NCBI GenBank assembly: GCA_017512045.1
Contig: JAFWHE010000004.1
Span: 1 to 55,341, forward strand
Direction of reading: 5' to 3'
DNA: 55,341 bases
Source: Candidatus Saccharimonadota bacterium
Lineage (GTDB): Bacteria > Patescibacteriota > Saccharimonadia > Saccharimonadales > Saccharimonadaceae
Part shown: one piece after another, positions 1 through 55,341 of the stretch
Position numbering within the stretch: the stretch's first letter is position 1
Layout: the number at the start of each line of letters is the position of its first letter
Notes under the pieces: generated by a model
What the model was told of the DNA's origin: nothing
The model's input: only the letters and a program-made list of their open reading frames with translations
Database searches by the model: none
Translations under genes and position numbers: made by a program

Positions 1-209
1 CTACTGGCGCTACTAACTATACTAGATGACCAGTAGTGGCCAATCACCGTCTGGCTGTAAAGCCTACCCGTATCCCAGTAATAGTGGCCAGAATATACAT
101 ACGACAATGGATAAGATCCTGCACCAAGGCTACCAGTGGAGAAGGAAAGATATTTTGTGGGTGGCGCGACAATTGGTTTTGAGGTCTTGAAGCTGGTAGA
201 TTTGAATAG
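1..209 (-). pseudogene. Lectin-like FISUMP cassette A1, start-less, cut by left edge
   Basis: Open frame on the minus strand beginning right after an in-frame TAG (210-212) with no start codon, and running off the left edge. It encodes the C-terminal part of a FISUMP (Fibrobacter succinogenes major paralogous) domain: a conserved YPLSYVYSGHYYW stretch, then GRLY and YWSSS. These domains have a C-type-lectin-like fold and are used as surface binding modules. It matches cassette A4 (7672-7986) almost exactly in the 5' coding part (one mismatch in 51 bp), but the two differ at about a dozen bases in the 92 nt that follow. The frame has neither start nor signal peptide, so it is a silent or donor cassette, a variable repeat of a gene lying further left, or a remnant. 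Confidence 0.72.
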
Positions 210-388
210 CTAAAATGTATATTCCTGACCAATAATAAATAAACTCCAAAAAGGAGTTTATTTATTATTGCAGTGTATGACATTTTAGTTATTCAAGTCC
301 AGACCTCAAACACCAATGCCGCGACAGGACCCACAAAATGTATTCCGCTCAAAGGTATACAAAAAATTAGAATAGGAAAGGTAAGCCT
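91..388. repeat. Long repeat, copy 1 (partner 7868-8164)
   Basis: About 298 bp match 7868-8164 in the same orientation. I count one mismatch in the coding 51 bp, a changed hairpin loop, and only a handful of substitutions elsewhere. The block includes the conserved 5' end of a type-A lectin cassette and a nested palindrome: two arms of about 65-70 nt (outer limits 152 and 339) around a perfect 17-bp hairpin. The two arms also look like inverted copies of one coding preamble, because both translate to a short related peptide containing PTK. Confidence 0.9.
231..269. terminator. Perfect 17-bp hairpin in long repeat copy 1
   Basis: Seventeen-nt arms at 231-247 and 253-269 pair perfectly around an AAAAA loop. 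The A/T-rich flanks make it a plausible bidirectional intrinsic terminator. The stem is identical in copy 2 but the loop there is TTTC. Confidence 0.7.
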
Positions 389-424
389 ACAACAAAATAC
401 ATATCGGTGGATTTCCACAATTTC

Positions 425-454
425 TTTACCTTATCTAACCAAGTATGCTATAAT
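425..454 (+). promoter_or_regulatory. Promoter of the aquaporin-type gene
   Basis: An extended -10 box (TGC plus TATAAT at 449-454) follows a weak -35 (TTTACC, 425-430) with an 18-bp spacer. An AAGGAGG ribosome binding site at about 475-481 precedes the ATG at 486, so this gene has a conventional leader. Confidence 0.6.
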
Positions 455-485
455 GATGTTATATTATACCAATTAAGGAGGAATA

Positions 486-1406
486 ATGGCTAATACAAAG
501 TCAAAGAAGACTGCGAAGAAAACCACTTCAAAGTCAAAGGCTTCCACTACCGCTACAAAAACAGTAGTGACAAAAGAGCCTGTCGTGACGGAAACTTCCT
601 GCGATAGCCCAATGAAAGGCTTCTTCGCCCGCAAGTGTGATCCGAACGAGAATATTTTAACAATCTTTAAGAGCCCACGCATCTATGGCGCTATCATTGG
701 TGAGGTTGTTGGTACAATGCTTCTCACTATGATTCTGCTCTTGCTTGGCGTTTATCAGCCAATGTATTTGATGTTTGGCATGGTTGCTATCACCGGTGCC
801 GTCTATGGCCTATCTGGTGCTAATCTCAACCCTATCATCACCGTAGGTATGATGGCTACTCGTCGCATTTCTGCGATTCGTGGTATCGTCTATATCCTAT
901 CCCAGGTACTTGGTGCTTGGTTTGCTTTTCTTCTTTCTAATGCCTTTATCGGCACTGCCGGAGAAGAAGCTGGTGCACAACTTCCAGTAATGGCAGAAAT
1001 TCCTGATGGCAAGTTCTGGGTAGTTACAATGATTGAATTCATGGGTGCAATTATGCTCGGGTTCTTCTTTGTACGTGCATTAGCATACAAGAGGAGTACT
1101 CTCACCTTTGCCTCTATTTATGGTACTGGCATTTGTGTAGTCCTTCTCATCACTATCGTGATTTCATCCAGCTTCCTCGGTCTTCAGAATAACTTCATCC
1201 TGAACCCAGCAGCAGCTTTGATGTATCAAGTTCTACCAAGTAGCGGCGATTCATTCGGCGCAGTCTTAGGTAGTGTATGTTTAGCACTTTTGACTTATGT
1301 CATCTTCCCTATGCTAGGTGGCGTACTTGGCTTTATGCTAGGTGACTTTGGCTCTCGCCTTTCTGGCGAACCTTGCCATTGTGGCTGCAAAGAAGCAAAG
1401 AAATAA
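486..1406 (+). CDS. Aquaporin / glycerol-facilitator family channel (MIP)
   Basis: Membrane channel of the major intrinsic protein family, moving water or small neutral solutes. Two half-helix signatures are visible: NPI at residues 115-117 (instead of the usual NPA) and NPA at 240-242, each inside hydrophobic segments spaced as in the six-helix fold. The first ~50 residues are Lys/Thr-rich and presumably cytoplasmic; the tail ends in a Cys-rich CHCGC sequence. The start is fixed by a strong AAGGAGG site. NPI in the first half may alter pore selectivity, so water versus glycerol specificity cannot be assigned. A hairpin terminator follows. Confidence 0.9.
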   Translation: MANTKSKKTAKKTTSKSKASTTATKTVVTKEPVVTETSCDSPMKGFFARKCDPNENILTIFKSPRIYGAIIGEVVGTMLLTMILLLLGVYQPMYLMFGMVAITGAVYGLSGANLNPIITVGMMATRRISAIRGIVYILSQVLGAWFAFLLSNAFIGTAGEEAGAQLPVMAEIPDGKFWVVTMIEFMGAIMLGFFFVRALAYKRSTLTFASIYGTGICVVLLITIVISSSFLGLQNNFILNPAAALMYQVLPSSGDSFGAVLGSVCLALLTYVIFPMLGGVLGFMLGDFGSRLSGEPCHCGCKEAKK

Positions 1407-1432
1407 TTCCCCTCGGTAAGGGGTAATTACAG

Positions 1433-1463
1433 AAATAGCACTTGTGAATAAGTGCTATTTTTT
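1433..1463 (+). terminator. Intrinsic terminator after the aquaporin gene
   Basis: Eleven-bp stem (1433-1443 with 1450-1460) followed by a T run. It ends just before the -10 box of the next gene. Confidence 0.85.
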
Positions 1464-1476
1464 GTAAAATATAGGT

Positions 1477-3405
1477 ATGGCAGAATATCTTAAATCATTC
1501 TTCCGTCAAAAAACTACGAAGCAAGCAATTATAAAAATTATCATAATAATAGTTGCTTCACTTTTTTTGACCTGGCTCTTGGAGTATCGCCATTTTCTCA
1601 ATAATGCTGACGAAACTTGGGAATTTGTTTTTACTAGGATGAGAGTTTTTCTATATAACGCGCTCATCATGCTAACAATACTCGGCATAATATATGGTAT
1701 TATCCGCAAGACTTTCCTTAGTATCTCTATCAACACCGCATTGGTCCTCATTATCGGCTACGTTCATATTTCCAAGTTTAACTTCCGCGGGACGCCACTT
1801 CTGCCAGAAGATTTTCAGTTTGGCTCACAAGCTGGAATATTGACAAAATTTATTGATGTTTCCGAACTTATCCGGCTGATTATTGCTGTCATTCTAGTGA
1901 TTATACTCGGTATAATTCTAGACAAAATAGCAGATAAGTGGCTAGAGAAGGAGTCTTTTGCACCCAGCAATGTCTGGTGGAAAAGATATCGCATAGTCTC
2001 GCGTGTGGCTATTATTGCAGTGGCTTTCTCTGGTTTTCTAGTTACTACCGATTTTGCTAGACATCATAGCAAAGAGCGTGAAATTCCTCTACCAGCGCTA
2101 GATAGTAAATTTACGGATTGGAATCAAGTGGCCAACTATGCAGACAATGGCTTTTTGCTAGGATTCCTCTACAACACCATGAAGTTAGATATACCAGAGC
2201 CGGACGGATATAGTAAACAAAAAATGCAAGAACTTAAACGTGAGCTGTCCGAGAAAAAACAACAGGATGACATTTCTCGCACTGACATCGCCAATGCCGA
2301 CTATAACATTATCGTTGTTTTGAATGAGTCTTTTTATGATCCATCACTCATCTCTGATTATTACAATCATACCGGCGGAGATGTCACACCAAACCTACAT
2401 AAAATCCAAGAGAAAACCCTCAGCGGATATATGTATTCGCCTGACTACGGTGGTGGCACTGCTAATATAGAATACGAAATCATCACCGGACTGACTAATT
2501 ATTGGCTAAAGACTGTGCCATACACAAATTTGGTCTTGCAAGAACATTCTGTACCAAGCCTCGCCAATTATATGAAAGAACATGGCAAAAACACAGCGAC
2601 TATTCATCCGTTCAACGGTGGCATGTATAAGAGGGATGCCGTCTTACCAAAATTAGGCTTTAATGATTTCATTACGCAGACGGAATTCTCACACACAGAA
2701 AAGGAAGGCACTAGCGAATACATCAATGATCGTTCTACTTATGAAGAAACCCTGGAATATATCAAAAAAACTAAAGGTAGGGATTTCATTTCCCTCATCA
2801 CCATGCAAAATCATGCTCCGTATACAGACAAAGAGTACGGCGAATCAGAGTTTAAAGTAACTAATGTTACTAACGAGAACGAAAAGAATTCCGTGGAGAC
2901 TTATTTAATGACTTTGCATAAATCTGATGCTTTCCTGGGAGAATTTATAGAGAAACTGGACAATCTTGACGAAAAAACTATCGTTCTATTCTACGGCGAT
3001 CACAGCCCTGGCGTTTTTCCTCAAGTAGTAGAAAATTCCGACAAATCAATTTCTGATTTGGTTAGACTCACGCCTTACTTTATTTATGCAAACTTTGACT
3101 TGGATAATCAATTAGTAGAGAAGGTATCCAATCAGCCTGGCGCGATAGAATATAAAGATATTATTACTAGATACCATACCAATCTACCTACCACCACACC
3201 AAACTGTCTACCAAATACCCTGCTTAATCTCCTTAATCTAGAAAAACCGATTAACTATTACTTGCTTGATACGGTTTGCAATGAGAATCCTGTGCTCACA
3301 GAAACTTACTTCGGAGAAAAAGCTCCGCAAATGAGTACTGACTTGTCTAATTATCAGCTGCTTTCCTATGATTTGGTAGCTGGAAAGCAATATTTCCAGA
3401 AATAA
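1477..3405 (+). CDS. LTA synthase-like membrane sulfatase-fold phosphotransferase
   Basis: Membrane protein of the LtaS/MdoB alkaline-phosphatase superfamily. About five hydrophobic segments lie in residues 15-190. The extracellular sulfatase-like domain starts near 275, with an NESF metal-ligand motif (~283-286), a GGGT segment around 325-328 whose Thr fits the catalytic nucleophile, and a late GDHSPG metal motif. Such enzymes transfer glycerol-phosphate or phosphoethanolamine to cell-envelope glycolipids; the actual acceptor is unknown. A TAAAAT box (1465-1470) lies 6 nt before the ATG and there is no clear ribosome site, so the mRNA is probably leaderless. Its stop abuts the convergent metG stop with no gap. 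Confidence 0.85.
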   Translation: MAEYLKSFFRQKTTKQAIIKIIIIIVASLFLTWLLEYRHFLNNADETWEFVFTRMRVFLYNALIMLTILGIIYGIIRKTFLSISINTALVLIIGYVHISKFNFRGTPLLPEDFQFGSQAGILTKFIDVSELIRLIIAVILVIILGIILDKIADKWLEKESFAPSNVWWKRYRIVSRVAIIAVAFSGFLVTTDFARHHSKEREIPLPALDSKFTDWNQVANYADNGFLLGFLYNTMKLDIPEPDGYSKQKMQELKRELSEKKQQDDISRTDIANADYNIIVVLNESFYDPSLISDYYNHTGGDVTPNLHKIQEKTLSGYMYSPDYGGGTANIEYEIITGLTNYWLKTVPYTNLVLQEHSVPSLANYMKEHGKNTATIHPFNGGMYKRDAVLPKLGFNDFITQTEFSHTEKEGTSEYINDRSTYEETLEYIKKTKGRDFISLITMQNHAPYTDKEYGESEFKVTNVTNENEKNSVETYLMTLHKSDAFLGEFIEKLDNLDEKTIVLFYGDHSPGVFPQVVENSDKSISDLVRLTPYFIYANFDLDNQLVEKVSNQPGAIEYKDIITRYHTNLPTTTPNCLPNTLLNLLNLEKPINYYLLDTVCNENPVLTETYFGEKAPQMSTDLSNYQLLSYDLVAGKQYFQK

Positions 3406-4827
3406 TTATTTATCTTTCGGAAAAAGTGGTGTAGTTGGTGGTAAAATTTTTTCATTGGCGAATGTTGCACTGATAGCCTCTGACACATCTGGCAAAAATG
3501 GCTTCAATAGATAAGCTATTTGTAATAGTTCATCTGCCATTTCCTCCAAAATCATCACTAATTCTGTGTGTCGATCTGCGTCTTTGGCTAATTCCCAAGG
3601 CTTCTTATTGTCAATTTCACGATTTAGCCCCTGTACCTTATCCCAAATATAATCGAAAGCCCTACTGAAATAGAATGAATCCATAATTGTTTCATATTCC
3701 GAATCTCGCTTTGGCTGGTAATCTCTTCCTGGTAAATCTTGCTTTTTACATAAATTAGCTAGGCGTTGAACGAGGTTGCCAAGATCATTGGCTAATTCAT
3801 TGTTGTAAGCGGAATTATATTTCTCCCAGGTAAAATCAGAATCGGCAAAAGAATCTGCATGACGTAAGAAATAATAACGAAACGCTGACAGGCCTTTACT
3901 ATCTAACACCTCTATCGGATCCACTACATTACCAATACTCTTACTCATCTTTTGGCCATTAGCTAAGATAAATCCGTGTGAACAAATCGTCTTTGGTAAA
4001 GGAAGCCCGCAAGATAACAGAATAGCTGGCCAGATAATAGCATGGAAACGCAAAATATCCTTGCCGACAAACTGTGCCGTAGCTGGCCAATAATCAGAAA
4101 TGTCCTTTTCTGGATAGCCTAATACAGTAATATAATTAGCAAGCGCATCCACCCAGACATACATCACCTGACTATCATCATCTGGCACTGGTACGCCCCA
4201 CGGCAAGTGCTCTGCTGGACGAGAAATAGATACATCTGGGCTATCTTCCAATAGTCTCAAAACTTCCCTTGCACGAAACTCTGGCAAAATCTGCATCGCG
4301 CCATCTTCTATCGCTCGCTTAATCTCTCCCTTGAAATCCGAGATGCGCAAATAATAATTGTCTTCTTTTAACTTATCATAAGGCTTATTGTGATCTGGAC
4401 AAGTACCACCATTCTCATCATATTCTTTCTGAGTGACAAATCTCTCACAGCCTTCACAATACCAACCTTCATAAGAATCGCGGTAAATATGATCCCCTAA
4501 TCTCTTCCAAATCTCTTGACAACGACGCTCATGATCCTTATCAGTGGTACGAATAAAGTCTGTATATTCTACGCCTAGCTTCTTGATGAACTCTTTGAAC
4601 TTGGCAGAGTTCTCATCGGCGAACTGCTGGATAGGAATGCCAAGCTTCTCTGCTTTTTTATAATTCTTGTTACCATGTTCATCCGTGCCCACCTGGAAGC
4701 GAACTTCATTTCCCCGCTCTTTCTGGTATCGCGCGAAAGTATCTGCAATCAGATAATCCATCGCATGGCCAATATGTGGCGCGCCATTAACATAAGGAAT
4801 AGCAGTAGTGAGATATATCTTTGACAT
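3406..4827 (-). CDS. metG: Methionyl-tRNA synthetase
   Basis: Class I aminoacyl-tRNA synthetase charging tRNA-Met. Visible: the HIGH-type motif within PHIGHAMDYLIADTFARYQ near the N-terminus, a zinc-binding CEGCERF...CPDH insert, the KMSKSIGN loop, and an anticodon-binding helical domain. At 473 residues it is the short form lacking the C-terminal tRNA-binding extension. A TAAAAT box ends 6 nt upstream of the ATG, indicating a leaderless transcript. Confidence 0.96.
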   Translation of the reverse strand: MSKIYLTTAIPYVNGAPHIGHAMDYLIADTFARYQKERGNEVRFQVGTDEHGNKNYKKAEKLGIPIQQFADENSAKFKEFIKKLGVEYTDFIRTTDKDHERRCQEIWKRLGDHIYRDSYEGWYCEGCERFVTQKEYDENGGTCPDHNKPYDKLKEDNYYLRISDFKGEIKRAIEDGAMQILPEFRAREVLRLLEDSPDVSISRPAEHLPWGVPVPDDDSQVMYVWVDALANYITVLGYPEKDISDYWPATAQFVGKDILRFHAIIWPAILLSCGLPLPKTICSHGFILANGQKMSKSIGNVVDPIEVLDSKGLSAFRYYFLRHADSFADSDFTWEKYNSAYNNELANDLGNLVQRLANLCKKQDLPGRDYQPKRDSEYETIMDSFYFSRAFDYIWDKVQGLNREIDNKKPWELAKDADRHTELVMILEEMADELLQIAYLLKPFLPDVSEAISATFANEKILPPTTPLFPKDK

Positions 4828-4862
4828 ATCTATATTTTACCATATTTTCTTATTATTTCTAG

Positions 4863-6602
4863 CTATTTTACCGTACAGGTATAGCCCTCGGCCTCATACT
4901 GTTCTTGGAGATCTTCCAAGCCATCATTAACCTCGCCCTTAGATACGGTCAAACCAAGTAGCTGTGCATTGATATTGTCAATCGCATCACCGTCTGCCTG
5001 TCTAGAAGCCATTACACTCAAACCTGTAGCATTGTAGGTACTCTCAAACGGATCCGTGGTGAAACCTAGATCATTATACGCCTGAACATAATTAGCGCGA
5101 ATCTGGCTCTTTTGTTGTGATGCAATGTCTGCGTTCTCGTAAGTTAAGGTAGTATTAATACCAAAACTGGTCAAATCGTCATCGCTATACATAGCAATAA
5201 TCTCCTTTTCACCAGATTGCACATCGGCATACTCTGGGAAAGCCGTACCATCACCCTCAAACGCACAAACCAGGCTAGATATAACAGGCTCGACTTTTTT
5301 CTCTGACTTCTTTGTCTGTGTGGAGCTACTGGTCTTGTTGCCAGAACCACTAAATACAAAAATCAGAATAATCACTACTGCAGCAACCAGCACCACTGCG
5401 CCGACAATAATTAAAATCGTCTTTAGATTGAGCTTCTTTTCCTCTGCATTAGTAGGCTTTGTGAATAATTTCTTCTTTGGCTTCTTTCCTACTGGCTCTG
5501 AATGACCTGGCGCAGTATCGGAATATGCTAATGCACTACCGATAGAACCTGGTACCGGCTCTGCTGGGACCAGTGGCTCTTCATCCTCTGGGTCAGGAGC
5601 CTCTTTCTTCGGTTTAGGCGCATCACCGACAAAACTAGCCGAGGTCGTGCCGGAATTATCACTATCTGAATTTTCACTATCGCCGGAACCACCATCCTGA
5701 TTGGAATTACTATCTGCATTATCACCAGAGTTGTCATCATTAGCCGGTGGCAAATCTCCCAACTCATTATTCTCTGCAGGAGTTTCTGCTGGTGTACCGT
5801 CTAAATTGGTCTCCGTGTTAGATAAATCTGGATTTTCTACTGCGCCAAATGATGCCTGATGGGCTTCTGCAGAATTAGCAGTGTCTGAGCCAGGTTCGGC
5901 ATCCGCAGGCGTTCCCGCGCCTTCTACTGGTGTTTCTGGCGAAATTACAGTTTCTGAAGCAGGTTCTGTAGCAACCGCAGTGGCATCTGATGTAGATGCA
6001 GTATCAGGGGTAGATTCTGGTGCCGTCTCTGATAGCGCCTCTGGAGTCGCATCCGTGGTAGTCGCATCTGTCGGTGCTGGTTCTGCTGGTGTTGGCTCTG
6101 TAGCCATCTCTGGCACTGGAGCAGGGGTGACTTCTGGAGTGACAACAGTATCTGATGTAGGAGAAGCTTCTACCGTTGCCGTATCTGCCACTGCGCCATC
6201 TGCTGGAGTAACAGTATCTGTCGGAGCAGCATCAGTTGGTGTAGTATCAGTAGTCGTAGTGGATTCCATAGCAGAAACTGAACTATCATTAGAAGCGGAA
6301 GCCAAATCAGCTGCTACCTGATCCAGGGAAGGGATTTCAGAGGATTCCGGTGCAGCTACATCAGTCTGGGCGGTAGCATCAGCTGCAGGAGCAGTCTCCG
6401 CTGAGGCCACTGAATCAGCATTAGTCGCCTCTGGCATAGAAACGGCAGCGTCTGGCGTGGCACTACCAGCTACATCTGGCGTATCTGTAGCTGCTGGAGC
6501 CACCGTAGTATCTCCACCTGGTATAGGCGCATTATTCTCTGGTGTAGTCGGCTGAGTTCCAGCCACCCCTGGTTGATTTGAACTATTTTCTTCCGGCTTC
6601 AT
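4863..6602 (-). CDS. Membrane protein with very long disordered acidic N-terminus
   Basis: Unrecognised protein of 579 residues starting MKPEENSSNQPG. The start is chosen because an AAGGGA site precedes it; the open frame extends further upstream but without support. Roughly the first 400 residues are low-complexity Ala/Thr/Pro/Glu/Asp/Ser with no hydrophobic segment, then comes a Lys-rich patch (GKKPKKKLFTKP), one strong transmembrane helix (TILIIVGAVVLVAAVVIILI) and about 140 folded-looking C-terminal residues. The positive-inside rule puts the disordered part in the cytoplasm and the C-terminal domain outside. The biased composition opens long false frames on the other strand. Function unknown. 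Confidence 0.8.
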   Translation of the reverse strand: MKPEENSSNQPGVAGTQPTTPENNAPIPGGDTTVAPAATDTPDVAGSATPDAAVSMPEATNADSVASAETAPAADATAQTDVAAPESSEIPSLDQVAADLASASNDSSVSAMESTTTTDTTPTDAAPTDTVTPADGAVADTATVEASPTSDTVVTPEVTPAPVPEMATEPTPAEPAPTDATTTDATPEALSETAPESTPDTASTSDATAVATEPASETVISPETPVEGAGTPADAEPGSDTANSAEAHQASFGAVENPDLSNTETNLDGTPAETPAENNELGDLPPANDDNSGDNADSNSNQDGGSGDSENSDSDNSGTTSASFVGDAPKPKKEAPDPEDEEPLVPAEPVPGSIGSALAYSDTAPGHSEPVGKKPKKKLFTKPTNAEEKKLNLKTILIIVGAVVLVAAVVIILIFVFSGSGNKTSSSTQTKKSEKKVEPVISSLVCAFEGDGTAFPEYADVQSGEKEIIAMYSDDDLTSFGINTTLTYENADIASQQKSQIRANYVQAYNDLGFTTDPFESTYNATGLSVMASRQADGDAIDNINAQLLGLTVSKGEVNDGLEDLQEQYEAEGYTCTVK

Positions 6603-6675
6603 TAAAAAATTTCCCTTTTGAATTGTTATCTTTATTATAACGCTTATGGTAAATATACGCAATACAGATTTTCCT

Positions 6676-6918
6676 CTAAGACGAAAATACACAGCGCACT
6701 GGACGACCGACATATTTTCCATAATCACCTTGAGGATAGATAATATCGTTATCTTCAATAACTAAATAATATGAAGTAGCGGAGTAGCGAGTAGTTGATG
6801 ACTGCCAGCTCCCATGTATGTCGACATGATATAATAGATTACCTACATAATACCCACTATACTCAAGCGATGCACCAGTCATTAAATTATCCCGTGCGGT
6901 AGCATTGGTGCGGTTGGT
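6676..6918 (-). pseudogene. Lectin-like FISUMP cassette B1 (start-less)
   Basis: Minus-strand fragment encoding NATARDNLMTGASLEYSG, then GSWQSST and ending GRPVRCV plus a few residues and a TAG. This is the second (type B) class of FISUMP C-terminus. Its first ~50 nt match cassette B2 closely, but the remainder is strongly diverged. It has no start codon or ribosome site of its own and lies head-to-head with cassette A2. Confidence 0.68.
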
Positions 6919-6928
6919 GAGTCTTCTC

Positions 6929-6979
6929 CTCCACTGGTAGCCTTGGTGCAAGATCTTATCCATTGTCGTATGTATATTC
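6929..6979. repeat. 51-bp inverted repeat (partner 7868-7918; direct-copy relative at 91-141)
   Basis: Exact match to the reverse complement of 7868-7918, and one mismatch to the reverse complement of 91-141. It forms the shared 5' coding segment of cassettes A2, A4 and A1. Recombination between 6929-6979 and 7868-7918 would invert the DNA between them. Confidence 0.9.
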
Positions 6980-7141
6980 TGGCCTCTATTACTGGGCTAC
7001 GGGTAGACTTTACCACCAAACGGTGGCTGGCAACTATTGGTCGTCTAGCATAGTTAGCAGTCCCCTTGGTTACGACCTAGATATGAATAACACTCGCTTG
7101 ATTAAGGCGAATAGTCATGATAAACGCTTCGGATTTACTTT

Positions 7142-7183
7142 GCGTTGTGCAATGATTAGCATGTTAAAATTACTGCGCAACGC
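7142..7183. repeat. Tail-to-tail dyad joining cassettes A2 and A3
   Basis: Imperfect 42-bp palindrome centred on CATG. Each arm carries the codons for the terminal LRC residues of one cassette, so the two reading frames end into each other. A similar dyad joins B2 and A4 around 7661-7705. Confidence 0.65.
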
Positions 7184-7449
7184 AAAGCGACGCCGACGCG
7201 CTTATTATTGCTACGTGCTTTAATCAGACGCGAACCATACATAATCAGGTAGTAACTATTGGAACTATTAGAAATAGTAGATGACCAGAAGCGGCCACCC
7301 AACGACTGGTCGTAAAGCCGACCAGCATCCCAGTAGTAGTAGCCTGGATAGACATATGACAACGGATAGCTTCTAGCATTTCTACTCCCACTCTCATTAT
7401 CCCCATACCCATAGGTAGTGAATAGGTAGGACCAGAAAAATATTCTCAA
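7156..7449 (-). pseudogene. Lectin-like FISUMP cassette A3
   Basis: Minus-strand fragment with SGSRNARSYPLSYVYPG, YYYWDAGRLY, RFWSST, and RLIKARSNNKR before LRCAV and a stop. It is the most diverged type-A copy: it has synonymous changes at constant sites as well as replacements at the hypervariable codons. The upstream sequence (FFWSYLFTTYGYGDNES) differs from the other type-A preambles. A possible TTG at 7449 has no ribosome site, so I do not regard it as an independently expressed gene. Confidence 0.66.
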
Positions 7450-7777
7450 CGCTACTGCACGGGATAATTTAATGACTGGTGCATCGCTTGGGTATAGTGG
7501 GGTTTATACTTTTACGCAACTAACTGATGTCGGCACCTATGGAAATTGGCAATCATCTACAGTTCATCAAGAATCCGTGTATGCATATAATCTGCAAACA
7601 CGAACAATAAATACAGTTTATCCACAAAATCGTAGTACTAAATTTGGTGGTCGCTCAGTGCGCTGCGTCAATCAAACTTGGCATATCAATCTGGCGACGC
7701 AACGCAGAGCGCGCCCGCGGCGCTTATTAACGCTATACGCTTTAAACAGGCGTGTACTACCCATATTCAGGCCGTAA
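7442..7777 (+). pseudogene. Lectin-like FISUMP cassette B2
   Basis: Plus-strand fragment with NATARDNLMTGASLGYSG, GNWQSST and GGRSVRCV (the Cys-containing end at 7658-7669). The frame then reads on through the antisense of A4 to 7777, so the true domain end is near 7670. Its first ~50 nt match B1. It is arranged head-to-head with A3 and tail-to-tail with A4. Confidence 0.64.
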
Positions 7778-7986
7778 CTAGCGGTACTACTAACTATACT
7801 AGACGACCAGTAGTCGCCATACAACGCCTGGCTGTAAAGCCTACCCGTACCCCAGTAATAGTAGCCTGAATATACATACGACAATGGATAAGATCTTGCA
7901 CCAAGGCTACCAGTGGAGAAGGAAAGATATTTTGTGGGTGGCGCGACAATTGGTTTTGAGGTCTTGAAGCTGGTAGATTTGAATAG
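7672..7986 (-). pseudogene. Lectin-like FISUMP cassette A4
   Basis: Minus-strand frame opening after a TAG at 7987-7989 with no start. It encodes TSFKTSKPIVAPPTK, then STGSLGARSYPLSYVYSG, YYYW, GRLY, DYWSSS and LRCVAR. It is the closest relative of A1. Over the compared coding segment I count 14 differences, and 13 can be explained by an ancestral adenine being replaced. Its 5' half lies inside the long repeat. Confidence 0.7.
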
Positions 7987-8164
7987 CTAAAATGTATATT
8001 CCTGACCAATAATAAATAAACTCCTTTCGGAGTTTATTTATTATTGCAGCGTATGACATTTTAGCTATTCAAGTCCAGACCTCAAACACCAATGTCGCGA
8101 CAGGACCCACAAAATGTATTCCGCTCAAAGGCATACAAAAAATTAGAATAGGAAAGACAAGCCT
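7868..8164. repeat. Long repeat, copy 2 (partner 91-388)
   Basis: Same content as 91-388: cassette preamble, left arm (from 7929), 17-bp hairpin (8008-8045) and right arm (to 8115). The two copies bracket the aquaporin, LTA-synthase-like, metG and disordered-protein genes plus the cassette array, a span of about 7.8 kb in direct orientation. Confidence 0.9.
8008..8045. terminator. Perfect 17-bp hairpin in long repeat copy 2
   Basis: Arms 8008-8024 and 8029-8045 pair perfectly around a stable-type TTTC loop. Stem identical to copy 1, loop different, which suggests conservation of the structure. Confidence 0.7.
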
Positions 8165-8192
8165 AGAAATACGTATTATTATAGACTTCCAA

Positions 8193-8981
8193 CTACGCAG
8201 TTAATCCGTCATAAATCTTCTGCCAATCCTCCAAATCAAGGTCGGCAGGTCTAGCATCCCTAGATATGCCAATTTGTTCAAAAATCTTCAACAAATCATC
8301 TTTTGACACTTGTCCCAGATTCTTAATCAATTTCTTCCTGGGCGCAGAAAATCCTCTTTTTATCAAAGTAAATACGTCATCTGGAATAATTTGATTTTCT
8401 AGTGACTCTAGTATAATCACCTGACTATCTACTTTTGGCACCGGCGTAAATAATTCCCTACTAACTACCGGGCCAAGAGTGACCTTAGCCTTATTCTGAA
8501 CAGATAACGACAGTACTGTATGGTTACCCTTTCCCGCTGCGATTCTCTCCGCCACCTCTTTTTGCACTAGTAATACGATTCTGACGGGTTTATTTTTCGC
8601 CTCTAATAGCTTTTGGATAATCGGCGAGGTGATATAATACGGAATATTTCCGGCGACGACATATGATTTCTTTAAAGCTGGATAATTTTCTAAATCAAAC
8701 TTCAGAAAATCAGCGTGTATCACCTCTAGATTCTTTCCTGGAAAAGATTTTGGCAAATTATAGGCTAACTTTTCATCATATTCTACGGCTACCACCTCTG
8801 GGAAAATCCTTAGCAGGCTAGATGTCAGAGTACCGAGTCCTGGGCCAATCTCCAAACAGACAGGAGTCTCTACTATACTATCAGATATTCCATCTCCTCT
8901 AGCCAGCTCTGCGATTTCATCCAAGATGATACGATCTTTCAGCCAGTTCTGTCCAAGAGTTTTTTTATTCTGAAGCGCCAT
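8193..8981 (-). CDS. rsmA: 16S rRNA adenine dimethyltransferase
   Basis: KsgA/RsmA, which dimethylates two adjacent adenines near the 3' end of 16S rRNA during ribosome maturation. The protein (262 aa from MALQNKKTLGQNWL) shows the SAM-binding motif EIGPGLGTLT and the catalytic NIPYY motif, plus the small C-terminal helical domain. I chose ATG 8981 over the longer frame because it has an AAGGAT site and matches the family N-terminus. It starts 7 bp after the upstream transglycosylase gene stops, so the two are co-transcribed. Confidence 0.94.
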   Translation of the reverse strand: MALQNKKTLGQNWLKDRIILDEIAELARGDGISDSIVETPVCLEIGPGLGTLTSSLLRIFPEVVAVEYDEKLAYNLPKSFPGKNLEVIHADFLKFDLENYPALKKSYVVAGNIPYYITSPIIQKLLEAKNKPVRIVLLVQKEVAERIAAGKGNHTVLSLSVQNKAKVTLGPVVSRELFTPVPKVDSQVIILESLENQIIPDDVFTLIKRGFSAPRKKLIKNLGQVSKDDLLKIFEQIGISRDARPADLDLEDWQKIYDGLTA

Positions 8982-8988
8982 TTTATCC

Positions 8989-10062
8989 TTAATACCAATG
9001 CCCAGACTTGGACACACCATTACAAGAGCCAGTGCACCACCAGAACGTAAGAGCCTGAGACCAGCCACCATAACGCTTCGTCACGTATTCCGCCATCCAT
9101 CTGATTTGGGTGACTGGATTCGTTTCCCAATCGCTACCCTGGGAGGCCATCTTACTGCCAGGAAGAGCTTGTGGGATACCATATGCACCAGAATAGCTAT
9201 TTGTGGCACCAGTGCGACAGCCAGATTCATGATAAATGAGAGTCAGCGCATCACTAAGGTCTGCCTCTGATACGCCAGCCTGTCTAGCCCAGCCAGCACA
9301 AGTCTCCCACTCTGGTGGGATATTGGATGCTGCTTTTTTAGAGCCAACGGTAGTAATTTTATTTACTGGCTCTTTCACTACTTCTTCAGAAATTAACTCT
9401 CTGGATACCTCCACTCCGTCCACGAATTGCACAGCATACTTTGTCACTTTGCGACCAGTTTCCCCTTCCTGGGTAACTTTAGTCTCACCAGAGGACAATG
9501 AAGAGTCTTCTTTTGTTTCCTCAGAAAATGGAATTGTTGCTTCTACCGTGACCGTCTCGCCACCACTACGTGTGATTTTATAGGTAGTAGAGCTACCCGC
9601 TTCTAGGAAATTGCTATTCTCTACCATTTCTATATCATCGCCATCATAAATCGTAAAACCAGCATCTTCCGCAATAGTCCGTGGATCGTAGCTAGCTGTC
9701 ATTACATATTTCTTAATCTTACCATCCATGATTATTACTGGACGAGAACGATAGATATTAATGTGGAAATTATCTAAATTAATCAAAGAATTACGGTCTG
9801 GCTCTACGATATCTGTATCCGATAGTTCATAACCAGCTCGACTTAAGGCCTCGCCAACCGTGACAGCATCCGTCTTTACGGTCAACTTCTTTCCCTGATC
9901 ATAAAAAGTCACAAAATGTGGTTCTACTAGCTTATGTTCACCGTCATCGTCTGCAAATGTATCATTAGTAGTGAATTTCATTATGGACGCAAAAATCAAA
10001 GCAACAATCACTATGCCAAAAATTAACAGAGACACTCTGATATGATTCTTTGGAAGTCTCAT
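8989..10062 (-). CDS. Cell-wall hydrolase: DUF348 + G5 + transglycosylase-like domain
   Basis: Membrane-anchored or secreted peptidoglycan enzyme of 357 aa. An N-terminal signal/anchor helix (residues ~8-26) is followed by a ubiquitin-like DUF348 region, a G5 domain (E-E-V-V/VGSK segment before residue ~240) and a lysozyme-like C-terminus with an HESGC segment whose Glu fits the catalytic residue, then YSGAYGIPQ and WMAEYV. The layout resembles the YabE/Rpf-type proteins. ATG 10062 is preferred: the TATACT box (10071-10076) lies 8 nt upstream and would overlap an alternative start at 10080. It heads an operon with rsmA. Confidence 0.87.
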   Translation of the reverse strand: MRLPKNHIRVSLLIFGIVIVALIFASIMKFTTNDTFADDDGEHKLVEPHFVTFYDQGKKLTVKTDAVTVGEALSRAGYELSDTDIVEPDRNSLINLDNFHINIYRSRPVIIMDGKIKKYVMTASYDPRTIAEDAGFTIYDGDDIEMVENSNFLEAGSSTTYKITRSGGETVTVEATIPFSEETKEDSSLSSGETKVTQEGETGRKVTKYAVQFVDGVEVSRELISEEVVKEPVNKITTVGSKKAASNIPPEWETCAGWARQAGVSEADLSDALTLIYHESGCRTGATNSYSGAYGIPQALPGSKMASQGSDWETNPVTQIRWMAEYVTKRYGGWSQALTFWWCTGSCNGVSKSGHWY

Positions 10063-10139
10063 ACCGTTTAAGTATATCACAAAGCGGCTTTTTATTCAAC
10101 TCTGGCGATAATACCAGAAATATGCTAAAATATGTATAT

Positions 10140-10226
10140 CCCCGAGTGGCGGAATTGGTAGACGCGCTAGCTTCAGGTGCTAGTGTCCGCAAGGATGTGC
10201 TGGTTCGACTCCAGTCCCGGGGACCA
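10140..10226 (+). tRNA. tRNA-Leu (CAG)
   Basis: Class II tRNA with long variable arm and encoded CCA. The anticodon loop TTCAGGT gives CAG, reading CUG. The acceptor stem has an A-C mismatch at pair 6-67, whereas the other five pairs at that end are Watson-Crick. A TAAAAT box at 10126-10131 is the promoter. Confidence 0.95.
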
Positions 10227-10228
10227 AG

Positions 10229-10264
10229 AAAGCCTGTCCTGACTTCTGTCCAGGCTTATTTTTT
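10229..10264 (+). terminator. Terminator of tRNA-Leu, overlapping the end of the convergent gene
   Basis: Seven-bp stem (AAGCCTG with CAGGCTT) and a T run. The last codons and stop of the minus-strand surface protein (from 10256) lie within it. Confidence 0.75.
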
Positions 10265-11584
10265 ATCCGCATTGCGGAAAGTAAACCATGCGCCAGCAGA
10301 AATGATTGTCGCAACGAATACCGTCATAGAGATGGTAGATGTAGCAAATGACACATTATCAGACTTACTAACAAAACCTGAATTTGGCATTCCTACCTCT
10401 GTTGCAATTGCAAAATTAGAAAAACTTTTCACTCTGAATGTAGCAGTATGTGCAGCAACATCATAGCTAATCGGCTTAATAATCTCAAAGTCCTCACCAT
10501 CGTTGATATTGTGAACCAGGACTACATGCGCAACATCTACATCATCCGCAAATTCAAGAGTAATCGTGGCCTCCTCACCCAACTCATGTAATTGATTAGC
10601 CCAGACATCACTACTGTCTGCTTTACCCTTATAAAACACATTGAAGAAATCAATGTTGAGAATCTGAGAAATAGAATAATTCCCTGCAGCATTATTAAAG
10701 CCTGCGAGCTTTGTTTCATCTACTTCTGTGTCAGAGACGATAAGTTGTGCTGTACCACCATCAAGGGCAGATCCCAGAGATACAGAGCCACCAGAAACAG
10801 CCTCAGAATTAGTTTTTACAACATCCGCCGTCCTAGTGAAAGTGGCAGCAAAGTGAACATGGCCTTCTCGCATGATGAAAGTATATTGATTTGTCGCTGC
10901 TTGAGCTTCTAGTGGAATATCATTTGCCTTGACGCTAGTGAGCTGATAGCCATAAATTGGCGTAAACTCGAAAACTGCTTGTGAGCCTGGACGCAAAAAT
11001 ATCAATCCACAGTTGTTCTTCAGACCATGATCAGTGTCAGGAAGAGAATATTGGTCCGCATTAATCAAGTTACCTTCCCCATCGTAAACGGCAATGACCT
11101 TAGCATAGCCATTTTTTATCATGGCATCGTCATCGTCAATATCTACACAACCAGGGTTTCCCCAGATGACAGAATAAGAAGATGTCCCACCAGAAAGAGT
11201 GAAATCAAGAACGTAATTTGCCATCTCAGCAACACTGATAGAATAACGATCTTCACCAAGTGGTGAAAATGCAGTATTAACGCCATTGACAGTAACCTGT
11301 TCTAGTGTATATCCACTTATCTCTCCATACTCAATAGAAAAGCCGAACTTAATGGTGTGATTACTACCCGTGCTATCATACTGAGGAGTAGTACCACCAG
11401 TCGGAGATAATTGATGACTATCAAACTCCATATTTCCATCCATCTTGTCTGCAAAACCAGATGAAACAGAAATCGTAGATGTCATCGGATCGCCCACTGC
11501 AGCAAAAACTGGTGCAGAAACCGGCAACAAAATACTAACGACAGAAAGCAAAACTGCCATTAGCATACTCTTTATTTTTCTCAT
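10256..11584 (-). CDS. Secreted surface protein with MPNSG sorting-like tail
   Basis: 442-aa exported protein of unknown function. It has a signal peptide (MRKIKSMLMAVLLSV... ending near VFA), a beta-rich repeat-like body (two copies of a TLEQVTVNG / QLTSVKAND type stretch followed by AxxF or ADxT segments), and a C-terminus with MPNSG, a hydrophobic helix (SMTVFVATIISAGAWF) and a basic end RNADKK. This is the layout of sortase substrates with a degenerate LPxTG; no sortase gene is in the window. A GAGGA site precedes the ATG, with TATAAT about 35 nt further upstream. Confidence 0.75.
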   Translation of the reverse strand: MRKIKSMLMAVLLSVVSILLPVSAPVFAAVGDPMTSTISVSSGFADKMDGNMEFDSHQLSPTGGTTPQYDSTGSNHTIKFGFSIEYGEISGYTLEQVTVNGVNTAFSPLGEDRYSISVAEMANYVLDFTLSGGTSSYSVIWGNPGCVDIDDDDAMIKNGYAKVIAVYDGEGNLINADQYSLPDTDHGLKNNCGLIFLRPGSQAVFEFTPIYGYQLTSVKANDIPLEAQAATNQYTFIMREGHVHFAATFTRTADVVKTNSEAVSGGSVSLGSALDGGTAQLIVSDTEVDETKLAGFNNAAGNYSISQILNIDFFNVFYKGKADSSDVWANQLHELGEEATITLEFADDVDVAHVVLVHNINDGEDFEIIKPISYDVAAHTATFRVKSFSNFAIATEVGMPNSGFVSKSDNVSFATSTISMTVFVATIISAGAWFTFRNADKK

Positions 11585-11617
11585 ATAGCCAAATCCTCTT
11601 ATATTTATTCTATTATA

Positions 11618-13786
11618 TCACACTTTATTAATGACTGGAATCACAATTGGTGTATGTCCCGTGGCGTCATAGAGAATATGAGTAACATCTTCTTTGATTT
11701 CTTCTTTTAGATCCTTCAACGCTGGATCAGTAGAAATGGTTTTTTCTACCTTTACCCGCAAATAGTGACGAATTTTACCAATCAAATCCTCTGAATTATC
11801 TAGATAGATAAAAGCGCGAGAAACAATATCTGGTGTCTTAACCAATCGGCCAGTTTTCTTACTAATAGTCAGCACTATCACAAAAATACCCTCACGAGAA
11901 ATATGGATACGATCTTTTACCACCGCCTCATGTACTGGCTGATCTGCATCATCATATAATTTGTTCCCTACTGGGATGCGGCCATTCTTCTTAATCTTTT
12001 TATCCTTGGTGAACTCTATGATATCACCATCATCAGAGACGATGATATTATCCTTCGGAATACCAATCACATTTTCTGCCATCTCTGCATTGTGCTGCAA
12101 CATATAAAACTCACCATGGTATGGACAATAATTCTTTGGATGCAGTCTAGTGACAAAATCCACATGGTCCTCATAATAAGCGTGACCTGACAGATGAAGT
12201 GGGCCAATATTAGTCAAATGTGTCTTGCCATTTTGAATCACCTGTGCGCCTTCACGCAATAGCCCGTCCACCGTGCTCACCACGTGTGGCTCGTTACCAG
12301 GAATTGGATTAGATGAAAAGACAATTGTATCCGTAGCTTTAATCTTAATATATTTATGTGCACCAGTCACCATACGATTAAGCACTGCATTTAGCTCACC
12401 CTGAGAACCGGTACAAACAATTGTAACTTTATCATCTGGAAGCTTGATGATATCCTCCATCTTCATAATGGTATCTTTCGGCGCTTTGATATTCTTGGTA
12501 CGGAGGGCAACTTCTACGTTATTAATCATAGAGAAGCCGGCAAATGCCACCTTGCGACCACGTTTAGCCGCCTCACGTAGGGTGCTCTCTATACGAGAAA
12601 CTTGGGAAGAGAAACAAGAGATAATCACACGTCCATTAGCGTAGTGATCCATTACCTTACCCAGATTATCGCCGACATCATACTCAGAATGTGGGTGATG
12701 ACCGGGGGAGTCTATATTTGTAGACTCATTAAACATTAAATCAATTCCCTCTTTTTTTACAATCTCGTCAATACGCTCATAATCAGTCTGCTTGCCGTAT
12801 GGATTTTCCTCATGGCGCCAGTCGCCAGAAAAGTAAATCACACCATTTGGAGTGCGAACCACAATAGCTGTACTACCAGGAATAGAATGTAGAACATGAA
12901 TAAACTCTACCGATAAATGCTCAGAAACCTGTATTTTTTCATGTTTAAACGGATCGACTACATTATAATTAAGATCTGGCTCATCTTCTAGCTCTGACAT
13001 TTGCTTCTTGATCATGCCGATAGTGAAATCCGTACCATAAATCGGCGTAATCGGATTGAACTTTGGCAATAAATGACGACAAGCTCCAATGTGGTCCAAA
13101 TGCGCATGAGTAAACAATATCGCCTTAACTTTGTCCTTATTATCCTCTAAGAACTTGATATCTGGTATCATATAATTCACGCCCGGATAATCCGCCCCAG
13201 CGAATAATACACCCATATCCATCACTACCATCTCCCCATGATATTCTATGATTGTCATGTTTTTACCAATGCCAAACTCTCCCAAACCACCAATTGGGAT
13301 GATTTTGACAGAGTCCCGATCTGGACGGGCAGACTTGAGCTGGGCATGAGTAACCTGCTGGCCATTGTAGCCATTATAACGTGATTTATTAACAGGAACA
13401 CCGATAATATGTTGGGTCGCCTGTGCATTAACATCCTGAGATAACATCCTCTGATGATGTACCATCTCGCCTTTTTTAACAGAAACAGACAGGGCAACTT
13501 TCTTGCTCTCCGTCGCAGTTTTAGACTTTGTAGCAACCTTTTTAGGGGTGGATTTAGCACCTTTTGAAGCATTTTTCGCCACTTTTTTGGGCTGATTTGC
13601 CGTTTTTGCTACCTTAGAAGCCTTCTGGCGCGTGCGGGATACTAAGTGGGCATCCTTCCCACCCGGCTCAAAATTACTGTTAAAATGCCTATTCTGAGCT
13701 TCCTCGAACTGTTCTTTGATGCTCGGCAATCTCTCCCGTGCTTTTGCCAGTAATTTCGCCCGGCGTTCTTGTTCTTGTTTATTCAT
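11618..13786 (-). CDS. rnj: Ribonuclease J with long basic N-terminal extension
   Basis: Metallo-beta-lactamase/beta-CASP ribonuclease for mRNA decay and rRNA maturation. The core begins around residue 159 (DSVKIIPIGGLGEFGIGKN) and has the HAHLDHIG zinc motif at residues 227-234, HSIPGS, FSGDWRH and the beta-CASP HxSGHA segment. Total length is 722, against about 550-560 for typical RNase J. The excess is a Lys/Ala-rich, probably disordered tail (KKVAKNASKGAKSTPKKVA) that could bind RNA. An AAGGGA site precedes the ATG. Confidence 0.93.
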   Translation of the reverse strand: MNKQEQERRAKLLAKARERLPSIKEQFEEAQNRHFNSNFEPGGKDAHLVSRTRQKASKVAKTANQPKKVAKNASKGAKSTPKKVATKSKTATESKKVALSVSVKKGEMVHHQRMLSQDVNAQATQHIIGVPVNKSRYNGYNGQQVTHAQLKSARPDRDSVKIIPIGGLGEFGIGKNMTIIEYHGEMVVMDMGVLFAGADYPGVNYMIPDIKFLEDNKDKVKAILFTHAHLDHIGACRHLLPKFNPITPIYGTDFTIGMIKKQMSELEDEPDLNYNVVDPFKHEKIQVSEHLSVEFIHVLHSIPGSTAIVVRTPNGVIYFSGDWRHEENPYGKQTDYERIDEIVKKEGIDLMFNESTNIDSPGHHPHSEYDVGDNLGKVMDHYANGRVIISCFSSQVSRIESTLREAAKRGRKVAFAGFSMINNVEVALRTKNIKAPKDTIMKMEDIIKLPDDKVTIVCTGSQGELNAVLNRMVTGAHKYIKIKATDTIVFSSNPIPGNEPHVVSTVDGLLREGAQVIQNGKTHLTNIGPLHLSGHAYYEDHVDFVTRLHPKNYCPYHGEFYMLQHNAEMAENVIGIPKDNIIVSDDGDIIEFTKDKKIKKNGRIPVGNKLYDDADQPVHEAVVKDRIHISREGIFVIVLTISKKTGRLVKTPDIVSRAFIYLDNSEDLIGKIRHYLRVKVEKTISTDPALKDLKEEIKEDVTHILYDATGHTPIVIPVINKV

Positions 13787-13920
13787 TATAAAAAATCCCT
13801 TTATTTTCTTACAATATGCAGGTCCGCCACTACCTCTGATGACGAACGATACAAGTGATTATCTAGTAATCTTATTGTAGCAAAAAAGACGTGATTTGTA
13901 AATAGAAATCCAGCAATATG

Positions 13921-15006
13921 TTATTTGTCTTCTAGTGCTTCAATCCCAGGTAATTCTACTCCTGATAGCAGTTCCAGCGCCGCGCCACCACCAGTAGAAA
14001 TCAAGGAATACTGCAAATCTGGCTCTTTTTTCTGCAGATTTTCTACAAAACCAGTCGTGTCGCCACCACAGATAACACTAGTAAGGTCAGGAGCTCTACC
14101 CAGTGTCTGAGCCAAATCTGTAGAAGAAATAGCAAATTCAGGCTTTTCCGCTAGTCCTAGTAACCCATTCCAGAGGACAGTCTTTGCATTCTGACACATA
14201 TTGCAGATTTTTTCGTCAGATATCGGGCCAATATCCAGCTTTTTGCCAGCATCTTCGCCCTCTGTACCCTCTCTAAAGTCTTCTGCAACATAAACAGTAT
14301 CGAGTGGGCTGGTATAGCCATCCGCAGCAATCTTGCCTCCTACGACGATTTTATCGGCAATTTTAGCAAATTTGTCTATCAAAGGCTGCTTATCATCTAC
14401 CTTTGCGCCCCCAATAACAACGATAAACGGATGCTCTGGCTTTTCTGTAATAGCCTTTAGGGCAGTAACTTCTTTCTCTAATAATAGCCCTGCTACCGAT
14501 GGCAGCTCCTTTGTAATGGCATCCGTAGAGGCGTGTGCACGATGTACTACAGCAAAGCCATCCTGAACAAACAAATCTGCATGGGTAGATTCTGCAATCT
14601 CTCTGGCAAAATCAGTGGAATTAGCCTCTTCTCCAGGAAAGAAACGTAAATTTTCTAATAGTAAAATCCCGCCTACTGGTAGGTTTTCCACAGCCTCTTC
14701 TACATCTGGGCCAGAGACATCAGATACGAAGAATACTTTTTTATCTGGTAATAAATCCTTTAACTTCTCTGCCACAGGGGCGAGAGATAATTCTGGCACT
14801 TTTTGACCCTTTGGGCGACCCAGATGGGAAATCAAGATAATTCGACGTGCACCTTTTTTCTCTAATAGCTCTATTGTCGGAATGCTAGCACGAATTCTGA
14901 GGTCATCTGTCACAATGCCATCTTTCATTGGCACATTATAATCCACGCGCACCAAAACAGTCTGGTTACGGACATTCACATCAGACACACTTTTTTTATC
15001 AAACAT
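13921..15006 (-). CDS. pgk: Phosphoglycerate kinase
   Basis: Glycolytic enzyme making ATP and 3-phosphoglycerate from 1,3-bisphosphoglycerate. The N-terminal substrate motif VLVRVDYNVPM and ISHLGRPKG are clear, as are FVQDGFAVVHRAHAS and the C-terminal nucleotide-binding GGGAALELL. With 361 residues it is about 30 shorter than usual. It follows pyk by 38 bp with its own GGAGG site, so the two form a payoff-phase glycolysis operon. Confidence 0.96.
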   Translation of the reverse strand: MFDKKSVSDVNVRNQTVLVRVDYNVPMKDGIVTDDLRIRASIPTIELLEKKGARRIILISHLGRPKGQKVPELSLAPVAEKLKDLLPDKKVFFVSDVSGPDVEEAVENLPVGGILLLENLRFFPGEEANSTDFAREIAESTHADLFVQDGFAVVHRAHASTDAITKELPSVAGLLLEKEVTALKAITEKPEHPFIVVIGGAKVDDKQPLIDKFAKIADKIVVGGKIAADGYTSPLDTVYVAEDFREGTEGEDAGKKLDIGPISDEKICNMCQNAKTVLWNGLLGLAEKPEFAISSTDLAQTLGRAPDLTSVICGGDTTGFVENLQKKEPDLQYSLISTGGGAALELLSGVELPGIEALEDK

Positions 15007-15044
15007 AATACCTCCACTTATTACTTATATTATAACAGATAACT

Positions 15045-16478
15045 TTAAATACGGACAATCTTAATCGTATCGGTCCCACCAGCAATATCTTTGTGTCCAG
15101 ACATAATCACGGCTAAAATATCCTCGTGATCATCGCGAATCTGTAAATAACCAGATTCCTTCAATTCTTGCGCCAAATCTAACCCATAAGTCTCTGAATA
15201 GGTACGGACAAAGGCCGAGTTAGCATAAGTTAACGCCAACTGGCCTGCCACGCGAGCATTGCTGGTGACGGTAACAATTGGTAGAGTTGGGCGCTGAGCA
15301 GCAATAGCTGCAGCGGTAGCGCCTGTGGCAGTCTGACAAACAATCACGTCAGCATCAATCTTCTCTGCTAGGCGGACTACACCCTCTGCAATCGCATCAT
15401 AATTCTTAAACTCACCAGTCACATCATGGTTAATCGGCGAAACATGAGAATGATTTTGCGTATACAGGATGACTTTCTTCATCGCCTTCACTGCCTCTAC
15501 TGGATATTGTCCATTAGCAGTCTCATCAGAAAGCATCACTGCATCCGCACCCTGAATCACGGCATTAGCCACATCGGAAACCTCTGCGCGAGTAGGTTCT
15601 GGATTATCTACCATAGAACCCATCATCTGAGTCGCTACGATACACATCTTGCTATGCTCACGACACATCGCGATAAGCTTGCGCTGGACAATCGGCACAA
15701 CTTCCGCTCCAGCTTCCACCGCCATATCACCACGTGCCACCATAATGCCATCTGTCGCCTTGACGATTGCCTCCATCGCCTCATCACTCTCAATGGCTTT
15801 CTTAGTTTCTATCTTTGCAATAATCTGTGCGGTAGAACCATGACTCAGTAAAATCTGACGTAACTTCTCAATATCATCTGCGCTCTGGACAAAAGATAAC
15901 GCCACATAATCAAAATCGCGACTAGCACCAAATTCAATATCAGCCATATCTTTTTCCGTAATAATATCACCGCCGAAGTCCGTATCAGGTAAGTTCAAGC
16001 CCTTATGGCTCATAATGAAACCATCATTTTCTATTTCCACCTCAATGGCAGTCTTGCTGACTATTTCTGTTACAGTGGATTTAACTTTACCATCAAACAT
16101 AGAGAGTGGTTCCCCCACCTTTACCTTCTCTGCAAGGTTGTATTGCACTGGAATCACGTTACCACCATCATGCTCTTCGCAAGCGTGGTCTAAGATAAGT
16201 TTATCACCCTTGCGAACATCTAAGTGATTGTCCTTAATATCACCCAGGCGAATCTTCGGGCCCTGCAAATCCTGCAAAATTGCAACAGAACGCCCCTTCT
16301 TCTGAGCAGCTTTTCTAATCCATTCTATTTGCTGATCACGCTCTTGATAGCTCCCATGTGAAAAGTTCAGACGACAGCCATTCACGCCAGCCATAATTAG
16401 CTCTTCGATTTTTTCTTCTGTAAAAGTAGCCGGCCCAATGGTGGCTAAGATTTTGGTTCTTTTAAACAATTTGCTCAT
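15045..16478 (-). CDS. pyk: Pyruvate kinase
   Basis: Converts phosphoenolpyruvate and ADP to pyruvate and ATP. Diagnostic stretches: TKILATIGPAT, RLNFSHG, LQDLQGPKIR, the active-site IIAKIETKKAI and GIMVARGDMAVE, then ATQMMGSM. It has the C-terminal domain but no extra PEP-utiliser repeat. TATAAT (16485-16490 on the minus strand) ends 6 nt before the ATG with no ribosome site, so it is leaderless and heads the pyk-pgk pair. Confidence 0.97.
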   Translation of the reverse strand: MSKLFKRTKILATIGPATFTEEKIEELIMAGVNGCRLNFSHGSYQERDQQIEWIRKAAQKKGRSVAILQDLQGPKIRLGDIKDNHLDVRKGDKLILDHACEEHDGGNVIPVQYNLAEKVKVGEPLSMFDGKVKSTVTEIVSKTAIEVEIENDGFIMSHKGLNLPDTDFGGDIITEKDMADIEFGASRDFDYVALSFVQSADDIEKLRQILLSHGSTAQIIAKIETKKAIESDEAMEAIVKATDGIMVARGDMAVEAGAEVVPIVQRKLIAMCREHSKMCIVATQMMGSMVDNPEPTRAEVSDVANAVIQGADAVMLSDETANGQYPVEAVKAMKKVILYTQNHSHVSPINHDVTGEFKNYDAIAEGVVRLAEKIDADVIVCQTATGATAAAIAAQRPTLPIVTVTSNARVAGQLALTYANSAFVRTYSETYGLDLAQELKESGYLQIRDDHEDILAVIMSGHKDIAGGTDTIKIVRI

Positions 16479-16538
16479 AGATTAATTATAGCACGAGTTT
16501 TTTGGAATAATGAGAAGTATTTATGCTAAAATAGTCTT

Positions 16539-17009
16539 ATGCGGAGGTATTATTCCTATCCATACAAAGCGGAGCCACTGAATTTTCCGTCAGAGCCTTT
16601 TGCCAGAAAATTCGCTACGCTCGTAATTATTCTATGTATGATTTTGGTGATCTTCAATCTCGTTGCACATATAGTTTTTGATCCAAAAAAGGTCGCAGAA
16701 CGAAAAGTAGAAGAATTAGCAAAAGATTATTACGAAAACTATTATTATGATTCTTTCGTCGCCTCACTCAATGATGAAGATTATAGCACTGCATTCCTGA
16801 CTTACCATGATTATGGTTTTCCACGAGTGTATTTGCGCGAATTATTGCTATTTGATAATGGCCGTCATGCGGATTATCGTGGATATTTTGATGGTGATTA
16901 TTATTGCAATACTAACCATACCTATATTCAAATTACACCACAACCGCCTTACGAAAAGACCGATTATACTGTAGAGTATAAATATGATTGTCAGTGGAAC
17001 GTAGAATAA
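16539..17009 (+). CDS. Small single-pass membrane protein, unknown
   Basis: 156 residues starting MRRYYSYPYKAEPLNF, then one transmembrane helix (FATLVIILCMILVIFNLVAH) and a Tyr/Asp-rich exported domain (YYENYYYDSF, YRGYFDGDYYC). I do not recognise a family. Leaderless: TAAAAT at 16527-16532 is 6 nt from the ATG. It is followed closely by the tRNA-Glu promoter. Confidence 0.75.
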   Translation: MRRYYSYPYKAEPLNFPSEPFARKFATLVIILCMILVIFNLVAHIVFDPKKVAERKVEELAKDYYENYYYDSFVASLNDEDYSTAFLTYHDYGFPRVYLRELLLFDNGRHADYRGYFDGDYYCNTNHTYIQITPQPPYEKTDYTVEYKYDCQWNVE

Positions 17010-17047
17010 ATTGCTTTTTCCGCATTTATTTGCTATAATATATTCGT

Positions 17048-17122
17048 GGTCTCGTAGTATAACGGTTAGTACAACGGGTTTTCATCCCGTCAATAGGAGT
17101 TCGACTCTCCTCGAGATCACCA
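17048..17122 (+). tRNA. tRNA-Glu (TTC)
   Basis: Acceptor GGTCTCG pairs with CGAGATC; anticodon loop TTTTCAT gives TTC; CCA is encoded. TATAAT at 17034-17039 and TTGCTT at 17011-17016 form its promoter (17-bp spacer). Confidence 0.96.
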
Positions 17123-17135
17123 TTCCATAAATGAA

Positions 17136-17163
17136 ATAAAAACCCACAAGGGTTTATTTTTTT
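17136..17163 (+). terminator. Terminator after tRNA-Glu
   Basis: Short AAACCC/GGGTTT stem followed by a run of T. Confidence 0.75.
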
Positions 17164-17173
17164 GTGTCTAAAA

Positions 17174-17200
17174 AATCCCCCGACTTAAAATGTCGGGGGA
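17174..17200 (-). terminator. Terminator of hppA
   Basis: Nine-bp GC-rich stem (17176-17184 with 17192-17200). On the minus strand a T run follows it. Confidence 0.85.
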
Positions 17201-17217
17201 AAACGAGGAGTATTTAT

Positions 17218-19437
17218 TTAGAATAACCTGTACGCATAAAACATGGGTGCAAGTGTATTGCTGACCGTGGACATCATCTTGATAAAGATATCCAATGCTA
17301 CGCCGACGACATCCTTTCTGGTGTCGCCAACAGTGTCACCGGTAACAGCCGCCTTGTGAGCAGAGGTTCCCTTGCCAATGACGATATATTTACCGTCCTC
17401 AGTAACAATGGGTTCGCCATCTTCGCCGAGCTGGTAAAGCATTCCACACTCAATAAACTTCTTTGCATTATCAAATGCGCCACCAGAATTACCCATAAAC
17501 AGCGCACGGCTGATAGCTACGATGGTAGATCCTATCAGAAGCCCAAGGATGAATACCGGGCCAAACAGGAATCCGCAAACCACCGGAACTGCCAATGCCA
17601 AAACTGCTGGCACAAACATATGTCCAAGTGCATCATCTGAAGCTTTGGCAATAATAGACTCATAATCCGGCCGCATTTTACCTTCTAATATCTCAGGATT
17701 TTCATTAAGCTGTCTTGCACCAGCATCAGCCAAATCCTTCGCTGCTGTAATAGTATTTTTTGTCAATATCGCAGTGAAAAATTCTATTAGTGCCCCGCCG
17801 ATTATCATACCTCCTATCACCATTACCCAAGTCATCGGATCAGTGAAATCAGGTGACGGGAATGAGCCAATGAATGACATGATTAACGCAACCGTCGCAA
17901 ATGCTGCTGCGCCGATAGCATTTCCTTTTCCTATAGCTGCGGTGGTGTTACCAACTGCGTCCAGTGCATCTGTGATTGCCCTGATTGCTCCACCCAACCC
18001 GCAAGACTCAGCAATACCACCTGCATTGTCTGCCACGGGGCCAAATGCATCAATAGAAACAGTAGTTCCTACAAAGCTCAACATACCCAGCGCTGCTATC
18101 GCGATACCATAAATACCGCAAAGCGAGCAAGAGACTATCATAGATACTACGATTACTGAGCAAGGTGCCAAGATGGAACGCGAACCAATTGCATCACCTT
18201 CTGTGACTACAAATGCTTCGCCTTCCGTCGCCATATAAGCGAGATCCTTAACATGCTGAGATTTGAGACTCGTATAAATCTCTGTCAACTTGCCAACTGC
18301 AACACTGCTTCCCATACCGAGCACTGCAGCTATCCACGGAGAAAGCCACCCAGCTTTAAATACTGCCGGGAGATCAACGTTGCCAAATACAGCCTTCGCT
18401 GCAAATAAGCCAATCACCGCTACTGCGATAGCTGATACCCACGTAGCATTATTCAACTCTTCCTCAGGGTCTACACCCTCACGTGATACTTCTACTTCCT
18501 TACCATTGATGACTTTTATCTGCTTGCGATTCTTCAGGATAATGTAATTCACGCCCACTACACTAGCAAGCAAACCGCCACCCATAAGGATAAAAGGATA
18601 GACACTGGCTGCACCAAGCAAGGCAAGATTATCTCTGAATGTCTGCATGGCAATCAATTCAGTCGCAACGGGAGTTGCTACAAGTGACTCTTTAAGGTCT
18701 GATACGTTACCAGCAATGTCATTTACGCAATCACCAATGAAATCGGCGATTGTGTTGGGCATACGCGAATCATCCTCAGGAAGATTCATAACATTCTTAC
18801 CTACCAAGTCCGCAGAAATATCAGCTGCCTTCGTGTAATTACCACCAGCTACACGATTAAACATTGCCACCAGCGAGCAACCCAGCGAGTACGTCGTGAG
18901 ACGCATTGTCAAAGGATTTGTCACATGACCAAAGCTCACACCCGGAAGCATACCCAGTAGACTCGTTCCTGTCGCATCAAAGTTGATACCACCAGAAGTA
19001 ATCCACACGATACATACTCCGAAAATTCCGAAAGCCGGCACCGCAAAACCACTGATACTACCACTCATCAAAGCGATACGAATAGTTCTACTCATATGAC
19101 CAGTCACACGAGCCGCATTAGTCGTACGCACGTTGCCATACGTACCACCGCGCATACCTATGAGGCAAGCACAAGAACTCGTCATCGCACCCAGGATAAA
19201 AGTAAATCCAGACACGACTTCCATGAATAGCATATAGATAAATGCTACCACTATTACCGTGGGAATAATAATTCTATATTCCCTTGCCAGAAAAGTCATA
19301 GCGCCATCGCGAATAATCTTCGCGAGATCCTGCATTTCCGCCGTTCCCTCATCATGATTTTTCAGGTCGATGAAATTGCGGGCAAGTGCTATGAACGCTA
19401 CAATTGCTATTGCAATAACCACATAGAATATTGCCAT
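17218..19437 (-). CDS. hppA: Membrane-bound proton/sodium-translocating pyrophosphatase
   Basis: Multi-pass membrane enzyme that couples pyrophosphate hydrolysis to cation pumping. The catalytic segments are visible: YTKAADISADLVGK, NTIADFIGDCVNDIAGN (variant of the usual NVGDNVGDCAGM), and FVGTTVSIDAFGPVADNAGG. The GNTTAAIGKG motif has Ala where K+-independent enzymes have Lys, which points to the K+-stimulated class. At 739 aa it is longer than typical. Its ribosome site (GGAGGTGAT) is the strongest in the window, and its leader carries a terminator-like hairpin. Na+ versus H+ specificity cannot be told. Confidence 0.93.
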   Translation of the reverse strand: MAIFYVVIAIAIVAFIALARNFIDLKNHDEGTAEMQDLAKIIRDGAMTFLAREYRIIIPTVIVVAFIYMLFMEVVSGFTFILGAMTSSCACLIGMRGGTYGNVRTTNAARVTGHMSRTIRIALMSGSISGFAVPAFGIFGVCIVWITSGGINFDATGTSLLGMLPGVSFGHVTNPLTMRLTTYSLGCSLVAMFNRVAGGNYTKAADISADLVGKNVMNLPEDDSRMPNTIADFIGDCVNDIAGNVSDLKESLVATPVATELIAMQTFRDNLALLGAASVYPFILMGGGLLASVVGVNYIILKNRKQIKVINGKEVEVSREGVDPEEELNNATWVSAIAVAVIGLFAAKAVFGNVDLPAVFKAGWLSPWIAAVLGMGSSVAVGKLTEIYTSLKSQHVKDLAYMATEGEAFVVTEGDAIGSRSILAPCSVIVVSMIVSCSLCGIYGIAIAALGMLSFVGTTVSIDAFGPVADNAGGIAESCGLGGAIRAITDALDAVGNTTAAIGKGNAIGAAAFATVALIMSFIGSFPSPDFTDPMTWVMVIGGMIIGGALIEFFTAILTKNTITAAKDLADAGARQLNENPEILEGKMRPDYESIIAKASDDALGHMFVPAVLALAVPVVCGFLFGPVFILGLLIGSTIVAISRALFMGNSGGAFDNAKKFIECGMLYQLGEDGEPIVTEDGKYIVIGKGTSAHKAAVTGDTVGDTRKDVVGVALDIFIKMMSTVSNTLAPMFYAYRLF

Positions 19438-19479
19438 TTTATCACCTCCGTATTTTTAATGAACATTGTCTATAACAAC

Positions 19480-19507
19480 AAAAAGTGCGCGCTCCTCAAC
19501 GCCCACT
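19480..19507 (-). promoter_or_regulatory. Terminator-like hairpin in the hppA leader
   Basis: On the minus strand an 8-nt arm pair (one G-G mismatch) around TTGAGGAG is followed by five T. A possible promoter (TTGCAA, 17 nt, TAATTT) lies just upstream at about 19516-19545. If used, this hairpin would sit between promoter and hppA as an attenuator. The leader before it is too short for a classical aptamer. Confidence 0.4.
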
Positions 19508-19586
19508 TACTGATAAATTAGCACATAAAAAAAATAATTGCAATCTTAAGCGAATTCAAAATGCTTACTTGTTGTATAATTGAAAT

Positions 19587-19691
19587 ATGAGTAACGATTT
19601 TGATGTAAAATGTGATGTTTGTGGAAGTGAATTAGATCCAGAAGACCGTGCAATTCATCTTTGCAAGGTCTGCCAAGGATTCCAGGAATGA
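19587..19691 (+). CDS. 34-aa zinc-knuckle micro-protein
   Basis: Short gene encoding MSNDFDVKCDVCGSEL and ending CKVCQGFQE. Four cysteines in two CxxC pairs (residues 9, 12, 26, 29) would bind one zinc. TATAAT (19575-19580) ends exactly 6 nt before the ATG, the same leaderless spacing as neighbouring genes, which supports its being real. It stops just before the tRNA-Arg promoter. Function unknown. Confidence 0.72.
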   Translation: MSNDFDVKCDVCGSELDPEDRAIHLCKVCQGFQE

Positions 19692-19717
19692 CAAATTTAT
19701 GTTATAATTGAGACGAT

Positions 19718-19792
19718 GGAGCTGTCGTTCAACGGATAGGACATATCCCCTCTAAGGATACAATGCTGGTTCGATTCCAGCCAGCTCTACCA
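19718..19792 (+). tRNA. tRNA-Arg (TCT)
   Basis: Acceptor GGAGCTG pairs with CAGCTCT (one G-U). The anticodon loop CCTCTAA gives TCT, reading AGA. CCA encoded; TATAAT at 19703-19708. Confidence 0.95.
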
Positions 19793-19800
19793 ATAAAAAG

Positions 19801-19828
19801 TAGTTCCTTAGAAGGAGCTAATTTTTTA
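19801..19828 (+). terminator. Terminator after tRNA-Arg
   Basis: TAGTTCCTT pairs with AAGGAGCTA (one wobble), then a T run. Confidence 0.75.
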
Positions 19829-19872
19829 TATTATTTTTTTGGAGAATCTCACCTATCTCACTCGAAAGCAAC

Positions 19873-20577
19873 TTATTTCCCTCGCACCATCTGCACCGTG
19901 CAGCTCAATTCCCCCAAAGCTACATATAACAGAAATCCTGCCACTATAGAAAGCACGGTTGGAAGACCGCCCAACAATTGTTCTCCCACGAGATAAGCCA
20001 CTATGCCAGCTGGCACGATAATTAGACTACTTAACGCCTGATAAATTATAATTTTGCGCGTCTTAATCTTTGCCTTTTGCATGATTGCGAAATCCCCAAC
20101 TTCCTGTGGAATTTCGTGCGCAATCGTAGCAAGACAAGTCGGGATGCCAGTAGCTGTGCCTGCCAAAAAACTCGTGCCTAGCACAATCCCATCTGCCACT
20201 GCATGCACGGAGTCCACCGCCAGCATTGTATATGCTTGGGTTTTATTCTTGATTTCATCGCCATGAGTTTCTGCATGTTTACCGTGATGATGGATGTCAC
20301 TATGATGATGATATCTCCCCATAAAAAGCCCTAGCATTGCACAAGCGATAAAACCAACAATTATAAAACTAATCATTTCCATAGCCGGCAGTTCTTCTAA
20401 GACTTCTGGAATAATATCGCCAAATACAGCATAAGCTAATACGACAAATGCAATTGCTGGCCCCCATTTTTGGACTTTACGTACAAAACGCCCCCGACCT
20501 AGCACTAATAATACCCCACCAATTAAGCTAAGAAGTGCAGTTGCAGCTAGTACTAAAATTAAGATTAAAATATTCAC
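19873..20577 (-). CDS. ZIP-family divalent metal transporter
   Basis: Inner-membrane importer of Zn or related metals, 234 aa. Seven or eight hydrophobic helices; a His-rich cytoplasmic loop (YHHHSDIHHHGKHAETHG) between helices III and IV; and the metal-site motifs DSVHAVADG and AHEIPQEVGDF typical of ZIP/GufA proteins. The start is a GTG at 20577 lying 6 nt after TATAAT, another leaderless start. Confidence 0.9.
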   Translation of the reverse strand: MNILILILVLAATALLSLIGGVLLVLGRGRFVRKVQKWGPAIAFVVLAYAVFGDIIPEVLEELPAMEMISFIIVGFIACAMLGLFMGRYHHHSDIHHHGKHAETHGDEIKNKTQAYTMLAVDSVHAVADGIVLGTSFLAGTATGIPTCLATIAHEIPQEVGDFAIMQKAKIKTRKIIIYQALSSLIIVPAGIVAYLVGEQLLGGLPTVLSIVAGFLLYVALGELSCTVQMVRGK

Positions 20578-20630
20578 TCCACTATTATATCATATATTTT
20601 ATTTTTGTAAAAAACTATAGCTTAGTGTGG

Positions 20631-20710
20631 TGGCGGAAGGGACAGGATCGCATGATCGGAAGCTACGCTGAGGGCGGAAGGGACAGGATCGCATGATCGG
20701 AAGCTACGCT
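20631..20710. repeat. Two tandem 38-bp units containing the tRNA-Ser 3' end
   Basis: Units at 20632-20669 and 20673-20710 are identical. Each begins with the last ~17-18 nt of the tRNA-Ser gene (the same bases as 20800-20817, including CCA in the first unit) and ends in a GGAAGC...GCTTCC half-palindrome; a full ATCGGAAGC/GCTTCCGAT hairpin spans the end of the second unit. Duplicated tRNA 3' ends are the usual scar of integrase-mediated insertion and loss, but no integrase or cargo remains here. Confidence 0.8.
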
Positions 20711-20762
20711 TCCGATAACGAACCTCAGGTTCAAACCCTGCTTCTTGCAAGCAAGAAGTATT

Positions 20763-20790
20763 AAAAAATATCCCTATCGGGATATTTTCC
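20763..20790 (-). terminator. Terminator downstream of tRNA-Ser
   Basis: AAAATATCCC pairs with GGGATATTTT on the minus strand and is followed by T. Confidence 0.75.
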
Positions 20791-20799
20791 AATACTTCC

Positions 20800-20886
20800 T
20801 GGCGGAAGGGACAGGATTCGAACCTGCGAGGCTATTAACCTGCTGGTTTTCAAGACCAGTGCCATCAACCACTCGGCCACCCTTCC
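20800..20886 (-). tRNA. tRNA-Ser (TGA)
   Basis: Class II tRNA with long variable arm; anticodon loop contains TGA, reading UCA; 3' CCA encoded. Its 3' end is duplicated twice downstream (20631-20710). Confidence 0.96.
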
Positions 20887-20903
20887 ACTTATTATTATAA
20901 CAT

Positions 20904-20928
20904 AAAATAGCCCAAAGTGGGCTATTTT
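20904..20928 (-). terminator. Terminator of the 20980-21942 gene
   Basis: Eleven-bp stem AAAATAGCCCA/TGGGCTATTTT with a 3-nt loop between this gene and tRNA-Ser. Confidence 0.8.
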
Positions 20929-20979
20929 AATTCTCACGAGTTATCGTAATAAACAGCGTGAGTTGCATGCGTAATTTTA

Positions 20980-21942
20980 TTATGCTTCTGCGCGTAGTTT
21001 CTTGAACTTAGCAGATTTAGCATCTAGCTCATCAAGATCTTTCTCGGAAATCTTTTCGTTCTTACCGGACTCAATGTAGTTCCTGAGCACACCGACCAAG
21101 ACGAATGGACGGACAAATGTGGAATGAATGAATGACCACATAATGATACCAGAGATGCCAGCACAAGCCCATGTGAGAGTCGTGATATTAGATACCCAGG
21201 ATGGCACGTCACTACCAACTTCGATAATCTCTTTACTAAGAGCTGTAAATGCATCTGGGAATGCGGCAAAAATGAGATAGAACATACCAGTAAATACGCC
21301 ACCAATCACGATAAATGATAGGATGCCAAAACCAAATACTCTACCCATATTTTTTAGGAAAGTTTTGCCATGTTTGAAGAATAGAACTGCACCCTCTAGA
21401 GTTGCCTTGGTAGCTTTTTCATTGCTACGATAAAAGACCCAACCTAGACAGCAATCACAAAGATAGGCAATAATCGTATCAATTACACCAGCAATCACAC
21501 TACCAACTGTGCTACCAGAATCACCACCAACTGCCTGGCCAATGGCGGTAATTCCACGACCAATTTGACGGAAGATTCCCTTGATAGCGCCAGTCACAAC
21601 GTAATATGCAGCGACCGTGGCAAAGCGTTCTTTCACAATCTTCTTGCCTTCACCAATTACGTCGTCTGGTAATTTGCCTTCACTGACACCTTTGGTCATC
21701 ATGGCAATTTGACCTGCTTTGTAGCTATAGGAAACGTAGCGAAGGATAAATACCAATATGATAATACCCACGACAAATCCAATAGCCAAGCCAACTAGAC
21801 CATTATTAATAATTGCATTACTTAGCAAGAAACCTGCAATTGTAGTACCTGCCAAGATTAGGAATGTAATCACATCCCATAGAAGACGCCAGAGTGAAAA
21901 CCCTATCGTCTTTTTATATATTTCTTTATTGCTTAACGCCAT
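20980..21942 (-). CDS. Multi-pass membrane protein, unknown
   Basis: 320 aa with about six hydrophobic stretches: two near residues 17-65, one or two around 105-165 (glycine-rich GRGITAIGQAVGGDSG), one near 205-235 and one near 255-280. It ends in a charged Lys/Glu tail. The pattern recalls glycerophosphodiester-phosphodiesterase-type or YihY-like membrane regions, but no catalytic motif is visible and I assign no function. The AAAGGAG site fixes the ATG. Confidence 0.75.
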   Translation of the reverse strand: MALSNKEIYKKTIGFSLWRLLWDVITFLILAGTTIAGFLLSNAIINNGLVGLAIGFVVGIIILVFILRYVSYSYKAGQIAMMTKGVSEGKLPDDVIGEGKKIVKERFATVAAYYVVTGAIKGIFRQIGRGITAIGQAVGGDSGSTVGSVIAGVIDTIIAYLCDCCLGWVFYRSNEKATKATLEGAVLFFKHGKTFLKNMGRVFGFGILSFIVIGGVFTGMFYLIFAAFPDAFTALSKEIIEVGSDVPSWVSNITTLTWACAGISGIIMWSFIHSTFVRPFVLVGVLRNYIESGKNEKISEKDLDELDAKSAKFKKLRAEA

Positions 21943-22028
21943 TTTACTCCTTTCTGACGTTATTTATATATTATTATAATATCACATTTATTTCTTGATC
22001 TTCCATGCTGCTATTTTAACATAAAAAA

Positions 22029-22105
22029 TGGTAGTACCGACTGGGATCGAACCAGTGACCTTGGGCTTATGAGTCCCACGCTCTAACCAACTGAGCTACG
22101 GTACC
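22029..22105 (-). tRNA. tRNA with CAT anticodon (Met or Ile2)
   Basis: 77-nt cloverleaf with acceptor GGTACCG, anticodon loop containing CAT, and encoded CCA. The acceptor starts with a G-C type pair, unlike an initiator mismatch, so it is elongator Met or a lysidine-modified Ile2; sequence alone does not decide. Confidence 0.93.
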
Positions 22106-22171
22106 ACTCTTTTGATTATAACACGAACTGAAAAAATAGACAAACAGAAATGGTTTTGTTATAATATCACT

Positions 22172-22573
22172 ATGAATCGCGAACAGCAGCACAAATCTGG
22201 TTTTACTATATTAGAATTGGTCATTGTGGCCGCTTTTGCTACTTTGGCAGTGATACTTTTCTTTGTCCAAAAAATGAATATTGACGCGATGGACCGCGAC
22301 GAACGTCGCAAGACCGCTATTAACGCAATGTATTATGCCTTGGAAGAAGGATTCTATACCCAGAATGGTTATTATCCTGAAGCTATCTCAACAGAAAACC
22401 TAACCGTCATAGATCCAAATCTCTTTACCGACCCTAGCGGATATATCCTAGGAGAACTTGGCTGTTCTTATATTTATGAAGCGGCGAACTGTACCGATGG
22501 ACAATGTAAAGAATACACTCTCCGTTCTCACCTAGAAAAAGAAGACGATTATATTAAGAAAAATCGCAATTAA
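22172..22573 (+). CDS. Type IV prepilin-like protein
   Basis: 133 aa. A short leader ending in Gly precedes the class III processing site GFTILELVIVAAFATLAVI, with Glu at mature position 5. The globular part has a disulphide-type pair (GCSYIYEAANC). It is probably a minor pilin, processed by the prepilin peptidase at 37820-38677. The start is ATG 22172, lying 6 nt after TATAAT (22160-22165), rather than the longer frame. Confidence 0.88.
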   Translation: MNREQQHKSGFTILELVIVAAFATLAVILFFVQKMNIDAMDRDERRKTAINAMYYALEEGFYTQNGYYPEAISTENLTVIDPNLFTDPSGYILGELGCSYIYEAANCTDGQCKEYTLRSHLEKEDDYIKKNRN

Positions 22574-22593
22574 TTATAGAACTTATTTGGTAT

Positions 22594-23268
22594 TTAATGA
22601 CTAGGCTGAGGCTGTGGGTTAGGTATATTTTCTTCTTCTGGAATATCATCCTCAAAATTGTCGTCCATTGCTAAGCGCTGGCGGCGCTTAGTCTTCTCTT
22701 TCTCCATGTGTACCAAGTGTGTAATCATATCCAATTCTTCTTTTGGCGTATTGACGTATTTGAATGTATAAGTAGTCTCATCACCAACAGTAGACATTCT
22801 AATCGTTCCTAGTTTGAAGATATGGTCACCAATATTCTCCTGCTTAAACGACACGTCTTCAATAGAAACTAGCTCAATCACATTCACGGACTTAGAAAAA
22901 AGTGAGTTAGTCTGATGATGAATCAGGCGCTTATTAGTAACATAGAGCCGATTACCCTTATAGACTCTGGTGCCGACCAAAGCGGAAATTGTAATGATGC
23001 CAAACAAAATCAAGATAATTAAATACAAATAAGATTTGGCAAAACCATTGAGACTGGCAACATTAGCACTGCCAGCATTTCCCACCGCCAAAAAAACGAT
23101 TGCAACCAATAATGCCACATAGCCCGTACAAGCTGCTGCCCAGATAAAAACAAGCCCGAGATATGAACGCTGAATAGCCAACTCAACATACTCATTCTCT
23201 TCCAATCTCAGCTCTGGAAAATCTTTCGCACTACGTGCGTGATGGAGTTTGACTAGTTCCTTTTTCAT
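22594..23268 (-). CDS. Bacterial PH-domain (YdbT/YdbS-type) membrane protein
   Basis: 224 aa with two helices (VFIWAAACTGYVALLVAIVFL and SYLYLIILILFGIITISALV), then the bPH_2 signature GNRLYVTNKRLIHH and a beta-rich segment (VSIEDVSFKQENIGDHIFKLGTI). Such proteins sit in the membrane with the PH-like domain in the cytosol; roles are poorly known. A second member lies at 35586-36080. An AGGAG site precedes the start. Confidence 0.82.
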   Translation of the reverse strand: MKKELVKLHHARSAKDFPELRLEENEYVELAIQRSYLGLVFIWAAACTGYVALLVAIVFLAVGNAGSANVASLNGFAKSYLYLIILILFGIITISALVGTRVYKGNRLYVTNKRLIHHQTNSLFSKSVNVIELVSIEDVSFKQENIGDHIFKLGTIRMSTVGDETTYTFKYVNTPKEELDMITHLVHMEKEKTKRRQRLAMDDNFEDDIPEEENIPNPQPQPSH

Positions 23269-23324
23269 TCGGGCAACTCTCCTCTTTTCTTTATTATATC
23301 ACAGATAGAGAAAAAAGCCAAGTT

Positions 23325-24359
23325 CTACTTGTATTTCTTCAGATGGTTTATAGCTTTTGGTGTGATACGTCGACCACGTGGAGTACGCTCGATAAACCCA
23401 ATCTGAAGCAAATACGGCTCATTATAATCTTCAATCGTAGTAGCCTCATCGCCAGTCAGTGCAGCGATAGTATTCAGGCCGACTGGGCGATCGCCGTAGT
23501 TCTCATTCATTAGTCGTAGCATATTACGATCAGCTGGATCTAAGCCTAGCTCGTCAATCTCCATCAAATCCAGAGATTGTTGAGCAATTTTCTGGTCGAT
23601 TATCCCATCACCATTCACATCTGCATAATCGCGCACACGGCGAACGAGACGGTTGGCAATACGCGGCGTGCGACGAGAACGTGTAGCAAGTAATTTTACT
23701 GCATCTTTTTCTATCTTAGAGTTTAGGATGTTAGCTGTGCGAGAAACAATTTGTTCTATTTCTCCCTCTTGATAATATTCTAGACGATGGAGCATGCCAA
23801 AACGATCTCTGAGTGGCCCAGCCAGAGAGCCGGTCCTAGTGGTAGCGCCAATCACAGTGAATCTTGGCAAGTCCAAACGTACAGAACGTGCCGCTGGCCC
23901 CTTGCCAATAGTAATATCTAGCTTAAAATCTTCCATCGCAGAGTATAATACTTCTTCCACTGCCCGGCGCAAACGATGAATCTCGTCTATGAATAATACG
24001 TCTCCGTCTTGTAGGTTAGTTAGAATACTAGCTAAATCCCCTGCTCGTTCTATCGCTGGGCCAGAGGTAACTTTCAGATTGGCGCCCATTTCATGCGCAA
24101 TCACATTTGCCATTGTAGTCTTGCCGAGCCCCGGAGGACCATATAGTAATATGTGATCTAGTGTAGCAGTGGCGGAAATTTCCTTGTCTGGAGAAGCCTT
24201 GCGCTTCTTTACAGCATCAATGGCGATTTTGAGGTTTTTCTTCATGCGCTCTTGGCCAATGTATTCATCAAAATTGGTCGGACGCAGAGATTTTTCAATA
24301 ATCTCTTCTTCTTGGTCTTCTTCCGAGACAGTCGTACTGACTACGCGTTCAATTGCCAT
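23325..24359 (-). CDS. ruvB: Holliday junction branch-migration ATPase
   Basis: AAA+ motor that drives branch migration with RuvA. Walker [10 protein letters not shown], Walker B DEIHRL, sensor ATTRTGSL with arginine finger LRDRFG, and the winged-helix C-terminus ([12 protein letters not shown]) are all present; 344 aa is the normal size. It is not next to ruvA (27855) or ruvC (28440) but lies within 5 kb. AGGAGG site upstream. Confidence 0.97.
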
Positions 24360-24391
24360 ATTCCTCCTAGTTCTATCTATTATATCACATT

Positions 24392-24531
24392 GAAAATCCC
24401 CTGAGTGTTCAGGGGATTTTCCAGATGCGTGTCCTTAATATAATATCATTTAAGTTTGGTCATATAAATAAACATTATAGAAAGGCTTATTATGCTACGC
24501 GCACCTGATCACAGTGTGACCGAAATTAGTT
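24392..24531 (-). repeat. Duplicated 140-bp 3' region, copy 1, ending in a terminator
   Basis: Matches 26138-26277 with one substitution. On the minus strand it begins at the stop codon of the secreted protein, contains a dyad GGTCACA-C-TGTGATC, an A/T-rich stretch, and ends in a perfect 13-bp hairpin (24392-24404 with 24409-24421). Such identity in untranslated DNA suggests recent duplication or gene conversion, possibly with a function in the transcript end. Confidence 0.85.
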
Positions 24532-25356
24532 TTCCAAGACAGGATTGGAGTAATCAGGGTCTGAAGTACTATCAAATGTAGTAGCAGTATATGTAATGTT
24601 TCCGTGGTATACACCTGTCTGCTGGTCAGCTGCGGTTGCAACACCATAGAACACTAATGTCTCTTGGCCGTGAGTTGCTGGAGTTGCAGATGGATCACCA
24701 GTCTTACTCTTCTTGCCAGCAATCACAACATCACTTCCGGTGATTGCAGAGTATCCAGCCCCATCAGCAGAAGCTGTACCGACTTTGTATCCCCATGCAG
24801 GTGTTCCAGCTACCAGTGTACCAGTTGATTCACCGCTCTCAATAGTAACTGGAGGGATTGTTACATTATTTGCATTAGTAAGGCCAAGAGCTGATGCACT
24901 GGTTGCCTTTACAGTTAATTTATATCCCAAATCATTATTTGTGTAGACATTAATAGTAGACATGAACCCTTCGCCAGTTGGCTTACCGCTTGCAGGAAGC
25001 GCACTATCATTACCGTTAACTACAGTGTTAGGGAGGATGCTAGTGTAGCTGGATGAATTCCATACGGTTGCCGTAGCTGGAATTTGATGGCCATCAAGCT
25101 CCTTGCCGGCAATGCCCGCTGGATTGAATACATCAACTTTACCGTTGCCAGTACCATAATATGGATTGGCAGTAGAAGCATTATTACTCTCATTGTTGCC
25201 TTCAATCGTCATTGCAATAGCAGGAAGAACCTCTGCATACAAATCAACTGCACCAGAAACGGTTTCACTAGCAAACGTCATTGCAGGTAAAGCAGCGACA
25301 CCGAGGCCAGCGACTACGCCAGCAGCGGCAATGATCTTTGTAGATTTTTTGGACAT
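24526..25356 (-). CDS. Secreted beta-rich surface protein, paralogue 1
   Basis: 276 aa, no recognised enzyme motif. The first 29 residues (signal peptide, cut after TFA) are identical to paralogue 2. The mature chain starts with SGAVDLYAEVLPAIAMTI, has a VDVFNPAG segment, an INVYTNNDLGYKL strand pair and ends QTGVYHGNITYTAT. The arrangement recalls WxL-type or fimbrial Ig-like modules, but that is only a resemblance. No membrane or sortase anchor is visible. An AAAGGA site precedes the ATG. Expression appears to be controlled by the poly-G promoter at 25416-25447. Confidence 0.82.
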   Translation of the reverse strand: MSKKSTKIIAAAGVVAGLGVAALPAMTFASETVSGAVDLYAEVLPAIAMTIEGNNESNNASTANPYYGTGNGKVDVFNPAGIAGKELDGHQIPATATVWNSSSYTSILPNTVVNGNDSALPASGKPTGEGFMSTINVYTNNDLGYKLTVKATSASALGLTNANNVTIPPVTIESGESTGTLVAGTPAWGYKVGTASADGAGYSAITGSDVVIAGKKSKTGDPSATPATHGQETLVFYGVATAADQQTGVYHGNITYTATTFDSTSDPDYSNPVLEN

Positions 25357-25604
25357 AATTTTTATTTCCTTTCACAAATTTTAATATTTTTATATTTATG
25401 ACCTTTGTAATTTCCATATTACCCCCCCCCCCGAACGGTTTTGTCAAGCATAATTTTTATGTTTTTTCCAAAAATGCAAATTTTTACCAAAAATTAGCAT
25501 TTTACAGAGGAAGCATTTGTGGAAAACTTTTTGCAACAAAATCCAAAATTGTTACATAGAACACACAAAGCCATGTTATTTACGGGTTTTGTTCGGGTTT
25601 TCAT
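25357..25604 (-). repeat. Duplicated 5' region, copy 1
   Basis: Nearly matches 26986-27230: leader, poly-G promoter and about 150 bp of A/T-rich upstream DNA. Together with the 3' repeat it shows that a whole gene unit was duplicated and only the coding part diverged strongly. Confidence 0.85.
25416..25447 (-). promoter_or_regulatory. Poly-G spacer promoter of paralogue 1 (11 G)
   Basis: On the minus strand: consensus -35 TTGACA (25442-25447), spacer of 20 nt containing 11 consecutive G (25422-25432), then TAATAT (25416-25421). Homopolymers of this length slip during replication. Here a change alters only the -35/-10 distance, so promoter strength would change in steps; about 8 G would give the preferred 17-bp spacer. 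Confidence 0.75.
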
Positions 25605-25671
25605 GAAGATATGTTACCAACAAAAAATCCCCTTCATAGATAATCCAGAACGGGATAAATACCACTTAATT

Positions 25672-25711
25672 GAGGGCTTGGCCTTTTGCTCTTCGACAAA
25701 AGGTCGCCCTC
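25672..25711. other. Structured element next to the CdiA-like gene
   Basis: Two nested stems, GAGGGC/GCCCTC outside and CCTTTTG/CAAAAGG inside, around an 8-nt loop. There is no T run on either strand, so it is not a standard terminator. It lies just 3' of the nuclease gene, where a terminator or small RNA could be. Confidence 0.5.
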
Positions 25712-25732
25712 ATTACTTACATTATAGCACAC

Positions 25733-26113
25733 TTACTTCTTAAGGTCAATCAGCCCTTGTTCCCTAGTAATCACTTTGAGAGCACGCACTCTCCTTGATG
25801 TCTTGAATAATTTCTTAATAGATGTTTCTGCCTGATTAGTTGGTATCTTAGTGCGTCTCAAATCCAAAATTATATTTTCCGATTGCTTGGCAGCACGTTT
25901 AAAAGCGTGCTCTACCGTAACGCGACTTCCACCTTGCGGACTTTTCATTTCCCAAGCCTTGCCATCCATTATGAAATCTGGAGATTTCACTTTTGGAGTA
26001 TTAGATGGCGGAATAAGTTCAATACTATGTCCTAAATTAGTAAAGAACACGATTGTATTGTTTTCGTGTTTTTCCAGACTAACACCATTCGGTATAATTT
26101 TTCCAACTTTCAC
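25733..26113 (-). CDS. CdiA C-terminal-type tRNase / PD-(D/E)xK-like nuclease domain, stand-alone
   Basis: About 126 aa. The core PDFIMDGKAWEMKSPQGGSR carries the D...E-x-K pattern of CdiA-CT tRNA nuclease domains, followed by a helix AFKRAAKQSENIILDLRR. There is no secretion signal or delivery domain, and no immunity-like frame follows. Start: TATAAT (26120-26125) lies 6 nt before a GTG at 26113 and only 3 nt before an ATG at 26116. The leaderless spacing rule favours GTG. It sits between the two copies of the secreted-protein unit, in the same direction. Confidence 0.68.
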   Translation of the reverse strand: MKVGKIIPNGVSLEKHENNTIVFFTNLGHSIELIPPSNTPKVKSPDFIMDGKAWEMKSPQGGSRVTVEHAFKRAAKQSENIILDLRRTKIPTNQAETSIKKLFKTSRRVRALKVITREQGLIDLKK

Positions 26114-26137
26114 CATTTCATTATATCATGTCCCTGC

Positions 26138-26277
26138 GAAAATCCCCTGAGTGTTCAGGGGATTTTCCAGATGCGTGTCCTTAATATAATATCATTTAAG
26201 TTTGGTCATATAAATAAACATTATAGAAAGGTTTATTATGCTACGCGCACCTGATCACAGTGTGACCGAAATTAGTT
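26138..26277 (-). repeat. Duplicated 140-bp 3' region, copy 2
   Basis: Partner of 24392-24531 with a single C/T difference. It ends in the same 13-bp terminator hairpin (26138-26167), which separates paralogue 2 from the nuclease gene. Confidence 0.85.
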
Positions 26278-26985
26278 ATCCGTTGTAGCAGTATAGGTGA
26301 CAGTTGCCTTGTAAAGACCAGTTTCCTGACTTGAGGCAGCGGATACACCATAGTAAACAGTAGTTACATCACCGCCAGCCGTTGTAGGACCAGTACCATC
26401 TTTAATTTCAGCTGCAGCTACGGCATAGTTAGGCGTTTCGCCAGTAGCATCAGTCGTCACAGGTGTGTCGACTGCATATCCCCAACCAGCTGCTCCTGCT
26501 TTTACTATACCATTAGCAGCAATAGTAGCTGAAGAACCCTCTTTTACCATTGCAGCTAGTGCATCATTTGCACCTTCACCACTAATATTTAGAGTGAAAC
26601 CAGTGTCATTAGTGAAGACGGTGATGGTTGACTTAAAACCATTGCCATCTGAACCATGAGCAGAAGCATTTGGCAGAAGGTCAATCCAGCTAGAAGAGGC
26701 AACAGTAGTTGGTGTAGATGGAGTAGCATGCCCACCAATATTGCTTGAAGCAGCACCAGAAGGATTAAATACATCAACGGCTCCATATCCACCAGCAACA
26801 TGACCATTGTTATCGTTGTTACCAGTAATGGTCATAGCAATTGCAGGGTTAACCTGAGCATAGATATCTGCTTCGCCAGTAACCGACTGAGAATTGGCAG
26901 CAAATGTCATTGCAGGTAAAGCAGCGACACCGAGGCCAGCGACTACGCCAGCAGCGGCAATGATCTTTGTAGATTTTTTGGACAT
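26272..26985 (-). CDS. Secreted beta-rich surface protein, paralogue 2
   Basis: 237 aa; signal peptide identical to paralogue 1, then a diverged mature chain with the same landmarks: ADIYAQVNPAIAMTITGNN, GAVDVFNPSG, ITVFTNDTGFTLNISG and a C-terminal QETGLYKATVTYTATTDN. It lacks about 40 residues present in paralogue 1, mostly in loops and at the C-terminus. Controlled by the poly-G promoter at 27043-27073. Function unknown. Confidence 0.82.
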   Translation of the reverse strand: MSKKSTKIIAAAGVVAGLGVAALPAMTFAANSQSVTGEADIYAQVNPAIAMTITGNNDNNGHVAGGYGAVDVFNPSGAASSNIGGHATPSTPTTVASSSWIDLLPNASAHGSDGNGFKSTITVFTNDTGFTLNISGEGANDALAAMVKEGSSATIAANGIVKAGAAGWGYAVDTPVTTDATGETPNYAVAAAEIKDGTGPTTAGGDVTTVYYGVSAASSQETGLYKATVTYTATTDN

Positions 26986-27230
26986 AATATTTATTTCCTT
27001 TCGTTTTTTATGGTTTTTATATTTATGACCTTTGTAATTTCCATATTACCCCCCCCCCGAACGGTTTTGTCAAGCATAATTTTTATGTTTTTTCCAAAAA
27101 TGCAAATTTTCGCCAAAAATTAGCATTTTACAGAGGAAGCATTTGTGGAAAACTTTTTGCGACAAAATCCACAATTGTTATATAGGACACACAAAGCCAT
27201 GTTATTTACGGGTTTTGTTCGGGTTTTCAT
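26986..27230 (-). repeat. Duplicated 5' region, copy 2
   Basis: Partner of 25357-25604. The main differences are the length of the G run and a short changed stretch next to the start codon. Confidence 0.83.
27043..27073 (-). promoter_or_regulatory. Poly-G spacer promoter of paralogue 2 (10 G)
   Basis: Same promoter as at 25416-25447 but with 10 G (27049-27058), giving a 19-nt spacer between TTGACA (27068-27073) and TAATAT (27043-27048). Confidence 0.75.
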
Positions 27231-27281
27231 CCAGTATTTATTGTCAGAAAAATAGTGTATAATAGTAGAAAAGGAGATTTC

Positions 27282-27836
27282 ATGGCTATTACTACAAAAG
27301 ATTTAGAAGGCTCAAAAACCTATCAAAACCTGCAAACCGCTTTCTCTGGAGAAGCCCAAGCATATACTAAATATCTATACTATGCTTCCAAGGCTAGGAA
27401 AGACGGCTACGAACAAATCGGCGCAATCTTTGAAGAGACCGCCGATAATGAAAAGGAACACGCCAAGATTTGGTTCAAATATCTCCATGACGGTGCAGTG
27501 CCAGACACCACTGAGAATCTAAAAGATGCTATCAAAGGCGAAGAATATGAAGCTACTGATATGTATAAGAAATTCGCCGAGCAAGCTCGTGCTGAGGGAT
27601 TTGAGGAAATCGCTCAGAAATTTGAAGGTGTTGGTGCAATTGAGAAAGAGCACGAAGACCGCTACATCAAATTGCTCAAGAATGTAGAAGAAGATATCGT
27701 ATTCAAGTCTGATAAGGTTACTGTCTGGAAATGCCGTAATTGTGGCTATATCCATGTCGGAGAGAACGCACCAGAGACCTGCCCTGTCTGCGCTCATCCA
27801 CAGAGTTTCTTTGAGATTCGCGCTACAAATTACTAA
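27282..27836 (+). CDS. rbr: Rubrerythrin
   Basis: Peroxide-scavenging non-haem iron protein, 184 aa. The four-helix part has the paired diiron ligand motifs (SGEAQAYTKYLYY, EETADNEKEHAKIW, then ARAEGFEEIAQKFE and EKEHEDRY). A C-terminal rubredoxin-like domain binds one iron through CRNCGY and CPVC. ATG 27282 is preferred because an AAGGAG site precedes it; TATAAT is at 27258-27263. It is 18 bp upstream of ruvA and likely co-transcribed with it. Confidence 0.95.
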   Translation: MAITTKDLEGSKTYQNLQTAFSGEAQAYTKYLYYASKARKDGYEQIGAIFEETADNEKEHAKIWFKYLHDGAVPDTTENLKDAIKGEEYEATDMYKKFAEQARAEGFEEIAQKFEGVGAIEKEHEDRYIKLLKNVEEDIVFKSDKVTVWKCRNCGYIHVGENAPETCPVCAHPQSFFEIRATNY

Positions 27837-27854
27837 TACTCTAAGGAGATCATA

Positions 27855-28433
27855 ATGATAGCGCATATCAAAGGAATTATTGCAGAAAAGTTTAATAGCT
27901 CCATCATCGTAGATGTGAGCGGTGTAGGATATGAATTAGCGCTCACGACGCTAGATTATGACGAAGTAAACCTGAATGACGAGAAAAAGTTTTATACATA
28001 TCACAAGGTGGCAGAGACGGCGGAAGAATTATATGGTTTTTCTACCCTGGCAGCCAAGAAAATTTTTGAGCTGCTAATCTCTGTGAACGGTGTCGGGCCA
28101 AAAGCCGGCATGGCGATTTTGTCGCTCGGTACGCCAGAAGAAGTTCGCAACGCAATTGCAAATGGGGATGTAAGTTTCATCTCTAAAGCAGCTGGTGTCG
28201 GCAAGAAATCCGCCGAGCGCGTAATTGTGGATTTGCGTGACAAGGTGGGTCTACCATCCAAATACGGCACCGCTGAAATCGTCGGCGCACCAAAGGTTAG
28301 TGAGAATGACGAAGCTTTAGATGCACTCATGGCGCTAGGCTTCCCACTAAAAGATGCTACCGATGCTTTGTCTGGCATAGACGAAAATCTCCCAACAGAA
28401 GAGCGGATCAAACAGGCATTAAAGAGCAGATAA
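27855..28433 (+). CDS. ruvA: Holliday junction DNA helicase subunit RuvA
   Basis: Tetrameric junction-binding protein that loads RuvB. OB-fold N-terminus (MIAHIKGIIAEKFNSSIIVDVSGVGYEL), two helix-hairpin-helix motifs (SVNGVGPKAGMAIL and AAGVGKKSAERVI), and the RuvB-binding domain III (EALDALMALGFP). 192 aa, AAGGAG site before the ATG. It converges on ruvC with a 6-bp gap. Confidence 0.96.
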   Translation: MIAHIKGIIAEKFNSSIIVDVSGVGYELALTTLDYDEVNLNDEKKFYTYHKVAETAEELYGFSTLAAKKIFELLISVNGVGPKAGMAILSLGTPEEVRNAIANGDVSFISKAAGVGKKSAERVIVDLRDKVGLPSKYGTAEIVGAPKVSENDEALDALMALGFPLKDATDALSGIDENLPTEERIKQALKSR

Positions 28434-28439
28434 GAAATC

Positions 28440-28916
28440 TCATCTGTCTCTATGCATGAACGAATGCACTATTGCTGCGGCTAGCGCATCGGCCGCATCA
28501 TCCGGCTTCGGCACTGCATCTAGCCCCAGATGCAGTTTCACCATCTCCTGAATTTGCTTCTTTTCTGCGTGACCATAGCCTGTCATACTTTTCTTAATCT
28601 CATTTGGACTATACTCATAAATCGGCAAACCAGATTGCTTTGCTACTAGGACACACACACCACGTGCTTCCGCCACAGAAATCCCAGTAGTAATATTTTG
28701 CATGAAGAATAGTTTTTCTATCGCCACTACGTCTGGCTTGTCTAGCTTTATCACCTCATGTAGAGAATTATAGATATCTTCCAACCTCTCTGGCAACGGT
28801 GTATGCGGTGGGGTAGTAATCACACCAGCATCTATCATTACTGGCTTGCCACGCCTCACTTCTATTACGCCGAAGCCACAGATGCCAGTACCAGGGTCAA
28901 TGCCAAGTATCCTCAT
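28440..28916 (-). CDS. ruvC: Holliday junction resolvase RuvC
   Basis: RNase-H-fold endonuclease that cleaves four-way junctions. Acidic active-site residues in ILGIDPGTGICGFGVI, AIEKLFF and PDDAADALAAA are present. 158 aa. The start overlaps the radA stop as TAATG, so translation is coupled. It is the last gene of the CIRCE operon. Confidence 0.96.
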   Translation of the reverse strand: MRILGIDPGTGICGFGVIEVRRGKPVMIDAGVITTPPHTPLPERLEDIYNSLHEVIKLDKPDVVAIEKLFFMQNITTGISVAEARGVCVLVAKQSGLPIYEYSPNEIKKSMTGYGHAEKKQIQEMVKLHLGLDAVPKPDDAADALAAAIVHSFMHRDR

Positions 28917-30274
28917 TATTCCTCATTCATATATTTGATTAACGTCGTGCGCAAATCTCTGACTGGGATAACGAAGCTATCTTTCGCAGTCATTGGTGCA
29001 ATAGCGTGCTTGAAACCCAGCTTCTTTGCCTCAGAAATTCTCTGATCCGGACGGAAGGCAGAGCGGATCTCTCCACCCAATCCCACCTCGCCAAATACAA
29101 CATAGCTCTCTGGCAACTTTCTTTTCGCCACAGCAGAAGCAATCGCTAGGCAAATCGCCAAATCTGCTGCCGAATCTTGCACTCTCAGCCCGCCAACCAC
29201 ATTGATGAAAATATCCTTATCATTCAATTTCAGACGCGTGCGCCGCTCTAATACTGCGATTAATAAGTTCAAACGATTAATGTCGTAACCCGATGCAGCA
29301 CGTTTCGGATAACCAAAGGCGCTTGGCGTAGCGAGAGCCTGTATCTCCACTAAAATCGGGCGTGTCCCCTCCAATGTAGAGAGGATAATGGAGCCGTCAT
29401 TATTCTGACGCTCTGCTAGGAGTGCAGCAGATGGATTCTGCACTTCCACCAGGCCTCTCTGGTTCATCTCAAAGATAGCAACCTCTGTTGTAGAACCAAA
29501 GCGATTCTTAATCGCCCGCACTGTCTTGAATCCACCATAACGATCTCCCTCAAAATTAATCACTACATCTACCAAATGCTCCAAGACCTTTGGTCCAGCC
29601 AGAGAACCATCCTTAGTTACATGGCCAACTATCACCACCGCAGTATTAGAACTCTTTGCAGCACGAATAATCAAGTTGCCACAATTCGTCACTTGTGATA
29701 CTGCGCCAGGTGCAGATGTTAGCTCTGCCAGTGACAAAGTCTGAATAGAGTCTACTATCACCAGCTGAAATTGTCCATCTTCTATGGTCTTAGCAATATC
29801 ATTACCGGAGGTGCTACTAGCAAAGTGCAAATCTTCTGACTTTGCACCTAGGCGCTCCGCTCGCATCTTTACCTGACCGGCCGATTCCTCACCAGAGATA
29901 TAAAGCGCTGGACTGCTATTAGAAACTTCTGAACAAATCTGCATGAGGAGTGTAGATTTGCCGATACCTGGCTGACCAGTAAGGAGCGTTACAGAACCAA
30001 GTAAAAAACCACCACCCAATACCGCGTCCAAATCCTTAAACCCAGTAGAGAGCCTAGCGGTCTCATCTGATGGGATAATATCCTTAATAGAAACAGTTTC
30101 CAGATGTTTGCCAGAAATTTTTCCCTTTGCTAAGGCAGATTTTCCCTCTGCCGCTTCTGCGGCAGTTTGTTCTATTAGTGTATTCCATTCATCACAATTA
30201 TCGCACTTACCAGACCATTTAGAAAATGTCGCACCACAGTTACTACAAACGAAATTCGCCTTGGACTTAGCCAT
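28916..30274 (-). CDS. radA: DNA repair ATPase RadA (Sms)
   Basis: DnaB-like branch-migration helicase in recombinational repair and natural transformation. N-terminal zinc finger CSNCGATF...CDNC, Walker A GQPGIGKST, the RadA-specific KNRFGST motif, and a Lon-like C-terminal domain. 452 aa. AGGAGG site; 27 bp after clpP. Confidence 0.96.
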   Translation of the reverse strand: MAKSKANFVCSNCGATFSKWSGKCDNCDEWNTLIEQTAAEAAEGKSALAKGKISGKHLETVSIKDIIPSDETARLSTGFKDLDAVLGGGFLLGSVTLLTGQPGIGKSTLLMQICSEVSNSSPALYISGEESAGQVKMRAERLGAKSEDLHFASSTSGNDIAKTIEDGQFQLVIVDSIQTLSLAELTSAPGAVSQVTNCGNLIIRAAKSSNTAVVIVGHVTKDGSLAGPKVLEHLVDVVINFEGDRYGGFKTVRAIKNRFGSTTEVAIFEMNQRGLVEVQNPSAALLAERQNNDGSIILSTLEGTRPILVEIQALATPSAFGYPKRAASGYDINRLNLLIAVLERRTRLKLNDKDIFINVVGGLRVQDSAADLAICLAIASAVAKRKLPESYVVFGEVGLGGEIRSAFRPDQRISEAKKLGFKHAIAPMTAKDSFVIPVRDLRTTLIKYMNEE

Positions 30275-30301
30275 TTTCTAATTACCTCCTCGCTACGGAA
30301 A

Positions 30302-30898
30302 TTATTTGGTGATTATTTCATCAATTATACCATATTCTTTGGCTTCTTCGGCCGACATCCAGTTGTCGCGGTCCATATCTTTCTCTACTTTTTTTGCATC
30401 CTGGCCAGTGTTCTTTGCCAGCATTTCTATGAGTCTCTTTTTTAGATATAGCCCCTCACGCAATTCAATCTCTTGGTCGGTCACCTTACTCTGCGGAGAA
30501 CCATAAGATGGTTGATGAATCATAATACGAGAATTTGGCAAAACATACCTCTTGCCCTTAGCACCAGACGAAAGCAACATTGCACCCATCGATGCCTGTA
30601 AACCAATACCGATTGTCTGTACATCTGGCTGAATATAGTTCATCGTATCAATAATCGCTAAACCGTCATATACGCTACCACCAGGAGAGTTAATATATAA
30701 CTTAATATCTTTCTTTGGATCTTCGTGCGCTAAAAACAACAGCTGCGCAATCACCAAATTAGCTGTATGCGGATTTACATCTTCACCAAGGAACACAATC
30801 CTATCTGTAAGCAGTCGAGAATAAATATCATACGCTCTCTCACCTTTAGCAGTTTCCTCTACTACTGTTGGTACTAAATAATCATTTTTCTTGTTCAT
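30302..30898 (-). CDS. clpP: ATP-dependent Clp protease proteolytic subunit
   Basis: Serine peptidase forming the proteolytic chamber for ClpC. The catalytic Ser lies in [12 protein letters not shown], the His in [11 protein letters not shown] and the Asp further on ([11 protein letters not shown]). 198 aa. It is 14 bp after the zincin-like gene and in the same operon as clpC. Confidence 0.97.
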
Positions 30899-30912
30899 AT
30901 TTTCTCCTTTCG

Positions 30913-31899
30913 TTACTTAATTTCACTCTCTATCTCTGCGTTGGAGTTCATCGCTTTTTCTAGTTCTTCCCCACGCAAAACGTTGGCATTATATTCTATT
31001 ACTAGCGTATTATAATGATTGACTAATGAATTAATCTCATCATACATTCCATCTAGGTTGGCCTGCTCCGCCATCAGTTGATTTCTCCTAGCTAGGAACG
31101 CCGCATTAGAAGCAAAACATCCAGATGTATTAGCACACGCATTAAATTCATCTACTTCCTTCAGTAATTGTTCTGCTCTCGCATAGTAAGATGCTGATTT
31201 TTCCTCTATCTCCGCGTTCGCACTTTCTAATTCCGCGGATAGCGCTTTTATTTCCTCATCTAATTCCTTGAACGGCGTGATATAGCTATTATAAAAATCC
31301 ACCACCAAATCTTGATTGATAAAATATCTAGCATAATGCTTTTCTAGTTCCTCTGGCAAATCTGCAATTTCTGTACCGATGCGCGAATGTAGCTCATCTA
31401 TACGATTCTTTTGCTCGTAAGTATCTAGGTCATCCGATAACAAATCGTGGTATTTTTCATCGTTATACACATCCATCAAATAATTCGTCAAACGTGATTT
31501 TTCTCCGCTATCCGTTCTATCCCACACTGCATGTAGCAACTCGTGCGCTGCCGTAGATTCTAAAATCCCATTCAGTTCTGATGACTGGATATTATAAATA
31601 TGTACCTTACCATCAGAATAACAACCAAGGATAGATATCTCTTTCTCATGGGAGTTACAATGTTCATTAAAATCTTCCCTACTTTCCATGCTTGGATGTG
31701 TCGCTGCAAAAATCAGCTTTGCCCGATCAGTTAAGGCAATCTTATTTTCCACTTCTGCCACCTCTGCTGGAGCACGGTAGCTCATTGCCATCAGCCAGTC
31801 ATAAATCACGATACGATTGAGGTAAATAAACACGCCTGCCAGCACTACGATTAGTGCCGAAACTGCAAGGATGATATTACGTGATTTGTTTTTAGGCAT
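30913..31899 (-). CDS. Membrane-anchored zincin-like protein with coiled coil
   Basis: 328 aa. An N-terminal anchor ([20 protein letters not shown]) is followed by an exported region with [11 protein letters not shown], whose HExxH pattern fits a gluzincin-type metallopeptidase, then a long Glu/Lys coiled coil (residues ~195-310). I know of no named family. Its ATG lies inside the end of clpC (8-bp overlap), and clpC supplies the AAGGAG site, so it is translated with the Clp proteins and may belong to envelope stress handling. Confidence 0.72.
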
Positions 31900-34378
31900 T
31901 CTGCTCCTTTATGGTACTTAATTTTAGTGTGTCTTTTTTCTTGTCTATATTAATAATATCACCAGACTTCAATTTTCCAGCAATAATAGCATCAGAAACC
32001 AGTGTTTCTACATTGTCCTCTATTGCACGGCGTAACGGTCTGGCGCCATTCTTTGGATCATAACCAATATCTATCAACCATGCCTTTGCCGCTGGGGTAA
32101 TCTTTAGCCCTAAATGCTTTGCCGCTAGACGTTTCTTCAAATCCTCTATTAACGTATCAAAGATCTGCTCTACTTGTTTCTTAGTCAGAGCGTGGAATAC
32201 TAGCACTGCATCCAAACGATTAATCAACTCTGGTCGCATTGCGCGTCTCAGAGCACGATTGGCCGCTTCTTTTTGCAATTCATATTCCGCCTCGCGAGAT
32301 TTCTTTGTATCTTTCTTTCCTCCAGCAAAGCCAAAATCATCATCCTGATACATACTCTCTGCACCTAAATTAGATGTCAAAATCACTACAGTATTATTAA
32401 ACTTTACCTTATTCCCCTGTCCATCCGTCAATACGCCATCTTCCAAAATTTGCAGCAACAAATTGAAGACGTCTGGATGAGCCTTTTCTATCTCATCAAA
32501 TAATACTACAGAATATGGATGACGACGCACTGCTTCTGTCAATTTACCACCATCATCATAGCCAACATAACCTGCGGGTGCGCCAACTAGCCGAGAAACA
32601 TTATGTTTCTCACCAAATTCGCTCATATCAATCTTGATTAAAGCGTTTTCTCCGCCAAATACCTCACGCGCAATTACACGCGCTAGCTCTGTCTTACCCA
32701 CGCCAGTCGGGCCCATAAAGAGGAATGAACCAATCGGGCGCGTGGAGCTAGCAATACCAGAACGGCCACGACGAATCGCCTTTGATACTGCGTGCACCGC
32801 CTCATCTTGGCCAATAATTGCCTTATCTATATGGTCTTCTAGCTTCAACAGCATCTCCATCTCTGAGCCATGCACCTTAGATACTGGAATACCGGTCTTC
32901 AGAGAGATAGCTTTGGCTAGATTTTCTTCTGTTAGCTTTGGTGTTTTTTCTTTATTGGCGCCAGCTTTTTCCAACTTCTTAATCTCTTCATTAATCTTTG
33001 CTACACGTGTCTTATAAAGTGCCGCCTTCTCAAAATCTTCCGCTTCTGCTGCAGCGGCAACCTTCTCTTCCAAATCTTTTTGTTCTATCTTTAACTTCTT
33101 ATACTTGCTACCACCCTTCTTATCCTCTGCCACTTTTGCAATGGCGGAAGCTTCATCTATGACATCTATCACCTTGTCCGGCATAAATCTATCATTAATA
33201 TATCTGCTAGACATATTAATCGCAGTTTCCAAAATCTTGTCTGGAATTTCTACACCATGATGCTTCTCATAATGAGACTTAATACCTTTGAGGATACGCA
33301 GAGTTACTGCATTGCTTGGCTCCTCTACTATTACCGTCTGGAAACGACGAGCCAGAGCCTTATCCTTTTCTATGTTCTTGCGGTACTCATCCAAGGTAGT
33401 CGCACCAATCAACTTGATTTGACCACGAGCCAGAGCCGGCTTCAGGATATTTGCTGCATCCATCGTCCCATCACTACCAGCACCTGCACCAGCTAATAAA
33501 TGTAGCTCATCAATAAACAATATAATAGACGGGTGGTTAATTGCTTCATCTATCACGCCTTTGATACGCTCTTCAAACTCTCCACGAAACTTTGTACCAG
33601 CTACCATAGAAGATAAGTCTACTTGATAAATCTTCTTGCCAATCAGGTTGCCAGGAACATCATTCTTTGCTACACGTGCCGCCAGCCCTTCCACAATAGC
33701 GGTCTTACCAACACCCGCCTCACCAATGAGGACAGGATTACTCTTCGTTCGACGACAAAGCACAGTGATAGTACGTTCTATCTCCTTATCACGACCAATC
33801 ACAGTATCTAGTTTTCCGTCTTTCGCTAATCGCGTTAAATCTTCCCCGTAACGAGAGAGCCATTTTAGCTTTGGTTGATTACTGTATTTTTCTTTTTCCT
33901 TAGACTTCTTAGCTGATTCTGCCTGTTTTTCCACCAAACCTTCTATGGTTTTGGCGACTTCGCTAATGTCTACACCCAAGCCAGTCAAAATTATAGATGC
34001 TCTAGAATTTGGCTGGGTCACAAGTGCATGCAATATATGTTCTGTACCTACCACCTCCAGACCATAATCCCTAGCAAAGTTTCCTGCCATTCGAAGTGTC
34101 AACACGGTTGCTTCTGATAACGACATCATCGCCATCTGAGAACCTGGCACCTCCACCGCTACGGCATTGAGTGCCTTTTCTGCATCCGCCAATTCTACAC
34201 CCTCATCTGCCAGAATATGTGCTCCCGTACAGGCATCCATATCAAGAATACCAAGTAGAAGATGCTCTGTACTCATATAGCCGTTATTATACCTCTTAGA
34301 AAACATATCGGCTTTTTGGATAGCAAAGCGAGCATTTTCTGATAGATGACTCATAATTTCATTAAATTCGTCTTGCAT
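31892..34378 (-). CDS. clpC: ClpC-type AAA+ unfoldase
   Basis: Hsp100 ATPase feeding substrates to ClpP. Double Clp_N repeat ([24 protein letters not shown]), Walker [13 protein letters not shown] and a second [11 protein letters not shown], a UVR-like coiled linker ([18 protein letters not shown]), and the C-terminal D2-small domain. ATG 34378 gives 828 aa and is 6 nt after a TATCAT box. The longer frame upstream is ruled out because it would begin in the promoter and tRNA. It is the first gene of the CIRCE-controlled operon. Confidence 0.95.
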
Positions 34379-34384
34379 ACTCTT

Positions 34385-34422
34385 ATGATAGCAAATTAGC
34401 ACTCTCGTGTCAAGAGTGCTAA
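34385..34422 (-). promoter_or_regulatory. CIRCE operator overlapping the leaderless clpC promoter
   Basis: A perfect CIRCE inverted repeat TTAGCACTC-N9-GAGTGCTAA at 34396-34422. On the minus strand its spacer contains the -35 TTGACA, followed after 17 nt by -10 TATCAT (34385-34390), which is 6 nt from the clpC ATG. An HrcA repressor binding here would block RNA polymerase directly. hrcA is not in the window. Confidence 0.92.
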
Positions 34423-34442
34423 TTTTCCTATTCTTCTCTGTA

Positions 34443-34517
34443 TGGTGCGGGTACGGAGAGTCGAACCCCGATCTCATCCTTGGGAAGGATGCATAGTAGC
34501 CGTTATACGATACCCGC
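34443..34517 (-). tRNA. tRNA-Gly (CCC)
   Basis: 75-nt cloverleaf, acceptor GCGGGTA, anticodon loop TTCCCAA giving CCC, CCA encoded. It sits immediately upstream of the CIRCE promoter. Confidence 0.95.
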
Positions 34518-34539
34518 TTGTATGGTCTATTATACCATA

Positions 34540-35568
34540 TTACTGCGCTATCTCTTCTAGCTCTATGTATTCCTTGATTTTCCCGTCATCTTTCAGCTGG
34601 TTGAAGCGCTTTTCTAACTCCGTAAAAGGTATCCCCAGAGATACATACGATACTTTAGCATCGGATTTATCTACTAGTTTCAAGATGTAATAATAATCGC
34701 CATTCTGAGATACGAACGGCTCAGAAATCTCTCCTGGCGCCATATTATATGCCCTAGAGGAACGACCTCCATCTACATTCTTCACATCTATCAGCTCTCC
34801 CGTCTCCTCATATTCAAGATTAAGGGTTTCTGCTACCGCGTGGAAATCGCCACCGTTCTCTGCTAACATTTGCTTAGCTTTCTCTATATTGTCGGTAGCC
34901 GTAGTATCAATCTTCTTTGATACTTCTACTTCCGTCAAAGAAAGAAATAGCATCCGCTGATATTCTTCCTTACTCAGGCCAAAATTATCCTTTAATACCT
35001 TTAGGAAGCTCTCTTCACTACGCTCCGTACCACCAATCTTTAGATGTTCATCAAATGCCTTATCAACCTGACCTTTATCTACGCTAATGCCCATTTCTTT
35101 GGCTAATTTTTGTGCATAAGTGTATTTCTCTGCCTCAGTCAATGCGGTTCTCTTGTAGAACTTTTGGATACTCTCCGTATCGCCCTCTTCTTCATCGGAA
35201 GAACCGTTTTGCTGTTCTACTGGCATAATGCTACTACGATAAATCATTAGATAATCACTATATCTCGCTCTTTCTCCATCCACATTAGCCACCGGAATTG
35301 GAACGACTGTAGTTAAACGATAAAGGATATCGCTAGTGCTTTGGCTCTTATACAAAGAAACCCAACCGAATACCGCTACTCCTATTAATGCAAGAAATGC
35401 AATCGCAATCGTGATAAACACCAAGCGGTGCTTCGCAAACTGCATCGGATATTTAAACTTCCGTCCTTGCGCTAGAATCTCTTCACGCCGTTCTTCTAAC
35501 TTCTCTTTCTCTGTCTTGTGTATCGGCTTGGAAGTCTTGCTCTTGATTTTCTTTAATACTTTTGCCAT
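34540..35568 (-). CDS. Membrane-anchored SurA/PrsA-like foldase
   Basis: 342 aa. Basic N-terminus, one membrane helix (LVFITIAIAFLALIGVAVFGWV), then an exported chain. A SurA-N-like helical part surrounds a later segment resembling a parvulin rotamase (MAPGEISEPFVSQNGDYYYILKLVDK, written in part). It would help fold exported proteins such as the surface proteins here. TATAAT lies 11 nt before the ATG. Parvulin catalytic residues are not fully conserved, so activity is uncertain. Confidence 0.78.
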   Translation of the reverse strand: MAKVLKKIKSKTSKPIHKTEKEKLEERREEILAQGRKFKYPMQFAKHRLVFITIAIAFLALIGVAVFGWVSLYKSQSTSDILYRLTTVVPIPVANVDGERARYSDYLMIYRSSIMPVEQQNGSSDEEEGDTESIQKFYKRTALTEAEKYTYAQKLAKEMGISVDKGQVDKAFDEHLKIGGTERSEESFLKVLKDNFGLSKEEYQRMLFLSLTEVEVSKKIDTTATDNIEKAKQMLAENGGDFHAVAETLNLEYEETGELIDVKNVDGGRSSRAYNMAPGEISEPFVSQNGDYYYILKLVDKSDAKVSYVSLGIPFTELEKRFNQLKDDGKIKEYIELEEIAQ

Positions 35569-35585
35569 TTTATTATTCTATTATA

Positions 35586-36080
35586 TCATCCCTGGCTTTC
35601 TTCCGCCATCTTTATTGCGTTTTGTAATCTATTATGGATCTTTTCTGGCTTTGGCACCTGAGAAATAATTAAATCACCCACCCCCGTCTGAATTAATATT
35701 GTTCCATAGCCAGAAATTCCAGCCAACATGCCGGGAGTGCTAACTGACACACTCTGGATTTTATCCAATCCCAAATCCACAATGGACTTCTTGAACAGTC
35801 CTTTTTGGATAATCTGGCGGATACGCTCATTTGTCACGATATAGATAGAGAAATACCACATCATATAAGCATAGCCCAGCCCTAATAATCCAACTACTAC
35901 ACAACCTATAAACACCCAAAACATCCGTGCGTCATCTTTCCAGAGGAACATCGGGACGATACCGACTGCTATCATAAAAATCAGGAAAAACACCCCTTTC
36001 TTCGCAGTGGAGAAATGCCGACGGAATGTAAAAATTACCTTTTCGCCCTCTCTTTGCCCATCAAAAGATAATTCTGACAT
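35586..36080 (-). CDS. Small PH-domain membrane protein
   Basis: 164 aa. Two helices (KGVFFLIFMIAVGIVPMFLW and VFIGCVVVGLLGLGYAYMMW) then the bPH_2 core IYIVTNERIRQIIQKGLF and VDLGLDKIQSVSVSTPGM. It belongs to the same general family as 22594-23268 but is shorter. The gene ends 17 bp before the foldase start, so they may be co-transcribed. Confidence 0.82.
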   Translation of the reverse strand: MSELSFDGQREGEKVIFTFRRHFSTAKKGVFFLIFMIAVGIVPMFLWKDDARMFWVFIGCVVVGLLGLGYAYMMWYFSIYIVTNERIRQIIQKGLFKKSIVDLGLDKIQSVSVSTPGMLAGISGYGTILIQTGVGDLIISQVPKPEKIHNRLQNAIKMAEESQG

Positions 36081-36084
36081 AATT

Positions 36085-36624
36085 TTATCTAGTATATTTC
36101 TCGTTTAAGTCGGAGTAATCATATAGCTCATCTTCAGAGAACCAAAGAGCAAGTTCTTTTTTAGCTTCGTCTGGAGTAGCAGAAGCGTGAACTAGATTAG
36201 GCACGCCCATCTTCTTTGCATCAGAATAACCATAGCTCATGTGTGCGAAATCACCGCGAATGGTGCCCATATCAGCGGATTTTGGCTCAGTAGGGCCAAC
36301 AATCTTGCGAACTAGAGGAATCGCTTCAATACCTTCTAAACATATTGCGATTACAGGGCCAGTCATCATATATTGAACATTGTAACGGAAGATATCTTCG
36401 CCATGACGAGTAATCATCTGACCGACGTCTTCATAATGCTTGTAATACAAATCTTCTCCTGGCATGACCATTTTCATGCCAACAATCTTCAAACCAACGC
36501 GCTCAAAACGGTGGATAATCTCACCTACAATACCACGCTGAACTGCATCAGGCTTTAATACAACAAGACTCCTCTGGATGAGGTCTTTTTCTTTGCCACT
36601 AGATTTTTTAGCTTTCTCTGCCAT
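36085..36624 (-). CDS. ndk: Nucleoside diphosphate kinase with insertion and C-terminal extension
   Basis: Transfers phosphate among NTPs and NDPs through a phospho-His. SLVVLKPDAVQRG and PNLVHASATPDEA (catalytic His) are clear. At 179 aa it exceeds the usual ~140. There is an extra segment before the active-site His (AHMSYGYSDAKKMG) and a tail DELYDYSDLNEKYTR. ATG 36624 has an AAAGGAG site; the longer frame is not supported. Confidence 0.93.
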   Translation of the reverse strand: MAEKAKKSSGKEKDLIQRSLVVLKPDAVQRGIVGEIIHRFERVGLKIVGMKMVMPGEDLYYKHYEDVGQMITRHGEDIFRYNVQYMMTGPVIAICLEGIEAIPLVRKIVGPTEPKSADMGTIRGDFAHMSYGYSDAKKMGVPNLVHASATPDEAKKELALWFSEDELYDYSDLNEKYTR

Positions 36625-36782
36625 AAAAACTCCTTTATAACTTCTCTCTATTATATCATAGCGACAAGGAAATTCGGTAATATCTTTCCGTGGGAACACT
36701 TAAGGCCGTTTGCCCAAGCCTATACCCCTCGGATGGACATTGCCAAGAATTTCCACTCATCGTAACGTGTTATAATTAGGAT

Positions 36783-37724
36783 ATGAAAGACGTTTATGTT
36801 ATAGACTTGATTCAAGATTTTCTGGAACACGTGGAGATAGAAAAAGGGCGCTCGCTTAACACCGTGCGGAATTATGAACTATACCTTAATCGCTTTTATG
36901 AAATATGCTCAGAAGACCTCAATCATGAGATGAAACCAGCCGACATAGATGCAGAAATGTTACGCAAATACCGACTAAAATTGAACCGGCACGAGGATGA
37001 GCATCATCACCGCCTCACTCCACAAACTCAGGCATATCATCTAATCGCCCTACGTGGCTTCCTGAAATATCTCGCCCGTCGCCAAATAAAATCCTTGGAC
37101 CCATCTCTGGTAGATTTACCAAAAACTCACCGTCCACAGGTCACATTTCTGCATTATGACGAGGTGCAAGCAATGCTGGATGAGATAGACCTAGATACAG
37201 AAACTGGTCTCAGGGATAGAGCGATTATAGAACTACTGTTTTCTGGCGGCCTGCGCGTATCGGAGCTTTGCAATCTAAATCGTGATGATATTAATCTAGA
37301 AAGAAAAGAATTCGTAGTACGCGGAAAAGGCAGCAAAGACCGACCGATTTTTATAGACGATTCCGCTGCTAGTAGAGTGAAGGATTATCTTTGTGCTCGT
37401 CATGACAGTTTACCAGCACTATTTCTCAATAATAGTAGAAACCACGGTGAGACGGATACCAAGGGTGACTACCGCCGCCTCACTCCACGCAGCATCCAGA
37501 GAATCATAGAAAAATATACCAGGGCAGCTGGCATCACGAAGCATGTCACTCCACATACTCTACGTCATAGCTTTGCGACCGATCTCCTTATGAACGGCGC
37601 GGATTTGCGCTCTGTCCAATCCCTTCTCGGTCACAGCGACATCTCCACCACCCAAATCTATACCCACATCACCGACACCCATCTAAAAGACATCCACAAG
37701 AAATACCATTCAGAGACAAACTAG
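36783..37724 (+). CDS. xer: Tyrosine recombinase of XerC/XerD type
   Basis: Chromosome-dimer-type site-specific recombinase. SAM-like N-domain (DLIQDFLEHVEIEKGRSLNTVRNY) and catalytic domain with Arg in GGLRVSELCNL, Lys in RGKGSKDRP, HTLRHSFA, LGHSDI and the nucleophile Tyr in QIYTH. 313 aa. It is likely the housekeeping Xer protein. It is also the only recombinase in the window that could act on the inverted cassettes 29 kb away, which is speculative. Leaderless: TATAAT (36771-36776) is 6 nt from the ATG. Confidence 0.94.
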   Translation: MKDVYVIDLIQDFLEHVEIEKGRSLNTVRNYELYLNRFYEICSEDLNHEMKPADIDAEMLRKYRLKLNRHEDEHHHRLTPQTQAYHLIALRGFLKYLARRQIKSLDPSLVDLPKTHRPQVTFLHYDEVQAMLDEIDLDTETGLRDRAIIELLFSGGLRVSELCNLNRDDINLERKEFVVRGKGSKDRPIFIDDSAASRVKDYLCARHDSLPALFLNNSRNHGETDTKGDYRRLTPRSIQRIIEKYTRAAGITKHVTPHTLRHSFATDLLMNGADLRSVQSLLGHSDISTTQIYTHITDTHLKDIHKKYHSETN

Positions 37725-37749
37725 AGATCCTATGGTATAATATGTCTGT

Positions 37750-37825
37750 GGCTCGGTAGCTCAATGGATAGAGCAGCTCCGTCCTAAGGAGAAGGTTGTG
37801 AGTTCGACTCTCGCCCGGGCTACCA
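37750..37825 (+). tRNA. tRNA-Arg (CCT)
   Basis: Anticodon loop GTCCTAA gives CCT, reading AGG; CCA encoded. TATAAT at 37736-37741. The last 6 nt of the tRNA overlap the end of the convergent prepilin peptidase gene. Confidence 0.94.
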
Positions 37826-38677
37826 AAGAAGTTTCATCAACCAGTCTTTGAGAAAGAATACTGCCACAAATGCAATTATCAGAAATGGACCAAAGTAGAT
37901 CTTGCTACTCTTGGTCTTTATTTTTTGAATAATGCCATAGATGCTGGCTATGAAATTAGATAGGAACAATACCATCAGAGCGAGCCACCAGTGCCCCAGA
38001 ATAATTGCAATTGGTAGAGCTAGCAACCAATCTCCTCCACCCACTAGTTTTTCATCAGAAATGATATAAAGCAAGAAATATACTCCAGCCAAAATAGCGA
38101 TGGAGCCAATCAGCTCTAGTAAGAACAGCCCCATCTCGAAGTTGCCATTCATCGCTAGGCTAATGGCCCGCACCCCCGCATATATGACCGCTACAATATT
38201 AAGCACTACAAGCAAGACGGTTGGCAATTTCCCCCATTTCCCATCATACACTGCCAAAATCCACATGATAGTTAACACAATTACTAGAATCAATATCAGA
38301 CAAAGCGACAATATTTGCTTCCAGCCAACTCCACCGACAGCAGTGATTTCTGGCCAAACTAGCCAACCTACCCCTAAAAAGACCAGTCCGAGCGATATTT
38401 CTGACAGAATTTCTGCTACACCAATTTTCTTACCACATTTCTTGCATCTACCCCTCTGGACGAGCCAAGAGAAAACTGGGATATTCTCCACTGCACTCAG
38501 CTGATGCCCACAAGACAAGCATAGTGACCTCTTACCAATGGTTTTACCACCAGCAGTCCGTTTCCCTAACTCTTTATATCTAAATCGCCAAGCTTGACAA
38601 CACGCAAAGCTCCCCAATACCGCACCAAACGCAAAAAACAGTATTAAAAGAATTATTTTCATAATTACAAAATCCAT
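37820..38677 (-). CDS. pilD: Type IV prepilin peptidase (A24 aspartic protease)
   Basis: Cleaves prepilins and methylates the new N-terminus. N-terminal domain GAVLGSFACCQAWRFR with a zinc-type pair of CxxC motifs (CLSCG, CKKCG), then six or more helices with the aspartates in AVYDGKWGKLP and GGGDWLL. 285 aa. ATG 38677 is 6 nt after TATAAT (38684-38689). Its TAG stop lies within the 3' end of tRNA-Arg. It faces a prepilin gene just upstream. Confidence 0.92.
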   Translation of the reverse strand: MDFVIMKIILLILFFAFGAVLGSFACCQAWRFRYKELGKRTAGGKTIGKRSLCLSCGHQLSAVENIPVFSWLVQRGRCKKCGKKIGVAEILSEISLGLVFLGVGWLVWPEITAVGGVGWKQILSLCLILILVIVLTIMWILAVYDGKWGKLPTVLLVVLNIVAVIYAGVRAISLAMNGNFEMGLFLLELIGSIAILAGVYFLLYIISDEKLVGGGDWLLALPIAIILGHWWLALMVLFLSNFIASIYGIIQKIKTKSSKIYFGPFLIIAFVAVFFLKDWLMKLLW

Positions 38678-38691
38678 ATGTTTATTATACC

Positions 38692-38723
38692 AAAAGTCCC
38701 CTCTCATACGAAAGGGGGCTTTT
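38692..38723 (-). terminator. Terminator after the pilin gene
   Basis: Imperfect stem (AAAAG-CCCC against GGGG-CTTTT) between the pilin gene and the pilD promoter. Confidence 0.65.
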
Positions 38724-38783
38724 AGCTTTTTCTGGTTTTTGTTTTAAACAAATTCCAGTTTTGCGACGATCGGAAGGGAGAGA

Positions 38784-39425
38784 TTAAATCTCACCGCAGT
38801 AGTAACCAGCACCTTCAAGCTTGTAAACAAATGCAATCTTGCGAGAAGAGCCACTAGAAGATTCTGCCACTGTACCTTCATCTGTACCACAGATAGCACC
38901 GTGATAAACGTGAATGATGTAATCAACCTTTGGATTACCAGTGACACCAGCAAATGGAGAAACCATGTCGCTATCACCACTAGCATTAGGATAACCATGG
39001 TCTGCTACGCCATATGGAGTACCACCTGGATCAGTAAAGTCATCATTAGCTGCCCACATATAAGTATTAAGGAATGTTACCCAATCACCAGTATCAATTG
39101 TATCATCCCAACCATCGTTATTGGTATTATACTCAGTATTCGCAATTTCTCCAGCATTGTCTGAAGTAGTGATGTAAACACCAGTTGGGTTAGCATCTTT
39201 CTTTACAGCATTGTTAGGCACTTTGCCACGGTTATTAGATTGATATTGTTGCAACTGCGAAGCAAAGCGGCCGAGATCATTCTTGCGCTGTGTATCCCTC
39301 TGAGAACGCTGCAAAGCAGGCAGAGCAGTGAACACCATCAAGAAAATAAGACCGGCAATCGCGAGCACCAACACGACCTCGATGATCGTAAAGCCTTTTT
39401 TTGAATTTGTTAGATTTTTTGGCAT
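38784..39425 (-). CDS. Type IV pilin
   Basis: 213 aa. Short Lys-rich leader and processing site KGFTIIEVVLVLAIAGLIFLM, Glu5 conserved. The mature globular region has a long helix (RDTQRKNDLGRFASQLQQYQS) and a terminal disulphide pair (CGTDEG...YYCGEI). It sits beside pilD and is probably a major pilin or pseudopilin. A GAGAGGA site precedes the ATG, with TATAAC about 65 nt upstream. Confidence 0.9.
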   Translation of the reverse strand: MPKNLTNSKKGFTIIEVVLVLAIAGLIFLMVFTALPALQRSQRDTQRKNDLGRFASQLQQYQSNNRGKVPNNAVKKDANPTGVYITTSDNAGEIANTEYNTNNDGWDDTIDTGDWVTFLNTYMWAANDDFTDPGGTPYGVADHGYPNASGDSDMVSPFAGVTGNPKVDYIIHVYHGAICGTDEGTVAESSSGSSRKIAFVYKLEGAGYYCGEI

Positions 39426-39578
39426 AGATTCCTCTCTTATAGCGTGGCATTGTCGCCTTAGTTAATAAATACGCTTATACTTATGTTATAACACTAATTT
39501 CAAAAAATCAAGTAGTTTATGCTAAAAAACGCCAAAAATGTGGAAAAATAAGATACTTTTTCTGTTATAATAGTGTCT

Positions 39579-40343
39579 ATGAGTAAAGAGAAGAAAAAAG
39601 TTATTTCCGACTATAACGGCTACGATTACAAGAAGATTTTTTGGGAAGATGCTGATCGCAAATATGAAGATATGGCAGACCGTATGGCTATTCGCAAACT
39701 TTTACCTAAGGATATGCGCAAGTTCGTTGACATCGCTGGTGGCTATGGGAGATTAGCCGATGAATACATACCTCGTGCCAAGGATGCTACATTATTTGAT
39801 TACAGTCAGACAGAGCTAGACCAGGCTAAGGAGCAGTACGGCAAAAAGTTACATACCGTCCAAGGTGATATCTATAACTTGCCATTCAAAGACGGTGAAT
39901 TTTCTACCCTCTTGATGGTGCGTGCCACTCATCACTTCAAGGATATGGATAAGGTTCTAGCAGAGTTATACCGTATTTTAGAGCCAGGTGGCATTGCTGT
40001 AATAGAAGTTGCTAATAAGAAGACTCTGCCTCGCATGATGCGCTACTGGCGTGGCAAAACTGATATCTCCCCATTTGATCACAGCGTAGCTAATCTCGCC
40101 GATGTAGACAAAGACGGATTTTATAATTACCATCCAAAATACATGGAGAACTTATTTAGGAAAACTGGTTTCAAGATTGGGAAAGTTCTCTCTGTCTCTA
40201 ATTTCCGCTCTGCCAAGATGAAAAAAGTCTTTGGTAATAAGAATCTTATCCGTATGGAAAAGGTCGCCCAAAAGACTCTCGCCCCTGTGCGCTTCGCACC
40301 GAGTATTTATTACAAACTAGAAAAACCTAGCGCTACAAAATAA
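39579..40343 (+). CDS. Class I SAM-dependent methyltransferase
   Basis: 254 aa. Glycine-rich SAM motif DIAGGYGRLADEY, acidic residue in ATLFDYSQTELD, and VQGDIYNLPFKDGEFSTLLMVRATHHF, the usual Methyltransf_11 pattern. The substrate is unknown. The start is ATG 39579 (TATAAT 39566-39571, 7 nt gap); a GTG six bases further upstream would be too close to the -10. Convergent with murJ. Confidence 0.85.
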   Translation: MSKEKKKVISDYNGYDYKKIFWEDADRKYEDMADRMAIRKLLPKDMRKFVDIAGGYGRLADEYIPRAKDATLFDYSQTELDQAKEQYGKKLHTVQGDIYNLPFKDGEFSTLLMVRATHHFKDMDKVLAELYRILEPGGIAVIEVANKKTLPRMMRYWRGKTDISPFDHSVANLADVDKDGFYNYHPKYMENLFRKTGFKIGKVLSVSNFRSAKMKKVFGNKNLIRMEKVAQKTLAPVRFAPSIYYKLEKPSATK

Positions 40344-40350
40344 TCTTTTC

Positions 40351-41976
40351 TTAAATATTGCGGAAAAGGATTTTCTTTACTTTTTCTATGATTGGTTCCA
40401 CTTCTGGTAAATCCAGGAAGTAACCTGATACGACATACGCGACAAATGATAACACTGATATGAGTAAGAACTTTGGCAATGTCGCCAAGATAGATACGTC
40501 TGTAGAACGTAGTGGGAAGAATTTAGCCAGAGAATATGCTACCGCACCAGTGATTACAGATGCAATTAGCATCCTTGCTATTCCTCGATAAAATCCTTTA
40601 CTCAGGATTCTGTGGTGACTACGACGATTCAGTAATGCTAACAAAATCACAATTTCTAGCAATGCACCAATGGACTGCGCATAACCCAGCCCCTCTGGCC
40701 CGAATCCCCACACCGTAAACAAAATCGCTAGCACAGTAGAGAGTCCTACCGCTACAATACTAACAACGAACGGAGTCTTCGTATCTTGACGAGCATAAAA
40801 TCCACGCGATGCAATATGAAACACTGATCGTGCAAAGATTGCCACTACGAGCGTTGCAAGGACTGAGGCAATCAAAGAATCACCGCCATTCTTAATAAAT
40901 GACACTACGTATCCTCTAGCGAAGAATGCAATGATCGCCACTGGCAGAGAAATCCAAATGATAGTCCTCAGGGCTGAACGGAATGTAGCATAGAATTCTT
41001 CTTCTTTCCCCTCGCCCAAATCCTCCGTCATCTTCGGAAAGAAAGCAGTAGAAATCGCCACGCCAATCAAATTCACTGGCATCTGATGAAGAGATGTCGC
41101 CTGCTGAAAACTGCGCATCGCACCTGCACCCATCCTAGAAGAGAGATTGGTATTAACGATAGTATTCACATAATCAATTCCCTGATCTAATGAACGCGCA
41201 GGCAAAAGCCGTAGCACAGAGCGAAAGCCATGATTTTTCCAGTTCACCTTAAACTCATAATCAAAGCCTAGTCCAACTAAACCAACCAAAGATATAATCA
41301 ACTGCAAAATTGCGCCAAATACCACACCGATAGCTACACCCATAATACCACCCTCGAAAATCTGTATCCCAAAGATATTGATACCATTCGTAAAGAAGAC
41401 AATGCCTATCAAAATACCGATATTATACACTGCTGGTGCCAAAGCATAAAAGACAAAACGCCCGACTGCTTGCTGAATAGATGACAATACCGTAGCGATA
41501 GACATCAAAAATGGATTAATCGCAATCACGCGCATCATATTAATAGCAAGAATAGTACCTGGCTCATCCAAGCCTGGGCCGACCACATAGCGCACTAGTG
41601 GGTCAGCAAAGATAATAATCAAGATAGATGCTACAAAAGTAACTACCGCCATCAGATTAAGCAACGAGCTAGATAGTTCCCAAGCTGACTTTTTATTCCC
41701 TGTTACCAAACGTTGATTAAATACCGGGATAAATGATACCGCCAAAGCGCCAGATGTTAGGATGAAGAACATAAAATCTGGAATAGTGAAAGCTGCCGTA
41801 TAAGCATCGATTCCAGTCGGATAAGTGTCCAAATAATACGAGTTTAGTAGCCTATCGCGAAAGATACCGAGCAAAGCCGACACCAGAGTGGAACTCGCCA
41901 AAATCACTGCCGATGCTTTAATAGAAAGCCTGGCATTGGCAAGTGCAACAATAGATTTAAACTTCGGCGCTTTCAT
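40351..41976 (-). CDS. murJ: Lipid II flippase MurJ (MviN family)
   Basis: Flips the lipid-linked peptidoglycan precursor. About 14 hydrophobic helices. Family landmarks are visible: LGIFRDRLL near the start, RSLDQGIDYVNTIVNTNLSSRMGAGA, QMPVNLIGVAISTAFFP and a later RGFYARQDTKTP. 541 aa. TATAAT (41985-41990) is 8 nt from this ATG or 5 nt from a GTG at 41979, both compatible with a leaderless start. Confidence 0.93.
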   Translation of the reverse strand: MKAPKFKSIVALANARLSIKASAVILASSTLVSALLGIFRDRLLNSYYLDTYPTGIDAYTAAFTIPDFMFFILTSGALAVSFIPVFNQRLVTGNKKSAWELSSSLLNLMAVVTFVASILIIIFADPLVRYVVGPGLDEPGTILAINMMRVIAINPFLMSIATVLSSIQQAVGRFVFYALAPAVYNIGILIGIVFFTNGINIFGIQIFEGGIMGVAIGVVFGAILQLIISLVGLVGLGFDYEFKVNWKNHGFRSVLRLLPARSLDQGIDYVNTIVNTNLSSRMGAGAMRSFQQATSLHQMPVNLIGVAISTAFFPKMTEDLGEGKEEEFYATFRSALRTIIWISLPVAIIAFFARGYVVSFIKNGGDSLIASVLATLVVAIFARSVFHIASRGFYARQDTKTPFVVSIVAVGLSTVLAILFTVWGFGPEGLGYAQSIGALLEIVILLALLNRRSHHRILSKGFYRGIARMLIASVITGAVAYSLAKFFPLRSTDVSILATLPKFLLISVLSFVAYVVSGYFLDLPEVEPIIEKVKKILFRNI

Positions 41977-42007
41977 CACTATCTATTATATCACTCCCCC
42001 AAACTAC

Positions 42008-43924
42008 TTAATATAATTTCGCACCAGCTGGAAGGATTGCACCTTTCATTAGTTCCGGAATATCAGCTTCTTCTAAGGTTTCTTTTTCTAGCAATGCTTC
42101 AGCCAGTCTGTCTAGGACCTTCCTATTAGCAACTAAGACCGCTTCTGCTCTAGCCGCTGCCTCATCAGATAATAACTTTATTTCTGAATCAATCAATTCT
42201 GCTGTCTTTTCTGAATATGGCTTACCAGTAGAAATCGTATAATAGCCAGTTTCTGCTTCTGGAAAGACTAGGTTGCGGGTTTTCTTTCCCATACCTTCCT
42301 CAGAAATCATACTCTTTGATAATTCTGCAACATTCTTCAAATCTGACGATGCACCAGTAGTAATCGCGTCTGCACCAAAGACAATCTTCTCTGCAATACG
42401 ACCACCCATCGCACGAGCCAATACATCTTTTAGTTCATAAATATTCTTATAATTACGATCTTCTGGAGGTAAGAACCAAGTTACACCACCAGTCCCACCA
42501 CGTGGGATAATAGTAATCTTGTGCACTGGATCAGAATCTGGCAATACGTGGCCAACTATAGCATGGCCAGCTTCATGGTAGGCGGTAATCTTGCGCTCCT
42601 GATCGGACATTACCTTAGACTTTCTTTCTGGACCAATTGCTACGCGTTCAAAAGCTTCAGTAAGGTCGGCATTGGTGATTTTCTTATGCTCTAGGCGCGC
42701 TGCTGTAATAGCGGCTTCATTAGCGATATTGGCAAGGTCAGCACCAGCGGAGCCAGCAGTCTTGGCAGCTAGCGCATCCAAATTAACATCATCTTCCAGT
42801 GGCTTATTCTTGAAATGAACTTTAAGAATTGCTAAGCGATCTTTCCTCTCTGGTAAGGTGACGTTGACATGGCGGTCAAAACGCCCTGGGCGAAGCAGCG
42901 CCTTATCTAGCATATCTACACGGTTCGTCGCCGCCATTACAATTACGCCAGAATCATTATCGAAACCATCCATTTCTACCAAAATCTGATTAAGTGTCTG
43001 TTCATCCTCTCTGCCAGCACCGCCACGAGCATCACGCTTGTGAGCTACCGCATCAATTTCATCAATAAAGATAATGGCTGGGGCATTTTTCTTCGCCTTG
43101 CTAAACAAATCACGTACACGAGATGCGCCCACACCAACGAACATCTCTGCAAACTCTGAACCAGAAATAGAGAAGAACGGCACATTAGCCTCTCCTGCCA
43201 CAGCGCGCGCCATCAAAGTCTTGCCTGTACCTGGCTCGCCGGCCAACAATACACCACGTGGTATCTTCGCACCTAATTTCTCATATTTTTTCGGATTCTT
43301 TAGGAAATCTACAATTTCCGTCAAATCTTGCTTGGCAGCCTCATTACCAGCCACATCATCAAACTTCACCTTCTTCTTGTCTGGGCCATAGAGCTTAGCC
43401 TTGGCCTTGCCAAAACCCATTGACTGGTTATTCATAGATTGGGCCTGCTTCAGCATAAAGGAGAAAAATATCACTAGAGCAATAATTGGCAAAATAATCA
43501 TCGCAATATCTAGGAATGACCCCCAGAAATCACTCTGTTCGATATATTCTATCTCTGGATACTTTGCCTGGCATTTCGTCAAATCTTCTCCAGACAAATC
43601 TTTACACTGATTAGTCAAACCCTGGTCATACAATGTGCCAGAAGCATCTTTGCGGGAAATTTGAGTTGGCTGGTCTTTGTCTTTTAGCGTAATCTTCAGC
43701 TCAGAACCAGAGACAGTGATTTTCTTTATATTGCCATCTGGGTCATTTGCCCTAGCTACCACATCAGAAATTGGTACTTCCTCTAATTTATTCTGTGGCG
43801 CGACTAAGGCGACACATGCTAGACAAATCAAGATTAATATAAAAACAAAAGATACTCTCCTGGCATTATTGGAAGCATTATTTTTCGTATTCTTTTTCGT
43901 GACATTACTAGTGGGATTTGGCAC
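42008..43924 (-). CDS. ftsH: ATP-dependent zinc metalloprotease FtsH
   Basis: Membrane-bound AAA+ protease. Two N-terminal membrane helices flank a periplasmic-type domain; then [18 protein letters not shown] (Walker A), [13 protein letters not shown] (Walker B), second region of homology [18 protein letters not shown], and the [11 protein letters not shown] zinc site. 638 aa. The start is GTG (residues MPNPTSN) with a clear AAGGAG site. Confidence 0.97.
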
Positions 43925-43952
43925 TTTTTAACTCCTTTTTTCTTACAATATA

Positions 43953-45872
43953 TTATATCATATCTGTATCATGCAAACCATACGGATCATATCCAAGTTC
44001 CGTTAGGAATCGTGATGGTGATGAATAATTTCTTGATCCAAAAGTAAACCGTGACTTCGCATAAGAAAGGTATAGTTCTTCTCTGGCTCTAGTCATACCG
44101 ACATATGCTAGGCGCCTTTCTTCTTCTATCTCTGCTGGAGTTTCCAATCGCATACTCGGGAAAAGCCCTTCTTCCATTCCGACAATGAACACTACTGGGA
44201 ATTCCAAACCTTTTGCCGCATGTAAAGTCATCATGGTAACTGAATGTTTCGCTGAGCTCTCATCTGCCGATGACATCAGTGCCGCATCTGCCAGAAACTC
44301 CTCGAGGTTCTCATACGGGGCAGCATTGCCAGCCAGGACATTGAGATTTTCTAGTTTATCATCTGCACTCGGATTATCATTTTCTATAATACTTGCGAAA
44401 TCAAAATAAGAAATTACTCTTTGGATAGTCACCATCGGCGTTTTTTGTTGTTCTTTTTCTGTAATGATGAAGTTTTGTAATCGCAAAAATGAATTCTTTG
44501 CCCGTGCTGGCAAACCTTCTACTAGTTCAGTATTCAAGAACGGGTTTTCTCCTGGATGCGAGGTAACAATCGCATCCATTCTGGAAAAAATCTTTTTCAG
44601 GGTTACTTCGCCGATACCAGACAAAACATTTTTCGCGATACGCTCCAAGCTTACTCTATCAGCCGGATTAACTAACACTTTTAGAATAGCTAACACATCC
44701 TTCACTTCTTTACGATCATAGAATCTCACACCACCAATAATCTTATACGGAATTTGAGCAGAAATAAACGCTTTCTCAAAAGCATATGATTGTGCATTAG
44801 TACGATATAATATAGCGAAGTCAGAATAATCTCGCTTTTTGCTTTTTTGCATAATCTGCCCCGCCACCCACATCGCCTCAGCATTCTCATCTTCTAGTGC
44901 TTCTATTGCAACTGGCTCGCCACTACCAGCCTCCGTAAAAAGAGTTTTATCCGTTCGCACTTTGTTATGCTCGATGATTTTCTGCGATGCTTTCAAAATA
45001 TTACCAGTACTGCGATAATTCTGTTCCAATTTAATCACCTTTGCACCAGGGAAATCTTTCTCAAAATTAAGAATATTTTTAAAATCTGCACCCCGCCAAG
45101 AATAAATAGACTGCCAATCATCGCCTACTACGCAAATATTCTGATCTTTATTTACTAAAGACTTCACCAGCTTATATTGAATAGAATTAGTGTCTTGATA
45201 CTCATCTATCAAAATGTGCTGGAATTTCTCGCTCCATCTCTTGCGAACATCTTTGTTCTGTTGAAAAATCTTTGCCGTTTCTAACAATAAATCGTCAAAA
45301 TCCAACGCTGATGCTGCATTTTTTTCTTTCTCATATTGTTCATAGACTTTTGCTGTTTGTTTTTGATTAGGATAGACCGCCATTGCCAAATAATCACTCG
45401 GCGATAGCTCTTCATTCTTTGCACTAGATATAATCGACTGAACGGTTTTCGGCTTCAGCGACTTGTTGTCGATATGTTGCTCTTTGAAAATTCTCCGAAT
45501 TAATGCTATTTGGTCATCCGCATCATAAATAATGAAATTTCTATCCAAACCAGCAGCTTCGTATTCTCTACGTAAAATCTGTACACAAATCCCATGAAAC
45601 GTTCCCATGTATGGCATGAAACTACGTGGCGCATCGCCATCATCATTCCCTAATAATTTCCATAAGCGTTGCCGCATCTCCCCCGCCGCTTTATTAGTAA
45701 ATGTTACCGCTAAGATATTTCTCTCTGGCACGCCATGTTGAATCAAATTAGCGATACGATGAGTAAGTGTCTTAGTCTTGCCAGAACCAGCACCAGCCAA
45801 AATCAAAAGTGGTCCGCTTAGTGTCTCCACTGCGGTTTTTTGCGCTGGATTCAGGCCGCTTAGTACATCCAT
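43953..45872 (-). CDS. pcrA: UvrD/PcrA-type DNA helicase
   Basis: 3'-5' superfamily 1 helicase in repair and replication fork clearing. Motifs I AGAGSGKTKTL, Ia TFTNKAAGEM, II LIDEYQDTN, III GDDWQSIYSWRGA, IV QNYRSTG, V VTMMTLHAAKGLEFPVV, and VI VGMTRAREELY. 639 aa, slightly short at the C-terminus. Leaderless: TATAAT is 6 nt from the ATG. Confidence 0.95.
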   Translation of the reverse strand: MDVLSGLNPAQKTAVETLSGPLLILAGAGSGKTKTLTHRIANLIQHGVPERNILAVTFTNKAAGEMRQRLWKLLGNDDGDAPRSFMPYMGTFHGICVQILRREYEAAGLDRNFIIYDADDQIALIRRIFKEQHIDNKSLKPKTVQSIISSAKNEELSPSDYLAMAVYPNQKQTAKVYEQYEKEKNAASALDFDDLLLETAKIFQQNKDVRKRWSEKFQHILIDEYQDTNSIQYKLVKSLVNKDQNICVVGDDWQSIYSWRGADFKNILNFEKDFPGAKVIKLEQNYRSTGNILKASQKIIEHNKVRTDKTLFTEAGSGEPVAIEALEDENAEAMWVAGQIMQKSKKRDYSDFAILYRTNAQSYAFEKAFISAQIPYKIIGGVRFYDRKEVKDVLAILKVLVNPADRVSLERIAKNVLSGIGEVTLKKIFSRMDAIVTSHPGENPFLNTELVEGLPARAKNSFLRLQNFIITEKEQQKTPMVTIQRVISYFDFASIIENDNPSADDKLENLNVLAGNAAPYENLEEFLADAALMSSADESSAKHSVTMMTLHAAKGLEFPVVFIVGMEEGLFPSMRLETPAEIEEERRLAYVGMTRAREELYLSYAKSRFTFGSRNYSSPSRFLTELGYDPYGLHDTDMI

Positions 45873-45894
45873 AGCGATATTATAGCACGCACAT

Positions 45895-47445
45895 CTAGAT
45901 TCCCGCTAATGGCGCGATATCCGCACCAAGCTGGCGGAGTCTGGCTGCAAAATCTTGATAACCACGGTCAATAGAGTAGGTATTGCGAAGTATGGATGGT
46001 CCTGGTGCAGCAAGCATCGCAATCAATAGTACTACAGCTGGACGCAAGGCTGGTGGCGAAACCAATTCTGCCGGTCGCCAATTGGTCGGTCCTTCCACAT
46101 ATACACGATGTGCATCAAGTAATTCCACCTTGGCATTTAGTTTTGTCAAATCTGTCGTATAAACTGCTCTGTTCTCAAAAACCCAGTCATGTATCAAAGT
46201 TCTGCCACGCGCCGAAGCTGCAATCACAGAAAAGAATGGTAAATTGTCAATATTAAGACCTGGAAACGGCATCGGATGAATCTTGTCCGCTGGTGCAACC
46301 AAATCTGATTTTTTGATTGTCAAGTCAACTAATCTAGTAAAGCCATTATCCGCCTTGTATTCTTTGCTTCTTTCAATCTTAGCGTTCATGCCACGCAAGA
46401 TTTCCAACTCTATTTCTAAGAATTCTATCGGCGCTCGGCGGATGGTGATTTCCGAATGGGTAGTAAGTGCCGCCGCAATAAACGACATCGCTTCAATCGG
46501 ATCTTCAGATGGAGAATATTCTATCTGTGTGTCGATTTTATCCTTGCCAGTAATAGTTAAAGTCGTAGTGCCGATACCTTCAATCTTTACGCCTAGTGCC
46601 TGAAGGAAGAAACAAACATCCTGCACCATATAGTTGGGTGATGCGCCAACGATAGTAGTTTTACCTGGATAAAGTGCTGCTGCCATCAATACATTCTCCG
46701 TCACCGTATCACCGCGCTCGGTTAGCACAATGCGACGAGCAGAAGTATTATTCACCCTATCTACTGTTGTATTGTAAAATCCACTCTCAGTGCGTGCATC
46801 CACTTCCAAGCCGAAGTTACGTAGGGCACGTAAATGTGGCTCTATTGTACGCACTCCCAATGAACAACCACCAGCATACGGTAAACGAAACTTTTTGAAT
46901 TTGTGCAAAAGCGGGCCAAAAAGCATAATGATAGAGCGAGTTCTACGTGCTGCGCTAATATCCAAATCTTTTAGTTTTAATACTGCTGGTGGTATAATTT
47001 CCAAATCTCTTTTTCTGTTTACCCAGCGGCATTTCACGCCAATAGACTCTAAAACTTCAATAATACGAAAAACTTCTTCTATCCTAGCCAAGTGCTTAAA
47101 TGTAGTTTTGCCAGAATTTAGCAAACTGGCACAAAGTAACCCAACAGCCGCGTTCTTGCTAGTATTAACTGTGACTTCACCATGCAGTTCCTTCCCACCT
47201 TCTATGTATAAACTCTGAGAAACAGAGGTATTGACCGACAAAATTGGACTCCCAAAAGCTCTGGATAATTTACTAACCATATCCAGCGATACATTCTGTA
47301 GGCCATTCTCTATACGATAAATCGCCGGCTGAGAAGTCCCTACTATTCTTGCTAGTTCTGCTTGCGTCCAGCCTCTTTCCGTCCTTAGATGCTCAACAAC
47401 GCCACCAATTTCCTGCTGATAACTTTTTCCAGTATTCTTTGACAT
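45895..47445 (-). CDS. murA: XRE helix-turn-helix fused to MurA-type enolpyruvyl transferase
   Basis: 516 aa. Residues ~12-66 form an XRE HTH (LRTERGWTQAELARIVGTSQPAIYRIENG) and residues ~77-510 a MurA EPSP-synthase-fold domain, which makes the first committed peptidoglycan precursor from UDP-GlcNAc and PEP. Lys97/Asn98 (TSKNAA) and Cys194 in AGGCSLGVRTIEPHL match catalytic positions, so the enzyme is probably active. An enzyme with its own DNA-binding head suggests self-regulation or a sensor role. Leaderless: TATAAT (47452-47457) is 6 nt from the ATG. Confidence 0.88.
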   Translation of the reverse strand: MSKNTGKSYQQEIGGVVEHLRTERGWTQAELARIVGTSQPAIYRIENGLQNVSLDMVSKLSRAFGSPILSVNTSVSQSLYIEGGKELHGEVTVNTSKNAAVGLLCASLLNSGKTTFKHLARIEEVFRIIEVLESIGVKCRWVNRKRDLEIIPPAVLKLKDLDISAARRTRSIIMLFGPLLHKFKKFRLPYAGGCSLGVRTIEPHLRALRNFGLEVDARTESGFYNTTVDRVNNTSARRIVLTERGDTVTENVLMAAALYPGKTTIVGASPNYMVQDVCFFLQALGVKIEGIGTTTLTITGKDKIDTQIEYSPSEDPIEAMSFIAAALTTHSEITIRRAPIEFLEIELEILRGMNAKIERSKEYKADNGFTRLVDLTIKKSDLVAPADKIHPMPFPGLNIDNLPFFSVIAASARGRTLIHDWVFENRAVYTTDLTKLNAKVELLDAHRVYVEGPTNWRPAELVSPPALRPAVVLLIAMLAAPGPSILRNTYSIDRGYQDFAARLRQLGADIAPLAGI

Positions 47446-47494
47446 ACAAAAATTATATCATGAGATGAATATTTTGTGAACAACTATTCTTAAA

Positions 47495-48337
47495 CTATTT
47501 GCCACCACAGACAACGTTATTGGCGTGTACCCAACCTTCTACTGAGCCACCATCCAAATAACTACCTTGCGCTTTGGCAACACGCATAATTCCACCCTTA
47601 TCTATGAAATCACTAATTGGATCAGTTACCAAATATTCTTGGTCTTGTGGACCAAAGTTATGAGTATCAACATAATTAACGATTTCGTTCAATAGCTCTG
47701 CGCTCATAATATATTTACTCGGATTAATCATATTGGACGGTGCGTTCTCTGGCTTTGGTTTTTCCACGACTTCCAGCAGCTTACCATCTTTATCCACAGA
47801 AAATACACCATATTTTTCTACTTCTTCCATCGGAACTTCTGTGCCAAGGATAGCGGATTCATTCTCACTTTGCAAAGCATTGAGTAAAGATGTAGCGGAG
47901 GATTCTCCACCTGGATTCCAAATAAAATCATCTCCCATAAAGACGAACACTGGCTCATTAATACCATATTCCTCTACCACCATCGCAATCGGCACTGCCG
48001 TGCCATACTTTCCAGATGGATCTTGAGAGACATAATGAATTTTCACATTATCTGGCAAGGTCTTTGCCAGCTCCAAGCGATCAGTCTTGCCACGTTCCTC
48101 CAGATATCGGTTGAGTGCAATATTATCCTTATAAAACTCTCTCACCTGGCAAGGTTCTACATTAGAAATTACCATATAAATATCTGTCACACCTGCTTCT
48201 ATCAGCTCTTGCACAGAATAGTCTACCAGTGGCCTATTCCCAACTGGTAACATAGACTTCTCAATTACTTTTGTAATCGGCAAACGACGCGTACCCCACC
48301 CCGCTACCGGGATAATTGCCTTTGTAATTTTTTGCAT
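47495..48337 (-). CDS. galU: UTP-glucose-1-phosphate uridylyltransferase
   Basis: Makes UDP-glucose for envelope glycans. The nucleotidyltransferase signature PVAGWGTRRLPITKVIEKSMLPV (read in part), the LILVVG-type GDDFIW and a C-terminal left-handed helix region are present. 280 aa from MQKITKAI, with an AAGGAG site. The open frame runs further upstream without support. Confidence 0.93.
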   Translation of the reverse strand: MQKITKAIIPVAGWGTRRLPITKVIEKSMLPVGNRPLVDYSVQELIEAGVTDIYMVISNVEPCQVREFYKDNIALNRYLEERGKTDRLELAKTLPDNVKIHYVSQDPSGKYGTAVPIAMVVEEYGINEPVFVFMGDDFIWNPGGESSATSLLNALQSENESAILGTEVPMEEVEKYGVFSVDKDGKLLEVVEKPKPENAPSNMINPSKYIMSAELLNEIVNYVDTHNFGPQDQEYLVTDPISDFIDKGGIMRVAKAQGSYLDGGSVEGWVHANNVVCGGK

Positions 48338-48426
48338 CACTTTTTCTCCTTCACTCTCAGCGAGCACCTCACTACCTTGTTTCCTATAATACCCCTATTA
48401 TTCTAAAAACGCAATAACAAAATACT

Positions 48427-50073
48427 CTATTTCTGGGCATCAGAGTCATTTTCTATACTAGTATCAGCATCGGCAATCAACGATTCACGCCAAATTTCTG
48501 GATAATCATTCTGGCCCAGCATCAAGGCAATAGTAGCCGCAATATTAGATAGTCCAGCATCTTGAACCTTAGCTAAATTATAAAGATTTTTATTCTCGGT
48601 GTTATCATAAATGATGAACGGTACTGGATTAGTGCTATGAGCAGTCTTACTGTGGCCATTTTCGTCAATTAATTCTTCCGCATTACCGTGATCGGCAGTA
48701 ATGATTAAGGCCCCACCTAGGCGATCAACTTCTTTTGCAATTCTAGCTAGTTGAATGTCAATTGCTTCGATAGCAGTAATCGTTGGCTCCAACTCTGCAA
48801 AATGTCCCACCATATCACCACCAGGAAAATTCACTCGTGTAAAGCGAAACTTTTCCATATTTTCTATCACTGCATCTGCTGTCTCTGCCGATTTCATCCA
48901 AGGGCGCGTATCAAATGGCTGCGTATCAGACGGAATCTCTATATGTTCTTCCTTTGGCATTTTTTCATAACTATTGCCATTGAAATAATAAGTAACGTGA
49001 CCAAACTTTACCGTTTCGGAAACTGCTAGCTGCGAAATACCTCTCTCACTCAAAAACTTATTAAGTGGACTTTCTATCTTTACTGGGTCTACCAGGCGAT
49101 GCTCTGGTACGTGTAAGTCAGAATTGTACTCGGTCAAGCCAACAAAGAATACGTCCGGTTTCCCATCATGAACATTCCCAGCCTGGTCATGATATTGTCT
49201 ATCAAAGTACGGAAAATCATCATAGGTGAAAGCCTGTGCAATTTCAATAGCGCGATCCGCCCGAAAATCATAATAGATAAAACAATCTCCATCTTTAACC
49301 ATGCCGACTGGTTGATCGTTCTCTACGACCACGAAAGGTGGGATATACTGATCCTGAACAGTGGGATCCTTTTCCCTAAAAGCATTAATTGCCGCAGTTG
49401 CAGAAGAAAAGTGATGTGGGGCTTCACCATTCACCATCGCATCCCAGCCAGCTCTGACAACGTCCCAATCATTTTCATAGCGATCTGCCACGAAAACCAT
49501 TCTACCACCACCAGATGCGATTCGATAATCTGGGTGATCTGTATAGGCCGCAATGAACGCTTCTAGCTCTGCCACATATTTCAAAGCAGACTGTGGTGGG
49601 GTATCACGGCCATCTAGCACTAGATGGATACGAATATGTTTCACACCCTCAGCATGAGCCTGATCTATCATTCTCTCTAGATGAAAAATGCTACTATGTA
49701 CATTCCCATCAGAGAAAATACCAGAAAAATGCAGCGTAGCATCATTCTCTTTCAATCTGTCAATTAGCTCTTTCCAACTTTTTGACTCCCAAATCGCACC
49801 GGTATTTATAGCATCATTAATCTGTGCTACGCCTTGTTTAATAATTTGGCCAGAACCAATTGCATTATGGCCTACTTCGGAATTGCCCATATCATCTGGC
49901 ATAATACCAACTGCCTCGCCGGAAGCTGCTAGCGCCATTGTCTTGTAATTTTCTACTGCATAATTCAGAAACTCCGTATGCGCTTGTTTGACCGCATTTC
50001 CAGTAATTTCACGACGCAGACCAACACCATCAAGAACAGCTAATACTATCGGACCATTATAATTTAGTTTCAT
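48427..50073 (-). CDS. gpmI: Cofactor-independent phosphoglycerate mutase
   Basis: Interconverts 3- and 2-phosphoglycerate using Mn. VLDGVGLRREITGNAV, the phospho-Ser in DMGNSEVGHNAIGSGQ, HLVLDGRDTPP, and the C-terminal TADHGNAEEL and GHSKTAHS match the family. 548 aa, slightly long. Located downstream of pgi, 47 bp apart, so probably co-transcribed. Confidence 0.96.
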   Translation of the reverse strand: MKLNYNGPIVLAVLDGVGLRREITGNAVKQAHTEFLNYAVENYKTMALAASGEAVGIMPDDMGNSEVGHNAIGSGQIIKQGVAQINDAINTGAIWESKSWKELIDRLKENDATLHFSGIFSDGNVHSSIFHLERMIDQAHAEGVKHIRIHLVLDGRDTPPQSALKYVAELEAFIAAYTDHPDYRIASGGGRMVFVADRYENDWDVVRAGWDAMVNGEAPHHFSSATAAINAFREKDPTVQDQYIPPFVVVENDQPVGMVKDGDCFIYYDFRADRAIEIAQAFTYDDFPYFDRQYHDQAGNVHDGKPDVFFVGLTEYNSDLHVPEHRLVDPVKIESPLNKFLSERGISQLAVSETVKFGHVTYYFNGNSYEKMPKEEHIEIPSDTQPFDTRPWMKSAETADAVIENMEKFRFTRVNFPGGDMVGHFAELEPTITAIEAIDIQLARIAKEVDRLGGALIITADHGNAEELIDENGHSKTAHSTNPVPFIIYDNTENKNLYNLAKVQDAGLSNIAATIALMLGQNDYPEIWRESLIADADTSIENDSDAQK

Positions 50074-50120
50074 AAGTGTTGCCCACTCCTTTTTATCTTA
50101 TTCTACTTATTATTATATAT

Positions 50121-51398
50121 CTAAAATCCAGGTTTGCCAAGTAGCTTAAACATATCGGTCTTATATGCTTCTACTCCTGGTTGATCAAATGGGTTAACCC
50201 CAGAAATCTTTGCCGATAACGCACAGGCTAGTTCAAAGAAATAAATCATTTCACCAACAGCCGCCTCAGAAAAATCACTGACTTCTATTTCTAGTACTGG
50301 AATACCGCCCAATCGGTGCGCATGGATGGTAGCTTCACAAGCCTTAGTATTGATATAATCCAGATTTTGTCCAGCGAGATAATTCAGTCCATCCAAATTT
50401 TCTACATCTTCTGGTACCACTATCGCCCTATCATTTGGTGTTGTAAATTTTACAACAGTTTCAAATAGATTTCTACGTCCCTGCTGCATATACTGACCCA
50501 TAGAATGTAAATCAGTAGTATAAACCACTGATGCTGGAAAAATACCCTGATCTTGCTTACCTTCAGACTCACCAAACAATTGTTTCCACCACTCCTGGAA
50601 AGTAGCAAAGCGTGGCTCGAAGGTAGCCAGAACTTCTGTTTCTTTCCCCTGTTTAGAATACAGCATCTGCCTAATCGTAGCGTAGCGCACTGCCTCTCTC
50701 AAAACTATTGAAGTTGGCTCTACATTGGCTGGGCTCATTGCTAAATTAAAATCTGAATTAATACCCACCGCAGCTTTGCGCGCGGCATCTAACATACTAT
50801 TGATGTCTAGGTCGGCCACTGCCATTGGCAAAAGCCCAACAGACGTCAAAACAGAATACCTGCCACCAATATTATCTGGAATTGTGAACATCTGATATTT
50901 ATTTTTAATTGCCTCATCGTGCAAGGCCCCTTTGTTTGCGTCAGTAGTTACATAGACACGAGAGGCCCAATTCACACCATATTTGTTTTTTAACCCTGCT
51001 TTTAGCAAACGGAAAGCTACCGCCGGTTCCGTCGTAGTCCCAGATTTAGAAATTACGTTAACAGAAAAATCACTAGTTCCAACCTCTGCAAAAACTTCAT
51101 CCAAAGCCTGTGAGCTCAAAGAGTTACCGGCATAGAGGACCTTCGTCCTCGATTTATTACCGAGTGCATCAATCACGGCCTTATGCCCCAGATACGATCC
51201 ACCAATACCTACACAGATTAGGTATTCCGAGTCACCCTGAATCTTCTGCGCAGCAAGTTTCAATCTCCCTAGTTCTTCCTGGTCAATCGGGACAGTAAGC
51301 CACCCAGCCATTGGATCTTGTTTTATCTCTGCTAAAGCGTTTTTAGCGGCAGTAAAATCAAAAACTTGTAGTGTAGTATCCGTCTTAAATCTAATCAT
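50121..51398 (-). CDS. pgi: Glucose-6-phosphate isomerase
   Basis: Interconverts glucose-6-phosphate and fructose-6-phosphate. Conserved GIGGSYLGHKA, VISKSGTTTEPAVAF, and IPDNIGGRYSVLTSVG. 425 aa, in the short bacterial class. TATAAT (51405-51410) is 6 nt from the ATG, so it is leaderless. Confidence 0.95.
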   Translation of the reverse strand: MIRFKTDTTLQVFDFTAAKNALAEIKQDPMAGWLTVPIDQEELGRLKLAAQKIQGDSEYLICVGIGGSYLGHKAVIDALGNKSRTKVLYAGNSLSSQALDEVFAEVGTSDFSVNVISKSGTTTEPAVAFRLLKAGLKNKYGVNWASRVYVTTDANKGALHDEAIKNKYQMFTIPDNIGGRYSVLTSVGLLPMAVADLDINSMLDAARKAAVGINSDFNLAMSPANVEPTSIVLREAVRYATIRQMLYSKQGKETEVLATFEPRFATFQEWWKQLFGESEGKQDQGIFPASVVYTTDLHSMGQYMQQGRRNLFETVVKFTTPNDRAIVVPEDVENLDGLNYLAGQNLDYINTKACEATIHAHRLGGIPVLEIEVSDFSEAAVGEMIYFFELACALSAKISGVNPFDQPGVEAYKTDMFKLLGKPGF

Positions 51399-51454
51399 AA
51401 GTTAATTATAGCACAAAACCTTAGCAAAATCGTGAGTGGATTTATCTGCAATAA

Positions 51455-52243
51455 TTATTCTAGTCCTATAGTTTGTTCATTCGGACAAGTTTCTAGCACC
51501 GTATTAATAGCATCGTGTTCCGCCTGCGTCACCCAAAGATTATACTTCTTCTTCACGGAGACCTGCCGAGCCACATATTGGCAGCGAAAAGCCTTGTTTG
51601 GTGGTAGCCAAGTTGCCGCATCACCATCAGATTTTTGTTGATTAGCGACAGAATCTACCGCAAGCAGATTTAGTGGATCCGTTGCTATAGCATAACGCAC
51701 ATCCCTTTCCATATACTGTGCACCTTTTTGCCAAGCATCAGAAAGTGCTACTATATGATCAATCTGAATTTTCTTAGAAAAATCTGATTTCTGATAGAAT
51801 GACAGTTCACTGCCAGTATATGGCTCCACAAAAGTTCCACCCACTACATCACAACCATCCATCACAGCTGATTCTCCTACTTCGCGACGGATAATTATTT
51901 GGCGCAAACTACAACCATTCACATTTGGCCAACTTTTATAAAATTCTTCTCTGCTATATCCAGTCTTTGGCGCACGACCTTTAATTTCTAACTGATCCAG
52001 AACTATTCTTGCCAACTTAGCATTACCACTCGAATCATTTTGCGAGCTACTTGCGCCAAGCGGGCTCAACGACTGATTATCGCCATTCTCCGTATTGCTA
52101 CTTCGGCTCAGAGAAACTTGCCCAAAATCAGCCTGAACAACTTCTTTTTCGTAGCTACCAGGATTGATAATCAGCCAACCCGCTACGACAGCCAAAATCA
52201 CCACCACAGAAATTATCCTCCTAGAACGATATGAGAGCTTCAT
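51455..52243 (-). CDS. Exported HNH nuclease (DUF1524-like)
   Basis: 262 aa with an N-terminal signal or anchor helix (RIISVVVILAVVAGWLIINP), a disordered linker and a nuclease domain: QIDHIVALSDAWQKGA then NLLAVDSVANQQKSDGDAATWLPP, the H-N-H pattern of the GmrSD-C/DUF1524 family. Four Cys could form disulphides outside the cell. It may degrade host or environmental DNA for uptake of nucleotides. ATG 52243 is 6 nt after TATAAT. Confidence 0.85.
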   Translation of the reverse strand: MKLSYRSRRIISVVVILAVVAGWLIINPGSYEKEVVQADFGQVSLSRSSNTENGDNQSLSPLGASSSQNDSSGNAKLARIVLDQLEIKGRAPKTGYSREEFYKSWPNVNGCSLRQIIIRREVGESAVMDGCDVVGGTFVEPYTGSELSFYQKSDFSKKIQIDHIVALSDAWQKGAQYMERDVRYAIATDPLNLLAVDSVANQQKSDGDAATWLPPNKAFRCQYVARQVSVKKKYNLWVTQAEHDAINTVLETCPNEQTIGLE

Positions 52244-52263
52244 GCCACGATTATACCACAAAG

Positions 52264-53079
52264 TTATTTCCCGTTATGGACTTCTAATTGATTATATGGA
52301 ATCTTAATCCCAGCCTTTTTAAATTCTTTTAAAATCAAGTTGCGAATTATTCTCTGCGGCTTAAAATGTTTATACGGTGCACACTCTGCATTGATACGCC
52401 AAATGACCGCAGATTCGCCAATTCGTATTGGTCCATAATATGTCACATCACCAACAATTTCTTCCAGCCCCGATTTTTCCTTTAGTTCTGTGCAAATTTT
52501 TTCTAATACTTTTTCCACGTGATCCGGATCGGTATCATAGGAGACTGGAATATCCACCTCTGCCAATGTATTATGAGTACTATAATTTATCATCGAGTTC
52601 ATATTGCGATTCGCAATTATCATTTCTTTACCACGGTAGTTTTTAATCTTGGTACTTTTTAGTCCAACAGAAGTTACTCTGCCTTTGAAACCATCCACTT
52701 CTATTAAATCTCCAACTTCATATTGATTATCCATGATAATAGAAAACCCAGCAATAATATCTTTTGCCAAATCCTGGAATGCTAAACCGATAATTGCCGT
52801 AGCAATTCCAATTCCAGCAAGCAGTGATGATACATCTACGCCAAAATTTGCCAACAATGCCAGGAGTAGAGCGATTATAACGAGATATTTCGCAGTACTA
52901 TTTAACATAGCTTGGAGAGTACTCATTCGCTGAACCTGGCGAGTAGTTAGCTTAGAACTAAATTTCTCACGCGGTTTTTGTAAAAATATATTGATTATTT
53001 TCTTGAGAATGAAATAAAAAATAATCGCAACGAACACATAGACAATCGCATAAATATATTTGTCAATGTTGAACTTCAT
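52264..53079 (-). CDS. mscS: Small-conductance mechanosensitive channel
   Basis: 271 aa. Helix pairs then the pore region GVDVSSLLAGIGIATAIIGLAFQDLAKDI, and the soluble vestibule with DLIEVDGFKGRVTSVGLKSTKI and YSTHNTLAEVDIPV. It opens on osmotic downshock. GGAGGTG site before the ATG. Confidence 0.93.
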   Translation of the reverse strand: MKFNIDKYIYAIVYVFVAIIFYFILKKIINIFLQKPREKFSSKLTTRQVQRMSTLQAMLNSTAKYLVIIALLLALLANFGVDVSSLLAGIGIATAIIGLAFQDLAKDIIAGFSIIMDNQYEVGDLIEVDGFKGRVTSVGLKSTKIKNYRGKEMIIANRNMNSMINYSTHNTLAEVDIPVSYDTDPDHVEKVLEKICTELKEKSGLEEIVGDVTYYGPIRIGESAVIWRINAECAPYKHFKPQRIIRNLILKEFKKAGIKIPYNQLEVHNGK

Positions 53080-53146
53080 TACACCTCCTTATGACTATAT
53101 TATATCACGAGGAGATAGGAATGCGAAAAAGCATTACTAATATCGG

Positions 53147-54172
53147 TTATACATTAAATTTAAACTCTACTACATCCCCATCCTGCATGACATAAGTCTT
53201 GCCCTCAGTACGGAGCTTACCAGCTGCTTTAACCGCTTGTTCAGAGCCTAGCTCTTTCAAATCCTTATAGTTACAAATATTTGCCGCAATAAATCCACGC
53301 TGAAAATCCGTATGGATAGCGCCGGCTGCTTCTGGCGCAGTTGCACCTTGTTTAATGGTCCAAGCGCGACATTCCTTCTTCCCTGCAGTAAGAAAACTCT
53401 GTAATCCCAACGTCTTATATGCTGCTTTGATTAATTCGCCAAGAGCATCGTCTTTCACACCATAACTTTCCAAAAACTCTTTACGTTCATCACGATTCAT
53501 GCCGGACATTTCTTCTTCTAGTTTTGCATTAACAAAAATCGCTTCAGCTGGTTTTACTAATTCACGAAGTTTTCCCTGCAACGCAAAATCCGTGAGGCCA
53601 CTTTCGTCCACATTAAACATATAGATTACTGGTTTTTTTGTGAGATATGGAATACTATCCTCATCATCTGTAGGGCTTTTTGCTGGATTCTTTGGCTGAC
53701 TACCACCTTTTTTCTTTTTAGCCTCTACTTTCTCGCGCGTCTCATCATCAGCTAGTTGAAGCTCTAAATTGATAATATCAATATCATCCTTCGCTTGAGC
53801 GATAATATCAGTTTCCATTTTTTCGTCAGCGCGTACAATGTCATCGTCCTTAAAAGCGCGCACGACGTGGCAAATTGCCTGGCACTCACGAATATGAGCA
53901 AGGAATTTGTTACCCAGACCTTCGCCCTTACTAGCCCCAGCGACCAAACCAGCAATATCCACGAATTCTACTGTGGCAGGAACAATCTTTTCCGTTTCGT
54001 ACATTTTGCCAAGTACATCTAAGCGCTCATCTGGGACGGGTACAATGCCAACATTTGGCTCGATGGTAGCAAAAGGATAGTTGGCAGCAAGTGCGCCTGC
54101 ATTTGTCAGGGCGTTAAAAAGCGTGCTCTTCCCTACATTTGGTAAACCAACAATTCCGATCTTTAAATTCAT
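53147..54172 (-). CDS. ychF: Redox-regulated GTPase/ATPase YchF
   Basis: OBG-family P-loop NTPase that binds ribosomes. G1 [16 protein letters not shown]3 [17 protein letters not shown], a coiled-coil insert, FNVDE, and the C-terminal TGS domain ending VVEFKFNV. 341 aa, slightly short. Only a weak ribosome site is seen. Confidence 0.95.
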
Positions 54173-54260
54173 AACCTGCCTATATATCTTTATTTCTATC
54201 TGTAATTATAACATATTATGTATTATAATAGTATCGTAGAATAAGCGGGAGGATTTTTAA

Positions 54261-54494
54261 ATGTTGGTATTTGATATTATTGGATGGATTGGTTCGATTA
54301 TGGTGGTCTTGGCGTATTTTTTGTTGTCGACAAAAAAGATCAAGCCAGGGTTGACTTATCAACTGCTAAATTTATTTGCTGCAGCATTAATGGCGATTGG
54401 ACTTTTCCCGCGCAATGCTTGGTTTTCATTTGCGGTTCAAATAGTCTGGGCCCTGGTTGCTATTTTTGCCATCATTAAAATGAAGAAAAAGTAA
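54261..54494 (+). CDS. Small three-helix membrane protein (CBU_0592-like)
   Basis: 77 aa with three hydrophobic helices: FDIIGWIGSIMVVLAYFLL, LLNLFAAALMAIGLFP and SFAVQIVWALVAIFAII. The GWxGxxxxLxAY and YQxLNLxxAxxxG pattern resembles the CBU_0592 family of unknown function. A GGAGG site lies 8-12 nt before the ATG. Confidence 0.75.
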   Translation: MLVFDIIGWIGSIMVVLAYFLLSTKKIKPGLTYQLLNLFAAALMAIGLFPRNAWFSFAVQIVWALVAIFAIIKMKKK

Positions 54495-54583
54495 AGTCTA
54501 TGCTGGTTGGTTTAGAAATTCAAGATTCCTATTTTTAAATTCATAACCAACCTGTAATATCTGTTATTATAGATGTAATTATA

Positions 54584-55341
54584 TCATTTTTCGAGTTCAA
54601 AATCTAGATAGATATAGTTGCTCATATCGTAGGAAAGGTTTTTGTCTATGGCATTTTTGGCTATTTTGCAAATTTTGGACATACGTTCACCGTTACAAAG
54701 TGGGTCGATATATCGTACTTTGGATTTTTGATGAACATAGTAAACATCCTCGGGTTTAGTTTTTGAAGTATTGATTTTCTTAGCTTTTTTCCAGGTACTC
54801 CAGGCGTCTTTGTATTTTGATTTTTCAATTATCTCAATAATGTCAGACTCTTTTTTATCGTATAATTCTTCTATTGTTATTTCGCCGCTTTCTTTTAGTC
54901 CTTTTAATATATCTGCAATAAATTGCATGGAAAATCTAGTTCTATCATCGCGGTAGATAACTGACATTTTGCTAGTAACTTGGACAAACTTTCTAGCAAT
55001 GGATTTAGTTTTGAAACCGAGTTCCGGCTCCCCTGATTCATTTTGCTCGATTTCTATATCGTTGTATATTTCTCTAATTTCTTCTAAATCTAACAGTTTA
55101 TAGGTGAATAACGCATTGGATAATGAATACTCTAGCCTATCTGCCGATAATTTTGGCGTGTCGTTGTCGGCGATTGGATAGATATGGTAATTGTCGATTT
55201 CTGCAATTTTGATATCATCTTCTCTAAGCAAATCCATTACATCCTGAGATTTTTTAATAAAATCGGTAGTTAAGTCTTCTGTAGATTCCTGTTTTAGATA
55301 ATCTCCGTTCATAAAATCTACGCAGTGTTTGAAGGCAGGAG
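54584..55341 (-). CDS. HD-domain-like protein, 5' end beyond the window
   Basis: The frame runs through ATG 55312 to the right edge as PAFKHCVDFMNGDYLKQEST, so the annotated ATG is internal and the gene is partial. ADRLEYSLSNALF resembles the Asp-containing helix of HD phosphohydrolases; the N-terminal His-Asp pair would be outside the window. The rest is charged and helical. The family assignment is tentative. Confidence 0.6.
   Translation of the reverse strand, partial: PAFKHCVDFMNGDYLKQESTEDLTTDFIKKSQDVMDLLREDDIKIAEIDNYHIYPIADNDTPKLSADRLEYSLSNALFTYKLLDLEEIREIYNDIEIEQNESGEPELGFKTKSIARKFVQVTSKMSVIYRDDRTRFSMQFIADILKGLKESGEITIEELYDKKESDIIEIIEKSKYKDAWSTWKKAKKINTSKTKPEDVYYVHQKSKVRYIDPLCNGERMSKICKIAKNAIDKNLSYDMSNYIYLDFELEK

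Follow-up and report, generated by a model that had tools for sequence, protein, structure and literature searches.

Poly-G tracts of unequal length in the promoter spacers of two secreted-protein paralogues of a Saccharimonadaceae bacterium as candidate phase-variation switches

In the fim promoters of Bordetella, the length of a poly-C tract controls a surface structure with the involvement of an activator, whereas no activator is evident in the Saccharibacteria poly-G promoters considered here. The spacer between the -35 and -10 hexamers of a bacterial promoter usually measures 17 ± 1 nt. In Neisseria, the promoter spacers of porA, fetA and opc contain homopolymers (PMC2791445), and at the opc tract a change from C11 to C12 raised expression, while loss of mutS raised switching (PMC3447861). 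The present promoters are like those of Neisseria meningitidis porA, opc and fetA in that an uninterrupted run of G or C occupies part of the spacer of the core promoter, that the genes behind it code for exported proteins, and that the length of the run would be expected to set the contact with the sigma factor and hence the expression level (PMC2791445; PMC3447861), with slippage and its effect on expression predicted here from sequence. They differ from the Neisseria promoters in their phylum, in the lack of mismatch repair as judged by domain search, in the use of the G strand only, in a -10 hexamer that directly adjoins the run, and in the many unrelated gene families that are involved per genus. 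Within the Candidate Phyla Radiation (CPR), variation driven by a repeat has been described for a hypervariable repeat gene of a Gracilibacterium; its repeat is, however, a coding 9-mer and not a promoter homopolymer, and the text of that paper mentions neither promoters nor homopolymers (PMC6851277). No report of phase variation in Saccharibacteria, or of such promoters in Saccharibacteria, Nanosynbacter, Patescibacteria or the CPR, was found in the open-access literature, preprints excluded. The mechanism itself, of the porA/opc kind, is known, and what appears to be new is the lineage and the genus-level scale, a statement that is provisional because of the coverage of that search.

The analysed stretch of 55,341 nt, referred to below as the window, contains two promoters of this type, each in front of a gene for a secreted protein. 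The features are as follows:

25442..25447, minus strand: -35 hexamer TTGACA of the promoter of the gene at 24526-25356 (sequence, pattern match)
25441-25433, minus strand: AAACCGTTC, non-G part of the spacer, copy 1 (sequence)
25422..25432, minus strand: G11 tract in the 20-nt spacer at 25422-25441 (sequence, genome-wide run search)
25416..25421, minus strand: -10 hexamer TAATAT adjoining the G11 tract (sequence; register backed by the conserved distance to the leader motif)
25398..25406, minus strand: leader motif AAAGGTCAT, 9 nt past the -10, copy 1 (common to poly-G and non-poly-G family members)
27068..27073, minus strand: -35 hexamer TTGACA of the promoter of the gene at 26272-26985 (sequence)
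27067-27059, minus strand: AAACCGTTC, non-G part of the spacer, copy 2 (sequence)
27049..27058, minus strand: G10 tract in the 19-nt spacer at 27049-27067 (sequence, genome-wide run search)
27043..27048, minus strand: -10 hexamer TAATAT adjoining the G10 tract (sequence; conserved distance to the leader motif)
27025..27033, minus strand: leader motif AAAGGTCAT, copy 2 (sequence)
24526..25356, minus strand: P0001, secreted protein of 276 aa with signal peptide and predicted beta-sandwich (sequence, structure model)
26272..26985, minus strand: P0002, secreted paralogue of 237 aa, 50% identical to P0001 (sequence)
25423..25604, minus strand: duplicated promoter region, copy 1, 97% identical to 27049-27230 (repeat comparison)
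27049..27230, minus strand: duplicated promoter region, copy 2 (repeat comparison)
24371..24535, minus strand: duplicated 3' flank, copy 1, 93% identical to 26117-26281 (repeat comparison)
26117..26281, minus strand: duplicated 3' flank, copy 2 (repeat comparison)

The preliminary description of this DNA had reported TTGACA ... TAATAT promoters with 11 G in a 20-nt spacer and 10 G in a 19-nt spacer, and on re-reading both the counts and the coordinates proved right. It had also called the two promoters near-identical and one G apart, which agrees with the G11 and G10 tracts and with the 97% identity of the upstream 182 nt. Both spacers are longer than the usual length given above. The duplication is that of a cassette, which includes a signal-peptide region of 104 nt with 98% identity and a downstream part of 165 nt with 93% identity. 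That both paralogues are secreted had been claimed as well; N-terminal signal peptides can be read from the sequences of P0001 and P0002, and export is predicted on this basis. P0001 belongs to no Pfam or NCBIfam family, and the closest named relatives of the protein are found in Candidatus Saccharibacteria MAGs from sheep duodenum, an affiliation with which the size of the genome and its lack of MutS and MutL agree. That the gene family or the promoter came from a virus was ruled out, as IMG/VR contained neither a relative of the family nor the exact promoter. The AlphaFold model of P0001 (pLDDT 73, pTM 0.70) gave CfaB as best Foldseek match (E 1.5e-3, prob 0.98), and VIA-align gave a best Z of 7.0, with the Csu pilin at Z 6.9 and an rmsd of 2.9 over 125, which is below the trusted range. 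The model resembles beta-sandwich pilins (CfaB, Csu), at a level below that required for claiming homology.

Between the two paralogues lies an ORF of 127 aa (25733-26116, minus strand) with a CdiA_C domain (PF18451, E 2.6e-15), for which no large carrier protein is visible and whose distant matches are minor head proteins of Streptococcus phages. The repeated flanks of the paralogues could recombine and thereby delete this ORF. Just past it, a candidate small RNA of ~95 nt (25622-25749, minus strand) would start from a TTGACC-17-TATAAT site (25749-25721) and would contain a long hairpin (25712-25671) and a second hairpin followed by TTTTTT (25656-25622), with a fold z-score of -3.1. A known RNA element in the region was ruled out, since the sole match of the Rfam search was a tRNA, and the candidate small RNA has no Rfam family.

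Apart from the two promoter tracts, the window contains no run of six or more G or C, and in the whole genome of 733 kb on 30 contigs the same two tracts are the only runs of G9 or longer. Under a first-order Markov model, the window would be expected to contain ~0.025 runs of at least 10, and the 733 kb of the genome 0.33. Because of this uniqueness in the genome, and because the expectation is far below two runs, the placement of both tracts is more than chance. Recurrence was determined with the pattern TTGAC-N5-16-G7-N0-8-TANNNT in 174 species of the genus, represented by one genome per species. The pattern yielded 77 distinct runs in 50 of the 174 species, as opposed to 2 matches for a reversed-pattern control and 5 runs for the same motif with C7 in place of G7. 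If no -35 was required, G9 followed directly by TANNNT occurred at 105 places, compared with 13 in the control. The window promoters are one instance of this genus-wide set, which constitutes a genus-level trait. In the wider order and phylum the design is sporadic, with a modest phylum-wide excess over the control. It seems to have arisen repeatedly, since some genomes clearly have multiple copies, for example four related promoters with G9, G11, G9 and G9 in G080, and TTGACACGCGCRTGA followed by G8, G9 or G10 and then TATACT in G524. The leader motif AAAGGTYAT, about 9 nt past the -10, accompanies promoters with and without poly-G in several gene families; it is present in 26 of 90 poly-G leaders, at L063 and at many other loci.

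These counts also bear on the possibility that poly-G reads gave rise to the runs through errors of sequencing or assembly. Such an origin is clear for a few runs elsewhere (L242, where a contig starts with G45 plus G31), but the tracts discussed here are placed precisely between -35 and -10, both window copies lie deep inside a 55-kb contig, and the same architecture occurs in 50 independently assembled species with a reversed-pattern control near zero. An artefact is largely refuted, and we give it hardly any credence. Chance or artefact was ruled out by the genome-wide counts together with the reversed-pattern and poly-C controls.

The flanking DNA of ~120 places was taken, and 77 distinct promoters with a good -35 were scored. 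Their spacers range from 12 to 22 nt with a flat distribution over 15-19, their G runs from 7 to 17, and in 70 of the 77 the -10 directly adjoins the run. The total spacers straddle the functional optimum of ~17, at which poly-G-free TTGACW/TANNAT pairs from the same loci show a sharp peak. Over the 77 promoters, the length of the non-G part and that of the G run compensate each other, the variance of their sum being 5.4 compared with 9.7 after permutation (P = 0.0002). This compensation points to selection on total spacing, and nothing else that was considered predicts it.

The P0001 family, which is present in multiple copies in the genus, allows a comparison in which the conserved leader AAAGGTCAT serves to set the -10 register. 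Poly-G-free promoters of the family (n=16) have spacers of 16-18 nt, 12 of the 16 exactly 17, whereas the poly-G promoters (n=6) have spacers of 18, 19, 20, 20, 20 and 21 nt (P = 2e-4). In a third paralogue, located elsewhere in the same genome, the spacer lacks poly-G and has a normal length of 18 nt. As the poly-G-free members keep the -35, the -10 and the leader with a spacer of 16-18, the G tract appears to have taken the place of the spacer in this family, while the other elements stayed. The tracts observed in the family are mostly a few bases too long, and the window copies are 2-3 G above the optimum. Since their spacers measure 20 and 19 nt as opposed to 16-18 in the poly-G-free siblings, both window genes are predicted to be weakly transcribed or off as assembled, rather than intermediate, and a loss of 2-4 G should return them to spacers of 16-18.

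A different account would be that the run is a fixed regulatory element, either a protein site or a G-rich strand structure, whose length drifts without any switch. It would agree with the strand bias, as pure spacing control would permit either base: on the coding strand the promoter homopolymers are nearly all G (77 G against 5 C runs), for which spacing alone gives no account. The base before the run, nearly always C or T in the set of 77 promoters, fits it too. However, the spacers share no sequence except G and the runs of the scored set vary from 7 to 17, longer runs go with shorter non-G parts, as expected from spacing, and the family members that lack a run retain -35, -10 and leader around a spacer of 16-18, so that we consider a fixed element improbable. 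It is less probable still that the poly-G promoters are relics and the genes are read from upstream promoters. The promoter-like site TTGACC-17-TATAAT, with an extended -10 (25749-25721) and 274 nt upstream of the first poly-G -35, could serve in this way, but a hairpin followed by TTTTTT lies between it and the gene, and the second copy has no such upstream site. Moreover, the distance from -10 to leader equals that of the poly-G-free siblings, and -35 and -10 are near consensus in 50 species, which does not suit a relic.

The reading of the tracts as variable spacers is further addressed by run lengths. Near-identical promoters with different runs were found not only in the window (11 and 10), but also in G028 (15 and 10), G131 (14 and 10), G123 (17 and 16), G130 (10, 10, 10 and 9) and between L130 and L210 (9 and 11), and the promoters of the P0001 family in related species have runs of 11, 11, 12 and 9. 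Differences of one base may be errors of the consensus, differences of four and five bases hardly. The difference of 11 and 10 in the window is weak when taken alone, because consensus lengths in MAGs may be off by one. Of the 105 tracts, 14 have a contig end no more than 100 nt away, compared with 1.0 expected, and at the named relative L065 the contig begins 4 nt past the expected -10 position. Such breaks may stem from variable tract length, from the repeated flanks or from the two together.

Neither a MutS_V nor a MutL domain was found by domain search in the source genome or in 19 relatives (11 of 14 control genomes were positive), in line with a report that Saccharibacteria show no evidence of MutS or MutL (PMC8406219). 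Slippage would therefore go uncorrected. The proposed mechanism is that the polymerase gains or loses G while copying the tract, with no recognisable MutS or MutL to repair the change, and that the separation of -35 and -10 would thereby come closer to 17 nt or depart further from it. The gene of the secreted protein would then be transcribed more strongly or more weakly, in a heritable and reversible manner and separately for each copy. Tract slippage in a -35/-10 spacer had been put forward from the outset as a phase switch, and the comparison lends it support through variable runs within a constrained total spacer, the poly-G-free siblings at 16-18, the occurrence in 50 species and the lack of mismatch-repair genes. 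The two G tracts are very probably slippage-prone spacers of housekeeping-sigma promoters that tune the transcription of each copy. Independent tuning, with the "four or more surface states" that had been proposed, could follow from such spacers. Slippage within the population, its effect on transcription and a role in attachment or evasion are what we infer from this evidence.

A scan of 77 proteins encoded behind poly-G promoters for domains gave Listeria-Bacteroides repeats (9), Fibrobacter major domains (9), HNH_repeat (4), TM2 (3) and Lcl_C (3), besides LRR, SpaA, T4SS pilin, papain-like protease and others. The downstream genes code mostly for secreted or membrane proteins, and many of the products have a signal peptide together with a membrane segment at the C-terminus. 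A crude test of N-terminal hydrophobicity was positive for 52 of 83 poly-G-driven ORFs and for 19 of 43 window ORFs (P = 0.06), a background that itself includes membrane proteins, and by this measure an enrichment for exported proteins is no more than suggestive. The poly-G-driven proteins at L196, L180, L176, L140, L151, L137 and L147 have no signal peptide; their common N-terminus is acidic and contains a motif like GW[DE]S[VL]..EVPF.G, beyond which their sequences differ completely; this N-terminus is possibly a targeting or export signal. In addition, G9-G10 runs lie in the apparent first codons of signal-peptide ORFs of the same genus (L016, i.e. G004:C8:7078, as well as L018, L019, L023 and L024), and translational switching by frameshift may coexist with the promoter type.

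Since poly-G promoters stand in front of many unrelated proteins across the genus, exported, membrane and cytosolic ones, they would form a general device for randomising the display of presumed epibionts. On balance we favour the view that a large share of the genus has a phasome, in which many unrelated secreted, membrane-anchored and effector-like genes under poly-G promoters, in cells that have lost MutS and MutL, would continuously give rise to combinatorial display states within one clonal population, and that other Patescibacteria acquired this design repeatedly. Most Saccharibacteria are uncultured, and they live attached to other bacteria; the finding bears on the question of how they cope with changing hosts on very small genomes. 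It would connect a regulatory strategy with the loss of mismatch repair, and would indicate an evolution of homopolymer-spacer promoters beyond the pathogens in which they are well studied. The catalogue of poly-G promoters names the genes that each species would vary, and these are the likeliest candidates for proteins of attachment and interaction.
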